A stretch of 64,000 nucleotides of DNA, from contig OW388301.1 of NCBI GenBank assembly GCA_936450465.1, forward strand, positions 17,093,523 through 17,157,522, in the 5' to 3' direction. Under the pieces are notes generated by a model. It made no database searches. It saw only the letters and a program-made list of their open reading frames with translations, and was not told where the DNA came from. The translations under genes and the position numbers were made by a program. Below are positions 1 to 64,000 of this stretch, piece after piece. The stretch comes from Gibbula magus. Lineage: Eukaryota > Mollusca > Gastropoda > Trochida > Trochidae. Positions within the stretch are counted from its first letter, which is position 1, and each line of letters starts with the position of its first letter.

Positions 1-1275
1 TAGGGCCAGCCAGGGCCTGGTATGTTCCCCTCCGGAGGGCGTGCCACCTAGACCTATTCCTCTCCCTCTGAGGTGGAACCTGCTGTCGAGCAAACCAAGC
101 GGGCGGGTTCACGAGAACCCCCAGACTCTTCAACTTCACACTTGGTTTGTCTCCAAAGGAATCTGACAGGAGCAGGATTATCAAAATCCATTGCTGAGGC
201 AGTACCGACCTCACAGAGGACCTCCACAAGAAAATTATACGACTTCCAGTGGGGATCTTTTGTGACCTTCTGTAGGGATAAGGGGTATGACGTGCAAACA
301 GTCATGGTCCCCCAGGTAGCCGATTACCTAGTACACTTGAGGGAGAAAGGGGGGCTAAAGGCCTCCTCTATTAAAACCAACCTAGCGGCGATCATGTCCG
401 TCTTGCGGAAGCGCGACCCTCAGATCGATGTGTCGATTCTGAAAGAGTTGATCAGGACATACCGGAATGTGGATGGGCGGCAAAAACTTAGGCCCCCAGA
501 GTGGGATTTGGCGGTAGTTCTTACCCAGCTTAAGTCAGACCACTACGAACCGTTGGCAGAAACGACTGTCCTCCGTCTCACCATAAAGATAGCTTTTCTT
601 GTGGCCATGGGGTCCGCAGCCAGGATTTCAGAGCTTCATGCTCTCCAAGCGGACCTCTTACGTTTTGATGTGAGAGACGGGGGATTGGCCACTCTGGGAC
701 TAGTGGCTGACTTTGTTTGCAAGAATCAGGCGGCAGACGAGAGGGGTAGAACCTTCTCATTACCATCCATTTCTGGTACGATCGACCCCACAGACGAGGA
801 GAACCGTCTCCTATGTCCGGTTGGGGCACTGCATATCTACACCGAGAGAACCAGGACACTACGGCATGGGAGACAGAGGTTGTTCCTTCCTCATTCCCAG
901 ACCAGTGTCAAGGAACTTGATAAGAGACAACTGGGCATGTATCTATGCTCCGCGTTGTCGAACGCATACAAGGCAGCGGGGTTAAACCCGCCGGCGCGTT
1001 CCAACCCGCACGAGATAAGGACCATATCAGCAACTATGGCTCTTCATGTAACTTGGCGGTGACAGACATCATGGCTGGCTGCTTCTGGAAGTCAGGATTG
1101 GTGTTCGCCAACCACTACTTGCGTGATGTTTCCACAGAGGACCTAGAGGGGATTAACCGGTTGGGTGCTCAAGTCTACACACAGCAACGGGTTCTGACAG
1201 CTCCTCACCGTAGGGTCAGCCAACCCCTCGCTAATGGGTTAATAAATCTGAACTTGTTCAATTTTAACTTCATTC
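1..1275 (+). pseudogene. DIRS-type tyrosine recombinase, frameshifted 3' part of element
   Basis: Open reading begins at about 73 and runs to a stop at 1060-1062. It encodes a phage-integrase-fold tyrosine recombinase of the kind carried by DIRS retrotransposons, where it integrates circular cDNA. The core-binding part (about residues 50-125: LYDFQWGSFVTFC, DYLVHLREKGGLKASSI) precedes the catalytic domain. The first catalytic Arg lies in AARISELHAL and the H-x-x-R box is NPHEIR. The conserved tail (DIMAGCFWKSG, then NHYLRDV with the nucleophilic Tyr) is in another frame, so a one-base indel near 1040-1055 breaks the gene. The frame continues to about 1270. Bases 1-72 show no clear protein. 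RT/RNase H would lie left of the window. Family call is firm at the DIRS-like YR level; Ngaro-like alternatives are not excluded. Confidence 0.82.
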
Positions 1276-1483
1276 ACATGTTGTTGTCTTTTATTAGTGG
1301 TGACCATTTAGGTTCAACCCTAACCGCATAGCGGGGTCAGGGTTTGTTTCCTGTTTCCTGTACTTGGGGAGACTCATGATCTCTCGGACTGCACTAGTCA
1401 CCAATATCCCCTTGTGATGCTGGGAGAGTATCTCACCTTCCCCCACCTCTTCGCAGCCCTCCTCCCGCTGTGGCAATCGGGCA

Positions 1484-1808
1484 TATAGTGAATATCAACG
1501 ATGGTATAGTAAATAATAGTACGTTTTTGGTTAAACATAATTATTTTATACCTACCGTTGATATTCACTATCGTTAGCTCCCGCCCGTCCTCCCCTCTAT
1601 GCGGTTCGGTTTCTTTCTGACAGACAGAAGGAAGCATGATAATCCGGGTCTTGGCCACCTATCGGGAGATAGGGACAGGGAAGGTGAGTAACTCTTCCCT
1701 TACTGTGTAATGATTTGTCAAAGATAGCCATATAGGATAATAGGGCATATAGTGAATATCAACGGTAGGTATAAAATAATGACGTTTAACCAAAAACGTA
1801 CTATTTTT
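1484..1808. repeat. DIRS-type terminal/internal complementary repeats
   Basis: The 20-mer gcatatagtgaatatcaacg occurs directly at about 1486 and 1745 and inverted near 1553-1573. About 62 bp at 1511-1573 is almost the exact reverse complement of 1743-1808. DIRS elements end in inverted terminal repeats plus an internal complementary region, so this arrangement directly 3' of the recombinase fits that element's right end. The segment 1276-1483 between them is non-coding. Confidence 0.65.
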
Positions 1809-1903
1809 AATAGCTCATGAAATTAGCCTTACAATTAAACTGCTGATTTGGAGGATAAGGAACCCGGGGGTCTTTTGCTCTCAGAGCACTCTTGTCAATT
1901 ATG

Positions 1904-2522
1904 TCACACTTTATTTGGAGGCGGGGGTATGTGAGCTGTGCTCGCCTCTACACGCCGGTGAGTGTAGTCATGTTTGTTGTTTGTGAGTGCTTTGACAGTG
2001 TCCAAATAGCTGTTGTGTTGTGGAAGTTTGGTGATGTGTTCCGAAATGGCTGATTTGTTGTCTCCTTTGGTTGTTGATGTTTTGTGTTCTTTGATGCGTG
2101 TGTTGAACGGTCTTGATGTTTCCCCAATGTAGTTGCTGCCGCAGTCGCAGCTAATGTTGTAAACAACTCCTTTAGGTTGTTGTTGTTTTTAGGCATATTT
2201 CTTACCATTATCCTTGATGATGGTTTTGAGTGGGGTGGCCGAGGAAAAATAAGTGTCTATGCCTACTTGTTGCTTGAGTAGACGACTGATGTGGTGTGAT
2301 GTTTTGCCAATGTAGGGTAGTGGGATGCGAATAGGGGCAGGGGTAGGCTTGCTAGTAGTGGGTTTGAGTGGTTGGTTTAGGGTGCAGTTGATGACACGGT
2401 CAACATGTTTAGTTGGGTAGTTGTTAAGTTGGGTGAAGACATGCCGGAGGTGTTTAAGTTCAGAATCAGGGGTGGCAGAGGATAGGTTGATGGCACGGCG
2501 GGTCAGGGTGGAGATGATGTCT
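1904..2522 (-). pseudogene. Penelope-like element C-terminus (linker + GIY-YIG endonuclease)
   Basis: On the minus strand a continuous reading frame runs from about 2522 to a stop at 1904-1906, interrupted by one in-frame TAA at 2189-2191. Upstream of that stop lies the Penelope linker signature LPYIGKTSHHISRLLKQ. Downstream lies a GIY-YIG nuclease core: GVVYNISC, SNYIGETSRPFNTRIKEH, then AISEHITKLPQHNSYL. In Penelope-like retroelements this domain follows the reverse transcriptase and nicks target DNA. The RT domain is absent; the fragment stops exactly where the 18-bp motif array begins. The nonsense codon and truncation mark it as dead. Confidence 0.8.
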
Positions 2523-2525
2523 GTT

Positions 2526-2735
2526 GTGCTCCAAATTGTAATAAATGCTCCAAATTGTAATACCTGCTCCAAATTGTAATAAAAACTGCTCCAAATTGTA
2601 ATACCTGCTCCAAATTGTAATAAAAACTGCTCCAAATTGTAATATCTCGATTTTCGTAAAACATACTGTCAATCTGCTCCAAATTGTAATAAAAAGTGCT
2701 CCAAATTGTAATAACTGCTCCAAATTGTAATAACT
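2526..2735 (-). repeat. Left inverted end: nine copies of an 18-bp motif
   Basis: Nine copies of TGCTCCAAATTGTAATAA separated by 2-6 bp, except one ~30-bp spacer at about 2645-2672. It abuts the truncated Penelope fragment on its left. Translations of this block in several frames (ITIWS, YNLEQ, LQFGA) are repeat artefacts. Confidence 0.85.
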
Positions 2736-2759
2736 GTGGTGAAGCTACATCTCGTGTTG

Positions 2760-5260
2760 CTGAAAATTAAAATATATAGAGTTGATGAAAAGAAGATCTG
2801 ATACAGATGAAGATACAAGAGTTTATGTAGATGTTGATAAGATGTAAATCGACATGTAGATGAAGGTGATGATTTCGATCTTGATGTATGTATTGATGTA
2901 CAGCATGATGTTGATGTAAATATAGGCGTTGATGTAGATATAGATATAGGCATTGATATAGATGTAGATATAACTGTTGATGTTGCGGTAGACAACTTGA
3001 TGTAGATAATAGACTTGATGTGGATGTACATGTATATGTTGACGTAGATGTAGATGTAGACGAATATAAGCCTGCTAATAACATTTAAATGTAGATATGT
3101 AGATGTGATCTTTTTAGATGTATATGTACGATAAGACAAAGGTTTTATGTGTACAACAAAACCCGATACAGAGGTAAGACTTGTAATAACATGAGTGAAG
3201 CTAATAACATTTAAATGTAGATACAAATGAATGTAAATGCTTAGATATAGATGTATGCGTAGCTGTAGTTGCAGATACATTGTATATGCCATTTTATATG
3301 TTATTGTAGGTGTAAATGTAGATGTGATCTTGACGTAATTGTTGATATTAATTTTAGTTGTATTTTGTTTTAGATGTATATGTACGATGAGGCAAAAGTC
3401 TTATGTGTACAACAAAACCCGATTCAGAGGTTATGCCTTGTAGTAACATGAGTGAAGTTATATCTCATGTTGAGAATAATTAATTTGTAAGTGTTGATAT
3501 AGATATTGATATATAAGTTGATGCATATGTAGAAATAACTGATGTAGATGTAGATGTAGACACAGATGTAGGTGTATATACAGACGTAAATGAACAGGAT
3601 GTGGGTGATGATTGCGAAGTAGATATTGGTATAGATGTTGTCATAGATGTAAATATATTATTTAATGTAGAAATAAAAGGCTTAGATAAGTAGATGTAGA
3701 AGTACGTGTTACTGTATGTATAAATAGAGATTAAGAAGCAACGGTTGACGTTGGCTAATATATTTAGTTGTAAATGAACAGATGTAGATGTAGATCTTCG
3801 TGGTGTTGTGAATAAATATGTAGGTGTGAAGTAGTAGTAGTAGCAGTGGGGTTTACATGAAAAGATGTAAATTCTGATATAAGAGTCGATGTAGATGTAG
3901 ATGCAAGGGCTGGTGTAGATGAACATGTAAGATTTGATGTAGATGTGACAGTTGATGTAGATGTTGATATGAAAGTTGATGTAAATGTAAGAATTGATGT
4001 AGATGTTGATGTAAGAGATGATGTTGATGTAAGCGGTGATGTAGATGTAGATGTAAGAGTTGAATGAGATGTGGATATATAAAACTTGATTGAGATATGG
4101 ATATAAGAGTTGATGCAGATTTATGTGTATGAGGTGATGTAAATGTAGATGTAGGAGTAGATGTAGATGTAGAGGTAAGAATGGATGTAGATGTAAGCAG
4201 TAATGGAGATGTAGGTGTAAATGTAAAAGTTGATACAGATATTGAGAGAATTGATGTACATATAAAAGTTGATTGAGATATGGATATAAGAGTAGATGTA
4301 GATGTAAGAGTTGATGTAGGTGTAGATGTAAGAGTTGATGAAGATGAAGATGTAAGTGTTGATTTGAGGTAGATATAAGAGCTGATAAAGATATAGAAAG
4401 AGTAAATGTTGATATAAGAGTTGAAATAGAAATAGATATAGATATAATGTAGATGTATATTTGAGTTGACATGAGTTGTCGGAGATATAGATGTTGAAGT
4501 AGACAGAGTTACAAATGATTAATAGATAGGTGTTGCTTTAGATGCAGATGTAGGAAAAGATTATGCGAAGATGTAGATGCAAATGCAGTTGTATGTGTAA
4601 ATGCAGTTGTAGACGTACCGGTAGAGATAGCTTGATATGTAGGTGTAGATGTAGATCTGGGTGAAGATGTCGATGTAGATGTAGGTAAACATGTATGCGA
4701 AAATGTGTATATAGATGTAGATATAGATGTAAATTGAAAATGTAGATGATGATTTAGACTTAGATTTAGATGAAGGTATAGACGTTTACAGAGACGTAGA
4801 TGTAGATATAAGAGTTGACGTAGATATAAGAGATGATGCAGAAGTATATGAAGATACATATACAAACTCAGGCGCAGATGCAGATGTACGTAAAGTTATA
4901 GATTTAGACGTAATTGAACATGTAGATGTAGATCGAGACGATGATGTAGATGAAGATGTAGGTGTAGATGTAAATAGATATGTAGCAAAAACGGTAGACA
5001 AAGTTTTAGATGCATACATGTATCTTAATCTAAATACAGATTTAGATCTTCATTTAAATGTATATATGGGTGTAAGTGTAGATGTGTATGATGATGTAGA
5101 TGTAAAGGTACACACAGAGGTACGCGTAGATCAAGGTTTTGTGTGGAGAGGTAGATGTATTATGTAAACGTAACTGTATGCGTAGGTATAGATTCAGATA
5201 CAAGACTTAGTGTATATGCCAATTGGAGATTTCATTGTATGTGTTAGTGTAGATTTAATC
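2760..5260. repeat. Degenerate GATGTA hexamer-like repeat
   Basis: About 2.5 kb of purine-biased, imprecise GATGTAGATGTA/GTTGATGTAGAT repetition. A near duplication lies at 3085-3230 and 3290-3460 (both contain ACGATRAGGCAAA.. then GTGTACAACAAAACCCGAT). Long minus-strand open frames rich in Ser, Thr, His, Leu and Tyr arise because the hexamer lacks stops in that frame; codon content is purely repeat-driven, so it is not called coding. Confidence 0.8.
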
Positions 5261-5377
5261 TTGATGTTATGGTTGAGTTGATTCTAGTTGTACATAAAAT
5301 GTATTAAAAAATAAAATGTTGATACACATGAAAAATGAAAGTCTCATTTCAAGAGCAAACTATGTCACCCATTTATA

Positions 5378-6548
5378 CACTAGTGCTCAAAAGAAAGTAT
5401 ACAGTTGTTAAACCAGGCGTCAAATGAAAACAAATTCAAATATTTTTTTAAATCTTGTTAATTTCAATAGAGTATTCGTTTTTACAACAAATGTTACAGA
5501 TACATTGCATTTGATATTGAATATTAGGTTTAATGATCAATCAGAGACAAGTGGGGTACTAATGTAAATTAACACTTTCAAAGATATAGGATAAAGTGTC
5601 TTTCATTGCCAAAATGTCAACAATAACGAACTCAATAACGAGTGTGACCTCCATTGGCGTTGATACAGGCCGTAACACGTCGACACATTGATGATGTAAG
5701 GCGACGAATGACGTCAGGCGTGATTCTTTGCCATTCCTGTTGGAGACATTGTTCCAGTTGCTGGACTGTGACAGGGGGCACTGGTAGTCTTCCGATCATC
5801 ATTTCTGTAATGGCAATACCGACTTTCGTCGGAAAACATCACACATGCCCAATCACACCTCTGCCACCGTTGAACCCGCCTGGCCCACGTCAGTCTACAA
5901 CGTTGATTTTGACCTGTCAGATAAATACCACGGTATGGTCGATGTGCCCGAATGCCATGTCTTCGAAGTCGAGTGTAGACGGTGTGTCGACTGATAGGGT
6001 GACGTAATGCTGTTGACGCCGTTGATGTCGCCGTTGCGAATCTATTTCTGAAATGAATCGTTCGAAAATGTCGATCCTCAGCGGGCGTCATGACACGTGG
6101 TCGACCGCTTCTAGGCTTGTCCGATGTACTGCCTGTGTGTCTCAGCCGATGTATCAGTTTTTACGATTGTAGTTCCGGTACAACCAAAGGTTCTGGCAAT
6201 GTTGGTGTGTCTTTCTCCTTGCGTGGCAAATTCGACAGCTTTCTCTAATTCGACAGGACTCAAACGTGGCATACTTCTTATGTTTTTCCTACTACTGCAT
6301 CCCTAACGTCTCGCTTAGGCTGTTTTATACAATCAATTTGCACATGCAGTTTGTGTTACACAAGAATATGTCATTTTTGGATTTCATCCAACGTTTTTGC
6401 GAATCGTAATTGTTTTCGACATTTTTTCCACAGAAAGTATGGGTCTATACGTGGGACACAATTTCCAGTATGGTTGATCAATAATTTTTTTATTTTGAAA
6501 AAAGTACTCGTATTTTTTTAGGTGTATACTTTATTTTGAGCACTAGTG
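5378..6548. mobile_element. Tc1-like DNA transposon, internally deleted
   Basis: A 1171-bp element with inverted ends: CACTAGTGCTCAAAAGAAAG at 5378 and its near complement ending at 6548 (one mismatch in the first 25 bp). It is flanked by TA at 5376-5377 and 6549-6550, as expected for Tc1/mariner. It interrupts the GATGTA-rich block or its right border. Confidence 0.88.
5632..6272 (-). pseudogene. Tc1-like transposase remnant
   Basis: The reading starts at ATG 6270-6272 with an N-terminal HTH (MPRLSPVELEKAVEFATQG, HTNIARTFGC). It shifts frame near 6130 into KPRSGRPRVMTPAEDRHFRT, then HPISRHTVYTRLRRHGIRAHRP. The DDE region starts normally (RLTWARRVQRWQRCDW, VMFSDESRY with the second catalytic-type Asp), but the segment carrying the later catalytic residues is deleted. 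A third frame supplies the tail (LEQCLQQEWQRITPDVIRRL ... ACINANGGHTRY) ending at 5632. A full Tc1 transposase is about 340 residues; roughly 90 are missing here. It cannot be active. Confidence 0.85.
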
Positions 6549-6689
6549 TATTATATAAGTTCTATTTTATCACTATATAATTTACTAATTATTGTATCAT
6601 GGCAGATTGATAGTGTAATATTCCTGATTGTCGTATATGTATACTGTCATCAAAAACAAACTACAATATCAGATATTTATATTGTTGAT

Positions 6690-8960
6690 TACAATTTTGA
6701 TCAAGTATTACAATTAGGAGCAAGCCTTTGCTCCAAATTGTAATAACTGCTCCAAATTGTAATTACAGCTCCAAATAGCATTTACAAGTGTAAATACCTG
6801 AAAACTAGTTGTAATGTTCTGATGATGACAATGGTAAATATAATATCAATACAGATTTATTTACGCCTACAGCCTTTGGTTTTTGCATAGACAAATAAAA
6901 GCCTAATGCGACTGAAATGAGTTCTTCTTTTACACTTAAAGGACATAAAAATTCATTCGGTCATCAACCTGGTAATGTCATTAATTTTCAAATAATGACG
7001 TGTAAGTCAAATGGATCTTATTCCGAATTTTGTCCGTTTGGATATTTTTGGTCACATAATATTGGATTTATGGAGCTTTTGCTCCAAATTGTAATAACTG
7101 TTCCAAATTGTAATAACAGCTCCAAATTTCACTAAACAGTGTTAATACCCACAATTTGGTTGTATTATTATGATGATGGTACATCTGATATTAATAAACG
7201 TTTTTTAATGCCTACAGCATGTCTATTTTTGGTCACATGATATTGTATTTACAAGCATTATTATAATTTGGAGCAGTTATTACAATTTGGAGCAAGCCGT
7301 TGCTCCAAATTGTAATAACTGCTTCAAATTGTAATAACAGCTCCAAATTGTACTAAACAGTGTAAATACCCAAAATTTGGTTGTATTATTATGATGATGA
7401 TAGTCACAATGGTACCTCTGATGACAATAAAGGTTTGTTTATGCCTACAGCATTTCTATTTTTGGTCACATGATATTGAATTTATGAGCATTATTACAAT
7501 TTGGAGCAGTTATTACAATTTGGAGCAAGCCTTTGCTCCAAATTGTAATAACTGCTCCAAATTGTAATAACAACTCCAAATTGCACTAAACAGTGTACAT
7601 ACCCAAAATTTGGTTGTAGTATTATGATGATGATACTCACAATGGTACATCTGATATTAATGAACGTTTTTTTTTTATGCCTACAGCATATCTATTTTTG
7701 ATCATATGATATTGAATTTATAAGCATTATTACAATTTGGAGCAGTTATTACAATTTGGAGCAAGCCTTTGCTCCAAATTGTAATAACTGCTCCAAATTG
7801 TAATAACAGCTCTAAATTGCACTAAACAGTGTAAATACCCAAAAGTCGGTTGTAGTATTATGATGATGATAGTCACAATGGTACCTCTGATAACAATAAA
7901 GTTTTGTTTATGCCTACAGCATTTCTATTTTTGGTCACATGATATTGAATTTATGAGCATTATTACAATTTGGAGCAGTTATTACAATTTGGAGCAAAGG
8001 CTTGCTCCAAATTGTAATAACTGCTCCAAATTGTAATAACAACTCCAAATTGCACTAAACAGTGTAAATACCCAAAATTTGGTTGTAGTATTATGATGAT
8101 GATAGTCACAATGGTACCTCTGATAACAATAAAGTTTTGTTTATGCCTACAGCATTTCTATTTTTGGTCACATGATATTGAATTTATGAGCATTATTACA
8201 ATTTGGAGCAGTTATTACAATTTGGAGCAAGCCTTTGCTCCAAATTGTAATAACTGCTCCAAATTGTAATAACAACTCCAAATTGCACTAAACAGTGTAA
8301 ATACCCAAAAGTTGGTTGTAGTATTATGATGATGATAGTCACAATGGTACATCTGATATTAATGAACGTTTTTTTTATGCCTACAGCATATCTATTTTTG
8401 ATCATATGATATTGAATTTATAAGCATTATTACAATTTGGAGCAGTTATTACAATTTGGAGCAAGCCTTTGCTCCAAATTGTAATAACTGCTCCAAATTG
8501 TAATAACAGCTCTAAATTGCACTAAACAGTGTAAATACCCAAAAGTTGGTTGTAGTATTATGATGATGATAGTCACAATGGTACATCTGATATAAATAAA
8601 CGTTTTTTTTATGCCTACAGCATTTCTATTTTTGGTCACATGATATTGAATTTATGAGCATTATTACAATTTGGAGCAGTTATTACAATTTGGAGCAAGC
8701 CTTTGCTCCAAATTGTAATAACTGCTCCAAATTGTAATAACAACTCCAAATTGCACTAAACAGTGTAAATACCCAAAATTTGGTTGTAGTATTATGATGA
8801 TGATAGTCACAATGGTACCTCTGATAACAATAAAGTTTTGTTTATGCCTACAGCATTTCTATTTTTGGTCACATGATATTGAATTTATGAGCATTATTAC
8901 AATTTGGAGCAGTTATTACATAACTGCTCCAAATTGTAATAACAGCTCCGAATTGCACTA
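6690..8960. repeat. Hairpin satellite built from the 18-bp motif, ~237-bp units
   Basis: About ten hairpins, near 6700, 7080, 7265, 7490, 7730, 7965, 8205, 8440, 8665 and 8895. A typical one reads two forward TTATTACAATTTGGAGCA motifs, a loop of about 6 nt (AGCCTT), then two or three reverse TGCTCCAAATTGTAATAA motifs. This gives a stem of about 35 bp. Spacer DNA between hairpins is highly conserved (AACAGTGTAAATACCC, TTATGCCTACAGCAT, GGTCACATGATATTGAA). Short peptides within the spacers recur only because the repeat does. Confidence 0.9.
6780..7045 (+). repeat. Long-form satellite unit, direct copy of 8960-9226
   Basis: The first satellite unit is longer than inner ones and shares a segment with the last unit at 8960-9226, including ATTCGGTCATCAAC, GTCATTAATTT, and TCTTATTCCG followed by TGTCCGTTTG. 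The ~237-bp inner units probably expanded inside an ancestral long unit. Confidence 0.7.
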
Positions 8961-9219
8961 AATAGTGTTAATACCCCAAATTCGGTTGTAGTATTATGAT
9001 GAAGAAAGTGATAATGGTACATCTGATATCAATAGAGTTTTTTTTAATACCTACAGCATTTCTTTTCGCACAAAGAAATTAAGACCGACAGCGACTAAAA
9101 TGAGTTCTCGTTTACATTTGAATGATATAAAAACATCATTCGGTCATCAACTTGGCAATGTCATTAATTTATAAATAATAACATGAAAGTCAAAAAGATC
9201 TTATTCCGCGTTGTGTCCG

Positions 9220-9625
9220 TTTGATCCACATCTACACATCTAAACCACTCTTTATTTATAATTCATATCCACATTACATCAACAGTTACATCTGCATCAT
9301 AACCTAAGTACCCATTATACATTAACAATTACATATTCATCCCCGTCATGTCCACGTCTACATGAACATGTACATCGTGATATACAGAGCTCTACATCTT
9401 CATATTCAGCTTGATAATCAGGACATTTTACATCTCCATGTCCTTCAACGTTAACATGGCTACGTCTACGTCTACATTAACATATACATCTTCATCTACA
9501 ACTTCATCTGTACGTATATGTCAACTTAAATATGTAAATCGTAATCAACATCAACATCTACATGCATATAGATACAACTTTCGTGTATATCAACCTTACT
9601 GTTTACACAAAATCAATCTTAAAAT
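9220..9625. repeat. CATCTA-type repeat, mirror of the left GATGTA block
   Basis: About 400 bp of loose ACATCTACATCTACA repetition, the complement of the 2760-5260 repeat, placed symmetrically on the inner side of the right motif array. From 9626 to 10136 I see no gene and no repeat. Confidence 0.65.
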
Positions 9626-10136
9626 CAATACAAGCAGACATAGTCTACTATAAGTGGAAACCTGTTACAGAAATATGTATTGAACAATGATTGTAAAGCT
9701 TAATGCTATAATAAATCCTAAATCACTAATTAGTTATTAATTCATGCTACAGAAGGAAATGTACTTCCCACAACAGAATACTGTCTATCTAAAAATAACC
9801 AAGTTCTGTTCCGGAAGCAATATTGTAGAACGCATTTCGTATTTTGCTCGGGAATCAAGATGTAGATGTTTTTCCATGGCTAAAAATAAAATTCAAAAGA
9901 AGTTAACAACCCCAAAAGGAACATCTTGATATGATGATTGCTCCGGACAGACAGACGGACTGAGGTCATTTCCTTATCCATTATTATTATTTCGTTAACA
10001 CGGGGGATAATAACAATCTTCATAAACATTGTAATTACCATTATCAAAACGAACACCGAATCAATGATCACCATAAAACCAAAATCGTCAAATAATCAGA
10101 ACTAAAGATATTTAAGCTTACATCGCCTTTATCTGT

Positions 10137-10345
10137 GTTATTACAATTTGGAGCAGTTATTACAATTTGGAGCACTTTTTATTACAATTTGGAGCAGCTT
10201 GACAGTACGTTTTTCGAAAATGTGGTTATTACAATTTGGAGCAGTTTTTATTACAATTTGGAGCAGGTATTACAATTTGGAGCAGGTTTTATTACAATTT
10301 GGAGCAGGTATTACAATTTGGAGCAATTATTACAATTTGGAGCAC
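10137..10345 (+). repeat. Right inverted end: nine copies of the 18-bp motif
   Basis: Nine copies of TTATTACAATTTGGAGCA in the opposite orientation to 2526-2735. Spacer order is the same, including a ~30-bp spacer at about 10198-10226 that matches the left one apart from a few substitutions. Confidence 0.85.
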
Positions 10346-11048
10346 TACAATGTCGGTTTTAGTTATGAGTGGATGTTTGGAGTCAAAGTGTTGAAAATAT
10401 ATTATGAAATTAATAAGTATAAAGGTCACAGAAGAAGCATACTGAAATCATTTGATGAAGTAATAGGTAGAGGAACAAACTGAACAAAATACATACTCAT
10501 GTTTGTATTCATGATGAAGCATATATAGTATATAGGTAAACATATTTTAAAATAAAAAAAGCCTTGCAATACAACGATATATATGACATGAGACTTTAAA
10601 TGACAACATGTATAAATAATGTTCTTATTGCTTATGGATGCAAGGGATTTCAATTACAATATTAATCTATGATCATTGACAACGATTTTCTTCTGATTCA
10701 CCATTGATTTGTTCGTTACGTTTTGTTGACCTTGAAGGGAAATGAAGAAACGACGACGCATGCGCCAACGATTGTCAGAATGACAATGAACACCTGTCAA
10801 CTTGCAACATGCATATTTTGTCATAAAATGTAGCTGTAATGGTGGTATGTTATCGATGTGTGTCTTTCAAAGACGTTATTGGTATAATAGTGTAGGCAAT
10901 GTAAATTTACTATTGATCCTGATATGTCAACTTTCATTATCCAAATAACAACCAACATTTGTACACTATAAAAAGGATCATTACCATACCATGAATGTCA
11001 ATGTAAAAAATTGTCAAAACGACAATTTAATTATTTCATTGTTTGTAC
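10346..11048. other. Non-coding stretch, nothing recognised
   Basis: AT-rich sequence with short open frames only. No domain, RNA or repeat was recognised. Confidence 0.5.
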
Positions 11049-11050
11049 AA

Positions 11051-11556
11051 GTAAAAAAGAAAGTACACACCTCAATTGTTTTCAGTTATATTATTCAATA
11101 TTCTAAAAGAAATGAGATGCATTTGATTATGCACAATACAATAACACTGATCATATAGTAGTTCGAATGAAACTATTGGTGACTGGTTATTTTATTAATT
11201 AGAATATGTTTGTTTAATGTAGACAAGGGTATGGAATGAAATTTACATCAATATGACCCCTACCATGTTTGAAATGTTGTAAATGTGTGTGTGAAGAATG
11301 AGGCACATTTGTTGATTTTCACGTAGAAGATGCTTTGTATGTCGATGAACAGTTGTGTTTTATCCAAATAAAATTTGGAAGGATTTATAAATTTAAAATT
11401 TCATTTAAAAAAAAATAACCACGTAGAAGTATTCTCTAGCTAATGGCTAAACGCCTGCACTTCAGTTTCATAGTACCACATCGAAAACTTAAGATAATTG
11501 TAATTGAAAATCAAACATATGAGAAAACCAATTGAGGTGTGTACTTTCTTTTGTAC
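11051..11556. mobile_element. MITE family copy 1 (Tc1/mariner-like ends)
   Basis: A ~506-bp element with near-perfect inverted ends (GAAAGTACACACCTCAATTG and its complement at 11531-11550). Internal sequence is shared with copies at 49673-50233 and 56224-57315: GATGCATTTGATTATG, AATGTTGTAAATGTGTG, and ATGTCGATGAACAGTTGTG. It has no coding capacity. The subterminal AAAAGAAAGTAYAC resembles the end of the Tc1 element at 5378. Confidence 0.8.
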
Positions 11557-11689
11557 TTTTACAGTTCATATGTATATCACAAGTATAATAAATTTATACT
11601 AGGAGACCGCATTTCTGAACTACCAATGTCTCTCTTCGAAAATCTTAGTTGTTATCATAATGTTTTAAAAGTTTACAGACTGGAAACAT

Positions 11690-11877
11690 TCCGGGTAATT
11701 ATTCAATGAGGGTACCTTTTCAATCCATGCAAGGGTCATTTTTCAACAGCAGTTGGGTAATTATTCAACGTTGAAAAAAGACCTGAGGCATTGAAAAGTG
11801 ACCCCGGGTCATTATTCAATGTTGAAAAAGTACCCGCCGGGTGTGTTTTCAACGCGGGTACGTTTTCAATCTTAAAC
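11690..11877. repeat. Short imperfect repeat cluster (GGGTAATTATTCAA / TTTTCAA)
   Basis: Variants of GGGTAATTATTCAA and GGGTACSTTTTCAA alternate in both orientations over about 185 bp. The cluster directly abuts the truncated 3' end of the Crypton-like recombinase. Confidence 0.55.
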
Positions 11878-12686
11878 CGGCATGGGAAAGTTAAGTGACA
11901 GCAGTGGCACGCAGACAGTGATTAGTATACATTCGTGGCAATTTTGCATTCTGTGAAATGTTTTTCATCATCTAGGATTGTAGGTTTTTGCCAACGCACC
12001 GCGAGGTGTACTAAACTGAATCGGCGATACCTAGACAGATTTTGGATGCTGATAAAAACCTCATTATTTGGATTCATGTGTGATTTGTAGGCTTTGAAAG
12101 ATGCAACCGGACAATGCGCGTCACCCGTGGCATAAATTCTTTTATTTGGTACAATCGAATCGGTTAAATTGCCAATGTGTTTTTTTGTGAGTTCAGAATG
12201 GGTGATTTCAATGTATTCATTGCCATCTTCATCAACAGAAACTTGGAAAGACGATGCACGAAGGGATGTTTGATTTTCATTGCCTCGACGTGCGAAACCA
12301 AGGGTTATGTCAAACCAGACTTAATTAAAGGCCAACAGGTGTTGACAGATCAAAACTGTCACGAATTATCGCAAGCTCGGTCGCGGGGATTGAAGTGTGA
12401 TGTTTTGTTTCATCTAGACCCTCCTTCTTCATCTTCCTGACCATAGAAATAAATACATTGTTAGCTGTGTGAAAATCTTCATCATTCATGATATTGATAT
12501 CCTGTTCAAACGGAGGTGAGCGCAGATGGCGATTAATGGCCGCCCTCAAGCCAACTAAAGTAGACTTCGAATAGAGTTCGCCTCGACCATTCCTCACCTC
12601 AGCGTAGAATGAACAAAGATAAGTGTTCAGTGCTTGAGCATCACAATTCTCAAATTCGGATGGATATCCCCTCTCTTTGAGCCACT
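11878..12686 (-). pseudogene. Crypton-type (DUF3504-like) tyrosine recombinase remnant
   Basis: An exon-like segment starts after a 3' splice-site consensus at 12687-12690. The first frame reads EWLKERGYPSEFENCDAQAL, then NTYLCSFYAEVRNG, LYSKSTLVGLRAAINRHLRS and LSTPVGL (stop at 12325-12327). A second frame continues with FDITLGFARRGNENQTSLRA, whose RRG is the catalytic Arg box, then YIEITHSELTKKH and CPVASFKAYKSHMNP. A third frame gives LPRMYTNHCLRATAVT, the H-x-x-R box. The sequence ends before the catalytic Tyr. This domain occurs in Crypton transposons and in domesticated relatives such as KIAA1958, QRICH1 and ZMYM proteins. At least two frameshifts and a 3' truncation make it a relic. 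Confidence 0.8.
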
Positions 12687-12959
12687 CTGCGAATAAACAG
12701 AACAGCAGAAGGTAAGATTATAAGGTAAGAAATTAATTCTGAATTTTTTAGATTGTTTATCGCTTGAAGTTTTGTAATGTTTGAAGTTTTGTAGCCTACT
12801 GTTTACTTCATTATATAATATCATGATATGTTATATATATTTGTATTAAGCCAGTATCTTCATTGTATGGATTTATTGATGTGGACAAAATCAAGGCAAT
12901 AACTTTGTGAAAGAAATTTCGCAAGTCTAGGCAGATCAGGGGAGGTAACTAACAATGAC

Positions 12960-13110
12960 TTGCTGTTTGTTTACAAAACGTCGTAACGCACCACGAAACA
13001 GTTTGACACCCCAGACTGTGTTTCTGTTTGTTGCTTTTGATAAGGATCCATCAATGATGTGTTGCAGGTCTCCATCATTAAGTTTGGCAAAGCGGGAGCT
13101 GCCTTTGCTC
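12960..13110 (-). pseudogene. Probable N-terminal exon of the Crypton-like recombinase
   Basis: One minus-strand frame reads RFAKLNDGDLQHIIDGSLSK, then ATNRNTVWGVKLFRGALRRF. This resembles the N-terminal SAM-like part of DUF3504 recombinases (SK-TxRxTxWxxxxF pattern). Its position about 300 bp upstream of the main exon supports one split gene. Stop codons lie just upstream in frame. Confidence 0.6.
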
Positions 13111-13411
13111 TAGTTAGCCGGCGACGGGGACCCTAGCTGCAGCGTTAGCGGTGTTTTCATCTTCAAAGGGTTTTACGTCAGGCACTTGGAGAAGATCGAA
13201 ACCTAATTGCAAGTAAAAAATACTGTTTTTAAAATTGTAATTACTTTTTATCTCTTTTTAATCTCATTTATCAGAAATTTACATGCCTTTGTACGATATT
13301 TGTAATGTTTATGATGAGAATAAAAAGTTTGCCTCGATTGAGATTGTATGACTCTTTATTATCATTGTAAAAAGCATTTAAGAATATGTTAGGTAAATAA
13401 ATTAAATACTT

Positions 13412-13740
13412 GCCTTCATCATTCAAGAACTCCTCCAAAATATCATCATCTTCTAAAATTGCATCAAAGCAACCAAGAAAAAAATCTTGGTCAAACAAAT
13501 TAAAATCGGTCTCCTTTATGCAAATGAAAGAAGTGCATATTTTTACGTATCATTGGGCGGTTATTCGGCTGTGGTATTTCAGGGAATCGAATGGTATTCG
13601 ACAATGTTTCTCGACCAATGAAATTACTGAAAATACTCACTATTGGTTTACAATCAGCATTTGATAAAGCCAAATTACTGGTAAGAAACGATTTAGTTAT
13701 AAATTCTAACGTGTTGTGGTTAACATCCTTGGTCATAATT
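13412..13740 (-). pseudogene. Possible 5' coding fragments, family unrecognised
   Basis: Two overlapping frames encode a segment starting MTKDVNHNTLEFITK and an acidic segment FLGCFDAILEDDDILEEFLN. The latter ends at a GC-AG-like donor (AAG|gcaagt near 13412). The fragments lie upstream of the Crypton-like exons and may belong to the same relic. No domain is recognised, and the frame changes between them. From 13741 to 14058 I see only AT-rich DNA. Confidence 0.3.
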
Positions 13741-14058
13741 CATTTTTAAAAATATATATAAAAATTAAGTCAAATATGATAGAAGTAAAACAAATGAAGA
13801 AATCACACATCCATCATATTACCAAAACAATTTATATGTCTTATTATCATACTGTTTTCCAAAATATAATAATAATATAAACTTTGCGAAAATTAGCGCA
13901 AATCATACTTTTCCCCTTCCATTCATAACCTTGATTTATCCACGGCCCGGCCAACTAGGCATCATCGTTCAGAAAATCAGGTAATATGTAGGCACATGCA
14001 GAGGAGAGATTTACCCTCGCTGATGATTTTCTACAGGGGATTTAAAATCAGCACTCAC

Positions 14059-14562
14059 CGCATGTATCACGGTGAAAGATTCCAATGACGAAATTAGGTG
14101 GACAAGTATAGTATGGTTGAGGTATGTGCACTCGACTTATCCTTGTCAACCGTCCACTAACGTTGAAGGAGACTCTTGATATATTTTGGGCGTACTGCAA
14201 CAAATCCATCTTGGATGTCCTCATCGCCTCGTCAATGTCCTTACCAAATGGAGAGATCTTTGTTGATAATCTCAGAGCTATATGTTGCCGACTTTTCCTG
14301 ATCTCAAGAGCTTCTTGTTTTAGCGAAATCATATGAGACATTGCATCTAGTTCTTCGGTTACATTATTGGTTTTCTGGGATACCGTATCAGCACATAGGA
14401 TGAATATGTTCCTCCAAGGACATTCCTGGTACAGCATGGTACAGTTGAGAGCTTTCATCATAGCAAAGTAGAATTGAGAAATAATTTCTGATTTAATGCC
14501 ATCACATGGACCCGAGAAGAAGTACTTCACATTCATGTCGGCTTTGTCAGGAAAAGAACGCT
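14059..14562 (-). CDS. Sushi gene A, exon 3 (secreted protein, unknown Cys-containing domain)
   Basis: A 504-nt open exon bounded by a polypyrimidine acceptor (TTTTTTGACAG before 14562) and a strong donor (G|GTGAGT at 14058). It is phase 1 at both ends, matching the sushi exon upstream. The 168 residues begin ERSFPDKADMNVKYFFSGPC and continue with the paired-Cys segment LNCTMLYQECPW, NIFILCAD, a long helical stretch (EELDAMSHMISLKQEALEIR), several N-glycosylation sequons (NCT, NVT, NIS, NVS) and the end YYTCPPNFVIGIFHRDTC. That last piece resembles the start of a GCC2/GCC3 or EGF-like module continued in a later exon. It looks extracellular. No downstream exon was found, so the gene is partial or decayed. 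If the donor is ignored, a stop follows two codons later. Confidence 0.6.
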
Positions 14563-14836
14563 CTGTCAAAAAAGAAATAAAGATAGTGTCCTCACTATAT
14601 TGTAAATCATTTATTCGGAGTACGAGAGCAACTCAACTCCCATTTTAAAAATCTTTAGGTATGGTTTTTTTTGTTCAATCAAACCCAAAATACTCTACCA
14701 ACTGAGTAAAATCGCCGGTGAAAATAAAGATTACAGCAATAATATAAAATGGATGTTTTATTCCCTTGTATCAACTACGTTTTAGTAATACATATTTGGC
14801 CATTAATTTTAGAGTTGATTTATCTACCTATTTCAG

Positions 14837-14856
14837 AACTTACCCCTGCGTACATA
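14837..14856 (-). other. Possible 18-nt phase 1-1 microexon or its relic
   Basis: A minus-strand segment flanked by AG and GT, related to 26733-26760 where the equivalent would encode E-E-C-S-E-I in phase 1. The similarity covers about 60 bp including flanking intron. This is speculative; a shared dispersed repeat would explain it equally well. Confidence 0.2.
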
Positions 14857-15039
14857 AGAATTCAATCACATTGAAATGGTGCATTTTGTAGAAAAAGTCC
14901 GATGTTCAACAAAACATAGAAGGCTTGAGAAAATAACTAAGTTAAAACATATTTTGAGCAAACGCGAGGAGAAATCAGAGACGCGTTCAGGACCGCGAGT
15001 ACCAGCTTGAACACATCATTCTAAACTCCTTATTGTGTG

Positions 15040-16130
15040 ACGTTAATCATTTACTTGATCAGTTTGCATATAAAGCAAGAAGGGGTGATGAAGATGCAAA
15101 ACTATGCATCTTAAACAGTGTGTATAAGCATTTAGAGCTTCCACGATCCTTTATGAGAATTTAATTTGTGGACTATTCTTCAGCATTCAATACAATCCAG
15201 CCTCATATAATGTTAGAGACACTCTTAAACATGAGCGTACATTGTAATTTGTTACTGTGGATTGACACATTTCTAACTTTTAGACCTCAATTTGTAAAGG
15301 TTAATTCCTCCTACTCCTCTTTTCTGTATACAAACACAAAGGATGTGTCCCTTCGTTTACCCTGTACACAAATGATTGTGTAAGTAATAGTCCCAATAAT
15401 CTAACTGTGAAGATTGCTGACGATGCGGCGTTGGTAGGACTTATTCAATATGATGAACTTTCTTACAGAGATAATATCAACCACTTTGTGACCTGGTGTG
15501 AGAACAATTTTCTAACGTTAAATGTTAAAAAAAAAACAAAAAAACTTCTTATTAACCTCAGGAATAACAAAAGCGTTAGTAATTCGGTATGTATCAATGG
15601 TGACAATGTTGAGATTGTTAATGAATATAAGTACCTTGGCACATTAATAGATAGTAAATTGAATTGGAATGCTTATACTGATGCTGTTTCAAAAATTGTC
15701 AGGAAAGTTTATATTTCCTACACAAGCTGCGATCCCTTAATGTAAATGAACGCGCATTGTCTCTCCTTTATCATTGTTTCATCGAAAGCATTTTAACTTC
15801 TTCTTTCCAATGTTGGTATGTTTCCTTGTCTCTTGTAAACAAATCTTGCTTAGAAAAAGTTGTTCTAATCGCTAGTAAAATAGCAGGAGTTTTGTTTACA
15901 ACTTTATCATATACACACATGTACTTATGAAAAAAAAGTTTTGAAACTAGCCCTGAAGATTGTATCTGATCAAGATCATGTTTTACACAATGAATATGTC
16001 AAGCTGCCCCCTGAAAGGAGATATTTGTTACTGCGTTTTAAAACCAATAGAGGTCAAAATACATTTATTCCTTATTCTTATTCTTTATTATTATTACAAA
16101 CGGCTCCTGAACGGAAACTGAGGTCGTGAG
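15040..16130 (+). pseudogene. LINE reverse transcriptase remnant (L2/Rex/CR1-like)
   Basis: Pieces of a non-LTR RT lie in order across several frames: LLDQFAYKARRGDEDAKLCI; LELPRSFMRI, a stop, then FVDYSSAFNTIQPHIM (RT motif A); KIADDAALVGL (the F/Y-ADD catalytic box, here ADD after I); LNVKKKTK; EYKYLGTLIDSKLNWN. The C-terminal tail is ALKIVSDQDHVLHNEYVKLP then RRYLLLRFKTNRGQNTFIP. Multiple stops and frameshifts and a missing 5' part make it dead. It sits antisense in the intron between exons 2 and 3 of sushi gene A. Confidence 0.82.
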
Positions 16131-16620
16131 TACTTTCAAAGATGATTTCAGAATATCATTGGCATTTTTTTTTAAATAGGTGCCTTGCAAAAAGCAACCG
16201 ACCAAATTTAATTTTAGGGTTTAATAAAAGAAATAAAAATGAAACTTTGTGACAAGCGACACCATCTTGGATGACAAATACTCGCTTTGCAAGACTGCTC
16301 CGATCCAAAGTGGTCACGGGTGTATTCTCGAGTTCCCGTGAAAGCCTTTTTGTTCAGGAGCAGGTAATCACAAATACTCGAGGATACTAACGATCCTGAA
16401 CACGCCTCTTCATATGTGTATTTCTGATTTGAATTCAATCCAATTCTTAGCTCCATTGCAGCGCCAATATTTCGTCGGATTTTTCTAAATTAATTATTTC
16501 CAATGTTTACTTTTGCATTGTGATACTTCTTGTTGTATGAACGTTTCATAAAACGAGTTAGTCAAATAATATCACCCCAATAATAGTACATGTGAATTGA
16601 TAAAACACCTAAATCTTGGC
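16131..16620. other. Intronic DNA, nothing recognised
   Basis: An 80-codon minus-strand open frame (16214-16456) has no recognisable domain and no splice-bounded structure. It is left uncalled. Confidence 0.4.
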
Positions 16621-16624
16621 GCGT

Positions 16625-16800
16625 TTGTGTTTACGTTTATTGACTACGATGTCAATGACGACAGTTATTTTGATGACTGGTTGTGTCTTCGTTATAGCTA
16701 TTTTCATTTATACGACGTCAATGACTGCGGTATAGCTATTTTGGCATCAGATGTTGATGTTGTAACTTGAACAATGCTTTTGATGACTATCAGTATATTT
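16625..16800. repeat. Minisatellite in sushi gene A intron (~45-bp unit)
   Basis: Two to four diverged units containing GTCAATGACTGCGGTATAGC, TATTTT and a CGTCA/GTCAG core. The same unit family lies beside the paralogous sushi exon of gene B at 51075-51270. Confidence 0.65.
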
Positions 16801-16930
16801 ATGTCCAATAGTGTGTTCTTGCAGGGTTCGGCAAGGGAGTCGCAAGAATACGTCACTTGATGAGCATGAATTTCGCTTGAAAGTTAAGACATGAAACACA
16901 TCTGAATAAAATACATAAAATGTTTAGTAC

Positions 16931-17122
16931 CTGAGCATTTTGGAATTCTATCGCTGTTCCATCGACCAGTCGCCTTATCACAAAGGAATGACGTAGTCAT
17001 GAAGCTGGCTGGAGCGATGTCATGAGTCGGGATGCACGTGACGTCACACGTCTTACCTTTGCTCCACTCCTTGCAGCTCATGTTGCCATTAATCGGTGCA
17101 GGGAGATCGGTGCAGTTGTGAG
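16931..17122 (-). CDS. Sushi gene A, exon 2 (CCP/sushi domain)
   Basis: A 192-nt exon, phase 1 at both ends, with acceptor CTTTGACAG at its 5' side and donor GTACTA at 16930. It encodes one complete complement-control-protein (sushi) module: HNCTDLPAPINGNMSC, then KTCDVTC, FLCDKATGRW and RIPKCS. It has six cysteines and the conserved Gly, and the Trp just before the last Cys. Sushi modules act in extracellular binding and adhesion. The exon joins in frame to the signal-peptide exon (21639-21705) and to exon 3 (14059-14562). It is about 90% similar to the gene B exon at 51436-51627. Confidence 0.85.
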
Positions 17123-20100
17123 CTGTCAAAGGAAATACAGCCATTTCTGACAGTTTACCAAAGATTTTTTTAAAGTAAAGCATTAAGCCGTTGTTGTATT
17201 TCTTTTGTGGAATAATATTAGCTACCCCAATATAAGTGAACTCTCTTGAAAAGGCCCTTAAGATCCCCCCCCCCCCTCCCCCCTGCTGTAGGCCACATCT
17301 GAGGTTATTTTATAAATTGACACGTCAATCACTTTTGACCCTTTGACATACATACACAAAAGTGTGTGACGAAATTCCGTGAGTCACGAAAAAGTTCACA
17401 TTTTCCGAATAGGAAATCAATGGGCTTTCAAGTGATGTACAATGTAATTGGCATCACTGGTACTGTAAAATTATATTTTATTAAAGGAATAATTAACAAC
17501 CTTGAACGTATTGCCTACTGGTGCGTTTTTACCTCCTGTAAAAATGTTACCAATTGATTCAAATGGTTGAAATTCAATAGTAATAGTTCAAACGTGCACG
17601 GGTCGTCAACAGCAGTACGATATTGGCCATTTTTCAAGTTATCCCGGGGAAAACTCCCCGCTGTTTTACTGTCGCGAATTATTCTGTTTGCCTAATACCA
17701 TTACGTGTATCTATTTTGAGAAAGAAACTTAAACAAATTGACACTAAAACAGATTTAGTTTTATTAAATAATGTAAAATCATGTGGTTGTAGTGATTATT
17801 TCACTAGTTCGTAGAGTCACTGAATATATTATTAAAGGAATATTCCATCTCAAAATGAAAATAAAGCTAATAAAAGAATGTTTGTTGGGCTAGTGATACA
17901 TCCTATTCAATATTTTTTAGGCACTTTGCAACATCTGTAATAAAATTTCAAACCGAGAAAAAATCGCAATTATCAAGCTCTCAGGGCCCCGCAGTGTTGC
18001 CAGAATGAGAGCGTGAAACGAAGAGATTACGATAAGAAAGACATACCGCGAAATGAGGAGACGCTGCTGCCCACAAATTTTAATAGTAGATTGCTGCACA
18101 AAATCGGGAATATCTGCTTGGACATTAAAGATTTGACACTGCTCCAAGCTGTCCAAGTTTGGGCGACGCGAGGTTTGAACATTTTGATAATTAAGATTCT
18201 TGACCATTTCATAAGTTTTTAAATTAAGATTACTTCTTAAATACCCATGTTGATATACATTCATTAGTAAAATAAAAAATATTTTATGGAAATTAAGTTT
18301 ATTAGTAGTACTTACATTGATTTTCGTAACCATGTTCCGTTTGCAAGTCAGAGCGAATTCTAAGCTAAACGAAGCCTCGGTGTATTGTTTAAAGTTCATA
18401 ACAAAACTTAAGTCGTATGTAAGTATTTAAATATATTTGATTCTACCAGAATTTGGCTTTCCTTCTTTGTGTGTTATATTATTACTGTTTTCTATGTTAT
18501 TTACCAATCATCATTTATCTGCAATTTAGTTATGATGATTTTATAACCTTCCATTAAAGTTTATATCACTGTTCGTACGAGACCAATTTGATTACGAATT
18601 ATGGCAGTGCTTGTAGTGATGTATGCTTGTTATAAAATCTAGAATGTATAATTTCGGCATTTCTATTTCAACTTATTATTTCCAATGATATAAAATATGA
18701 AGATTTTCTCATTGTTATGGATTTTCAGGAATATAATAATTTCAGTCAAATGCTAATGAATTGTCTTATTGAAATGAAACGGTGAAGTATGTATATCAAT
18801 ATTTAGGATATGATATTAAATATCAATATTAGGAAATAATATTAGGAATAATAGTTGTAATAAGCATCTTCATTTTTAGTGTAAATTGGGAAATGGATGA
18901 CAGCAGAATATGTAAACATTTTTGTCTGTGAGTTTCGAACAGATTATGCCAAATGATCGGCAGTGTTTATCTCTTTTGTGTTGTTTGTATCAATAAAAAA
19001 ATAATCGGGTAAGAATGATGTCATGTGTATAAAGTTTAACAGATATGAGCAATGATTGAAACATAAGCAGATGCCGGTGGAGAAGAAAACGCTAAGTAGC
19101 CGACAAAGTAATGGACAATAAACACATCTCACCACACTCCCGAGTTAGAGATAGTAGCAGTTTACCGAGGTACCAAATATCAATATTAAAACTTGAATGC
19201 CGCTCCGAATGAAAAGGAAAGGCGTACATAAAATGGCACAATGATAATATATAATTAGTAATTAATAAAAAAAAATATTTTTTTATTTAAACATTGTTGT
19301 ATAGACATACGAAAATATTGAAATACAATTGTAAAAAACGTTATTAATTACTTAAATACCATACATATTATTACACTCTTGCGAAATCATGATAGGTCCC
19401 TCCTACGAAATCACTGGTTTCCGGTTTCAGGTATTAAGCAGACCAATGCAGTAAAACCATCCGCAGTGAAAAACAGTGACATTGCATTGTTGATTATACA
19501 TGTGATTCAATTTTTTGATTTATATTAAATTGTACATTTTAACAATATGACTATTTACGATTCATTTTGAAAATCTTGAAGCTAAATAAGTATTGAGCAT
19601 TACCCCATTACACATTAAATGGACATATTTTGTGTATGGAAATTGCGTATTTGGAATTATTTTGATACTAGTTGAAGTACAGTTACATGAAGCAGGTTCA
19701 ATGATTTATTCATATCAAACAATTTTATAATCCTACAAAAATGCATTATGAAAATTACTCTCAACAATATATATTATCATTATTTTAGTCTACTTAGGAA
19801 ATGTTGTATTATTTGTTAAAAAGTCAAAACGTGTTTTTGTTTTAATTGCTCAATGAGCCAAACAAAAAATGTTTATTAACCTTTTTGTATACATCCTCAG
19901 GTATTCGGGTCAATCACAGACTGCATGTCGACGAATGCAAATACAATCAATTTGAAAATTTCTTTCTCGACTTTTCATTGCACCTCAAGTAGGCCTAGTT
20001 GATAAATTTACTAATTTTGGCCATTGAGATATATGGAAGTATAATTTTAGTTTGTAACTGAGTCTAATTTCTTTGATTCGTGGTGCTTAAATTTATAATG

Positions 20101-20290
20101 CGCATGCACGAACAAGACTTACACTTCGTGAACGTTTTATTCAATCAACCTGAGCAGCCGTTAAGAACTGATGGACTATTACATATGATGTTTTCAGCGC
20201 CATGATCAAAGTTCTGTGTATTTTAGTGTCACTACAGGTTTTTAATTAGTTGTATTCATATGAATGTGTAGCAGGAGTGAAAATACAAAT
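17123..20290. other. Sushi gene A intron 1, mostly unremarkable
   Basis: Contains a C-run at 17267-17282 and short open frames without domains. A segment at 18945-19150 resembles 41370-41580 (shared ATAAGCAGAYGCCGG and following bases). No conserved coding exon was seen. Confidence 0.45.
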
Positions 20291-20292
20291 TT

Positions 20293-20385
20293 CAACATCC
20301 AGGGAGATTCGAACCCGGTGACAGTTCTACGATGAGCTAAATTGAGCTAAAGGGACATCCCACTAGTCCAAGCTAGTAGGAACAT
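20293..20385 (-). mobile_element. tRNA-derived SINE head (minus strand)
   Basis: A minus-strand box B (GGTTCGAATCT at 20305-20315) is preceded by a box A-like TTTAGCTCAATTTAGCTC. The arms do not fold as an intact tRNA, so it reads as the 5' head of a decayed SINE. The remaining DNA to 21630 is AT-rich without features. Confidence 0.6.
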
Positions 20386-21638
20386 TATTGACCTCACCCT
20401 GCCACAAATGCACAACACGATGTTGAGTGCTCAGTGTAAACACACAGCAAGTCCAGTTTATTGTACAAACTCTCACGCACAAAGATGTACAGAGTTTACA
20501 ATCAAAACTCCTTCCACGGATTTAGCTGGTGTGTCAATGACGCCATTTTTTCAAGAAATATAGCTTTTCAAACCATGTAATAACATCTATGAAATTAACA
20601 CAAATGACAAACAAATACATTTCAAAGAAAACATTTGAATAACTAGTTTTTAAATCGGCGAATTTAGTGTTGTGACAAAAGAAACATTTTTATGCAGTCG
20701 AGCTCATTACGTGACACTGTTGACATTACGACAACGCTACCCGAACGAAAACTTTGATTGTATTTACATGTATGTACATAAAATTTAATAAAAACAGACA
20801 ATTGCAAAATTCAATTCTAACTTTGGTCTTGATCGGAATATTCAGTGTGGTATTTAGAAGAGATTTAAATTATTAGAAGTGTTTATTTGAACAGATTTGT
20901 GAAGGAAATGCACTATTGGAGGCGACGAGTATTTGGGAACTGTCATGTTTCGCGAATGAAATGAGATGTTTGAAGTTGAAATACATAAAAACTGCAATGA
21001 CATTATGCTTATATTTGGAACACAGAAAAGTGAATAGATATTTTAGCCCTTTCTGTAAATTTAATAATGATTGATGCCTTATTTTACAAATATTTCACCC
21101 GGCAATAAATGGGTAGTTAATTGAAGAATATCCATTGTTACAAATAATGTCGAAATTGTATAAATACAATGAAGATCGTTTGTGACAAACTCCCAAATGT
21201 ATCGTCATCATAATTTTTCCTATATAATAATTCAATTCTGAAAAAGAATTTGGTGTTAAAATTGTCTGCATACATAATTATTGACAAAATAATTCGAGTT
21301 TTTGAATTGCAGTACAGTTTTAGAACTGCTTTATTATTTCATTTTATTCATCAACAAGTTTTTTTAAAATATATATTTAAAAATATGACATTAAATAATA
21401 ATTAATTATGGCAATAGTCAGTTAGTACAAAATGTTATTCAGAATTCTTTTTAAATTAAGGTTTTTACTTAGAGATAAAGGATGTACGAATACCTATGTG
21501 ATGTAAGTGTTACAAGCTTACAAATCTGGCGCTCTCTGTAAAAACCGGAAAACAATCCATCAGACTAAAATTAATGTTTAACCCAACATCATCATCATGT
21601 GGGTTTACACATGTCATGCAATAATAGTTTATATTTAC

Positions 21639-21705
21639 CTGCACTGACAGTAATCAACATTCCGGTAATCCACAGGAAACGTATCAGGTGGAAAGGATGA
21701 GACAT
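21639..21705 (-). CDS. Sushi gene A, exon 1 (signal peptide)
   Basis: ATG at 21703-21705 begins 22 codons plus one base before the donor G|GTAAAT at 21638. The encoded start is MSHPFHLIRFLWITGMLITV followed by SA, a short n-region and a hydrophobic core typical of a secretory signal. Length (67 nt) and phase (1) match the paralogous exons at 53121-53187 and 63520-63586. Phase 1 joins to the sushi exon at 17122. A longer open frame in a different register exists here, but only the signal-peptide frame is conserved between copies. Confidence 0.78.
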
Positions 21706-21885
21706 ATTTACGCGCAATAAACACGACTTCACTGACGTCTTGACAGGCATCATGTGTGGGGAAATATGAAATGATTTCTATATGAATGCATTTACTGATA
21801 GGTCCCCAAATGGTATTGGGACATTTTACATGAACTTTCTTGCTCATACCATAATGAACAACAATAATGTCAAACTTGAATTATT
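21706..21885 (-). promoter_or_regulatory. Conserved 5' UTR/promoter of the sushi family, copy A
   Basis: The ~175 bp upstream of the ATG aligns with the same region in copies B and C. Shared pieces include TTGACATTATTGTT at the far end and AAGTCGTGTTTATTG about 10 bp before the ATG. Conservation beyond the coding exon supports a 5' UTR or core promoter. No canonical TATA position can be fixed by eye. Confidence 0.5.
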
Positions 21886-21989
21886 CATGAAAATATTAAA
21901 ATATTGCTACAGAAGCTGTTCTGGGAGTATGCGGTATATGAAGCTAATTGCTATAATCAACAACACTATATAATTAGTTGATTAACTTT

Positions 21990-22745
21990 TCTTTTTTTTT
22001 TTTTCAAAACGTTTTTATTGTTCCAAGTGGTACATGTATGTTTCATCTACAAGATTGTCAAAGCTGATACAGTGAGTGAGTGAGTGAGTTATTGTTTAAC
22101 GCCGCTTCGGCAGTATTGCAGCCATTAGCGGCGCCAAAGCTGATACAAGTATAGGTTCCAGAGTTTAAACAGTAAACATAAACAGTCATTTTGGGTTAAA
22201 GATTGGAAATAGAGGGAGCCATTTTATGTGTCAAATTCATGATTTCTATTGAATATGAATTTGTCAACTGTAAATATATCTTTTAAGATTTTAAGAAATG
22301 TTTTACATTTTGGCATAATAGATTTTAAGCTGCAAATATAAATTTGTCTTTTGGTGGCAATGATTATGTGATTAAGTAATGGGTCAGCCCTTGAAGTACC
22401 AAACCAAACAGTACTTTTTGTGAAATTAAATACCTGTATGTTTTGAATAATCCAATTTTAAAGTTTGTTCCAAATAAAATGTGTTTACCCCCATTCCCAA
22501 TATACATGACATAAACTTGCATCATCATCATTAAAGAAAGAACACAGTGTCTTGTCAACTCATTTAATTTTCTTAAGTTCTTTTTTTGTTTAGATGATTC
22601 CATGTACACATTTCAATTGAAAGTCTAAAAGTTTAATATCCTTTACATTTTTTCTATAGATATTAAAAATCAAATGCCATTCAGAATCGGTATCTTCAAA
22701 CATACTTTCCCATTTTAGGCAAATAGAAGGTGTTACGTTCTGATA
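21990..22745 (-). pseudogene. LINE 3' end (C-terminal region) with poly-A
   Basis: On the minus strand: KWESMFEDTDSEWHLIFNIY, then KDIKLLDFQLKC, HCVLSLM, FGTSRADPLLNHIIIATKRQ and IYICSLKSIM. This W-F-KLLDFQ-K...IIxAKRxIY pattern is the post-RT tail of a LINE group also seen at 52290-52960. Several frameshifts are present. A T-run at 21988-22006 is the complementary poly-A tail. Confidence 0.7.
22072..22134 (-). mobile_element. 63-bp SINE tail insertion with 13-bp target duplication
   Basis: (GTGA)n followed by GTTATTGTTTAACGCCGCTT and CAGTATTGCAGCC is a sequence class common in mollusc genomes. It is flanked by perfect copies of CAAAGCTGATACA at 22059-22071 and 22135-22147, the hallmark of target-primed reverse transcription. 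It lies inside the LINE tail above. Confidence 0.75.
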
Positions 22746-24017
22746 TGTCATAGATGCGTATGATTAGTTAAACTGCAGTTCAATGTTTTAGCATCATGAT
22801 TTGATAGCATTATTTCTGTTAACATAGGTAACATCGGTAAAACATACCATTTGTAGTAAGAGGGTCATCTATCATTGATATTGAAAATGTAATAATTATT
22901 AAATCAATAACACCAGAAACAGGAATATTTAAAATGATATTTTATATTCTAACTAAAGGTTATAGTAAGATATGCAAATAAAACATTAGTACAACAATCG
23001 AACTGTCGAATGTCATTTTCATGCAAACATAATTAATCGTAATGAATCAAGAACGTAGGGACTGTTTGTATTGGTACTATAAATATTGAAATCGTTACAT
23101 AGTAAAAAAAAACATCCTTATGCTTTCAGAGAACAAACATTGATCAAAATACATAAACTATTAAATTCTATTAACAAACTCTTTTCATATATCACGTGGC
23201 AGGGTTAATATACTGTTTTGCCATTTGATTAATTTAAAAGCACAATTGTAGTTTGATATGTAGTAAAATGGCACACATCATCATATATACAGCATGTGGT
23301 GCCTGCTATTTCTGAACGTTTGGTATTTTCTTTTTAAAATATTTTCATTTAGGATTCCAAACGAGATCACAAAGCGTGAGCATTGCTGATTCTTCTGAGT
23401 GAAGATGTTGTGGAGTTTGTCTTCAGCAATATTCTAGTGTGCTTCAATCACAAATTATGCTTTAGGCGTAGATAGACAATTGTGAAACCAGTCAAGAAAA
23501 ATAAACTCGTTCGCAACTGTCTGCCTGTGTTGTCGTATATATCGAATCCTGAGTGTTTATTTCAACACAGAATTGGGCATACATTTATCATTGATGTGTT
23601 CTTTTAGGTTGTGTTTAGGAGTGGTCAACCATAACCACCCTAATGAAAACAAATGTGTATCGAAAATTGGAAAGTTAACTGTCATCTATTAAAAACAGTT
23701 CAAGTCTGTTCTTAACAACCCTCAATATAAGGAGTGTCAAAACCTTTTGAAAAAGACATGTCATATATGTTATATAGTAAACCTAAATATTCCACTTCCT
23801 TCTGAACTTTCATGAACCATACATCCGTATACCTAGGAGTTATATCCATTTACATGGTAATATGATAGGGTAAAAGGCATACATGTCTTTCTAACACTGT
23901 ATCTTAGCGATACACGTACCTATTGATGGGTAAGCTTCAATGACATTGACGTTGTGTCCTGTTATTGCTGTGGTTTTCGCTTCCTAATCGAAACACGCCA
24001 GCAGCCCACTCTTCAGG
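22746..24017. other. Non-coding stretch, nothing recognised
   Basis: AT-rich sequence with no open frame of interest, no RNA and no repeat recognised. Confidence 0.5.
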
Positions 24018-24019
24018 TA

Positions 24020-24509
24020 CAGCGACGTGCCAAAAATAGTGCAACAATCTCCGTTTTTCCATAGGATCGCATGTTATTTAGTGTAGCATAAATACTTTTC
24101 ATAATGTTGACAGTGAACAAACAGTTTTCAAACTTAGCATGTTTGTTATCTAACATCTTGAGATTATGTTCATAATGTTCAAATTCATTAAATTTGAGAA
24201 TTGTTTCGGAAAACGGCAAAGTAATGACTAGGCGTTTTTACTGTAATGTCACTTCCCCATTGCCACCAAAATGTAAGCAGGCCTAAAGGACAGAAAAATG
24301 GACATAGCTCGGTAATCTTTTAACTATTTTGTATAATAACGTTGTATCCAAAATTAGTACGTGTTGGAGAGTAGATTTTCTGAGTTCATGTCAAATTTCA
24401 GTAAAATATTTTGAAAATTGAAACAATTAAAATTGTTTATACTAGACTGAATTAACATGGGATCCTATGGAAAAACAGCAATTGTTGCAATACTGTTGTC
24501 ACGTCACTG
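24020..24509. mobile_element. MITE with ~75-bp inverted ends and TA duplication
   Basis: Ends read CAGYGACGTG inward and share TTTTTCCATAGGATC and neighbouring bases in inverted orientation over about 75 bp. TA flanks both sides (24018-24019 and 24510-24511), so mobilisation by a Tc1/mariner-type transposase is likely. It is non-coding. Confidence 0.75.
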
Positions 24510-24781
24510 TATGTATCAAACTCTGCACTTTATCGTAGAATCAATGATTGGAACATCTGGCAGTGGTAGCATGTGATCCTGGGAAGGCTCAGTTGACCAC
24601 TGGAAGTGTAGTTCAGCAAAATGAGAGTGACTCGTCATATGGGTGACTCGCTTCACGGCTGGATACCCTGAATGTTTTAATGGTCGATTCCCTGCCTCAT
24701 ACAGAGACATACGTTGTGAAATCTCATTCAAATCATATCTGTGATTCTTTCCCAAGGTTAAGCTTTATAAAGTAAGGTTGG

Positions 24782-24921
24782 CACTCATCCAAGATCTCTC
24801 AGGATCCTGTGGAGCCCCGTGTCCGCTTTCAGAAATTTGAAAGCATGCATTTTCAACGGGAAATTAACAACTTCCGGCGAAAACGGAGCTCCACTGGATT
24901 CCGCTAGATCTTGGATGAGTG
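24782..24921. mobile_element. 140-bp palindromic mini-element
   Basis: CACTCATCCAAGATCT at 24782 is repeated inverted at 24906-24921. The inner arms also match imperfectly (GGATCCTGTGGAGC versus GCTCCACTGGATTCC). It would fold into a long hairpin and is probably a tiny MITE. The DNA at 24516-24775 between this and the previous MITE has an unassigned open frame. Confidence 0.6.
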
Positions 24922-26020
24922 AACACCCAAATAGGTCTCCTCCTTTGAAAGAATAAAAGATATGATTTTAATGAGATTGTGAAATATGTGGTGTTATTCT
25001 CCCTCCATAACGGGACCCTGCGCATGCGCTCATATGAGTCGACACAGAACCACAAAACTAACTTAAGCATCTTTGGATAATGATGATCTGAAATAAATAA
25101 GCTTTTGAATGCAATACAATAAACAAATACAAGGGATTCTCATTTTCATTCACTGTTCCTGTCAAGTCTGAACATGCGTCAAGGGGCAAACACTGCTCTC
25201 ATCACGGAAGAACGCTTTTATCGTGTCATGAACGTTTTTAGAGCGTTTGGAAAGAAGAGTAATTACTTTGTAAATGTTCTAGTCTTGATATGGATTTGAA
25301 TTAGAACGCTTTAATCGAAACATTCAAAGTAATTATTCATGAATTATTGCCCAATTACAAATTAACAAATTTAGTTTAAGATAGCTTCTGGAGACAGGGT
25401 GCAGCCATGTGTCAGTTGGATCTACTCGTGGATTCAAACATCTTGCATTTGTGTTGGTATAATTTCTTTTGTCCCTGAGTGTATACGTTTCGTTAAAGCT
25501 CAACTCATACTGAAACATTCAGGAGGCCATTCCACTAACCGATCTTAACCAGAAAATCAATCGTAAGTCTCTTTTATCATTTGCTAAGATTGATCGGTCA
25601 GTGATATCAGCCCAAAATAAAACTCTATGTACATGTACAGGCATACCATGGATTCATGTATGGCTAGGCTGGTAGTTTTATTAACTATCCTTCCATCTAA
25701 TCTATCTGCTTTCTACACTGAAAAGTGATGGTATCAACCAAAAGGCTCACTTCCAATTCTTCAGTAGTACTTTGAACAGGCATAGCCAAGCAATGTAGTT
25801 CCTAAATCATCAAGCGAGCCCGTAGATCAAGGGTACGAGTCGATAGTTATGGGAATGTATGAGATTATCGAGGATTATTATCTCATTAACTCACCAGTCC
25901 TTGCTGTCGCATAGTTCCTATTCTCATCAATCTAAACTGACTCTTTATTCGTGCGCGGGTTTATGCAAGAGGCTAAAACTAACAACCTTCAATCCTTCAA
26001 CATTTACTTCTCTCATGGAG
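24922..26020. other. Non-coding stretch, nothing recognised
   Basis: Short open frames without domains. A 61-codon minus-strand frame at 25333-25518 has two N-glycosylation sequons but no convincing exon borders. Confidence 0.45.
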
Positions 26021-26250
26021 GGGGCGGGATAGCGCAGTGGATAGGGCGTTCGGCTTTGGATCAAGAGGTCCGGGGTTCAAATCCCGCTAGGGGCACGCTA
26101 ACTTTGTCTGCAGTAGATAACTTTTCTACAAGCAGTAAGGTTTGGGTGCAATGCTACTTTCAGCGTAGTTACAGCCGTTCCAGCCGATGCTCGTAATGCA
26201 TAGTCACATGGCGTTGCAGGGTTTCTCCCTGCCATAATACTAGCAGCAGC
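26021..26250 (+). mobile_element. tRNA-derived SINE
   Basis: Starts with a tRNA-like head: box A TAGCGCAGTGGATAGG at 26030 and box B GGTTCAAATCC at 26074-26084, ending GGGGCACG. T-arm pairing is broken and acceptor ends do not match, so it is not a functional tRNA. A unique body follows (GCAGTAAGGTTTGGGTGC, TACAGCCGTTCCAGCCGATG), ending near 26250 without a clear tail. Confidence 0.75.
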
Positions 26251-27357
26251 GATATAAATGAAATAATTTTGAAAGCGGCAATGAATCCCAACTCACTCTC
26301 TCATGGAGGCACTAATAAATTATGTGCTCCCCACAATATCCGCTACTCGCTATCCCTAAAGACTAAAACAGTTGGCTCCACAACTTTCTTACAAGCAGTA
26401 GCATTGTAGAACTACATGCCGTTTGATTAACATCGTCAATCGCAGCATCATTCAAGACTCATCATATTATTTATCTTCATATGATTTTTCAAGAACACGT
26501 CACTGCAATTGTATATAGATTTTACCTATCATACATATAGGAGCTCTATTAACGGGCTTATAAGCTTAATACCATTGTGATAAGCAAAACCTTATGTTCT
26601 ACTCCTTTAAATAAACTGCAACAAAGTAAGAACAGAACATCATTTTTGTTATTCGAAATAATAAAATGTGTTCACAATAAAATGGCTGCCGTGCAATTCT
26701 TGCTTTATACGTCAGTCTCTTACCAATTTCGGAACATTCCTCTGCGCATGTAAGAATACCATAACATAAAACAGGTGCATTGGCTGGGAATCTTTAGACT
26801 GGTTTTGGAAGATAAGATGTAGTTGGTCAAATGAGAATAAAACTACCAATTTCAGCATCCTCCAAAATTCAAATAAAATATTCAAAAGACCTACAAAATT
26901 ACAAATAAACTTTCGATCTATCATCGGAAAAGAAAGATAATCAGTTGTAATTAGGATTATAAACAAAGAATAGTTAAACATACATTTTAGAAAAAGAATA
27001 ATCTTGAATCATAATAATTAGTTTTACTGGTGTCTGTCAATTTGACATACTATGTAAAACGATGAAAGGAATTTAAATTACATTAATATAAACATGTAAT
27101 AACTGAACATTTTGATTTGCATAATTTATAATTGTTTTGAACATTTGTGGTATTCTTTTCGTTTTGATAATGCCATACAGTATCCATTATGATATTTTGA
27201 ATTTATTTCTGGAACCTGTGGCATAAATATTTAAACGATTGTCATAGAGGATGATGTTTATATTTTAAGTTATTACTGCTGGTATTTTAAGTTTGATGTT
27301 GGACTGCAATTTTACAAATTAACAATAACAAAATCAACTAGGATTGACACGTCAATA
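26251..27357. other. Mostly featureless; segment shared with 59690-59800
   Basis: Within 26650-26700 a block including AATAATAAAATGTGTTCACA is repeated at 59735-59785. Next to it, 26705-26790 resembles 14815-14880 in sushi gene A. No domain was seen in the remaining sequence. Confidence 0.4.
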
Positions 27358-28333
27358 CTTAGGTCTTCAAGACTACTGCTTGACCCTCAACTCCATGTTT
27401 GATGGAGGAATGTCGCAAACATTGTTCTGTCAAAACTTCAATTCGTAACATGTTATAAGGTACTGAGAAAACCTAAAAAAATCATAAATTTCATTTGAAA
27501 TAATAATGGCGCCAAATCCATGTGATCTACGAATTCGTCATGATTGACTTTTTTGCTTGCCCATCTTCTAACAAATGTTTCAAGTCTCTATGTCAATTTT
27601 GAAAATTTTCCCCATGTTTAAATTCGAAATCGTGATTTTCTGTCATTTATCAGCCTTAATAGTAACCGAAAATGACTGTTCAAGAGCGATTTTAATATTG
27701 ATTCCAAAAGACACTTTTTTGGTCTAGTAGCCTTGAAAATTTCATGCAATTGTGAGATCGGGAAGTTGGAGTAATGTCCCCTTGAAGTCGGTCCCGTTTA
27801 ACAAGTCGCCAACCTTTGAAAGGTCGCTGTGCAAAAAGTATTAGGACTACGCTCTTCAAAAACAACACCATGTATTCACCAATGCCTCAGCTGCATACCC
27901 ATATAAGTTTCAGCTTGGTGGTGCAAGTATCTTCAGAGGAGAAGATTGTCAAAGGTACATGGGGTCGGCCAATTTTAAAAAGTGAAAAAATCCAAATGGC
28001 GTCTAAAGCACGTGACTAACGGAATCGGCATGATTTACTTTTTTGTTCGCAATGTCATTGCGCATCTTTTAAAAAAAGTTGCTAGTCTCTAGCTGTATTT
28101 TCCCCCATGTTAACATTTGAAATTTAGAATCGAACTGCACCTTTAATGAGGAAAGCAATCAAAAATCCCTTCGACACAAATCCAGATCCCATTGAATTCT
28201 ACCATTCCTGAAAGTTTCCTCAAAATCGCTTCAGCCGTTAATTCTGGAAACTCCCAACAAAAAAGTGTGGAAATAATAATAATAAGGATTCGCATAATAA
28301 CAATACGTCTTCCAGACTATGCCTTGAAGACCT
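27358..28333. repeat. Repeat with inverted ends (TTAGGTCTTCAAG)
   Basis: TTAGGTCTTCAAGACTACTGC-like sequence at 27358 is inverted at 28313-28333 (CTTGAAGACCTAA). The interior has two related blocks (both contain GACTTTTTTGYTYGC and TTTCCCCCATGTT-like strings near 27545-27615 and 28035-28115). This suggests a non-autonomous element with an internal duplication. Superfamily is unknown. Confidence 0.45.
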
Positions 28334-28634
28334 AATTCCAAATCCTAAATGTGAGCAGGCATTCTTATTTTATTCAAATACATGCTCTCTAATGCCTTTG
28401 ACTGCATTATACCAATTAGGAATTGATTATTTGTAGCCTTTGGACTTTTGAACAAGGGCTTTTGTTGGCTGCCATTTTGTCTATAGGCCAATATTAGTTG
28501 TCAATGTGTAGTCTGTAACACGTATGCTTTTATGAAGCAAAGCACTAGCCAGTATTATCCGTGTTTCCTCAATGAAAAAAAATGGCATGGAGATTTAAAA
28601 AGTTATCTTGTCTGGCGGTTATGTACGTGCTTTT

Positions 28635-28835
28635 CAGTCTGATTAAAACCGACGGTATTCCGCGGACAAAATGTGCAAAATAGTGCATCTACCGGTATAC
28701 GTACTCATATCATTCGGAGGTTTACACGCCAAACCGTCTCGTAACAGCCGGTAGACTAAAACAGCCCGGCGAGATGCTCGCAAAGCACTCAGACATTTTC
28801 GTTGCAGACGGTCGGAGAGGAAAAGAACTTAATTT
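28635..28835 (+). repeat. Repeat related (inverted) to 38690-38925
   Basis: CAGTCTGATTAAAACCGAC, TTCCGCGGA and CTACCGGTATACG at 28637-28705 match the complement of 38865-38920. The two copies flank the nested LINE in opposite orientation. Confidence 0.55.
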
Positions 28836-28841
28836 TGTAAA

Positions 28842-30449
28842 ATGAGAAATAAATACAAAGCTTCATGTAGAAAATTCAAATCTAACCAGCGTAATCAAAT
28901 ACTGAAAAGATTAAGTGATTCTTTCCACAATCCTTCTAAATTCTGGAAACAAATTTGTTTCTTTAGACAGAGACCAAACCGTCAAAGTAATATTTCAAAA
29001 TGTGAATGGATGACACATTTCAAGACAGTTTTTTCTAATGATGATATATTTCAAACTGATAGCTACGACTGTGACGATGGTGTTACTTCTACAAATGAGT
29101 ATGATATTGTTGATGAAATGATTTTGGAAGCACAACTATCTGTCGATGAGATAAGGAATGCTATAAACCACTTAAAGAAGGGAAAGTCAGCTGGTCCGGA
29201 CGATATCATTATCGAAATGATCAAATATTCTCAGGTCGAAGTAATGCCCTTCCTTCTGAAATGTTTTAATACTGTATTTGAAAGTGGTTCGTTTCCAGAA
29301 AGTTGGTCTCGATCAATTATTGTCTCGATACATAAAAAGGGGGTTCAAAACAATCCAGACAATTATAGAGGTATATCTTTGATGAGTGTTATTGGGGAAA
29401 TATTCACAAGCATTTTAAACAACAGAATCTCAAACTGGTCAAACTTAAGAAATTTAATTCCTGAATGACAAGCTGGTTTTAGAAAAGAGTACTCAACAGC
29501 TGATGACATCTTTACTCTTTATGCAATAATACAAAAGTGTTTATCTCGCAGAAAACATAAAGTTTATGTAGCATTTGTTGATTTTAAGAAAGTGTTTGAT
29601 TCTGTGGATCGTTTTAAATTATGGCAATGTTTACGAAAGACTGGTTTACAAGGGAGAATGTACTGTATTTTAAGATCTATGTACTCAAGTTATCATGTGT
29701 TCGTTGCAGTGATGATGTCACAGATTATTTTGACTGTCCAATTGGTGTTCGGCAAGGGTGTATTTTAAGCCCAATATTGTTTTCCTTCTTCATAAGCGAA
29801 CTTTATTATGATATTTCTAAGTCAGGAAAACATGGTGTGCAAATGTTTCCAGCTATGTTTGAAATTTGTATCCTTCTATTTGCCGATGATGTTATTGGTT
29901 AGTGGTTTTTGAATGGCAAACAATTATATATTGTAAATAATTATACTTATCTCGGATTTATGTTTTCCTATACTATGAATCTTAAAAAGAGTGTTATAGA
30001 TCTGACGTCACGTGCCAAGAAGGCTATTATTAACGTTTTGTCCGTTTCCGAGAATTTTGGCATTGTAACTCCCAAAATATTTTTCAAATTATTTGATTCC
30101 CAAATCCAACCAATAATGCTTTATGGGTCTGAAATTTGGGGATTTAAACGTCACGAATGTATAGAGAAATTACATCTCCTAACGATTTTTGACTGTAGCA
30201 CAAGCAACACCAAGTTGCATGGTTTATGGAGAATGTGGTAGATATCCAGTATATATAAATTCACAAATAAAATGTTTAAAGTTTTGGTTAAGGATCCTAG
30301 GAATGAATGAGCAAATATTACCAAAACTAGCTTATAACATGCTTGTACACTTCGATGAAATGGGTAAGACAACATGGGTGTCTCATATTAGAAATCTTTT
30401 ATTTTCACATGGTTTTGGCTTTGTGTGGCTTAATCAAACAGCTGGTAAT
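28842..30449 (+). pseudogene. LINE reverse transcriptase, 5' part of a split element
   Basis: The RT is recognisable in order: FWKQICFFRQRP; LKKGKSAGPDDIIIEMIKYS; SIIVSIHKKG.QNNPDNYRGI; a TGA at 29466-29468 where Trp is expected (LIPE*QAGFRKEYSTADD); VYVAFVDFKKVFDSVDR (motif A); a frame change; CPIGVRQGCILSPILFSFFI (motif B); LLFADDV (catalytic motif C). A deletion then removes the segment before NYTYLGFMFS, followed by PIMLYGSEIWGFKR. The last part (EMGKTTWVSHIRNLLF, GFGFVWLNQTAGN) stops at a 2-kb insertion and resumes at 32489. It is 5' truncated and inactive. Confidence 0.88.
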
Positions 30450-30629
30450 TAGCAGCTCCGGAGCTGCTATCAGTTTTTGTGCAGTTTCCGTCGCCGCCGC
30501 CGCCGCGTTTTGTATTCACTATTACTTGTTTATGCCCCCGAATCGGAGATTCCGGGGGTATATTGTTTTTCACCTGTCCGTCTGTCTGTCTGTCCGTCTG
30601 TCTGTCTGTGTGTTTGTCCACAAAAACTT

Positions 30630-31545
30630 TAACCTTGGCCATAACTTTGGATTGCTCAGAGCTAGGGCTTTCATACTTGGCATGTGCATACCTTGTGATG
30701 AGACCTTTCAGATTAGGTCATCATATTTGACCTTGTGACCTTGACCTTGCCGCAATTGACATTTTCAGAAAACTTTAACCTTGGCCATAACTTTAGATTG
30801 CTCAGAGCTAGGGCTTTCAAACTTGGCATGTGCATACCTTGTGACGAGACCTTTCAGACGAGGTCATCGAATTTGACCTTGTGACCTTGATCTTGCCGCA
30901 ATTAACATTTTCAGAAAACTTTAACCTTGGCCATAACTTATGATTGTTAAGAGGTACGGCTTTCATACTTGGCATGTGCATACCTTGTGGTGAGCCCTTT
31001 CAGATGAGGTCATCATATTTGACCTTGTGACCTTGACCTTGCCGAAGTGGACAATATTTAGAAAACGTTAACCTTGGCCATATCTTTGGATTTCTCAGAG
31101 CTACGGCTTTCATACTTGGCATGTGCATACCTTGTGATGAGACCTTTCAGATGAGGTCATCATATTTGACCTTGTGACCTTGACCTTGCCGAAGTGGACA
31201 ATATTTAGAAAACGTTAACCTTGGCCATAACTTTGGATTGCTCAGAGCTACGGCTTTCATACTTTGCATGTGCATACCTTGTGATGAGACCTTTCAGATG
31301 AGGTCATCATATTTGACATTGTGACCTTGACCTTGCCGAAGTGGACAATATTTAGAAAATGTTAACCTTGGCCATAACTTTGGATTGCTTAGAGCTACGG
31401 CTTTCATACTTGGCATGTGCATACCTTGTGATGAGACCTTTCAGATGAGGTCATCATATTTGACCTTGTGACCTTGACCATGCCGCAGCGGACAATATTC
31501 AGAAAACTTTAACCTTGGCCATAACTTCGCTACATCGGGGGGCAT
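30630..31545. repeat. ~150-bp tandem repeat rich in TGACCTTGTGACCTTG
   Basis: About six units, each with TTAACCTTGGCCATAACTTT, GATTGCTCAGAGCTA, CTTTCATACTTGGCATGTGC, GAGACCTTTCAGATGAGGTC and TTTGACCTTGTGACCTTGAC. Units are 85-97% alike by eye. Confidence 0.9.
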
Positions 31546-31594
31546 CCGTGTTTAACAAACACATCTTGTTCCTAGAAGGTTTTGAGAACTCATA

Positions 31595-32440
31595 AACGTA
31601 ACTTCTTACTTATGCCCCTGGGGAATTTTTTTGACATGTTCACATTCAAGGTCAAAGGTCAAGGTCACGAGTTCTGAAATTGCTAAAAAAAAATCCTTGT
31701 AAACACGATAACTTGAAAAATATGTGTGCTATCAGGTGTTATTTGGTGTATATCAACTATGGATAAAGGCCAAGATTTGAAAAGGTTTTCGCTAACATCC
31801 GTCAAAGGTCAATGTCACAGCGAGGGCACGACTTAAGCATGCTTTTGCGAAAATGTCTTATTTCAAATATTAACACTTTGAATCATTAAATGATTGTTAT
31901 ACACAATGAAAAGTGATCACTGATTGTGTGACATTGGTTTTTAAAGGTCAAGGTCACGAGATAGGGTCAAGGTCACCAGTTCTGAAATCACTAAATAACT
32001 TTTTTCCATGAAGGTATCATATAATTAGCTTCTTTCTTGTACACCTGGGGACATATTTTGACATGCTCACATTCAAGGTCAAAGGTCAAGGTCATGAGTT
32101 CTGAAATCTCTACAAAAATTCTTGTAAACACGATAACTTCAACAACTTCATTGCTATAAGGCCCTTACTTGGTATATATCAACTATGGAGAAAGACCAAG
32201 ATTTGAAAACGTTTTCGCTAAATCTGTCAAAGGTCAAGGTCACAGGAAGGTCACAACTTAAGCGTGCTATTGAGAATATGCCTTAAGTTAACAATGAGAC
32301 ATTGCATGATTGTTATACACAATGAAAAGTAATCGTTGATGGTGTGACCTTGAAGGTCAAAGTTCAAGGTCATGAGATATTGGTTAAGGCCATGTAAATC
32401 TTTTGATCCAATTTTGAAATCAGAAATAGGTTTTAAGAAC
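31595..32440. repeat. ~430-bp tandem duplication with AAGGTCA motifs
   Basis: Two units begin near 31605 and 32035. Shared landmarks are ACATTCAAGGTCAAAGGTCA, GAGTTCTGAAAT, CTTGTAAACACGATAACTT, ATATCAACTATGGA and TTGTTATACACAATGAAAAG. Multiple extended half-sites TCAAGGTCA are present. Confidence 0.8.
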
Positions 32441-32488
32441 AAAGTTGTGAAAAGTGACCCCAGTGATGATTCAACTTGTTAGAATAAC

Positions 32489-33018
32489 TTGAATAATGAA
32501 CAAAATTTTGTCCAAAAAAATCCCATTTTATTTATGCTGAGGAGATGGCGGGACAGGGATAGGCGATACCCAAAGTTTCGGAGCTGCTCTGCTTTTGCGG
32601 TGTCCCACAAACGCTCTTCTAGTGTTAATTTATTTCTTAAGCAATTTAGAGAACAATATGTTAATATGTATTATCAAGAATGGCATTCCACTTTGGACAA
32701 CAGTACAAGGTTTCAACTGTATCGATCATACAAGACGTTAATTCAACCAGAACTATATCTATATGTGTTGACGTCAAGAAACATCAGACGAACATTTGTT
32801 AATTTTCGATTGGTCTTATTAGATCTATCTGTAAATACAGGTATATGATATTCCATAGAAAGAAGTTTGAGGATATGTCCATTATGTAAGTCAGCTATAG
32901 AGGATGAAATTCACTTTGCTTTTGTATGTCCAAATTATAATGACTTAAGACAACAATACATCCCGAATCATTACCTTTTAAAATATCCTTCAACTGCCTT
33001 TGTTTCCATCTTGTCTTC
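32489..33018 (+). pseudogene. LINE C-terminal region, middle part
   Basis: Continues the split LINE: EQNFVQ, a run of Arg/Asp from a frame disturbance, then FREQYVNMYYQEWHSTLDNS, RNIRRTFVNFRLVLLDL, and a stop with a frame change. The zinc-knuckle-like tail reads RICPLCKSAIEDEIHFAFVC and PNYNDLRQQYIP. It ends at SILSS where the Harbinger element is inserted; sequence resumes at 38424. Confidence 0.82.
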
Positions 33019-33241
33019 CAGGGCCCGGTTGTTCAAAGCGTCGTTATTTTAACGGACCGTTAAACACTAACGACCCGTTAAATTCTTAACGTAAAGTTAG
33101 TTAACGCCCCGTTAAAAATTGGTTGCTGAAAGGTCTTTTTAACTTGCCGTTAACTAATGGTATGATTAGTGGCTAACAGCCTGTTAAGGACTTAACCTTT
33201 ACCCACAATCCTTTGCATCAATCCCATGATTCCCTGTCAAA

Positions 33242-34329
33242 ATGGCATTGGTTCCACAAGCACTTGAAATGGCCACCTCAGTAACAACAGAGTCAAAGAA
33301 AAGGAAAAGAAGAAAGAATTTCACTGTAGAAGAAGAGTCTGTGATAGAGTCAATGTACCAAGAAAATGCTGAAATTCTAACACAGAAATTCAGCAATGAA
33401 GTAACCAATAGAGCCAAGATTGCCATTTGGCTAAAAATCACAGATTGTGTAAATGCCAAAGGTATCAGCCTCAGGACTGTTGACCAAGTTAAGGAGAAAT
33501 GGGGTAATATGGCGCAAAAAGCGAAGAAGACTTTCACAGAGTACAGATTGCAACAAAAGAAGACAGGGGGAGGACCGCCACCGCCAGAGATGAGCCAGAC
33601 TACATCACGGATCATAGAGTCTATGAAAGATACAGCTTCATTCAGCGGCGTTCCGGGAGGAATAGACAGTGAAATCATCCCGAATGGTAATAAAAATAAC
33701 TAGCTATGACTTCCCAGCGTGTTGTTAGCATGTAAAACACAATAAATAGGCTTGGTAGTTGGTATCATTATAAGCTGGTTTCAAAATAGATCTAGTACGT
33801 TCAGCTGTACGTTTTGGAAAACCCAAACAAATTACGTTTTTTCAACTAATGCTATCAACATGAGCAGCATAAATATACAGAAATACTATGAAATGGACTG
33901 TTTTATACCAATAAAACTATCAAATAGGTCTGAACTTACCAATGTAAGATATAATTCAACAAAATATCGGCTTCATCTCACTGCAACAGACAGCGTCCTT
34001 CCCAACATGTTTTGAACGGAAGAGGAAGTCACTGAACCTCAGTTATCCATTCGGACATTATAGTCTGTTTCATATATGTCAGACACTATGCAGGATTTTA
34101 CTGCCACTTCGAATCAGTTCCCTTTTGGATAATTGAACATGTTACCAAACAGTAATTATTTCGATCTCTTTAAAATATGAGGCAAATTTACTACACTACG
34201 ATAAATATATTAGAATTAGGCCTAGAAATGAAATAATATTTACAAAAAAATGTGAAAATAATTAGATGTATGAAAGTTTGTTATAAAATCAGTGTCAGTT
34301 AGAAATTCAGTAGTGCTAGTTATTTACTA

Positions 34330-34392
<63 letters not shown>

Positions 34393-35481
34393 TACACTTT
34401 ACCAAGTATTCACAATCATTATGTTTTATTTTGGTTTAAAATTCCTATATATATTTAGGTCACCAACAATCAATGATTTTACTGCCACTTCATATATGTT
34501 TCATTTGAATCAATTTATTGTGATATCTAAAATGTTGAAATATAAATATTAAAATAATTAATTGATTATTGGTATGATTGAAAGTCTTGATAACATATAT
34601 AACAACAAATTTCGGCTAATTTCAACAGTGATTTATTCAATGATTGAAACTGGAAACAGTGAAAACATTACATTTGTCATTTAAAAAAAGTGTAAGTGTC
34701 ATTACGAAAGAATGTAGCATATGAAAAATATATATTTGAATTGTTAAATGTACAATGATTATAAAGCCATTTACACTGAACAAACCAATATATGTTATGC
34801 CATTTATTGCCTTAAATTAGAGTACAACCAAGCAGCATATGTTTTGGAAAGTTGGAAGCAAATGGTGATTTTACTGCAGCTTCAGCACTTATCACATCAA
34901 CACTCATAATATAACCTTTACTGATATTGCTTTTATTTCTTAAAAGAAAGACCTATTATATTTCCGTAAGAATATTTAACATTGAAAATTTAACATACCT
35001 GACACAAATTAACATTTCTTATATAGCTATTAACACAAAGATGAAATGTCGAGTAACACATATATACTAATATTTGCAGAATCACTCTATGATGACAGTA
35101 CAGAGTTGGCTTCAGTCCCTGTCCCAGAACCAAATGTGGTACCATCTACTTCCCAGGTACCCATCGAATTTGTGTGTTTACCAGTGACACAGGCACCAGC
35201 ACCAGTGGAACCCACTCCATCATCTAGCACAACAGTCTACCCTTCCCCGTCCATCGTAAAGAAGGCGAAGAAGTAAAGGTACAGTCAAGAAGATGTCCTT
35301 GCTATGCAGTACAAGGTACTTGAAGGACAACTACATCAGCAAGACCTGGAAAATAATAAAAACAAATCTGGAATCACAGAAACTGGCTCTTCAAATTGAA
35401 CTATTGCAGCGCTTACTTACACAACAAGAATTTGATGCAAATGCTGACCTTACAAAAATGTTCAAGTCAATGTTTGGATAA
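33242..35481 (+). pseudogene. Harbinger Myb/SANT-like DNA-binding protein (two exons)
   Basis: Exon 1 (33242-33686) encodes about 148 residues. After a basic start (SKKRKRRKNFTVEEE) comes a Myb/SANT-like tri-helix domain (AILTQKFSNEV-type helix, IWLKITDCVNAKG, VKEKWGNMAQKAKKTF). It belongs to the NAIF1/Myb_DNA-bind_5 type that partners Harbinger transposases for nuclear import and DNA binding. A GT donor after CCGAATG and an acceptor TATTTGCAG at 35071-35079 join exon 2 in phase 1 (ESLYDDSTELASVPVPEPN). The later C-terminal helix (KLALQIELLQRLLTQQEF ... MFKSMFG) lies after an in-frame TAA at 35274-35276 and a frame change near 35370. The gene is probably mildly damaged. Confidence 0.75.
34331..34389. 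repeat. (TA)n microsatellite
   Basis: About 59 bp of uninterrupted TA in the intron of the Myb-like gene. The intron also has two TGATTTTACTGC(C/A)(A/G)CTTC repeats near 34095, 34475 and 34867. Confidence 0.95.
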
Positions 35482-36409
35482 GATAGTTACTCCAGTGTTG
35501 TTATAAAAATGCCATTTGTAATTGCATAATGTTGTACTGTTGTTATCAAGTGTCTATACTGTGATAGCTGCTTATTTCAAATTATTTGTATTTAAATGAA
35601 AAGATAAATATAATCTTAGACTAAAGGAGACATTCGACTGTGTGGTCATTATCTCCCTTTGACCATGAGTTAATCATTGTGTTAAAGATTTAAGCAAGAC
35701 TGTAGGTAATATGTATGCATCTATGATAAATACACTTTTGCATGTTCATTAAATAACAATATGAAATCAACATTAAATGTAAACATCATATTGAAGGTCA
35801 AGTTGAGCAACAGGCCCTGGAAATATATAGAGATTTTTGTTCTCTGTTTATATTGAGTATTTACCAAATTGTTATATTTTCAATCAAAAATTGTTTATTT
35901 ATTGTTCCACAATTGCTTGAATAAAAAATATAATTTATTCACACAGAGTTCTATTTATTTTGTAAATAAATTGACTTGACTTGGTATTTTAACAAAATGC
36001 AGAACTATTACTGCTGACAGTGTACATTTATGATAGTCAAAGGGAGATAATCCACACTGTAAGAGATATTAGTAGATAGTATCTCCCTTTAACCACACAA
36101 CAGTCTTTGTGACTGTTATCAGAAGTAAAAACTCTTTTAAAAAAACAGTTTTTGTAATGTGTATTATCTTTTACATTAGATATCTAGTTATGCTTGTTAT
36201 TTTTAAAGCATGTGGTTCATCTACAAATAATAAGTTCTTCATGAGATAGTTATAGCCACATTAATTACAAATTTTAGGTAACATGTATGCATTTATGATG
36301 ATTTTTTACAGTTGATAAACACTTTTGCATGTTCATTAAATTTCAAAATGAAATCAACATGAAATGTAAATTTTATATTTAGAAACAATTTATGGAAAAT
36401 ATTATTTAC

Positions 36410-38216
36410 CTAGCGAGCAAAGAAAGTATTTGCTATGTGGTCTCTGATGGACTTTCCATCATTGCGCTGCCCTCTGTAATTCTCTAGTGGTGGCTGGGCC
36501 TGTATTACTGGAGCATCTTCACAATTCAATGCCTCATTATGCAGGAGGGCTATGTTGTGTAAAATAGCGCATGTGAGGATGACTTTACAGACTTTCTCTG
36601 GCTTCATGCGGATCTATAACAATACATGTTATATAAACACATCAGTAAATGTTCAATTTTGTGAAATTATACTCCAAATATGTTTTTACATATAAGAATA
36701 TTACATTAACCATGTGCAGTATTAAATAATGTTTTGCCAGTAATGAGAACAGAGAACATCATGAGATGGTAGTTATTCCAATTGTTTTATACCGGTATTC
36801 AATTGATAAAAAATACACTATTACAAGTACTCACCTCAGAATGAAGAACATGAAATCTTCTTTTAAGTCTCCCAAAGGTCCTTTCAATTGTGACCCTTGT
36901 GCCACAGAGTCTATCATTAAACCTCTGTTGAGGGTTCCCTTGTTGGTGGAGGTATGGGGTCAGAAGGTACGGTCTGCATGTAGAGAAAAAATCAAAATGA
37001 TAGAATTTTGGGGTTAATTTGCTGTATTTGATGTACTTTATTGTATTTCATTTAAGGTAATTGAAATTCGATGAAATTACTGTTTAAAAAAATACCAAAC
37101 TGTACTGTACCAGTTAATACTTTGGGAATCATTAATGTAAGATTTTAAATGAAATCTAATTAAAAAATTAACTTACCGGCATGGATATCCACTGTCTCCA
37201 AGGACAAATCCATCAGAAATCCTGGTGTGATTTGTCTCCAAATGTTGTCTCAAGTTTGAAGTTCTGAAGATATGGCTATCATGAGTGGATCCAGGCCAGC
37301 TGGCATACAGGTTGGTGATAATGCCTGTTAAAGCAAAATATACCATTATATTTTCTAATTAAAAAAAAAGAGCAATTTGAAATAATTATTTTAAAACATT
37401 TTAATAACAAGAAAAACACCACCATGTTCATCTCATTGGCTTTAAAATAAGTGCCTTGCAATATTCACCACAATGCAGTTGCAAGTTTAATTACTTTTCC
37501 CATACAGACTATAACACAGTACTTCCAAGGGAGCTCACTCTCATACTTTGTTTTTACTTCCGACTGTTGACACAGTTTTCAAACATGTATATTGAAGTTG
37601 GAAACATGAATCCTTTCCCAAATTACGTAACAAGTTAACATTGCAAGTAAGTTTAAAATGTTCATGAGTTGTTTACAAACCTTTGTCATCACAATGATGC
37701 TGTGCCAGCCTTTACGGTTCACATACGCTGGCTCATCCTGTGTTGGGGCTTGGATTCTGACATGCGTGCCGTCTATGCAACCAATAACATTGGGGAAACT
37801 TCCTAAATTAAAAAACCCTTCCTTGATTCGATCTTTCTCCATCTCTGTTGTGGGCCTCTTAATGAATTGTTTTTTCTTTCTTATGAGTGCATCGCACACG
37901 CTGTCAACCGCCCTAGACACAGTTCTTTTGTCAAGGCCAACGGTGTCTCCCACAACTTGTAGGAAACTGCCGCTGGCCAAGAACCGCAAGGTGACAAGCA
38001 CCTGTAATTCAACGCTGAGGGCATGATTCCTGTTAGCTGCCTCTTCAAGTCATCTTCAACTAAAGAAATAATATAGTTGATTGAATCCCTCCTAAATCTG
38101 TACCTCTTGTGTAACTCTTCATTAGTAAACTCAAACATAAAATTTCTGAATTCTCTTGGTTTTCTTAAATGCCACACATTGATAAAAGCAGCATTAGGCT
38201 GTATCATGAATGCCAT
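36410..38216 (-). pseudogene. Harbinger DDE transposase (HARBI1-like), four exons
   Basis: Exons on the minus strand: 37681-38216, 37177-37324, 36835-36973 and 36410-36613, all with GT-AG borders and about 1027 nt in total (~342 residues, the usual HARBI1 size). The start is MAFMIQPNAAFINVWHLRKP. The catalytic core shows NVIGCIDGTHVRIQAP and YVNRKGWHSI (first Asp), WPGSTHDSHIF and LGDSGYPC (second Asp region), and RVTIERTFGRLKRRF (Glu). The C-terminus is KVILTCAILHNIAL ending HIANTFFAR. A one-base frameshift near 38030 (between RQLT and NRNHALSVELQ) is the only obvious lesion, so the copy is young. Nothing else coding lies in 35482-36409. Confidence 0.87.
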
Positions 38217-38423
38217 GTTGATAGCATGGAAGACCTAATGCTAATTGTAACGTTAGTGAGCTAATGTACCCCCTCCCCCTCCGTTAAAGTTAACATTGCC
38301 TTAACGGGCCGTTAGTGTTAACGGGGCTTTCAACAACAGGCTTTCGTTAAGTTAAAGTTAACAGACCGTTAAAAAATAGTTAACGGTCCGTTAAAATTTA
38401 ATGGGCTTTTGAACAACCGGGCC

Positions 38424-38640
38424 CAGAAATGAAAATGTTATACTCAGCTTAGCGCTCTTTTTAAAACATGCTGTCACCCTAAGAAGCAATCTATTATCAG
38501 AACTGTAATTTGTTGTAATGTACATTTATGTATCATAATAACATAATGTAAATGTATAATACTTGTATATGGGCCGGAGGCCTCAAGTACAATAAACATC
38601 TTTGACTTGACTTGACTCCCATGTTCTGACGCAATTCAGT
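38424..38640 (+). pseudogene. LINE 3' end, final part
   Basis: Resumes after the Harbinger insertion with RNENVIQLSLALFLKHA and ends in a stop near 38508. The 3' UTR carries TATGGGCCGGAGGCCTCAAG, shared with 50755-50775, and a terminal (CTTGA)n-type tail near 38605-38617. Confidence 0.7.
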
Positions 38641-38689
38641 AAACCAATTAAGATGTCCAACAAAAGCTTTCGGCGCGAGAAGCTAGGGG

Positions 38690-38925
38690 CAGATAGCTCC
38701 AAACAGTTATCCTTTGTCTGTTCCGAATGCTTTCAAAACAGCGACCCTTTAAAAAATATAATGTAATTGGTCAGCTAGACTGGGCTTTGGCTGCGCTAAA
38801 CTGGTTCGGAACACGCGCCTATACAGGATGTTCTCAGACCTTATGGCGAGGAATCTACAGAACCTATTCGTATCCCGGTAGATTTTATTCCACGGAACAA
38901 GGTCGATTTTAATCAGACTGGTGGT
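38690..38925 (-). repeat. Repeat related (inverted) to 28635-28835
   Basis: The complement contains CAGTCTGATTAAAATCGAC, TTCCGTGGAATAAAATCTACC and GGATACGAATAG, matching 28637-28705. The further inner part differs. No coding capacity. Confidence 0.55.
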
Positions 38926-41900
38926 TTTCAATGACAACACAAATAGTCATTCAACAGCAGGCGACAATTCAGATGATCTCCTCAAACATTCAGTTCATGT
39001 TTTTCTGTTCTTTTATTTTGCAATGATAAACGATTGAAGTATATATTAAAATTGCAAAGTTGATGAAATGCCTTCAACATATTGTGGCCTGAAAAATAAA
39101 TAATTATTGTTAAAGCGTTCAGGAATGTTTTCATCTTTGCAAGATAACATTAATCACAAAATATTAATTATAACACATTTGCTTTTGTTAACATGTTATC
39201 GATGCGGAAAAAAATTCTATTTTAGAAATGGGGATACAAATAAATACCTCATTGATTGCTACTGCTAAAACAAATTAAATTTAAATTTTTTAAAAATACC
39301 TCATTGATTTTGGCAAATGGCATATTTTTCTCAAAGTTTAAACTGAAATACACAAGACAATACGCTGCTCACGTCTACTGTTTTAAACAACAAATTGTTA
39401 ACGAATATGTTATATGAGTCATTTTCATGAAGAGTGTAAATTTCTGTCCGGAATAAAAAAAAAACCCATATATTTGTTGTACTTTTTCGTACTATTTTAA
39501 GTATTGATTATATAAAACATTGTTGAATGTACATATGAGGATAATCAAATAACTAATTTATTTTATATTTTATCTTTTAGAGATGTTTAATGGTGCCATT
39601 TTGCTCAATTTTTGTCATCATTTTGAAATAAAAAATAAACAGTAAATATTTGAAAAAGGTGTTCCGTAGACTGGTTAAGAACCAATGAAGTGAAAAATAT
39701 ATTGAACATTTCTTTTAAATTTAAAAAAAAAATGTTTTTACCCCATTTATGTGTGTCCCACAAAAAAAATGTCCTTACTGTTAGCAGACATCTGAACTTT
39801 AAGTCATAATTTGATTTTCAGTAAGGGAAAAGTTGATTGTAGGAATTTTTCATGTCCCTACTGTTACCATATTTTGGGCTTTATAAGATATTTTTGGAAA
39901 ACAATCTAAATTTGTATGTTAACTCTAAAAGCAGCACTTATTCAGCGAAAGCCGCACATATGCGTCGCCTGAAAGCATCCCTTATTCATCGAGTGACGCA
40001 TATATGCATTCTCACTGTTTTAATGCAGGAAACGCATTCTGTTCACGTTCGTAGCAATGTCAGTGAACACTTATTGCAGTCATAAATGCACAGTAAATGT
40101 ATTTGTTACATGTATTGTTTTAAATCGTTTACTGCACGTATATATTATAAAGACAAAACATACATGGAATGAATGCAAGTGAACATAACGTAATAACTTG
40201 ATCATTACCAGTAAACCATATAATATATTTCAATTGTATGTTGAGTTCGGTTGATGAAAGTGTCAGTTTGGGAATCTCATATAACAATACATCCGGTGTC
40301 ATTAGTGATGTCTTTTGATTCATTGGCACTAAATGCAAGATGCGGTATCAGTTACGGGATTGATACTTATACGAATACACATTCAATTAGAGTATAGAAA
40401 TAATTACATATTTGACATTGAAATAACAATATAGGGATCAAATCAGACGTAGACTAATCCAAGTTGAAAGACAGGTGACAGGTGCAGGACCAATGTAAAA
40501 CAAGCATATTATTGGACAAAATCACCCCTGTCTGTAGTGTTTTATGCAATCATGTTTGAGCATCTAATGTCAATGATGTCTTGCGCATGTACTTCAAATA
40601 CGATGTATGTTGACCGATGTTGAGTTTTAGATATTTCAAATATATTCAAGTATATAAACATCATTTATCTGTTTCATTAGTCCTCCTAGATCCTATTCAA
40701 TAGTTCCCTGTCATGCTGGCGTCCATGGAAAATCACGTGTCCCTCTCTGTGACAGGCTTCTCAATACACAACTTTTGTAAATGAACACATGTCAGTGGGA
40801 AATAAGATTATTGAAGATGTTTATATAACTTGTTCTTTTGTGTTCACTCTCAGTGGTAAATAAAACACGCTTTAATTACATTCATAAACTTGCTTGCATT
40901 ATTTTAGTGTTTTGACAGGATTAGAAGACTGGATTGTGCCACTTTAAATGGCTTACATACAAATTATCTAATTTCGTTAGATTATATGCAGGGACTCAAT
41001 GACTATGCTATATACAAAACACTTACAGTAAGAAGGATTTTTTAAAGAACACACATTCAGTTTGCTTCGTTATTCAGTCAGCTTGTCTGTTCTCAATTTT
41101 CAATTTGAGATATCTCAGAAGTAAACTGAATAGCAAACAGAAAAAAACGAAATGATTAATGATAATTAGTTAAAGGATGGCCGAAATATATTATGTTCTA
41201 TTGAATTATTAACTGCAATTGGTTCATTAGACTATTTTGTGAAAAACGAGACCCCGTTCATAGACTTCGTAGACATAAGATAAAATAAATGCTAATGAGA
41301 TATATGATGACAAAATGAAACCAAGATATGATAATATGAACAAAGTAAAGATGAGACAACGAAATCAGAGTGTTCGATGTTGTTGTTATTTTTGTTGGAG
41401 AATGTTTGTGTATAAAATAAAACAACAAACGTGAGATAAGCAGACGCCGGCGAAGTAGGCCCTACGGTAAGCAATCGACAATCAAAGCACATCACAACTG
41501 CTGATTTTGTAACATCGTTTATCTACCGACAACTAATTTACTAACAGTACATTACAACAATCAAAGCAACTCACCACATATTTTAAAACACCAAAAGAAG
41601 TTGGTTATCAACTATAATAATACGTCTACGAATCTACCTACGAAAACAGCACATCCCAATGTAACATTTTCCGATTTAGTTATCACTTATTAACACATTC
41701 AGAATCTAAAAGATAATAAAAAAATGTTTTCAATAACATGTGTGGTTAATCAAATCAAGTCAAATAAACATCGTATTAAATTGACATTTCAGCAAAAGTG
41801 TCAATTAATGTAAGAAACTTACCTTATAAATATATCCAAACGGACAATATGAATATCCAAATGCACATAAGACACAAATTGTAAACCTATAAATCCATCA

Positions 41901-43765
41901 ATGACAGTACTTGAAAACAGAAGATGGTCAAATACTGATCCTCATTCAGCAAAAGTCTTTTCGCAAATGGCAAGATAGAAAACCAAATGATTTTAAATTA
42001 AAAATAATTTCATTGGTACATTGGTATTTAATACAGAGTTTTAATTGGATAACTTGATAGAGATATGTTCCTTACTTTCATTGGCTGACAAAATCTAGGC
42101 TGAATGTCGCGTTAATTTAATGTTTATTTCCTATTTCATTTTTGTCACCAAGACAGGACGTTTGACAATAAACATTTATGACATGCCGGTCACCGACATG
42201 CCATTTGTTATATAATTACATGCCAGTCACTGACATGCCATTTGTTATATAATTGAATTGTTCCAGTAACCTTGTTTTCTGTACAAACATAATAACACTC
42301 CTTCCTTCTCACATACTAAGCTTCTATATGGTACCCTGAACTAAGAATTGTGTGTTGGTGTGCTGAAGTGACACATAAAGGCTATCAGACTATCTATTTA
42401 ACCATTTCGTTTTCATTAACGAGATGTTCATTAAGATGCTACTGGTAACATCATTCTTTCATTCGATAATGTTCGTTGTCTATATCAATCTGTGTTATCA
42501 TAATGTATATGTTTGCGTGTACAATGGAGCAATCTTAATGTAAATTTCATTGAGCTTGTTGACCAATCCAGGTCATGTATCTATTCATGAAAGTTAAGTG
42601 AAAATGGTTTGTATTGCATTACATCATATATAGAATATTTTAATTGACAAACTTCAAATACAGTAATATTTTAAATTAAATACACACAATGTTATTTATA
42701 AATCTGCAATGTTTTCTCGCTTTTTTGCACAGCCAATCGTTAAGTGTACATGAAATTATACCTACCATATTACTTTATTTATTAATACATATAAAACAAA
42801 ATTAACCTGCCGATTATGCAACATAATTTGATCAATTGGTGCTACTTAATCTCTCTACGCCCTGATTCCCGGGAGAGTCTTCTTCCCTTGTGTCAATGTC
42901 ACTTGAACTGTCATTTGGTTCATACAGGTAAGGCAAGGCATCGGTCACGTCACTTGAAGACAAACACTCCATGGAAAGTGATATTACAGCAGTTCCGCGT
43001 TTAATTGCAACAAACATACTATAGATAAGCGCAGACTGCACTCCAATTCAGCAGGCCCCAGTCGTTACAACCATATGAAATCCCTAGATGAATATTTAGG
43101 TAATCTGTTTATCGAAAATTTGGGTTGTTTTGATGAAGTATTCTGTCTTATATTAACAGTTTAAAAGTTTAAAAGAAAACGCGTTAAATTAACATTAGGG
43201 GTCATAGTGAGACTCCTCCACGTACGTCACAGCACGATACGCTTCAGTGACCACTGCCTGCCCATAAATATAAATGTAGGTAAATAAAGTGAGTATCACG
43301 ACGTTCATCGTTGTACATTGATTAAATAGACTTCTTAGCGGATTTTAAGTTTGGCAAACCTATATTATCATAGCACTGTACATTTCATATTTGTTCATCT
43401 GTAAGATCTGACAATATATCACTAACAAGCAGCAAATACATTCAAGATCTGATAGCTTAATGTTACATTATTTAGAATAGTTCCGTATCACCCATTTCCT
43501 GTCCACTTTTGATCGTTATGCAAGACACAACAAACAATCAGTCATATTTATGACTTGCAACACGCTCTCGCTAAATCAGAGGTGGCGAAGCCTAATTGGT
43601 CTCGCTACAGCCAGGTGCTAGTGGAGCTGACAGCCTAGGTGTTAAGCTGTTAATTACCTGTCGGCATTAATGAGTTAATTGACTTATTAAGCTGTGACTG
43701 AAAACATGTGCTTTCCAAGAGTTGAAGGGAGCATTCATTTAATATTGAATATTTTCATTAGAATT
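38926..43765. other. Mostly featureless AT-rich DNA
   Basis: Contains outlying satellite motifs (TGTCCTTACTGTTA at 39772, TGTCCCTACTGTTACC at 39853), a segment at 41370-41580 similar to 18945-19150, and a direct duplication at 42180-42255 (GACATGCCATTTGTTATATA twice). The minus-strand open frame 42832-43041 ends in an acidic segment (ALPYLYEPNDSSSDIDTREE). That one could be a gene fragment, but no domain is recognised. Confidence 0.4.
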
Positions 43766-46700
43766 GTCCTTACTGTTACTGTCCTTACTGTTACCTTACA
43801 AAAAGTTTAAGTAAAGACCACTCAAGTAACAGTATGGATTTTGTATTCTTCAAAATGATCTTGAAGACATGTTTATCAATATTTTGTTAAATCCTTCTCT
43901 TACATTCTAAGGAAAACATATAAAAACATTCCAAAGTTGACCAAGGAAAAAATATGTTTCATAAATTTGTTTTGCTGATTTCCAGCATCGTTTTGTAACA
44001 GTATAGACAAATTTCATAATAGTATTGACAGTATTCTGCCAAAACTATTTGATGATAGATGATTTGACTATAGATGATGTTTGATATTATTTACTTTCAC
44101 TGTGTATAAGCTTTCAAGTATATAAGTTTTGTATGTCATTGAATAATTGAATAAAAGATGAACACACATGAAAAGGTCATCAGTGTTTTAAGTAACAGTA
44201 TGGACAAAATTATTTACAACACATAAAAAATTGCTTTATTCGATTTTTAAAAAAATATTCATTATCCCCCGCCGCGCGTTTAGCGGGGGATATAGTATTG
44301 GCTGCGTCCGTCCGTACGTACGTACGTCCGTACGAAATGGAATAACTCAAATACTATTCACTGGATTCTTTTCATATTTTGCATAGGGGTTCATCATGGG
44401 AAGAGTAATGTTCATAGGTTTGTGACCTTGACCTTCATTTTAAGGTCACAACGAGACTTTGTTATTTTACCCTTGTCAGCGGGATATCTCATTAACCATT
44501 CCCTGGATTCTCTTCATATTTTACACATAGCTTCTCCAAGGTAAGACGACGGGCTGATTAGATTTTGGTGACCTTGACATTATTTTCAAGGTCACAGCGG
44601 AACTTTGAATTTTTCGACATGTTAATGTACATGTAAAGGTTGTCAGCGGGATATCTCAAGAACCATTCACCGGAATTCCATCATTTCTTACACAAAGCAC
44701 ATTCTAGGGAAGACGACGAGCTGATTAGATTTTGGTGACCTTGACATTATGTTCAAGGTCACAGCTCAACTTTGAATTTTTCGACATGTTAATGTACATG
44801 TAAAGCTTGTCAGTGGGATATCTCAAGAACCATTCACCGGAATTCCATCATTTCTTACACAAAGCACCTTCTAGGGAAGACGACGGGCTGATTAGATGTT
44901 AATGACCTTGACATTATTTTCAAGGTCACAGCGGAACTTTGAATTTTTCGACATGTTAATGTACATGTAAAGGTTGTCAGCAGAATATCTCAAGAACCAT
45001 TCACCGGAATTTCATCATATCTTACACAAAGCAAAAGGACTGATTAGATTATGGTGACCTTGACATTATTCTCAAGGTCACAGCGGAATTTTAAATTTTT
45101 CGACATGTTAATGTACATGTAGAGGTTGTCAGCGGGATATCTCAAGAACCATTCACCGGAATTCCATCATATCTTACATAATGCACCTCCTAGGAAAGAC
45201 AAAGGGCTGATTAGATTTGATGACCTTGACATTTTTGTCAAGGTTACAGTGGAGCTTTGACTTTTTCGACAAGTTTGACAGTCGATTTTGCTGATCTTGA
45301 CATTATTTTTAAATTTTGAAGTATTAATTTTCGGCGGGGGATCATGTCACCTTAGTGACAACTACTTGTTTATTCTTTATTTACTTTTAATGATAACATT
45401 TTGGGAAATTAAGTGTTTTTGTAACAGTATTGACAATAAAAGGTAACAGTATGGACAATTCTTTTCCAAACAAATATTTGTTCAACCTTTCATTAACTAT
45501 AAATGCGTTTGCTTCCTCAATGCATGTTGTCTATTGTTAAGCAATTTATAATTTAAGTCATCATTGGTTAATATCAAGTTTAATCTTGAATTTATCCATT
45601 AATATTTCAGGTAACAGTATGGACATTGATAGGTAACAGTATGGACAAACCAAAACCAAAACAAACTAATATTTATGCTCAGATGACGGATAGTTTCTAT
45701 AGTCTTTATGTATTGATTTTTAATTGTTAGAAACTTTAAATATTGCTGGAAAAATAAAACGTTCATCCAAATTATCAATGAAACTTGATTTTTGGTAACA
45801 GTAAGGACAATAAAAGGTAACAGTATGGACAATTCTTTTCCAAACACATATTTGGTCATCATTCAATTGACTATCAATGCGTTTGTTCCCCGAATGATGT
45901 CTATTGTTAAGCAATTTGAAATTTAAGTCAGCTTTGGTAAATATCATTTTTTTATTTTTTACTGTCAATTAAACTTTAATTTTGGTAACAGTATTAACAT
46001 TGAAATGTATTTAAACAGTATGGAAACTATCTATTCAAAACCAAAATGTATTAGAAAAAGATTTATCTATTAACATGATTTTTGTTTTTGTTTTTAGGAA
46101 ATGTTAAACTATTGTAAATTGTAGAAAAATATCTGCTTAAATAATTTCTTTTATAAATTAAACAGATTTCTTGTAACAGTATGGACATTGATAGGTAACA
46201 GAAGGGACAATTATATTGAAAACAAATTGATATTTACGCTCAGATTACTGATAGTTTCTATAGCCTTTATGTATTCTGTTCTAATAGTTCAAATGTTTAA
46301 AAACTGTAATTATTGCAGACGAAACCCCACTTTGATTCAGATTATCAATGAAACTTGATTTTTTTGGTAACAGTATGGACAATAGAAGGTAACAGTGGGG
46401 ACAATTCTTTTTCACAGAAATATGTTGTCATCATTCAATTAACTATCAATGCTTCTGGTTCCTTAATGCAATAAAGCAATTTGAAATTTAAGTCATCATT
46501 GGTAAATATCAATTTTAATTTTAATTTTCAATGAAACTTTTGGTAACAGTATGGAGATAAAAGACACATTATGGACAAACTACCTAAAAATCAATAATTA
46601 TTCATAACCAAATTATCTTTGAATATTTGTCTTAATTGATGTTAAATATGATACAAATATAGTGATATAATGATATGTTAAATCTAAAATTGTCAGTGAA

Positions 46701-46795
46701 AAGGTATTTGTAATATTATATTATTTACATTAATTTATACAATTCAGCTGTAACAGTATGGACATATTCAAAATCATTAATTATTTCTTAAGGTA
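43766..46795. repeat. Diverged ~187-bp satellite with paired GTAACAGTATGGACA motifs
   Basis: The motif GTAACAGTATGGACA recurs near 43825, 43995, 44193, 45420, 45610, 45795, 45985, 46172, 46365, 46543 and 46748. In the later units it is often doubled with a ~10-bp spacer (RATARAAGG). Two alternating unit types (one with AACTATMAATGCGTTTG, one with GATAGTTTCTATAG and CTTTATGTATT) give a ~375-bp higher-order period. Two inverted motifs sit at 43768-43795. The array is interrupted by the element at 44263-45376. Confidence 0.75.
44263..45376. mobile_element. 1.1-kb tandem-repeat element with terminal hairpins
   Basis: The left end has a hairpin (TATCCCCCGC ... GCGGGGGATA), then TCCGTCCGTACGTACGTACG. 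About five ~165-180-bp units follow, each with GTTGTCAGCGGGATATCTCA, AAGAACCATTCACCGGAATT, TGATTAGATTTTGGTGACCT, TCAAGGTCACAGCGGAACTT and TTCGACATGTTAATGTACAT. The right end has CGGCGGGGGATCATGTCACC with a GTCAC/GTGAC stem. The plan matches the repeat insert at 30450-32493. It is non-coding. Confidence 0.7.
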
Positions 46796-48091
46796 CGAGG
46801 GGCGTTCAATAAGTGTTGCAAGCGGGGCATTGGTGTTTACATAAACAGTGTCAGCTTATAGCAGGTGTTACTATAGTCAAAACATAACATTGACACATGT
46901 CAAAACAATTTCTAGACATAACAATTATTTAGATATAATAGCTGCGCTGACCTAGGGGTCCCCATAATCATGGATTCTCTCAAACATGAACAACGCGCTG
47001 TGATCAAGTTCCTTACTAAAGAGGGATGCAAAGCTACAGAAATACATAATCGTATGTGTAATGTGATGGGTAAGGATGCTCCTAACTTTTCAACAGTTTG
47101 TCGCTGGTCTCTTCAGTTCAAGCGGGACAGGGAGTCCTTAGACGATGACCCACGGTCAGGCAGGCCATCTGAAGTCACCCGACCGGAAGTTATTGCCGCT
47201 ATCGAAAGACGAATTTTAGCTGACCGCCGTGTTAAAGTTTCTTAACTGTCTTTGGAATTCCAGATATCAGTTGGAAGTGTTGAAAAAATAGTTCATGACC
47301 ATCTTGGTATGTCCAAGGTATCTGCAAGATGGGTACCCAGAAACCTCACAGCACAAGATCGCCAGAAAAGAACCGAAAGTTGCATGGAGCTCCTGGATCG
47401 GTTTAATGCGGATGAAGCCAGGTTATTGTCTCGTCTGGTGACAGGTGACGAAACCTGGATCCACCACTGGGACCCGGAAACTAAACTGGAATCCAAGCAA
47501 TGGAAGCACCCGAGTTCACCGCCTCCCCTGAAGTTTCGCACTCAACCATCAGCTGGCAAGGTTATGGCGACAATCTTTTGGGATGCAAAAGGCATATTAT
47601 TAATTGATTACTTGCCAACCAAAACTACAATGAATGGTCAATATTATGCCAACCTAATGCAAGAATTGCGAAAGACAATTCGACAGAAACGCCGTGGAAT
47701 GTTGACACGTGGTGTTCTGATTTTGCATGACAACGCTCCAGTCCACAAGTCAAGAGTTGCACAGGCCGCTATACGTGATTGTGGATTCGAACAGCTTAAC
47801 CACCCACCCTACAGCCCAGACCTAGCCCCCAGTGACTACTTCCTGTTCAGAAACCTGAAATCCGCCCTACGTGGAAGGCACTTCCGGGATGACGAAGACG
47901 TCAAAGCTGCCACAGAGGCGTGGTTAGGGGGGCAAACGGAAGACTTCTACAAAAGCGGCATTAAAAGTCTTAAATTGAAATGGAATAAGTGTATTGAGGT
48001 GAAGGGTAACTATATTGAAAAATAAAAGTAAAACATTGACTACGCAAGTTGGTTTTATATTGAAGTCGCAACACTTATTGAACGCCCCTCG
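46796..48091. mobile_element. mariner-type transposon, nearly intact
   Basis: A 1296-bp element with inverted ends CGAGGGGCGTTCAATAAGTG and TTGC (essentially perfect for the first ~24 bp), flanked by TA at 46794-46795 and 48092-48093. It is inserted in the ~187-bp satellite. Confidence 0.95.
46970..48025 (+). pseudogene. mariner transposase with one nonsense codon
   Basis: ATG at 46970 opens a 351-codon frame, broken only by TAA at 47243-47245 (VKVS*LSLEF, where Glu would need a single base change). The N-terminal paired-like HTH pair (KHEQRAVIKFLTKEGCKATE; STVCRWSLQFKRDRESLDDD; PRSGRPSEVTRP) precedes the catalytic domain. Catalytic Asp residues lie in LVTGDETWIHHW, ILHDNAPVHKS and HPPYSPDLAPSDYFLFRNLK. 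Spacing between the second and third is 34 residues (DD34D), diagnostic for mariner. Length is normal. The sole stop and excellent ends indicate a recent copy, though as written it encodes only a 91-residue N-terminal fragment and a separate catalytic open frame. Confidence 0.93.
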
Positions 48092-49672
48092 TAGATAAAT
48101 AAAATGTTTCTTTCAATTATGCTGCTCATTATAGCATATCAGTTTACTCGTACTTTTCATTGAAACAGTATTGACAGTATTTGAACATTCAGAATTAACC
48201 TTGTACCAGACAATCAAATGGATTATTTTATTTGTAACTAATTACGAAATCATTTAAGACATTCTACCAATACAGTTTTTTTCAGGAATCATTGTCTTTG
48301 TGAATGATGGCTTTGAGTGCAGCAAAAAAACAAAGCAAGTACAGACAAAGGCGTGATCAAGATTCGGAGAGGTGATGTGCATACTTGTTGAAATAGAAAC
48401 AAAACAATGACAAAAAAAAGAAAAGTAGGGAAATTAAAATCTATAAAAGATCCTACAACGAGGGATCAAAGGGCTCAGAGAAAAATAGAGCCATGGGGTC
48501 TGTAGCTCATCGGGATTTGTATTGTTTGCAAAACCGAAATATATTGTTTTCAGCTAGCTCTAGAGCTTCTACAAATTAGAATCCCCATTGTCTAAAGAGT
48601 CTATACACAACATTTCAGCTCTCTAGACCTTTTGGAACTGGAGAAGAAGATGAAAATAGGTTTTTAAGGTTGTGACCCCTGTACCCTTATTTGGGATAAC
48701 GGGGTAACACAAATCTACAATTTAGAATCCCCATTGGCCAAGGAGTCTGCACACAACTTTTCAGCTGTCTAGACCTCTTGGAACAGGAGAAGAACATTAC
48801 AATGTATCAAAACTCATGTTTAACCATGGTCAGAAAACAGGGGAATCTTCAAAAGTTAAAATACCATGCCTAAAACATGACATAACATTATTAAGGTTCA
48901 TTTGCATATTAGCAAACAAGTGAAAATGTCAAAGTAACGTAACTACAATAATATTGAACTTGTGTTGACAGGAGTTCCCTTCACATTGTGAATGAAACAA
49001 ACGTTTGTGGAGCAGCTGTAGAAAAATACTGGCTTCAAACCTGGTGTTATTGTGGTTAAGAGCATTTCCTATGTTCTATTCGCACACTGCATCAATAGAT
49101 GCAGGAATTCAGGTAGCTAACTTTTTTAACATTTATTTTGCTAATTGCTGTTACTGTCTTAACACAAAGTGCTATTTTCGGTACTTGTTGTAACATGGGG
49201 TATCAATTAAGATGTGAATTTGTTTTAGGTTTCCTCTGTTTCTTTTTTGTTCTATGTTAGACCTTGATAAATGTTTTTGGTTATAAGATTATTAAAGTGT
49301 TTTAAAAATAAAATAATACATCCAGGATCACATATCCCATTAAATGTGATATCTTTCTACAACAATATATATTTTCCCAATTTTGTTGGTGATAACAGTA
49401 AGGACAATTATCACGCAGTAACATTATAACATTATAAAACCTTCTATTTATGAAAAATAATGTAAGGTTAAGCTTGCATTTTTGGCGTTTATTATCTTGA
49501 GTTAATGTATATTCACAATCAATTAATAAATCATCATTACCCCTAATTTTGCTATCTGTTTTTCATCTTGCCAAATTTACACTCTTTGTGAAAATGACTC
49601 TTTAACTACAAGAGGGAATACTTTCAAATGTAAATACCATAACACGTTCAGACAACTCAAGATAAACTGGCG
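48092..49672. other. Satellite flank, small duplication, possible short exon
   Basis: Outlying satellite motifs at 48163 and 49391. At 48308-48378 an ATG frame MALSAAKKQSKYRQRRDQDS followed by a GT donor-like site resembles basic 'KQRRYRERR' starts of uncharacterised invertebrate proteins; this is weak. A duplicated ~90-bp block at about 48575-48660 and 48717-48800 shares TTAGAATCCCCATTG and CAGCTNTCTAGACC. Confidence 0.4.
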
Positions 49673-50233
49673 AGCAAAAGAAAGTATAACAATCACTTGT
49701 TTTCGATTAATTCAAACATTTAAAGAAACGATATGCATTTGATTATGGCACGATACAATAACACCTTTCGGCAGTAGTTTAAATGACTTCAATTGGTGAC
49801 TGTTTTATTTCTTAACTAAAATATCATTATTTAAAGTAGACAGGGGTAAGAAATGAAAATTACACCAACACGACCCCTACACCATGTTCAAAATGTTGTA
49901 AATGTGTGCAGGACGAAGCACATTTATTGATTTTCACACCCAGTATGTGTTATATGTCGATGAACAGTTGTGTTTTGTCAAAATTACTTTGGGGGAATTT
50001 ACAATTTTTATTTTAAAAAACTCAAACCGCGCAGAGGTATTCTTTGACTGATTAAATGTTTTGGACTAATTCACAAACTAGTCCGTTTTTTAATACCACG
50101 TTAAAAACTCGAGATAATTGACTTTGAAAATTATACATATGATAAATATAACTAATCCAAATACTTTCCTTTGTCAGTCAGTGTATATGTAATTGAAAAT
50201 CATACCAACTTTAAGGTGTATACTTTCTTTTGT
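49673..50233. mobile_element. MITE family copy 2
   Basis: Same family as 11051-11556. Ends are GCAAAAGAAAGTATAAC and the complement of a related string (TATACTTTCTTTTG). Interior matches include ATGCATTTGATTATGG, ACAATAACAC, AATGTTGTAAATGTGTG and ATGTCGATGAACAGTTGTGT. Confidence 0.75.
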
Positions 50234-50387
50234 TAGTTTAAAATGTGTGTCGATATGAGGGAACATCTCAAAGGTATTAGAACCAGAAAAATATATATCA
50301 GTCCTGAGAAATAGTTTGTAAGAAAGTTATATATCAAATACAGACTTGGTTTGCTTATAATTATGATAACCTATGGAAGGTACGTCT

Positions 50388-50795
50388 CTCTTGAAAGTAT
50401 ACAAAGAATTGTCCATTATGTAATAATGCTATAGAAGACGAAATACATTTTACATTTGATTTTCCATATTAAACTGAAATAAGAATTAAATACATACCAG
50501 AAAGTTGTCTATCAAAGACTAGTGTGATAGAATATATCTCTATTTTGTCATCAAATAATAAGTTATATTGAAATTATCTCTGTTTATTAAACATGGCTTG
50601 GAACTAAGACGCAATTTATTAAATGGAAATTAGAGACTTATGGTTGTTTGTTCATTTGTATCTGGCATACTGTCGAATGATTGTTAATGAATGTTAATTT
50701 ATACAAATTTCATTGTGACAAATTTCATTTGTGTATTGTATACATAACATTGTATATGGGCCAGAGGCCTTAAGTACATATAAGTATTTTACTCT
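50388..50795 (+). pseudogene. LINE 3' fragment, same family as 28842-38640
   Basis: Short frames read RICPLCNNAIEDEIHFTF then YISILSSNN, matching RICPLCKSAIEDEIHFAF and SILSS of the split LINE. The 3' UTR shares TATATGGGCCAGAGGCCT. It is 5' truncated with stops. Confidence 0.72.
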
Positions 50796-51074
50796 TAGAA
50801 AGACTTCTAAGCACATGATGTTTCTATTTTGAGACGATCCTTTCAGTCAGAAACTAAATTCTACCACACAGTAAACCTGACCTTTTGTGACACATGTGAA
50901 TTGCAGACATTATTAGAATTGTGAATTGTTAGACAAGACCCCAATCATTCCTACACACGACCTTCTGATACTGGTTTCATAAACGTTTAGGGAATTACAT
51001 TAGTTTATATCAAGCCCTGCAAAGTTTTGAATTAAATAAGGGTTAACATTGCATCAGCATCCTGTCAGGTTTGT

Positions 51075-51270
51075 GCTCAGTTTGCCTGATGGCTATTTTA
51101 ATGTCAGATGTTAATGACTGCGTTATAGCTATTTTGACGTCAGATGTCAATGACTGCGTTATAGCTTTTTTGATGTCAGATGTTAATTATTACGTTATAC
51201 TTATTTTTACATCAGACTTCAATAACTGTTTTGGTTATTTTGAAAGCAGATGTTTATGCTATAACAACTG
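51075..51270. repeat. Minisatellite in sushi gene B intron (~45-bp unit)
   Basis: Four units, each ATGTCAGATGTTAATGACTG then CGTTATAGCTATTTT. It lies on the same side of the sushi exon and at a similar distance as the related minisatellite of gene A (16625-16800), so it was likely duplicated along with the gene. Confidence 0.75.
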
Positions 51271-51435
51271 CTGTGATGAACACTCATTATATTTATAGTC
51301 CAGTGGTCAGAGCGACCTTACAACAGGTCACGTGCATGATATTGTAAGGTTGTAATGACAGTGTGACACTAGAACAGCTGAAATTTATGTTGGGAGTGTA
51401 TGAAACATATATAATTAAAAACCATCCAGTAGTAC

Positions 51436-51627
51436 CCGAGCATGTTGGTATCCTATGGTTGTTCCATCGACCAGTCGCCTTATCACAAAGGAATGACGTA
51501 GTCATGAAGCTGGCTGGAGCGACGTCATGAGTCGGGTTGCACGTGACGTCACACGTCTTACCTTTGCTCCACTCCTTGCAGCTCATGTAGCCATACATCG
51601 GTGCAGGGAGATCGGTGCAGTTGTGAG
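51436..51627 (-). CDS. Sushi gene B, exon 2 (CCP/sushi domain)
   Basis: A 192-nt exon, phase 1-1, between acceptor GACAG and donor GTACTA. It encodes HNCTDLPAPMYGYMSC, KTCDVTC, FLCDKATGRW and RIPTCS: a sushi module with six Cys. Compared with gene A it differs at only about eight residues (such as INGN to MYGY, IPTHDI to NPTHDV, SDRIPK to NHRIPT), and the reading frame is intact, suggesting constraint or recent duplication. It joins in phase to the signal peptide at 53121-53187. No counterpart of gene A exon 3 was found to its left. Confidence 0.83.
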
Positions 51628-52289
51628 CTGTCAAACAGATTACAGCTTTTGTTGAGATTTGTTATATTAATAATAATAAAGCTTAAGGAAGAATAGTTTG
51701 CTAATGAATGCAAATGGATGCCTACACGTGCACTTTATAAAATGGCACTTTCTGCATTGTCCAATCTACATTTATGAAAGAGAAACGCCTCTCCATAAGA
51801 GAAACACTATCACTATCAACTTTAAAACTATAAACAGATACATCTTTTCAACGTAAAAACTTCTTACCAATTGAGAGAGTTGCATTGCAATGCAATACAA
51901 TGCAACGAGAAACATTTAAGTAAAGCATTTAACCGTTGATGATAATCAAGTTATCCCTCTCACATCAAACTAACTAATTTATTTAATTGATTATTTTGGT
52001 GTTGAATTCGGGTTAGAATAAAGGAGTGCACGATTTGGGGAAATTTATCTGATGTGAAAATGTAATGAACTTGTATCAAGATTTGGGTGAAATGTTTCAA
52101 AATCAATTTGTTGCTGCCAGTGGTCGCAAATATCTCCGAAACTCATATGCTAATATAAGTCAAATAAGTGAAACTTTTAAATACAAAATAAGAGGGACAG
52201 TATCAGATTATAATACCTCATATCTCACCTTATTCATCAAAAGGACCAGAATCATCCAACCATATAATTTAAATATAAACATTTACCAA

Positions 52290-52960
52290 AACATTTTTTA
52301 AAGTTCTCAAAACTCAAGGTTAATTTATTATCAGTTAATTTCCAAAAAATGAAAAACTTAAAAGTTGTACTAAATGGGAAATGCTCTTCAATGACACTGA
52401 ATTCAACTGGCCCAATGTCTTTTATGTTTATAGAAATGATCTTAATTATGTTAAACTGCTTGATTTCCAATACAGATTCTTGTATACAGTCATTTACACT
52501 ATAAAAGTCTTATTGAAAATGAATCTGATTAACAATGATTTATACGGTTTATAGTAATTTATCTGAGAGCATCTGTCATTTTTATTGGAACCAAACAATT
52601 TTCGAATGATTTGGAACTTTAGATGAATACATATTTATTTTCCAAAGTAAAAATTACAAAATATTCAACTTGATTTGGAACAATACATAAAAATGTATTA
52701 ATCAACCAAATCATAATATCTGCCAAAAAACATCTATTTGTGTAATATTAAAAATTCAATTCCAAAATTCAGTAACTATGAACTGGTGTTAAAAGAAATA
52801 TATTTTGTAGAAAAAATCATTAAATAAATGGAAAAATTATTTCAAAAATGGAATTCACTCATCCCAATTTTCAGCAAGTGAAGATTTCAACTGAGTAATA
52901 CTATGTAATCACCTTCCTTGTGTATTACTGTATGCTTGTAATGTTTGACTACGTACTTGT
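52290..52960 (+). pseudogene. LINE C-terminal remnant in sushi gene B intron
   Basis: Frames read KWEMLFNDTEFNWPNVFYVY, KLLDFQYRFLYTVI, NLINNDLY and SICHFYWNQ, followed by the IIxAK-like region. The pattern matches the LINE tail at 21990-22745 (KWESMFEDTDSEW, KLLDFQ). Many stops. It lies antisense between exons 1 and 2 of gene B. Confidence 0.65.
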
Positions 52961-53120
52961 GGGAACGAATAACAATACTTGAAAAAAAAGATGAAAGATG
53001 AACTTGTAAATGACGTTAAACCTTAAATCATAATCATGATCAACATGAGCATCACTATCAACGACTCCCATATGTGCAAATAAACCACCTTTCAAGAATG
53101 GAATAACAGGATAACTATAC

Positions 53121-53187
53121 CTGCACTGAAAGGTATCCACATCCAGGTTATCCAAAAGTAAATTATCAGGTGGAAATGGTGAGACAT
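53121..53187 (-). CDS. Sushi gene B, exon 1 (signal peptide)
   Basis: ATG at 53185-53187 with 22 codons plus one base before donor G|GTATAG. The peptide starts MSHHFHLIIYFWITWMWIPF and ends SA. It is a hydrophobic secretion signal of the same length and phase as copies A and C. An overlapping alternative frame is not conserved. Confidence 0.78.
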
Positions 53188-53375
53188 TTCGAAGGCACAA
53201 TAAACATAACTTGACTATCTTCTATATATGCACCATGTGTTGAAATGAGTTCCCAATGAAAACATTAAACGAAAGTTCCGCGAATGGCATTAGAACATTG
53301 TGTATGATCTTTGGTGTTAATGTCATCATGTAAAACAATAATGTCAAATTGTAATTATTTATGAAGATATTAAAA
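53188..53375 (-). promoter_or_regulatory. Conserved 5' UTR/promoter of the sushi family, copy B
   Basis: Matches the upstream regions of copies A and C: TTTGACATTATTGTTTTACA at the distal end, AGAAGATAGTCAAG and GTTTATTG near the ATG. TATATA occurs at 53224-53229, about 40 bp upstream of the ATG, in this copy only. Confidence 0.5.
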
Positions 53376-53748
53376 TGGAAAGTTTCATCCAGATGGTTCA
53401 TCACATTTACGTGCAATATCTTTCGAAAGGGATGTGGAAGAGGGTTAGCAGATATAAATCAATTTAATATTAATTAGTCAATTTCTAAAGCGCTAAACTC
53501 CATGCTGGGGGACTGCTCATAGTGCATACATAATTATAATCTAAAAAGAGTTATTATAAGATGTTTGAAAGGGGTGGGTTTTTAAATGAGACTTGAACAG
53601 AGTCAATATTGGGTATGTTCGTAGATAATCCACAGCTTAGCTGAAGGAAGGGAAACCGATTTCAGCTGCTAACGGAGAACGTTCAGTAGATTTCTGTGGC
53701 TGTCTGCAGGGAGGTTACAATTACGGCTGGATGGAGTAGGATGGTAAA

Positions 53749-55631
53749 CTACGGAAGCATCCAAGTGCCACAGTGAGAATTGTTTTACTATCACCTAATT
53801 AGGAGATACTAACTCCTAATTAGGACTAAGTTAACGCCTAATTAGGAAATAAGTAAGTCCTAATTAGGAGTAAGTATCTCCTAATTAGGAGTTAGCATCT
53901 CCTAATTAGGTGATACTAACTCCTAATTAGGAGATGCTTACACCTAATTAGGAGATACTAACTCCTAATTAGGACTTTGTTATCGCCTAATTAGGAAATA
54001 ACTGAGTCCTAATTAGGACATAAGTAACCCCTAATTAGGAGTTTGTATCTCCTAATTAGGAGTTAGTATCTCCTAAATAGGAGTTAGTATCTCCTAATTA
54101 GGAGTTAGTTATTTCCTAATTAGGACTTAGTTATTTCCTAATTAGGACTTAGTTATGTCCTTATTAGGAGATAACTAAGTCCAAATTAGGAGAAACTAAC
54201 TCCTAATTAGGAGATACTAACTCCTAATTAGGACTTAGTTATCGCCTAATTAGGCCATAACTGAGTCCTAATTAGGAAATAATTAAGTCCTAATTAGGAG
54301 TTAGTATCTCCTAATTAGGAGTTAGCATCTCCTAATTAGGTGATACTAACTCCTAATTAGGAGATGCTTACTCCTAATTAGGAGATACTAACTCCTTATT
54401 AGGACTTTGTTATCGCCTAATTAGGAAATAACTGAGTCCTAATTAGGAAATAAGTAAGTCCTAATTAGGAGTTAGTATCTCCTAATTAGGAGTTAGCATC
54501 TCCTAATTAGGTGATACTAACTCCTAATTAGGAGATGCTTTCTCCTAATTAGGAGATACTAACTCCTAATTAGGACTTTGTTATGTCCTAATTAGGACTT
54601 AGTTATGTCCTTATTAGGAGATAACTAAGTCCAAATTAGGACATAAGTAACCCCTAATTAGGAGTTAGTATCTCCTAATTAGGAGTTAGTATCTCCTAAA
54701 TAGGAGTTAGTATCTCCTAATTAGGAGTTAGTTATTTCCTAATTAGGACTTAGTTATGTCCTAATTAGGACTTAGTTATGTCCTTATTAGGAGATAACTA
54801 AGTCCAAATTAGGAGAAACTAACTCCTAATTAGGAGATACTAACTCCTAATTAGGACTTAGTTATCGCCTAATTAGGCCATAACTGAGTCCTAATTAGGA
54901 AATAATTAAGTCCTAATTAGGAGTTAGTATCTCCTAATTAGGAGTTAGCATCTCCTAATTAGGTGATACTAACTCCTAATTAGGAGATGCTTACTCCTAA
55001 TTAGGAGATACTAACTCCTAATTAGGACTTAGTTATCGCCTAATTAGGAAATAACTGAGTCCTAATTAGGAAATAAGTAAGTCCTAATAAGGAGTTAGTA
55101 TCTCCTAATTAGGAGTTAGCATCTCCTAATTAGGTGATACTAACTCCTAATTAGGAGATGCTTACTCCTAATTAGGAGATACTAACTCCTAATTAGGACT
55201 TTGTTATGTCCTAATTAGGACTAAGTTATGTCCTAATTAGGCGATAACTAAGTCCTAATTAGGACATAAGTAACCCCTAATTAGGAGTTAGTATCTCCTA
55301 ATTAGGAGTTAGTATTTCCTAATTAGGAGTTAGTTATTTCCTAATTAGGACTTAGTTATATCCTAATTAGGACTTAGTTATGTCCTTATTAGGAGATAAC
55401 TAAGTCCTAATTAGGAGATACTAACTCCTAATTAGGAGATACTAACTCCTAATTAGGAGATACTAACTCCTAATTAGGAGATACTAACTCCTAATTAGGC
55501 GATAACTAAGTCCTAATTAGGAGATACCTAAGTCCTAATTATGAGATAACTAAGTCCTAATTAGGGAATAGTATCTCCTAATTAGGTGATAGTAAAACAT
55601 TTCTCACTGTGCCACTAGGATGCTTCCGTAG
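53749..55631. mobile_element. Inverted-repeat element filled with palindromic CCTAATTAGG array
   Basis: A 1883-bp unit. Its ends (CTACGGAAGCATCC, then CACAGTGAGAA and TGTTTTACTATCACC) are inverted copies of ~50 bp, flanked by TAAA at 53745-53748 and 55632-55635. The interior is about 85 copies of CCTAATTAGG spaced 21-22 bp, with spacers of a few types (AGATACTAACT, AGTTAGTATCT, ACTTAGTTATS, AAATAACTGAGT). A longer block containing AGTTAGCATCT then GTGATACTAACT recurs at 53890, 54311, 54491, 54942 and 55107. It is non-coding. Superfamily unknown. Confidence 0.85.
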
Positions 55632-55844
55632 TAAACAGTGAAGTCAAATTGCATCATTAAAATGATTGACTATAAACTAGTGTCAAAACAGGCGAAGAAC
55701 CAACCAATTTGAAATACGTTTTAAAGTGATTTTTTATATCGTTACTTTACTATGAAAGTCTTACCTGTTATCTTTTGATCATTCTTTAATAAACATATTG
55801 CTAGCTTCAATGTGTCAAAGTGATATTAAGCCCTAGGGTATGGA

Positions 55845-56081
55845 TTGAAAAATACGAACCCCGATATGACTGCCCTCGTAGGTAATACACATTATAACTC
55901 ATTTACAGTTTGTTGGGGGTTAGGCGGACAAATTGGGATTTTATTTGTAGAAGCATGTCATGGGGAGGAGTTATTGATTCGATTACGGTTTGTACGTGTT
56001 GAAGAGCATGTTGAAGATGTGCCATGGAAGAAGTCTTCAAAATATGTTTTACAGCACTATCGGCACTTTGCTAATGGATAA
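55845..56081 (+). other. Unassigned 78-codon open frame
   Basis: MKNTNPDMTALVGNTHYNSF onward, with a charged C-terminal half (RVEEHVEDVPWKKSS). No domain, splice context or paralogue was seen. It may be chance or a repeat fragment. Confidence 0.2.
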
Positions 56082-56223
56082 AAATGGGTATTGTGAACGT
56101 AAAAGGGTCAATAAACAAGGTTAACTAAAGTTAAAGATCTCTATTAGAATAATGATATCTCAACGTTTTAAAGGGTAATCATAATGACTCTCGTGCATTC
56201 TATAGCATCTATGATAAACTGAA

Positions 56224-57315
56224 GTACAAAAGAAAGTTTATACCACAGTTGGTTTCGAAAAAATCAATGTTTTCTAATAAATGAGATGCATTTGATTATG
56301 ACACCATACAATAACACTTTTCAGCAGCAGTTTTAATTGATTACATTGGTAACTGGTAAATTTCAGTTAGAATATATTTGTTTAATATTGACAGGCGCAA
56401 GAAATCAAGTTTACACCAACATGAGGTGAAACGGTACGCTGTTCGGCACGTATTGCGGTACAACTTTTATGAAAGAAAATTATTTTTTTAGCCATGGATT
56501 AATTGTCAGTAATATTTGTACATGTGTACTAATGTGTGCGTCTGTGTTCCAAACAAATGTTGATGTTTTCGTTTGAGATGTGTACTAATATTGCATGTGT
56601 TGTCGTTGGTGTAAGAAACGTTTTGATGATACAACCTAACAATCGCTTTATCCATGTCCTGACCTACTCTCAAACCAAAAGATTATCACACCCAACAACG
56701 ATTCAATCTTGGTGTATCTTTCTTTTCCCAAACCAAGATGGAACAGACTGGAGATCTTGTTCGTCGCCATCTTTGAACGAGATCTCGGAAATCGTGTCAT
56801 TCAAACACTTTTGTTTGTCGAGAACCAAACATCATATGTATTTCTTCCGAATAATCCTTTTATTGAAAACGGCGACAGGTATCGTTAATACGTCAAAAGG
56901 AGCAGATGCTTGATAACTCATTACAAGTTTTGATTATGTATTCTGTACATACCGCCAAAATACATTGATGTACTATGTATCGAACCGAAAGAAAAACAGT
57001 GCAGCTGTGAACTATTTCCCCCTATTTATAATGTTGTAAATGTGTGCAGAATGAGGCAGATTCATTTTCACATAGAAGATGCCCTATATGTCGATGAAGA
57101 GTTGTGTTTATCCAAATGAATTTTGGAAGAATTGATAGATCTATAATTTTATTTTTTGCAAACTATTTAAAAACCAATTAGAAGTATTCCTTGACTGATG
57201 ACTAAACACTTGCACTCTTCAGTTTTAGAGTACGGCGTCGAAAACATAATATATTTGTAATTGAAAAAATAAAACATATGATAAAACCAAATTAGGTGTA
57301 AAGTTTCTTTTGTAC
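56224..57315. mobile_element. MITE family copy 3, carrying an insertion
   Basis: Outer parts match copies 1 and 2: GTACAAAAGAAAGT ends, GAGATGCATTTGATTATG, then AATGTTGTAAATGTGTG and ATGTCGATGAAGAGTTGTG. About 590 bp (roughly 56425-57017) absent from the other copies splits the internal ACCAACATGA/CCCCTA region. The insert holds a 125-codon + strand frame (56536-56913) with no recognised domain. Confidence 0.7.
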
Positions 57316-60300
57316 TTACAGTTTTGAAAGTATGTATGTCCTGATAGATCCAGTGCCTGATAAATCTGAAAAAAAGTATCTACAAAATATGAAAATATCT
57401 GAATTCGCAATCCTCACTATAAAGAAAGATGCTCTTACTTTTCTAAAATTGACAATTTTCATCTCCAACTATCTGTGAGAGATTACTTATTTTACTTTTA
57501 TGTCTATGTGTATATTGCAAAATCAGATTGCAAAACTCATGATCAGTCTAAAATTAACCAGGCTTGTCGCTGCTTATTGATTTTACTTAATATTATTAAG
57601 GAAAATTTGCAAACATTCACATTCCTGTGTACATTTGATTCATGTCTTTTGAAGATGTTGTTGAAAGAACGTAGATACATGACGTGCCTGTTTATAATAC
57701 GTATGACAGGGTGTCATCTTTCTAAATCCATTGCTTATCGAAATGTGTTGACAATGAAAACGATAAGCATCAGATTACATCTAAATTTGTAACATTTGCA
57801 TTAGTATTCTTATCAGCACGTGCCAAATGAAATCAAGTTACGTTATGGCAGCAATCTATAAATGCCAAATTTGGTATTTATTGATCACAGATTGTAATGA
57901 AAATAAGGAAATATGATGACAACGTCATTTTAAAGGGTCAAAATGATCACTTAATGCACATGAATGATACGGCACAATTGTCTTTAACAACAAAAACCAA
58001 ACAACTTTTATTAGAATTGAATGCATGTTTTTCACAACCAACTGAAACATACATTTTTATTATAAAAAATATTACAACTACCAATACAATAAATGACTAA
58101 TGTTTGACATTGTTGAACACAATTCTGTTCCCTGGTCATTTCCATTATAAGTAAAAACTCTTACTGTCAACTGTGATTATGTTATTCTACATTCATTTTG
58201 AACTGAAAACACAAACTACAGAGTGCCATTTTCGCAATGTTGTGACAGCTGAAAGACAAATTACATGATTTTTCACACACGAATGGGAATAAATTTTGGT
58301 ATGCACCTCTATTACGCCATCATCTCACAATGTTATTGCAGTGTTCTTGCAATGTACTGCCATACATTCTGCAGGACGAGAGATAAACTAGGATTATGAT
58401 AGGGTTACAAATATAATACTAGAGCTATCAATGTCATTCAGTAGTCACCAAAGTATTGTAAGTTGAATCCCGAATGGAGAATGTTTGACAGGCAGTGTGA
58501 CAGTGACATCGAATCCAGGTATTAACTTCAAGTGTAACATGTCACTTCTTTCCTTAAACAGGCTAATTTATAGTAACAACTGCCTCAAGAATATCTCTGA
58601 AGTTTCTCTGCTTTTCTCCACCTTTCATCGCCAGTGAAACAACCAATGTTTTCGTGAAGGTTCCAGATGTAAGGGAAGGGAGGTAACTCTATAAGCGAAG
58701 CCCTTATGGTAATAAATACTTTCGTTGATATTTACAAGTTCAAAACCAAGTGACTAAAGGACTACTCAGATTAAAGCCAACCCTTAGAGCACATGATTTA
58801 AACCAATAGTGAGAGTGTTTCAGGCATACACAATAACTATCTATTAAACTAAGCGAACATATATCAACATATATTGATGCATTCCAGGTAGAAATCCCAT
58901 ATATCACCAAACTTAATTAGTATCTAATGAACATCAATTACCTCAGAACCAAGCATTGCCATTATAAAATTATTGGCATCATTTGAGGTAAAGGTATCGA
59001 GGTGTTACATTAACAAAGGGTCTATATTGGGCTTGTTCTTATGCAGTTTTACAAGAAAAAAGGCTTTATTTCGGCGTTCTTAAATTATTAAAGACGGTTC
59101 TATCGGGGTATTTTTTGTGGAAACGAAATTCGAGATTATATTTCTTTTTACACATATATTTAGGCACTATGTTATTAATACATTATTATAAACCAATCCA
59201 GCTGAAGCATAATTCGGTGGGTAATATTTTGATGACTTTATATTTGACAATTTAATAAAGGCTGGCGTACATTAATTAAAAAAAAAAAATGAGAAGTGAA
59301 GCCATTTATTGGTACTACGAGTGGGGAATGGCACTAAAGTAATTTCCCATTCTCATTTTAAAATTTCATTTTCCAAGCAATTTTATGTAAGTGTAGTTGA
59401 TATTAGGAAATTTAGAGTAGCACTCGCTGAGTTTCACACCAGTTACGCAGCAGGAATGATAAGTTAAATATAAATGATACATTATACTTACAATGTGATG
59501 AAGGCTACATTGAGGAAGAATACCATTCTCTACCTGTGTGTTTCAAATTTAATCAACTCCACGCAAACCATTTACTTTTAGGCAGTAGCATGTTTTTTCG
59601 GAGAAATAAGTCGATGAAATGTATTTGAAAAATAATGTCACCAATAGTAAGACACCCTTCCCTTTAATGAAAATTAAGTTTTAAAATGAGTGAACATGGT
59701 TCCGTAAAGCCAAATGAATCGTTTATGATATTCCAAATAATAAAATGTGTTCACAATAAAATGGCCGCAATGCATTTTTTTGCTTTTAAACGCAACCCAA
59801 TTTTTACCACTACGGAAAATAGGTTTGTTTTAAAAGATGTGTTTTACCTTCTAAAGTAAATATAAATTACATAAACTATTATAAATGGGACATTTGAAAA
59901 ACTAAAATTGTCAAGAAACGTGCTACTGCCCCTTTAAAGCATATTGTATAAATCCAAATAGAGCTAAATTTAAATACCTCGTGTCAACCTCAGATTGTTA
60001 ACTTAACTAATTTAGCAAGGTTTATTTATCATTCAATGTCTCAAATGTACATATTTATAGGATATCTAACGAGCTTCCCCTTTCGAGCCTTGGCGGGAGA
60101 AAAACCAAAATTATTTCACTTGGGGCATAAACTTGATATGAAAGGGGAACGAGTTATCTATCCTACTTATGACCAACTTATATTTCATACGAGTTATTGT
60201 GGTTTAAAATATATTTCTGTTGTCTCTATAAAGGAAAGGAACTGCGGATTAATATCAACCCTGTCACAGCATCTAAGTTCATAATATTGCAACATTAAAT

Positions 60301-60640
60301 ATTCACACTTTTAAAAGAAAACCATTCTATAATTCGTGATGGTTGATCAGTATGGAGAAACCAGTTGCACTAGATATGCGGAAGGAACATCTCGCTACTC
60401 GAAGGTCATGAGATGAAAGTTATCCGTCCTTTGAATAAGGTCATGTCATGGCGGCTGCCATTCGCATGTTTCTCGTCGTCGGAATGTGTAAACAAGCTTA
60501 AACAACCTGATTAAATGTAAGTTTTAGATGAATATCGCCTTTGAAATGGCTTTCCTTTCGGTTCGTTTTGCCTTGTGAATATAAATTCAATGTGCACCGT
60601 TACGAATACGTTATTTTCACCGAGAGACTAAACGTTTGGT
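57316..60640. other. Mostly featureless; repeat block at 59690-59800
   Basis: Short open frames only. A block at 59735-59785 matches 26650-26700. A poly-A run at 59279-59289 could mark an old retro-insert. Confidence 0.4.
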
Positions 60641-61390
60641 GCAATGTCATTCCTAATGGTAAGAGTGAGAGCAAAAACTCTTACAACCCCTGGAACCCTG
60701 TACTGCAGGGCTCCAGTGATAGTGATTTTGTACAGCGAGAGATGCAGTGATAGTGATCGGATTAGGGAGGATAATTGCTTTATGGGTGTACAAAATGCAG
60801 CTGTAAATTAAGCAACATATGGGTAATACACAATACATGATTATGACTGATGTCAAGCTGAATCTATGGCCCATTCATAAGTGTATTTACTTTAACAATT
60901 TGCTGATACATATGTTTGTGGTCATGTGGTGTATTAGTCGGGGTCGTCAAAATAAAACTTTATTGGAACACGTATGCAAATACTACGCACCATATTGACA
61001 AAATTATAGAATTAACAAGAACTTTAGCCTTCAGAAACCACATTGTATCAATTTTGGAGATATTTGCTTATTCTGCGAAAAGTTTTTGTTAAAATATTAT
61101 ACTGTACATACCTCGCAGTGATCGTGATCAGTACAAATCAGTGATCGTGGTTTGGATAAATGTGCAGTGATCGTGATTTTCTGTACGAAATTAATAAATA
61201 CTTCACATTGAGCATCAGAATCGATGATCAATTGAATTTGAAAAGAGGAATTTGTAATAAATTTCCAGTCAGACATCGTGGAAGATACTGTAGGGTGTGG
61301 ATATTGTTCTGTAATCCGTACTTTCAGAAGAAAGAAAGAAGTATACAATTCCATAGAGAGACCAAACATTAAGATCCTTACTATAATCGG
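60641..61390. other. Unassigned DNA with CAGTGATCGTGAT-type short repeats
   Basis: CAGTGATAGTGAT at 60715 and 60746 and CAGTGATCGTGAT at 61116, 61139 (variant) and 61165 are loosely clustered. A minus-strand open frame (61097-61369) spans some of them and ends at a donor-like GAG|GTATGT; no domain is recognised. Confidence 0.35.
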
Positions 61391-62690
61391 CCTTAAATGA
61401 TCAATAAAAGAAAATGTATCACGTCAAATTTCTTTCTTTCAACGTAAGAAGGATTGATTTGAAAGAACCCAAAATGGTATAAACCGAATCAAATTGAACT
61501 TATTCCATGCTTTAATCAAAATCAATAATGTATTTTCTTATACTCCTTCTTGTAGTTGCTCAGAGTAAAACTATTTGAAATTGGTTTAATGGTCTTTTGG
61601 TCAGTGTCAGCAAAACTATTAACTGAGACATTTTGACATTTCATCGTATAGACATGTTATAAGTACTAGTTCATTGAATGAAAAAATGCGATGCATGGCA
61701 TGCTCAATTTGTCACCTCCTAGCATCTTATCTGATGTCATTGCATAGAGACACATGATGGGTAGAACTGTTAATAATGTTTCTTATAACTTTCAATCTTT
61801 CAACAACAATCATGTCAACTGGTTATGTTGTCAAAATCATTATAAATGTCCTTTCTTCTCAACATGTCCAGAATAAACATCGCATTATTATTATTATGAC
61901 ACATATGTATCATAACAGTTTGTTATGAAACCCCTTTACGAAGTACCAAGTGGGTAATATGTATATGGCATTGGTATTGAATATTACATGACATGCACTA
62001 TTAATCCGTTCACGTATTAAAAAAATATGCATATCTTGCAAAAAATGTATGAAAGAGGAGGGTGAAATAAGCATGAATTGCTCTATGAAATACCTTAACT
62101 ACAAACACTGTCGGTACTCTGAAGCAAGTGGTTTTTAAGAAGTCGAAAATGCAAAAATAATTTATAGACAGATTGACGCCATACCAAAACTCCACCAGGC
62201 CTTCTAGGATGATTAAATGTAGACCTGATGAGCTTAATATTTAACGCCCTTTATAAACATGAACCCTGTTTGCTTTGAATTCCATCGATAGAATTGGTTA
62301 AAACCCATGTAAACCTATGTTGACTTCTCCTGGGTGCAAATATGTGTATCAGATTTACTGCAATGGGACTTCAACTGTAAACAGAAACGGAAAAGGTTTA
62401 CTTTGAGGAATATTGCTTTGTTTGTCACGAGTAAGCAGTGAAATATTTATTAAAAATGGTATTATATGGGAAATAGTTTAGTATTTTCATTGTATATGTA
62501 GCTTGTTCAAACCCACTGTATCTACTTGAAATGTAACTTATTTAACTGTTTATGTGTAATTAAATGAGACAAGTAGTTCCAACTTTTTGTATACACTTAC
62601 GCACTTTGATTTGTTAATCGAGCAGCTTTTTTTATAGAATATTCTATGCCAAAGTAGAACTTGTTTAATTAATATATAGAGGATATCTGT
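61391..62690. other. Non-coding stretch, nothing recognised
   Basis: AT-rich without recognised genes or repeats. Confidence 0.5.
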
Positions 62691-62693
62691 CTT

Positions 62694-62823
62694 TTCTTGA
62701 CTAATAGGCCTACCATGTTTATCTCATCGAGTGAGGTAGAAAGTTTATATTATCACGAGTGGCGCAACTTTTCTACCTCATGAGATGAGATGAGATGAGA
62801 TAAACATGGTATTTGTCAAGAAT
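62694..62823. repeat. 130-bp inverted repeat
   Basis: TTCTTGAC plus ACCATGTTTATCTCAT at 62694-62727 is inverted at 62788-62823 (ATGAGATAAACATGGT, then GTCAAGAA). The centre holds GAGGTAGAAAG and its complement CTTTTCTACCTC, so it can fold into a long hairpin. Probably a MITE. Confidence 0.7.
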
Positions 62824-62849
62824 TAACGGATATTCTATTTATTATATAA

Positions 62850-63105
62850 TGTTATCCTTGTAATTACGCCCGAAAAGGGTCGTTTTCACGCCGAGCGGCC
62901 TCTATGAACAGCCCGTCACCACAGCAACACTGTGACGTCATAAGCCAATTCGCCGCGTGAGACCATTGTTTTATGACGTCAAATTATATCAGTCACTGTT
63001 CGCAGTGAAAATATAAGTTATTTTCACTGTAGCTTGATAGACAGTTTATTTCACTGATAAATCCCAGTTTTTCACTGCTCGTCATATAATAAAAACGATT
63101 ATTAT
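62850..63105. repeat. Probable interspersed repeat with TGACGTCA sites
   Basis: Contains TTACGCCCGAAAAGGGTCGT, TGACGTCATAA (CRE-like palindrome, 62933), ATGACGTCAAATTAT (62973) and a palindrome TGAAAATATAAGTTATTTTC followed by ACTG. GC content is higher than the surroundings and the short palindromes suggest a mobile repeat. Family not identified. Confidence 0.45.
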
Positions 63106-63344
63106 TGACAATAACACTTAGATTATTAGCATTCATGTGAGTAATGTTAACTCCATTTCTGATGCAAATTTACAAACGGTGTAATGATATTCATAACGAT
63201 GCCATATACAAAAAAATATTGTTAACATTATCATCTAATGACATAATTGGGACTAACCATTTTTCTACTAGCTTCATAACCTAAATACTCCCAGGAGATA
63301 TCTGAACCGACATTTGTTCATTAATAATTCAAGTTTGAGTTGAG

Positions 63345-63519
63345 GTTGACATTATTGTTTTACAATAAGGTATGAGCACCAAACATCATTTAAAATGCCC
63401 TGGTACCATTTTCGAAGCTATCAGTTTATGCTTTCAGATGAAACTGGTCATTACACAGTCATATTTCACACATTATGCCTGAACAGAAGATAGTAAAGTC
63501 GTGTTTATTGGGCGCCAAT
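63345..63519 (+). promoter_or_regulatory. Conserved 5' UTR/promoter of the sushi family, copy C
   Basis: Shares TTGACATTATTGTTTTACAA, TATGAGCA, AGAAGATAGTAAAG and TCGTGTTTATTG with copies A and B, in the opposite orientation on the chromosome. Confidence 0.5.
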
Positions 63520-63586
63520 ATGTCTCACCGTGTCAACTTCTTAAGTTTCCTCTGGGTTACCTTGGTGTTGATAACTGCTTGTGGAG
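63520..63586 (+). CDS. Sushi gene C, exon 1 (signal peptide); continues off window
   Basis: ATG at 63520-63522, 22 codons plus one base, donor G|GTAAAG at 63587. The peptide is MSHRVNFLSFLWVTLVLITA then CG. Same 67-nt length and phase 1 as copies A and B, so a sushi exon is expected beyond the right edge. This copy is inverted relative to A and B. Confidence 0.75.
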
Positions 63587-63644
63587 GTAAAGTTTTGCTA
63601 TTATTCCATCAATTCCCGATTGTATGGCATTGTTATTGTTTTCA

Positions 63645-64000
63645 ATTGTTGATGATAATTATGCTGATGATGCTGATGATAATTATGCTGATGATGCTGA
63701 TGATAATTATGCTGATGATGCTGATGATAATTATGCTGATGATGCTGATGATAATTATGCTGATGATGCTGATGATAATTATGCTGATGATGCTGATGAT
63801 GCTGATGATAATTATGTTGATGATGCTGATGATAATTTTGCTGATGATGCTGATGATAATTATGCTGATGATGCTGATGATAATTATGCTGATGATGCTG
63901 ATGATAATTACGCTGATGATGCTGATGATAATTATGCTGATGATGCTGATGATAATTATGCTGATGATGCTGATGATAATTATGCTGATGATGCTGATGA
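63645..64000 (+). repeat. 24-bp minisatellite, runs off window
   Basis: Perfect to near-perfect GATGATAATTATGCTGATGC-type units (24 bp: two GATGAT triplets, AATTAT, GCT), about 14 visible copies in intron 1 of gene C. One unit is shortened near 63795. Open in several frames only because of the repeat. Confidence 0.95.

Follow-up and report, generated by a model that had tools for sequence, protein, structure and literature searches.

The 64-kb stretch of mollusc DNA analysed here (the window) contains an element of ~7.8 kb whose terminal inverted repeats are made of short tandem repeats, the structural trait of foldback elements. The repeated unit is a 17-bp motif which, allowing up to three mismatches, matches the window 55 times versus 0.61 expected by chance, without a match outside 2527-10344. 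The initial annotation had bounded the element at 2526 and 10345; the element itself is upheld, but its exact ends lie a few bases outside, at 2522 (or 2526) on the left and 10349 on the right. The locus is organized as follows.

1928-2521, minus strand: Penelope-like element, downstream piece, with one in-frame stop
2517-2521, plus strand: target-site duplication ATGTC, left copy (2517-2525, ATGTCTGTT, if 9 bp)
2522-2734, plus strand: left terminal inverted repeat, nine motif copies, unique 30-bp spacer behind copy six
2740-5370, plus strand: left inner arm, degenerate GATGTA-type repeat
5375-6551, minus strand: nested Tc1-like insertion with 29-bp inverted ends, not an original part of the element
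6688-9223, no strand assigned: satellite in the middle, with six 233-236-bp units, diverged outer units and a hairpin at each unit junction
9225-9600, minus strand: right inner arm, mirrored CATCTA-type repeat
10137-10349, minus strand: right terminal inverted repeat, nine motif copies, pitch order as on the left
10350-10354, plus strand: target-site duplication ATGTC, right copy (10350-10358, ATGTCGGTT, if 9 bp)
10350-10396, minus strand: Penelope-like element, upstream piece, ~16 residues recognisable

Inverted arrays in register and a single insertion

The left array consists of nine exact copies of TGCTCCAAATTGTAATA on the plus strand (2527-2732) and the right array of nine exact copies on the minus strand (10139-10344), with an end unit of 17-22 bp. 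Aligning 2522-2734 with 10349-10137 gives 203 of 213 identical bases (95.3%). Both arrays follow the same order of pitches (19, 19, 22, 19, 22, 47, 22 and 19 bp) and have the unique 30-bp spacer at an equal position, with 23 of its 30 bases alike, which bears out the earlier proposal that the arrays are true inverted copies. The inner GATGTA/CATCTA repeats had likewise been described as mirrored. Mirroring is present, with an alignment score of 67 versus 29 in the unmirrored orientation (the top of 100 shuffles was 40), but the arms are unequal, the left measuring ~2.6 kb and the right 0.37 kb.

The element splits a Penelope-like retroelement, the downstream piece of which is presumably its GIY-YIG-type end, judging by signature. 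Joining the flanks at the duplicated ATGTC restores a Penelope-like reading frame of 212 aa, for which 21 relatives were found, the best being an ENA protein (65% identity over 98% of the query) and the best named one coming from Haliotis asinina (63% over 92%). None of the 11 relatives aligned out of these 21 (8 abalone, 1 chiton, 2 other) has a gap at the joint. The joined protein has no significant match among solved structures (best E = 0.47), its sole Pfam match lies below the curated cut-off, and the similarity of the right flank to Penelope-like proteins ends after ~16 residues. The locus thus has the bounded insertion with target duplication of the foldback class, the duplication, seen in a single copy, being either 5 bp (5/5 identical) or 9 bp (8/9, one mismatch). 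Because the Penelope-like element is split and its flanks rejoin the frame at the duplicated ATGTC, we conclude that a single unit was inserted, which, together with arrays in register, agrees with the earlier view of one element and not independent satellite growth.

The alternative that there is no transposon, and that inversion or assembly fold-back combined two patches of satellite with the one in the middle, can draw on the unequal inner arms and on the middle satellite, which is also built from the motif. We consider it very improbable, given the shared pitch order and spacer position, the target duplication and the flanks that rejoin a single reading frame; assembly fold-back in particular is unlikely because the arms are not identical, differing at 10 of 213 bases.

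Coding content and transposon class

No transposase of the element's own was found in its ORFs. The nested insertion holds a transposase-remnant ORF (5714-6091; HTH_Tnp_Tc3_2, E = 2.3e-8) between end repeats identical at 28 of 29 bases. We rejected this Tc1-like transposase as the element's own, since the ORF is nested with its own ends (5375-6551), and the outer ends have no Tc1-type transposase of their own, as a Tc1/mariner element would. Outside this insertion, four ORFs that lie in the element or overlap it were scanned, and none matches a Pfam family above the curated cut-off.

When the arrays are translated, two of three frames are open on one strand, and a protein-coding reading of them was set aside as a by-product. 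A search with the array translation yielded 2 of 1338 candidates, with E values of 0.019 and 1.4, neither under the default cut-off of 0.001. They contain 8 and 10 motif-like words versus shuffle maxima of 5 and 7, and at a stricter setting 5 and 5 versus 3 and 2 (1000 shuffles each), and so read as diverged copies of the same frame-cycling array, a hint that related arrays occur in other contigs. No relative was found in viral contigs scanned with one of the candidates. The tandem motif pair, exact and relaxed, gave 0 matches in prokaryote genome contigs and 0 in viral contigs; six single-motif matches in viral contigs were judged to be chance.

The element is likely to be a foldback-type DNA transposon that is non-autonomous and moves by cut and paste, seen here in one copy in the genome of a mollusc probably close to abalone. 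Its class depends on where the ends are placed, and the published elements brought in here and below are compared from excerpts of the papers cited. Quite plausible, if short of probable, is a Mutator-type origin (Phantom, Foldback or Rehavkus-like) with mobilisation by a MULE transposase; the duplication would then be the 9-bp ATGTCKGTT, and the short outermost sequences would differ between the ends, with G at the left tip and CTACA at the right. Ends at 2526 and 10349 give 8/9 matching flank bases, and asymmetric outer motifs, tandem-motif ends and 8-10-bp duplications are found in Tm1 (PMC3169594), duplications of 8-10 bp also in Tetris (PMC4079207). However, this origin requires unequal ends and one mutation in the duplication, and no MULE domain was found in the 13 of 26 window ORFs scanned.

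More tentatively, the element may be of an integrase type (Ginger2-like), its ends being symmetric (TGTWGTGCTCC...GGAGCACWACA) and its target duplication the 5-bp ATGTC. When the ends are placed at 2522 and 10349, 5/5 flank bases match and the inverted repeat reaches the very tips; at this placement only, the element would resemble Ginger2/TDD in combining a 4-5-bp duplication with TGTNR ends, which are reported for Ginger1, Ginger2 and Gypsy, the duplications of 4 or 5 bp being those of Ginger2 (PMC2836005, PMC10045372). Against this, ATGTC does not fit the Ginger2/TDD target preference RTATAY at this one site, the excerpts give 4 bp for animal Ginger2 duplications and 5 bp for TDD-4/5 only, array ends are absent from the excerpted Ginger descriptions, and the 13 window ORFs scanned contain no such integrase. 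Points against a foldback transposon as such are that one copy was seen, with neither an autonomous partner nor a transposase, that the right flank is Penelope-like over ~16 residues only, that the duplication length is ambiguous, and that the element, in contrast to compact non-autonomous ones, owes the bulk of its length to the middle and inner arms.

The motif as a putative binding site and the hairpin satellite

The two arms amount to a natural experiment in which the spacers changed and the motifs did not. Differences between the arms affect 0 of 153 motif bases versus 10 of 60 other bases (p=1.8e-6). Leaving out the outer five bases gives 0/153 versus 9/55 (p=3.8e-6); leaving out the long spacer, 3 of 30 other bases differ (p=0.004), and without both, 2 of 25 (p=0.019). 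As the long spacer holds 7 of the 10 differences, the argument for constraint is weaker without it. When spacers of equal length are permuted, only 4 of 144 arrangements attain the identity observed; the spacers thus match by position, so copying between positions is an unlikely cause of the perfect motifs. In the satellite, variation across the six units affects 1 of 68 ungapped motif columns versus 23 of 165 others (p=0.0034); homogenisation could equally account for the low motif variation there.

That changes avoid the motif and fall in the spacers argues, purely on sequence grounds, that the sites are under selection; it sustains the earlier suggestion of a functional site and favours a selected protein-binding site, most likely for a transposase. 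A host protein (a replication, chromatin or transcription factor) could instead bind the motif, the array being kept for that and transposition being secondary. The changes that avoid the motif in both end arrays and satellite would suit such a protein as well, as would single pitches of 19 and 22 bp, which should lie near two helix turns (1.8 and 2.1). We regard it as improbable: cumulative motif positions (1.81, 3.62, 5.71, 7.52, 9.62, 14.1, 16.19 and 18.0 turns) are not all in phase, neither a host site nor a host protein was identified, and a fresh insertion has intact sites without any host function.

The internal satellite adds 37 motif matches, of which 30 are exact. Between 7301 and 8704, six units of 233-236 bp follow one another, preceded on the left by units of 351 and 221 bp; the assembled length of this satellite may be in error. 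Motif pairs lie in opposite orientation at the unit edges, and nine head-to-head junctions are recognisable (6717-8709). The four of these nine that were folded give a perfect 38-bp stem with a 4-nt loop, at -42.6 to -42.8 kcal/mol versus ~-9.2 on average for shuffled sequences. The satellite of motif-based hairpins first described is therefore real, but with longer stems than the ~35 bp then given. One junction tip is flipped from AGCCTT to AAGGCT (7997-8002) and another is lost (~8911-8925).

For a foldback transposon, these features suggest a mechanism in which a transposase made elsewhere would bind the 17-bp motif, the nine sites per end would load several transposase molecules and pair the ends, and the element would insert with a short target duplication. 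The satellite may have arisen by head-to-tail amplification of an internal unit with its edge motif pairs in opposite orientation, and the junction hairpins may have caused the tip flip and the tip loss. A more specific version, which we hold to be rather unlikely, is an integrase-type transposon (TGT...ACA, 5-bp duplication) with independently evolved foldback ends, each an array of nine sites selected site by site, whose binding site was copied into the internal hairpin satellite; if true, one protein site would link transposition and satellite birth.

Comparison with known foldback elements

The initial annotation knew of no described family with this plan and took Foldback elements only as an analogy, which was too cautious, since Tm1, Tetris and Galileo, as excerpted, share much of it. 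The sea urchin foldback element is TU, which has short units. Drosophila FB and a sea urchin element are named as foldback elements (PMC4079207), and FB elements, compared by description, have composite end repeats with tandem repeats as here (PMC3169594). Rehavkus-1_TC, also compared by description, is a 9.5-kb DNA transposon with short satellite arrays (mostly five and eight monomers) in its inverted ends, but with a monomer of 164 bp (PMC10218199). In molluscs, bivalve Pearl-family modular MITEs (CvA, DTC84) carry short satellite-like arrays, and DTC84 shares a palindrome near the repeat junction; by description, these arrays have at most 6 monomers and lie inside, rather than forming inverted short-motif end arrays (PMC5139131). 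Among the literature matches listed, the excerpts describe no mollusc transposon whose ends are arrays of this kind, and no literature on abalone and foldback together was found.

Tm1, a Mutator/Phantom foldback family of root-knot nematodes, has end repeats largely of 13-15-bp tandem motifs, 93% identical on average within a copy, with asymmetric outer motifs outside the inverted repeat; 45 of 53 copies are flanked by duplications of 8-10 bp (PMC3169594). It resembles the present element in its tandem-motif inverted ends, in most copies being without a transposase, in nested insertions (some copies have these or a histone-hairpin motif) and, for one end placement, in short unequal outer bases and a 9-bp duplication (PMC3169594). 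In contrast, its motif differs in sequence and length, motif number is unequal between its ends and equal here, and no internal satellite of the end motif is described in the excerpt (PMC3169594).

Galileo (P superfamily) has internally repetitive long ends as here, and the THAP domain of its transposase binds repeats inside them, the several binding sites demonstrated being Galileo's (PMC3688188, PMC3573991). According to the same source, the tandem repeats of Foldback and Phantom are untested for binding, and the question why foldback ends hold repeated sites has seen few tests (PMC3688188). By analogy, Galileo is the best working model for this array, although it differs in its P-type transposase and 7-bp duplications (PMC3688188, PMC3573991); here none of four end placements gives more than 2 matching flank bases out of 7. 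Tetris, a Drosophila virilis foldback transposon that seeded a satellite, is likewise non-autonomous, with composite inverted ends containing tandem repeats, its own repeats as satellite seed and 8-10-bp duplications that agree with one end placement here (PMC4079207). Its repeat of ~220 bp lies within the ends and also in longer satellite-like arrays (PMC4079207), whereas our element has end units of 17-22 bp and carries its satellite in the middle. A satellite of the same site at this position could plausibly represent a step from transposon end to satellite DNA, a route also proposed for Tetris.

Insertion into a presumed Penelope-like reading frame

The foldback-type element of about 7.8 kb interrupts a reading frame that can be restored by removing it. 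Read on the minus strand, the left flank is TDIISTLTRRAINLSS, leading into sequence that carries what we take to be a GIY-YIG-type signature, and the right flank is FQHFDSKHPLITKTDI. Fusing the flanks at their shared GACAT (plus strand: ATGTC) gives a single frame that stays open over the joint and meets one stop downstream. The joined 212 residues, with X at the in-frame stop, gave 21 protein matches: 15 Haliotis proteins, one from Liolophura, a chiton, and five from ENA contigs. The best was an ENA contig protein, 65% identical with 98% of the query covered; among matches bearing a species name, the best was from Haliotis asinina (63% over 92%). The joint is gap-free in all 11 of the 21 matches that were aligned (eight Haliotis, one Liolophura and two ENA contig proteins), and the relative P0004 is without one residue four positions past it. 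Pfam returned only DNA_pol_E_B for the joined piece, below its cut-off. Database labels place PF26215 on 17 of the 21 matches, one of which also carries PF00078, a reverse-transcriptase family; from the recognised signature we assume that the joined piece is Penelope-like. The right flank is Penelope-like over only ~16 residues, similarity being lost further up, which counts against a split-element reading. We conclude that the element is a single insertion, for which the reading frame is stronger proof than the matching of flank bases. Judged by these relatives, the DNA probably comes from a mollusc, perhaps a gastropod close to abalone.

Placing the ends at 2522 and 10349 gives flanks that agree at 5 of 5 bases, and tips of TGTTG and TGTAG; placing them at 2526 and 10349 gives agreement at 8 of 9 bases, and unequal tips. 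Both placements use one stretch and yield an identical empty site. As four end placements were compared at lengths 2 to 12, some chance matching is expected. By analogy, published elements would support either placement: in the portions of the literature available, Tm1 has unequal outer motifs and 9-bp duplications, fitting 2526, and Ginger2 has TGTNR ends and 4-5-bp duplications, fitting 2522.

Other probable mobile sequences lie elsewhere in the window. An ORF at 73-1062 is tyrosine-recombinase-like (Phage_int_SAM_1, E=4e-4, just below cut-off) and probably belongs to a mobile element; its best relative is an ENA contig protein, then one from Haliotis asinina, with others in cyprinid fishes, a catfish and many other contigs. 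Two related short, MITE-like inverted-repeat elements occupy 1475-1571 and 1739-1809, the second partial, with a 62-bp inverted match at 95%. A 257-aa ORF at 47252-48025 has a mariner-type transposase domain (Transposase_1, E=7e-25).

Terminal arrays and conservation of the motif

The motif TGCTCCAAATTGTAATA has 55 matches in the window at up to three mismatches, versus 0.61 in shuffles, all confined to 2527-10344. The left (2522-2734) and right (10137-10349) arrays each contain nine exact copies, inverted in the right one, and have a common pitch order of 19, 19, 22, 19, 22, 47, 22, 19; the left array is identical to the reverse complement of the right at 203 of 213 positions. The counts, pitch and inverted match described in the initial annotation were borne out; the ends lie a few bases further out than its 2526 and 10345.

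None of the 153 motif bases differs between the two arms, against 10 of 60 others (Fisher p=1.8e-6). Seven of the ten differences fall in the 30-bp spacer; without it, non-motif differences number 3 of 30 (p=0.004), and without the outer five bases as well, 2 of 25 (p=0.019). The spacers of the two arms match by position (observed identity reached in 4 of 144 permutations), which makes it unlikely that the motif was kept by copying from one array position to another. Variation across six satellite units affects 1 of 68 motif columns, compared with 23 of 165 others (p=0.0034); gapped columns were excluded, and the motif columns were defined by the four exact copies in one unit. Adding a seventh unit, which is more diverged, changes the values to 3 of 68 motif columns and 29 of 153 others (p=0.0035). 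Since an insertion that is no longer mobile cannot exert selection on its own sites, the divergence of the arms probably dates from a time when the lineage was still transposing, and a requirement for binding would have kept the sites constant.

The translated array gave two ENA protein matches, both below significance (E=0.019 and 1.4). These two predicted proteins, P0052 and P0053, lie on ENA contigs 3.5 and 2.6 kb long; they read as stepping through the three frames of a diverged motif and, as a lead only, may be translated from diverged arrays with a motif of this type.

Interior and hairpin satellite

Interior features of the element, left to right
Leftmost interior part, 2.6 kb: left inner arm, GATGTA-type
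5375-6551: nested Tc1-like insertion (HTH_Tnp_Tc3_2, E=2.3e-8; ends 28/29 alike)
6688-9223: middle satellite
9225-9600: right inner arm, short, mirrored CATCTA
Rightmost interior part, ~0.5 kb: sequence with nothing notable

The inner arms align with a score of 67 when mirrored versus 29 unmirrored (maximum of 40 in 100 shuffles). Each satellite unit starts with a motif pair and ends with an inverted motif pair. The nine junction spacers read AGCCTT (six), AGCCGT (one), flipped AAGGCT (one) and a shortened form (one). Predicted folds of four of these junctions, including the flipped one, have a 38-bp stem with a 4-nt loop and energies between -42.6 and -42.8 kcal/mol, where shuffled sequences average near -9.2; for a tenth junction, which is damaged and without its tip, the energy is -26.2 kcal/mol. 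The flipped tip at 7997-8002, the reverse complement of AGCCTT, is as expected if cruciform or template-switch flipping had occurred. At 351 bp, the leftmost unit is longer, and its segment 6743-7040 reappears, 78% identical, at 8920-9223; the common 233-bp unit therefore appears to be a version shortened by internal deletion and then amplified.

A second satellite between inverted ends lies at 53748-55632, where 80-bp terminal repeats that start with ACTACGGAAGCATCC (74/80 alike) enclose ~1.7 kb made up of 21-bp units around the palindrome CTCCTAATTAGGAG, flanked by a possible 4-bp duplication, TAAA. Other tandem arrays occupy 30623-31527 (147-bp unit), 44473-45275 (167-bp) and 63650-64000 (24-bp).

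Proposed mobility and comparison with known elements

The element is real, single and structurally a foldback-type transposon, hence of a known kind. Most likely it is a non-autonomous cut-and-paste element mobilised in trans, and the motif would be the transposase site; no transposase was found in four further ORFs scanned in or overlapping it. In the portions of the literature compared, no counterpart was seen for the sequence family, for the equal nine-site arrays conserved site by site or for the central hairpin satellite built on that site, and these are perhaps new. In the parts of the published accounts available, the likeness to Tetris lies in the step from end repeat to satellite (PMC4079207), and the THAP domain of the Galileo transposase binds repeats within the long ends, a working precedent for the transposase-bound motif array proposed here (PMC3688188).
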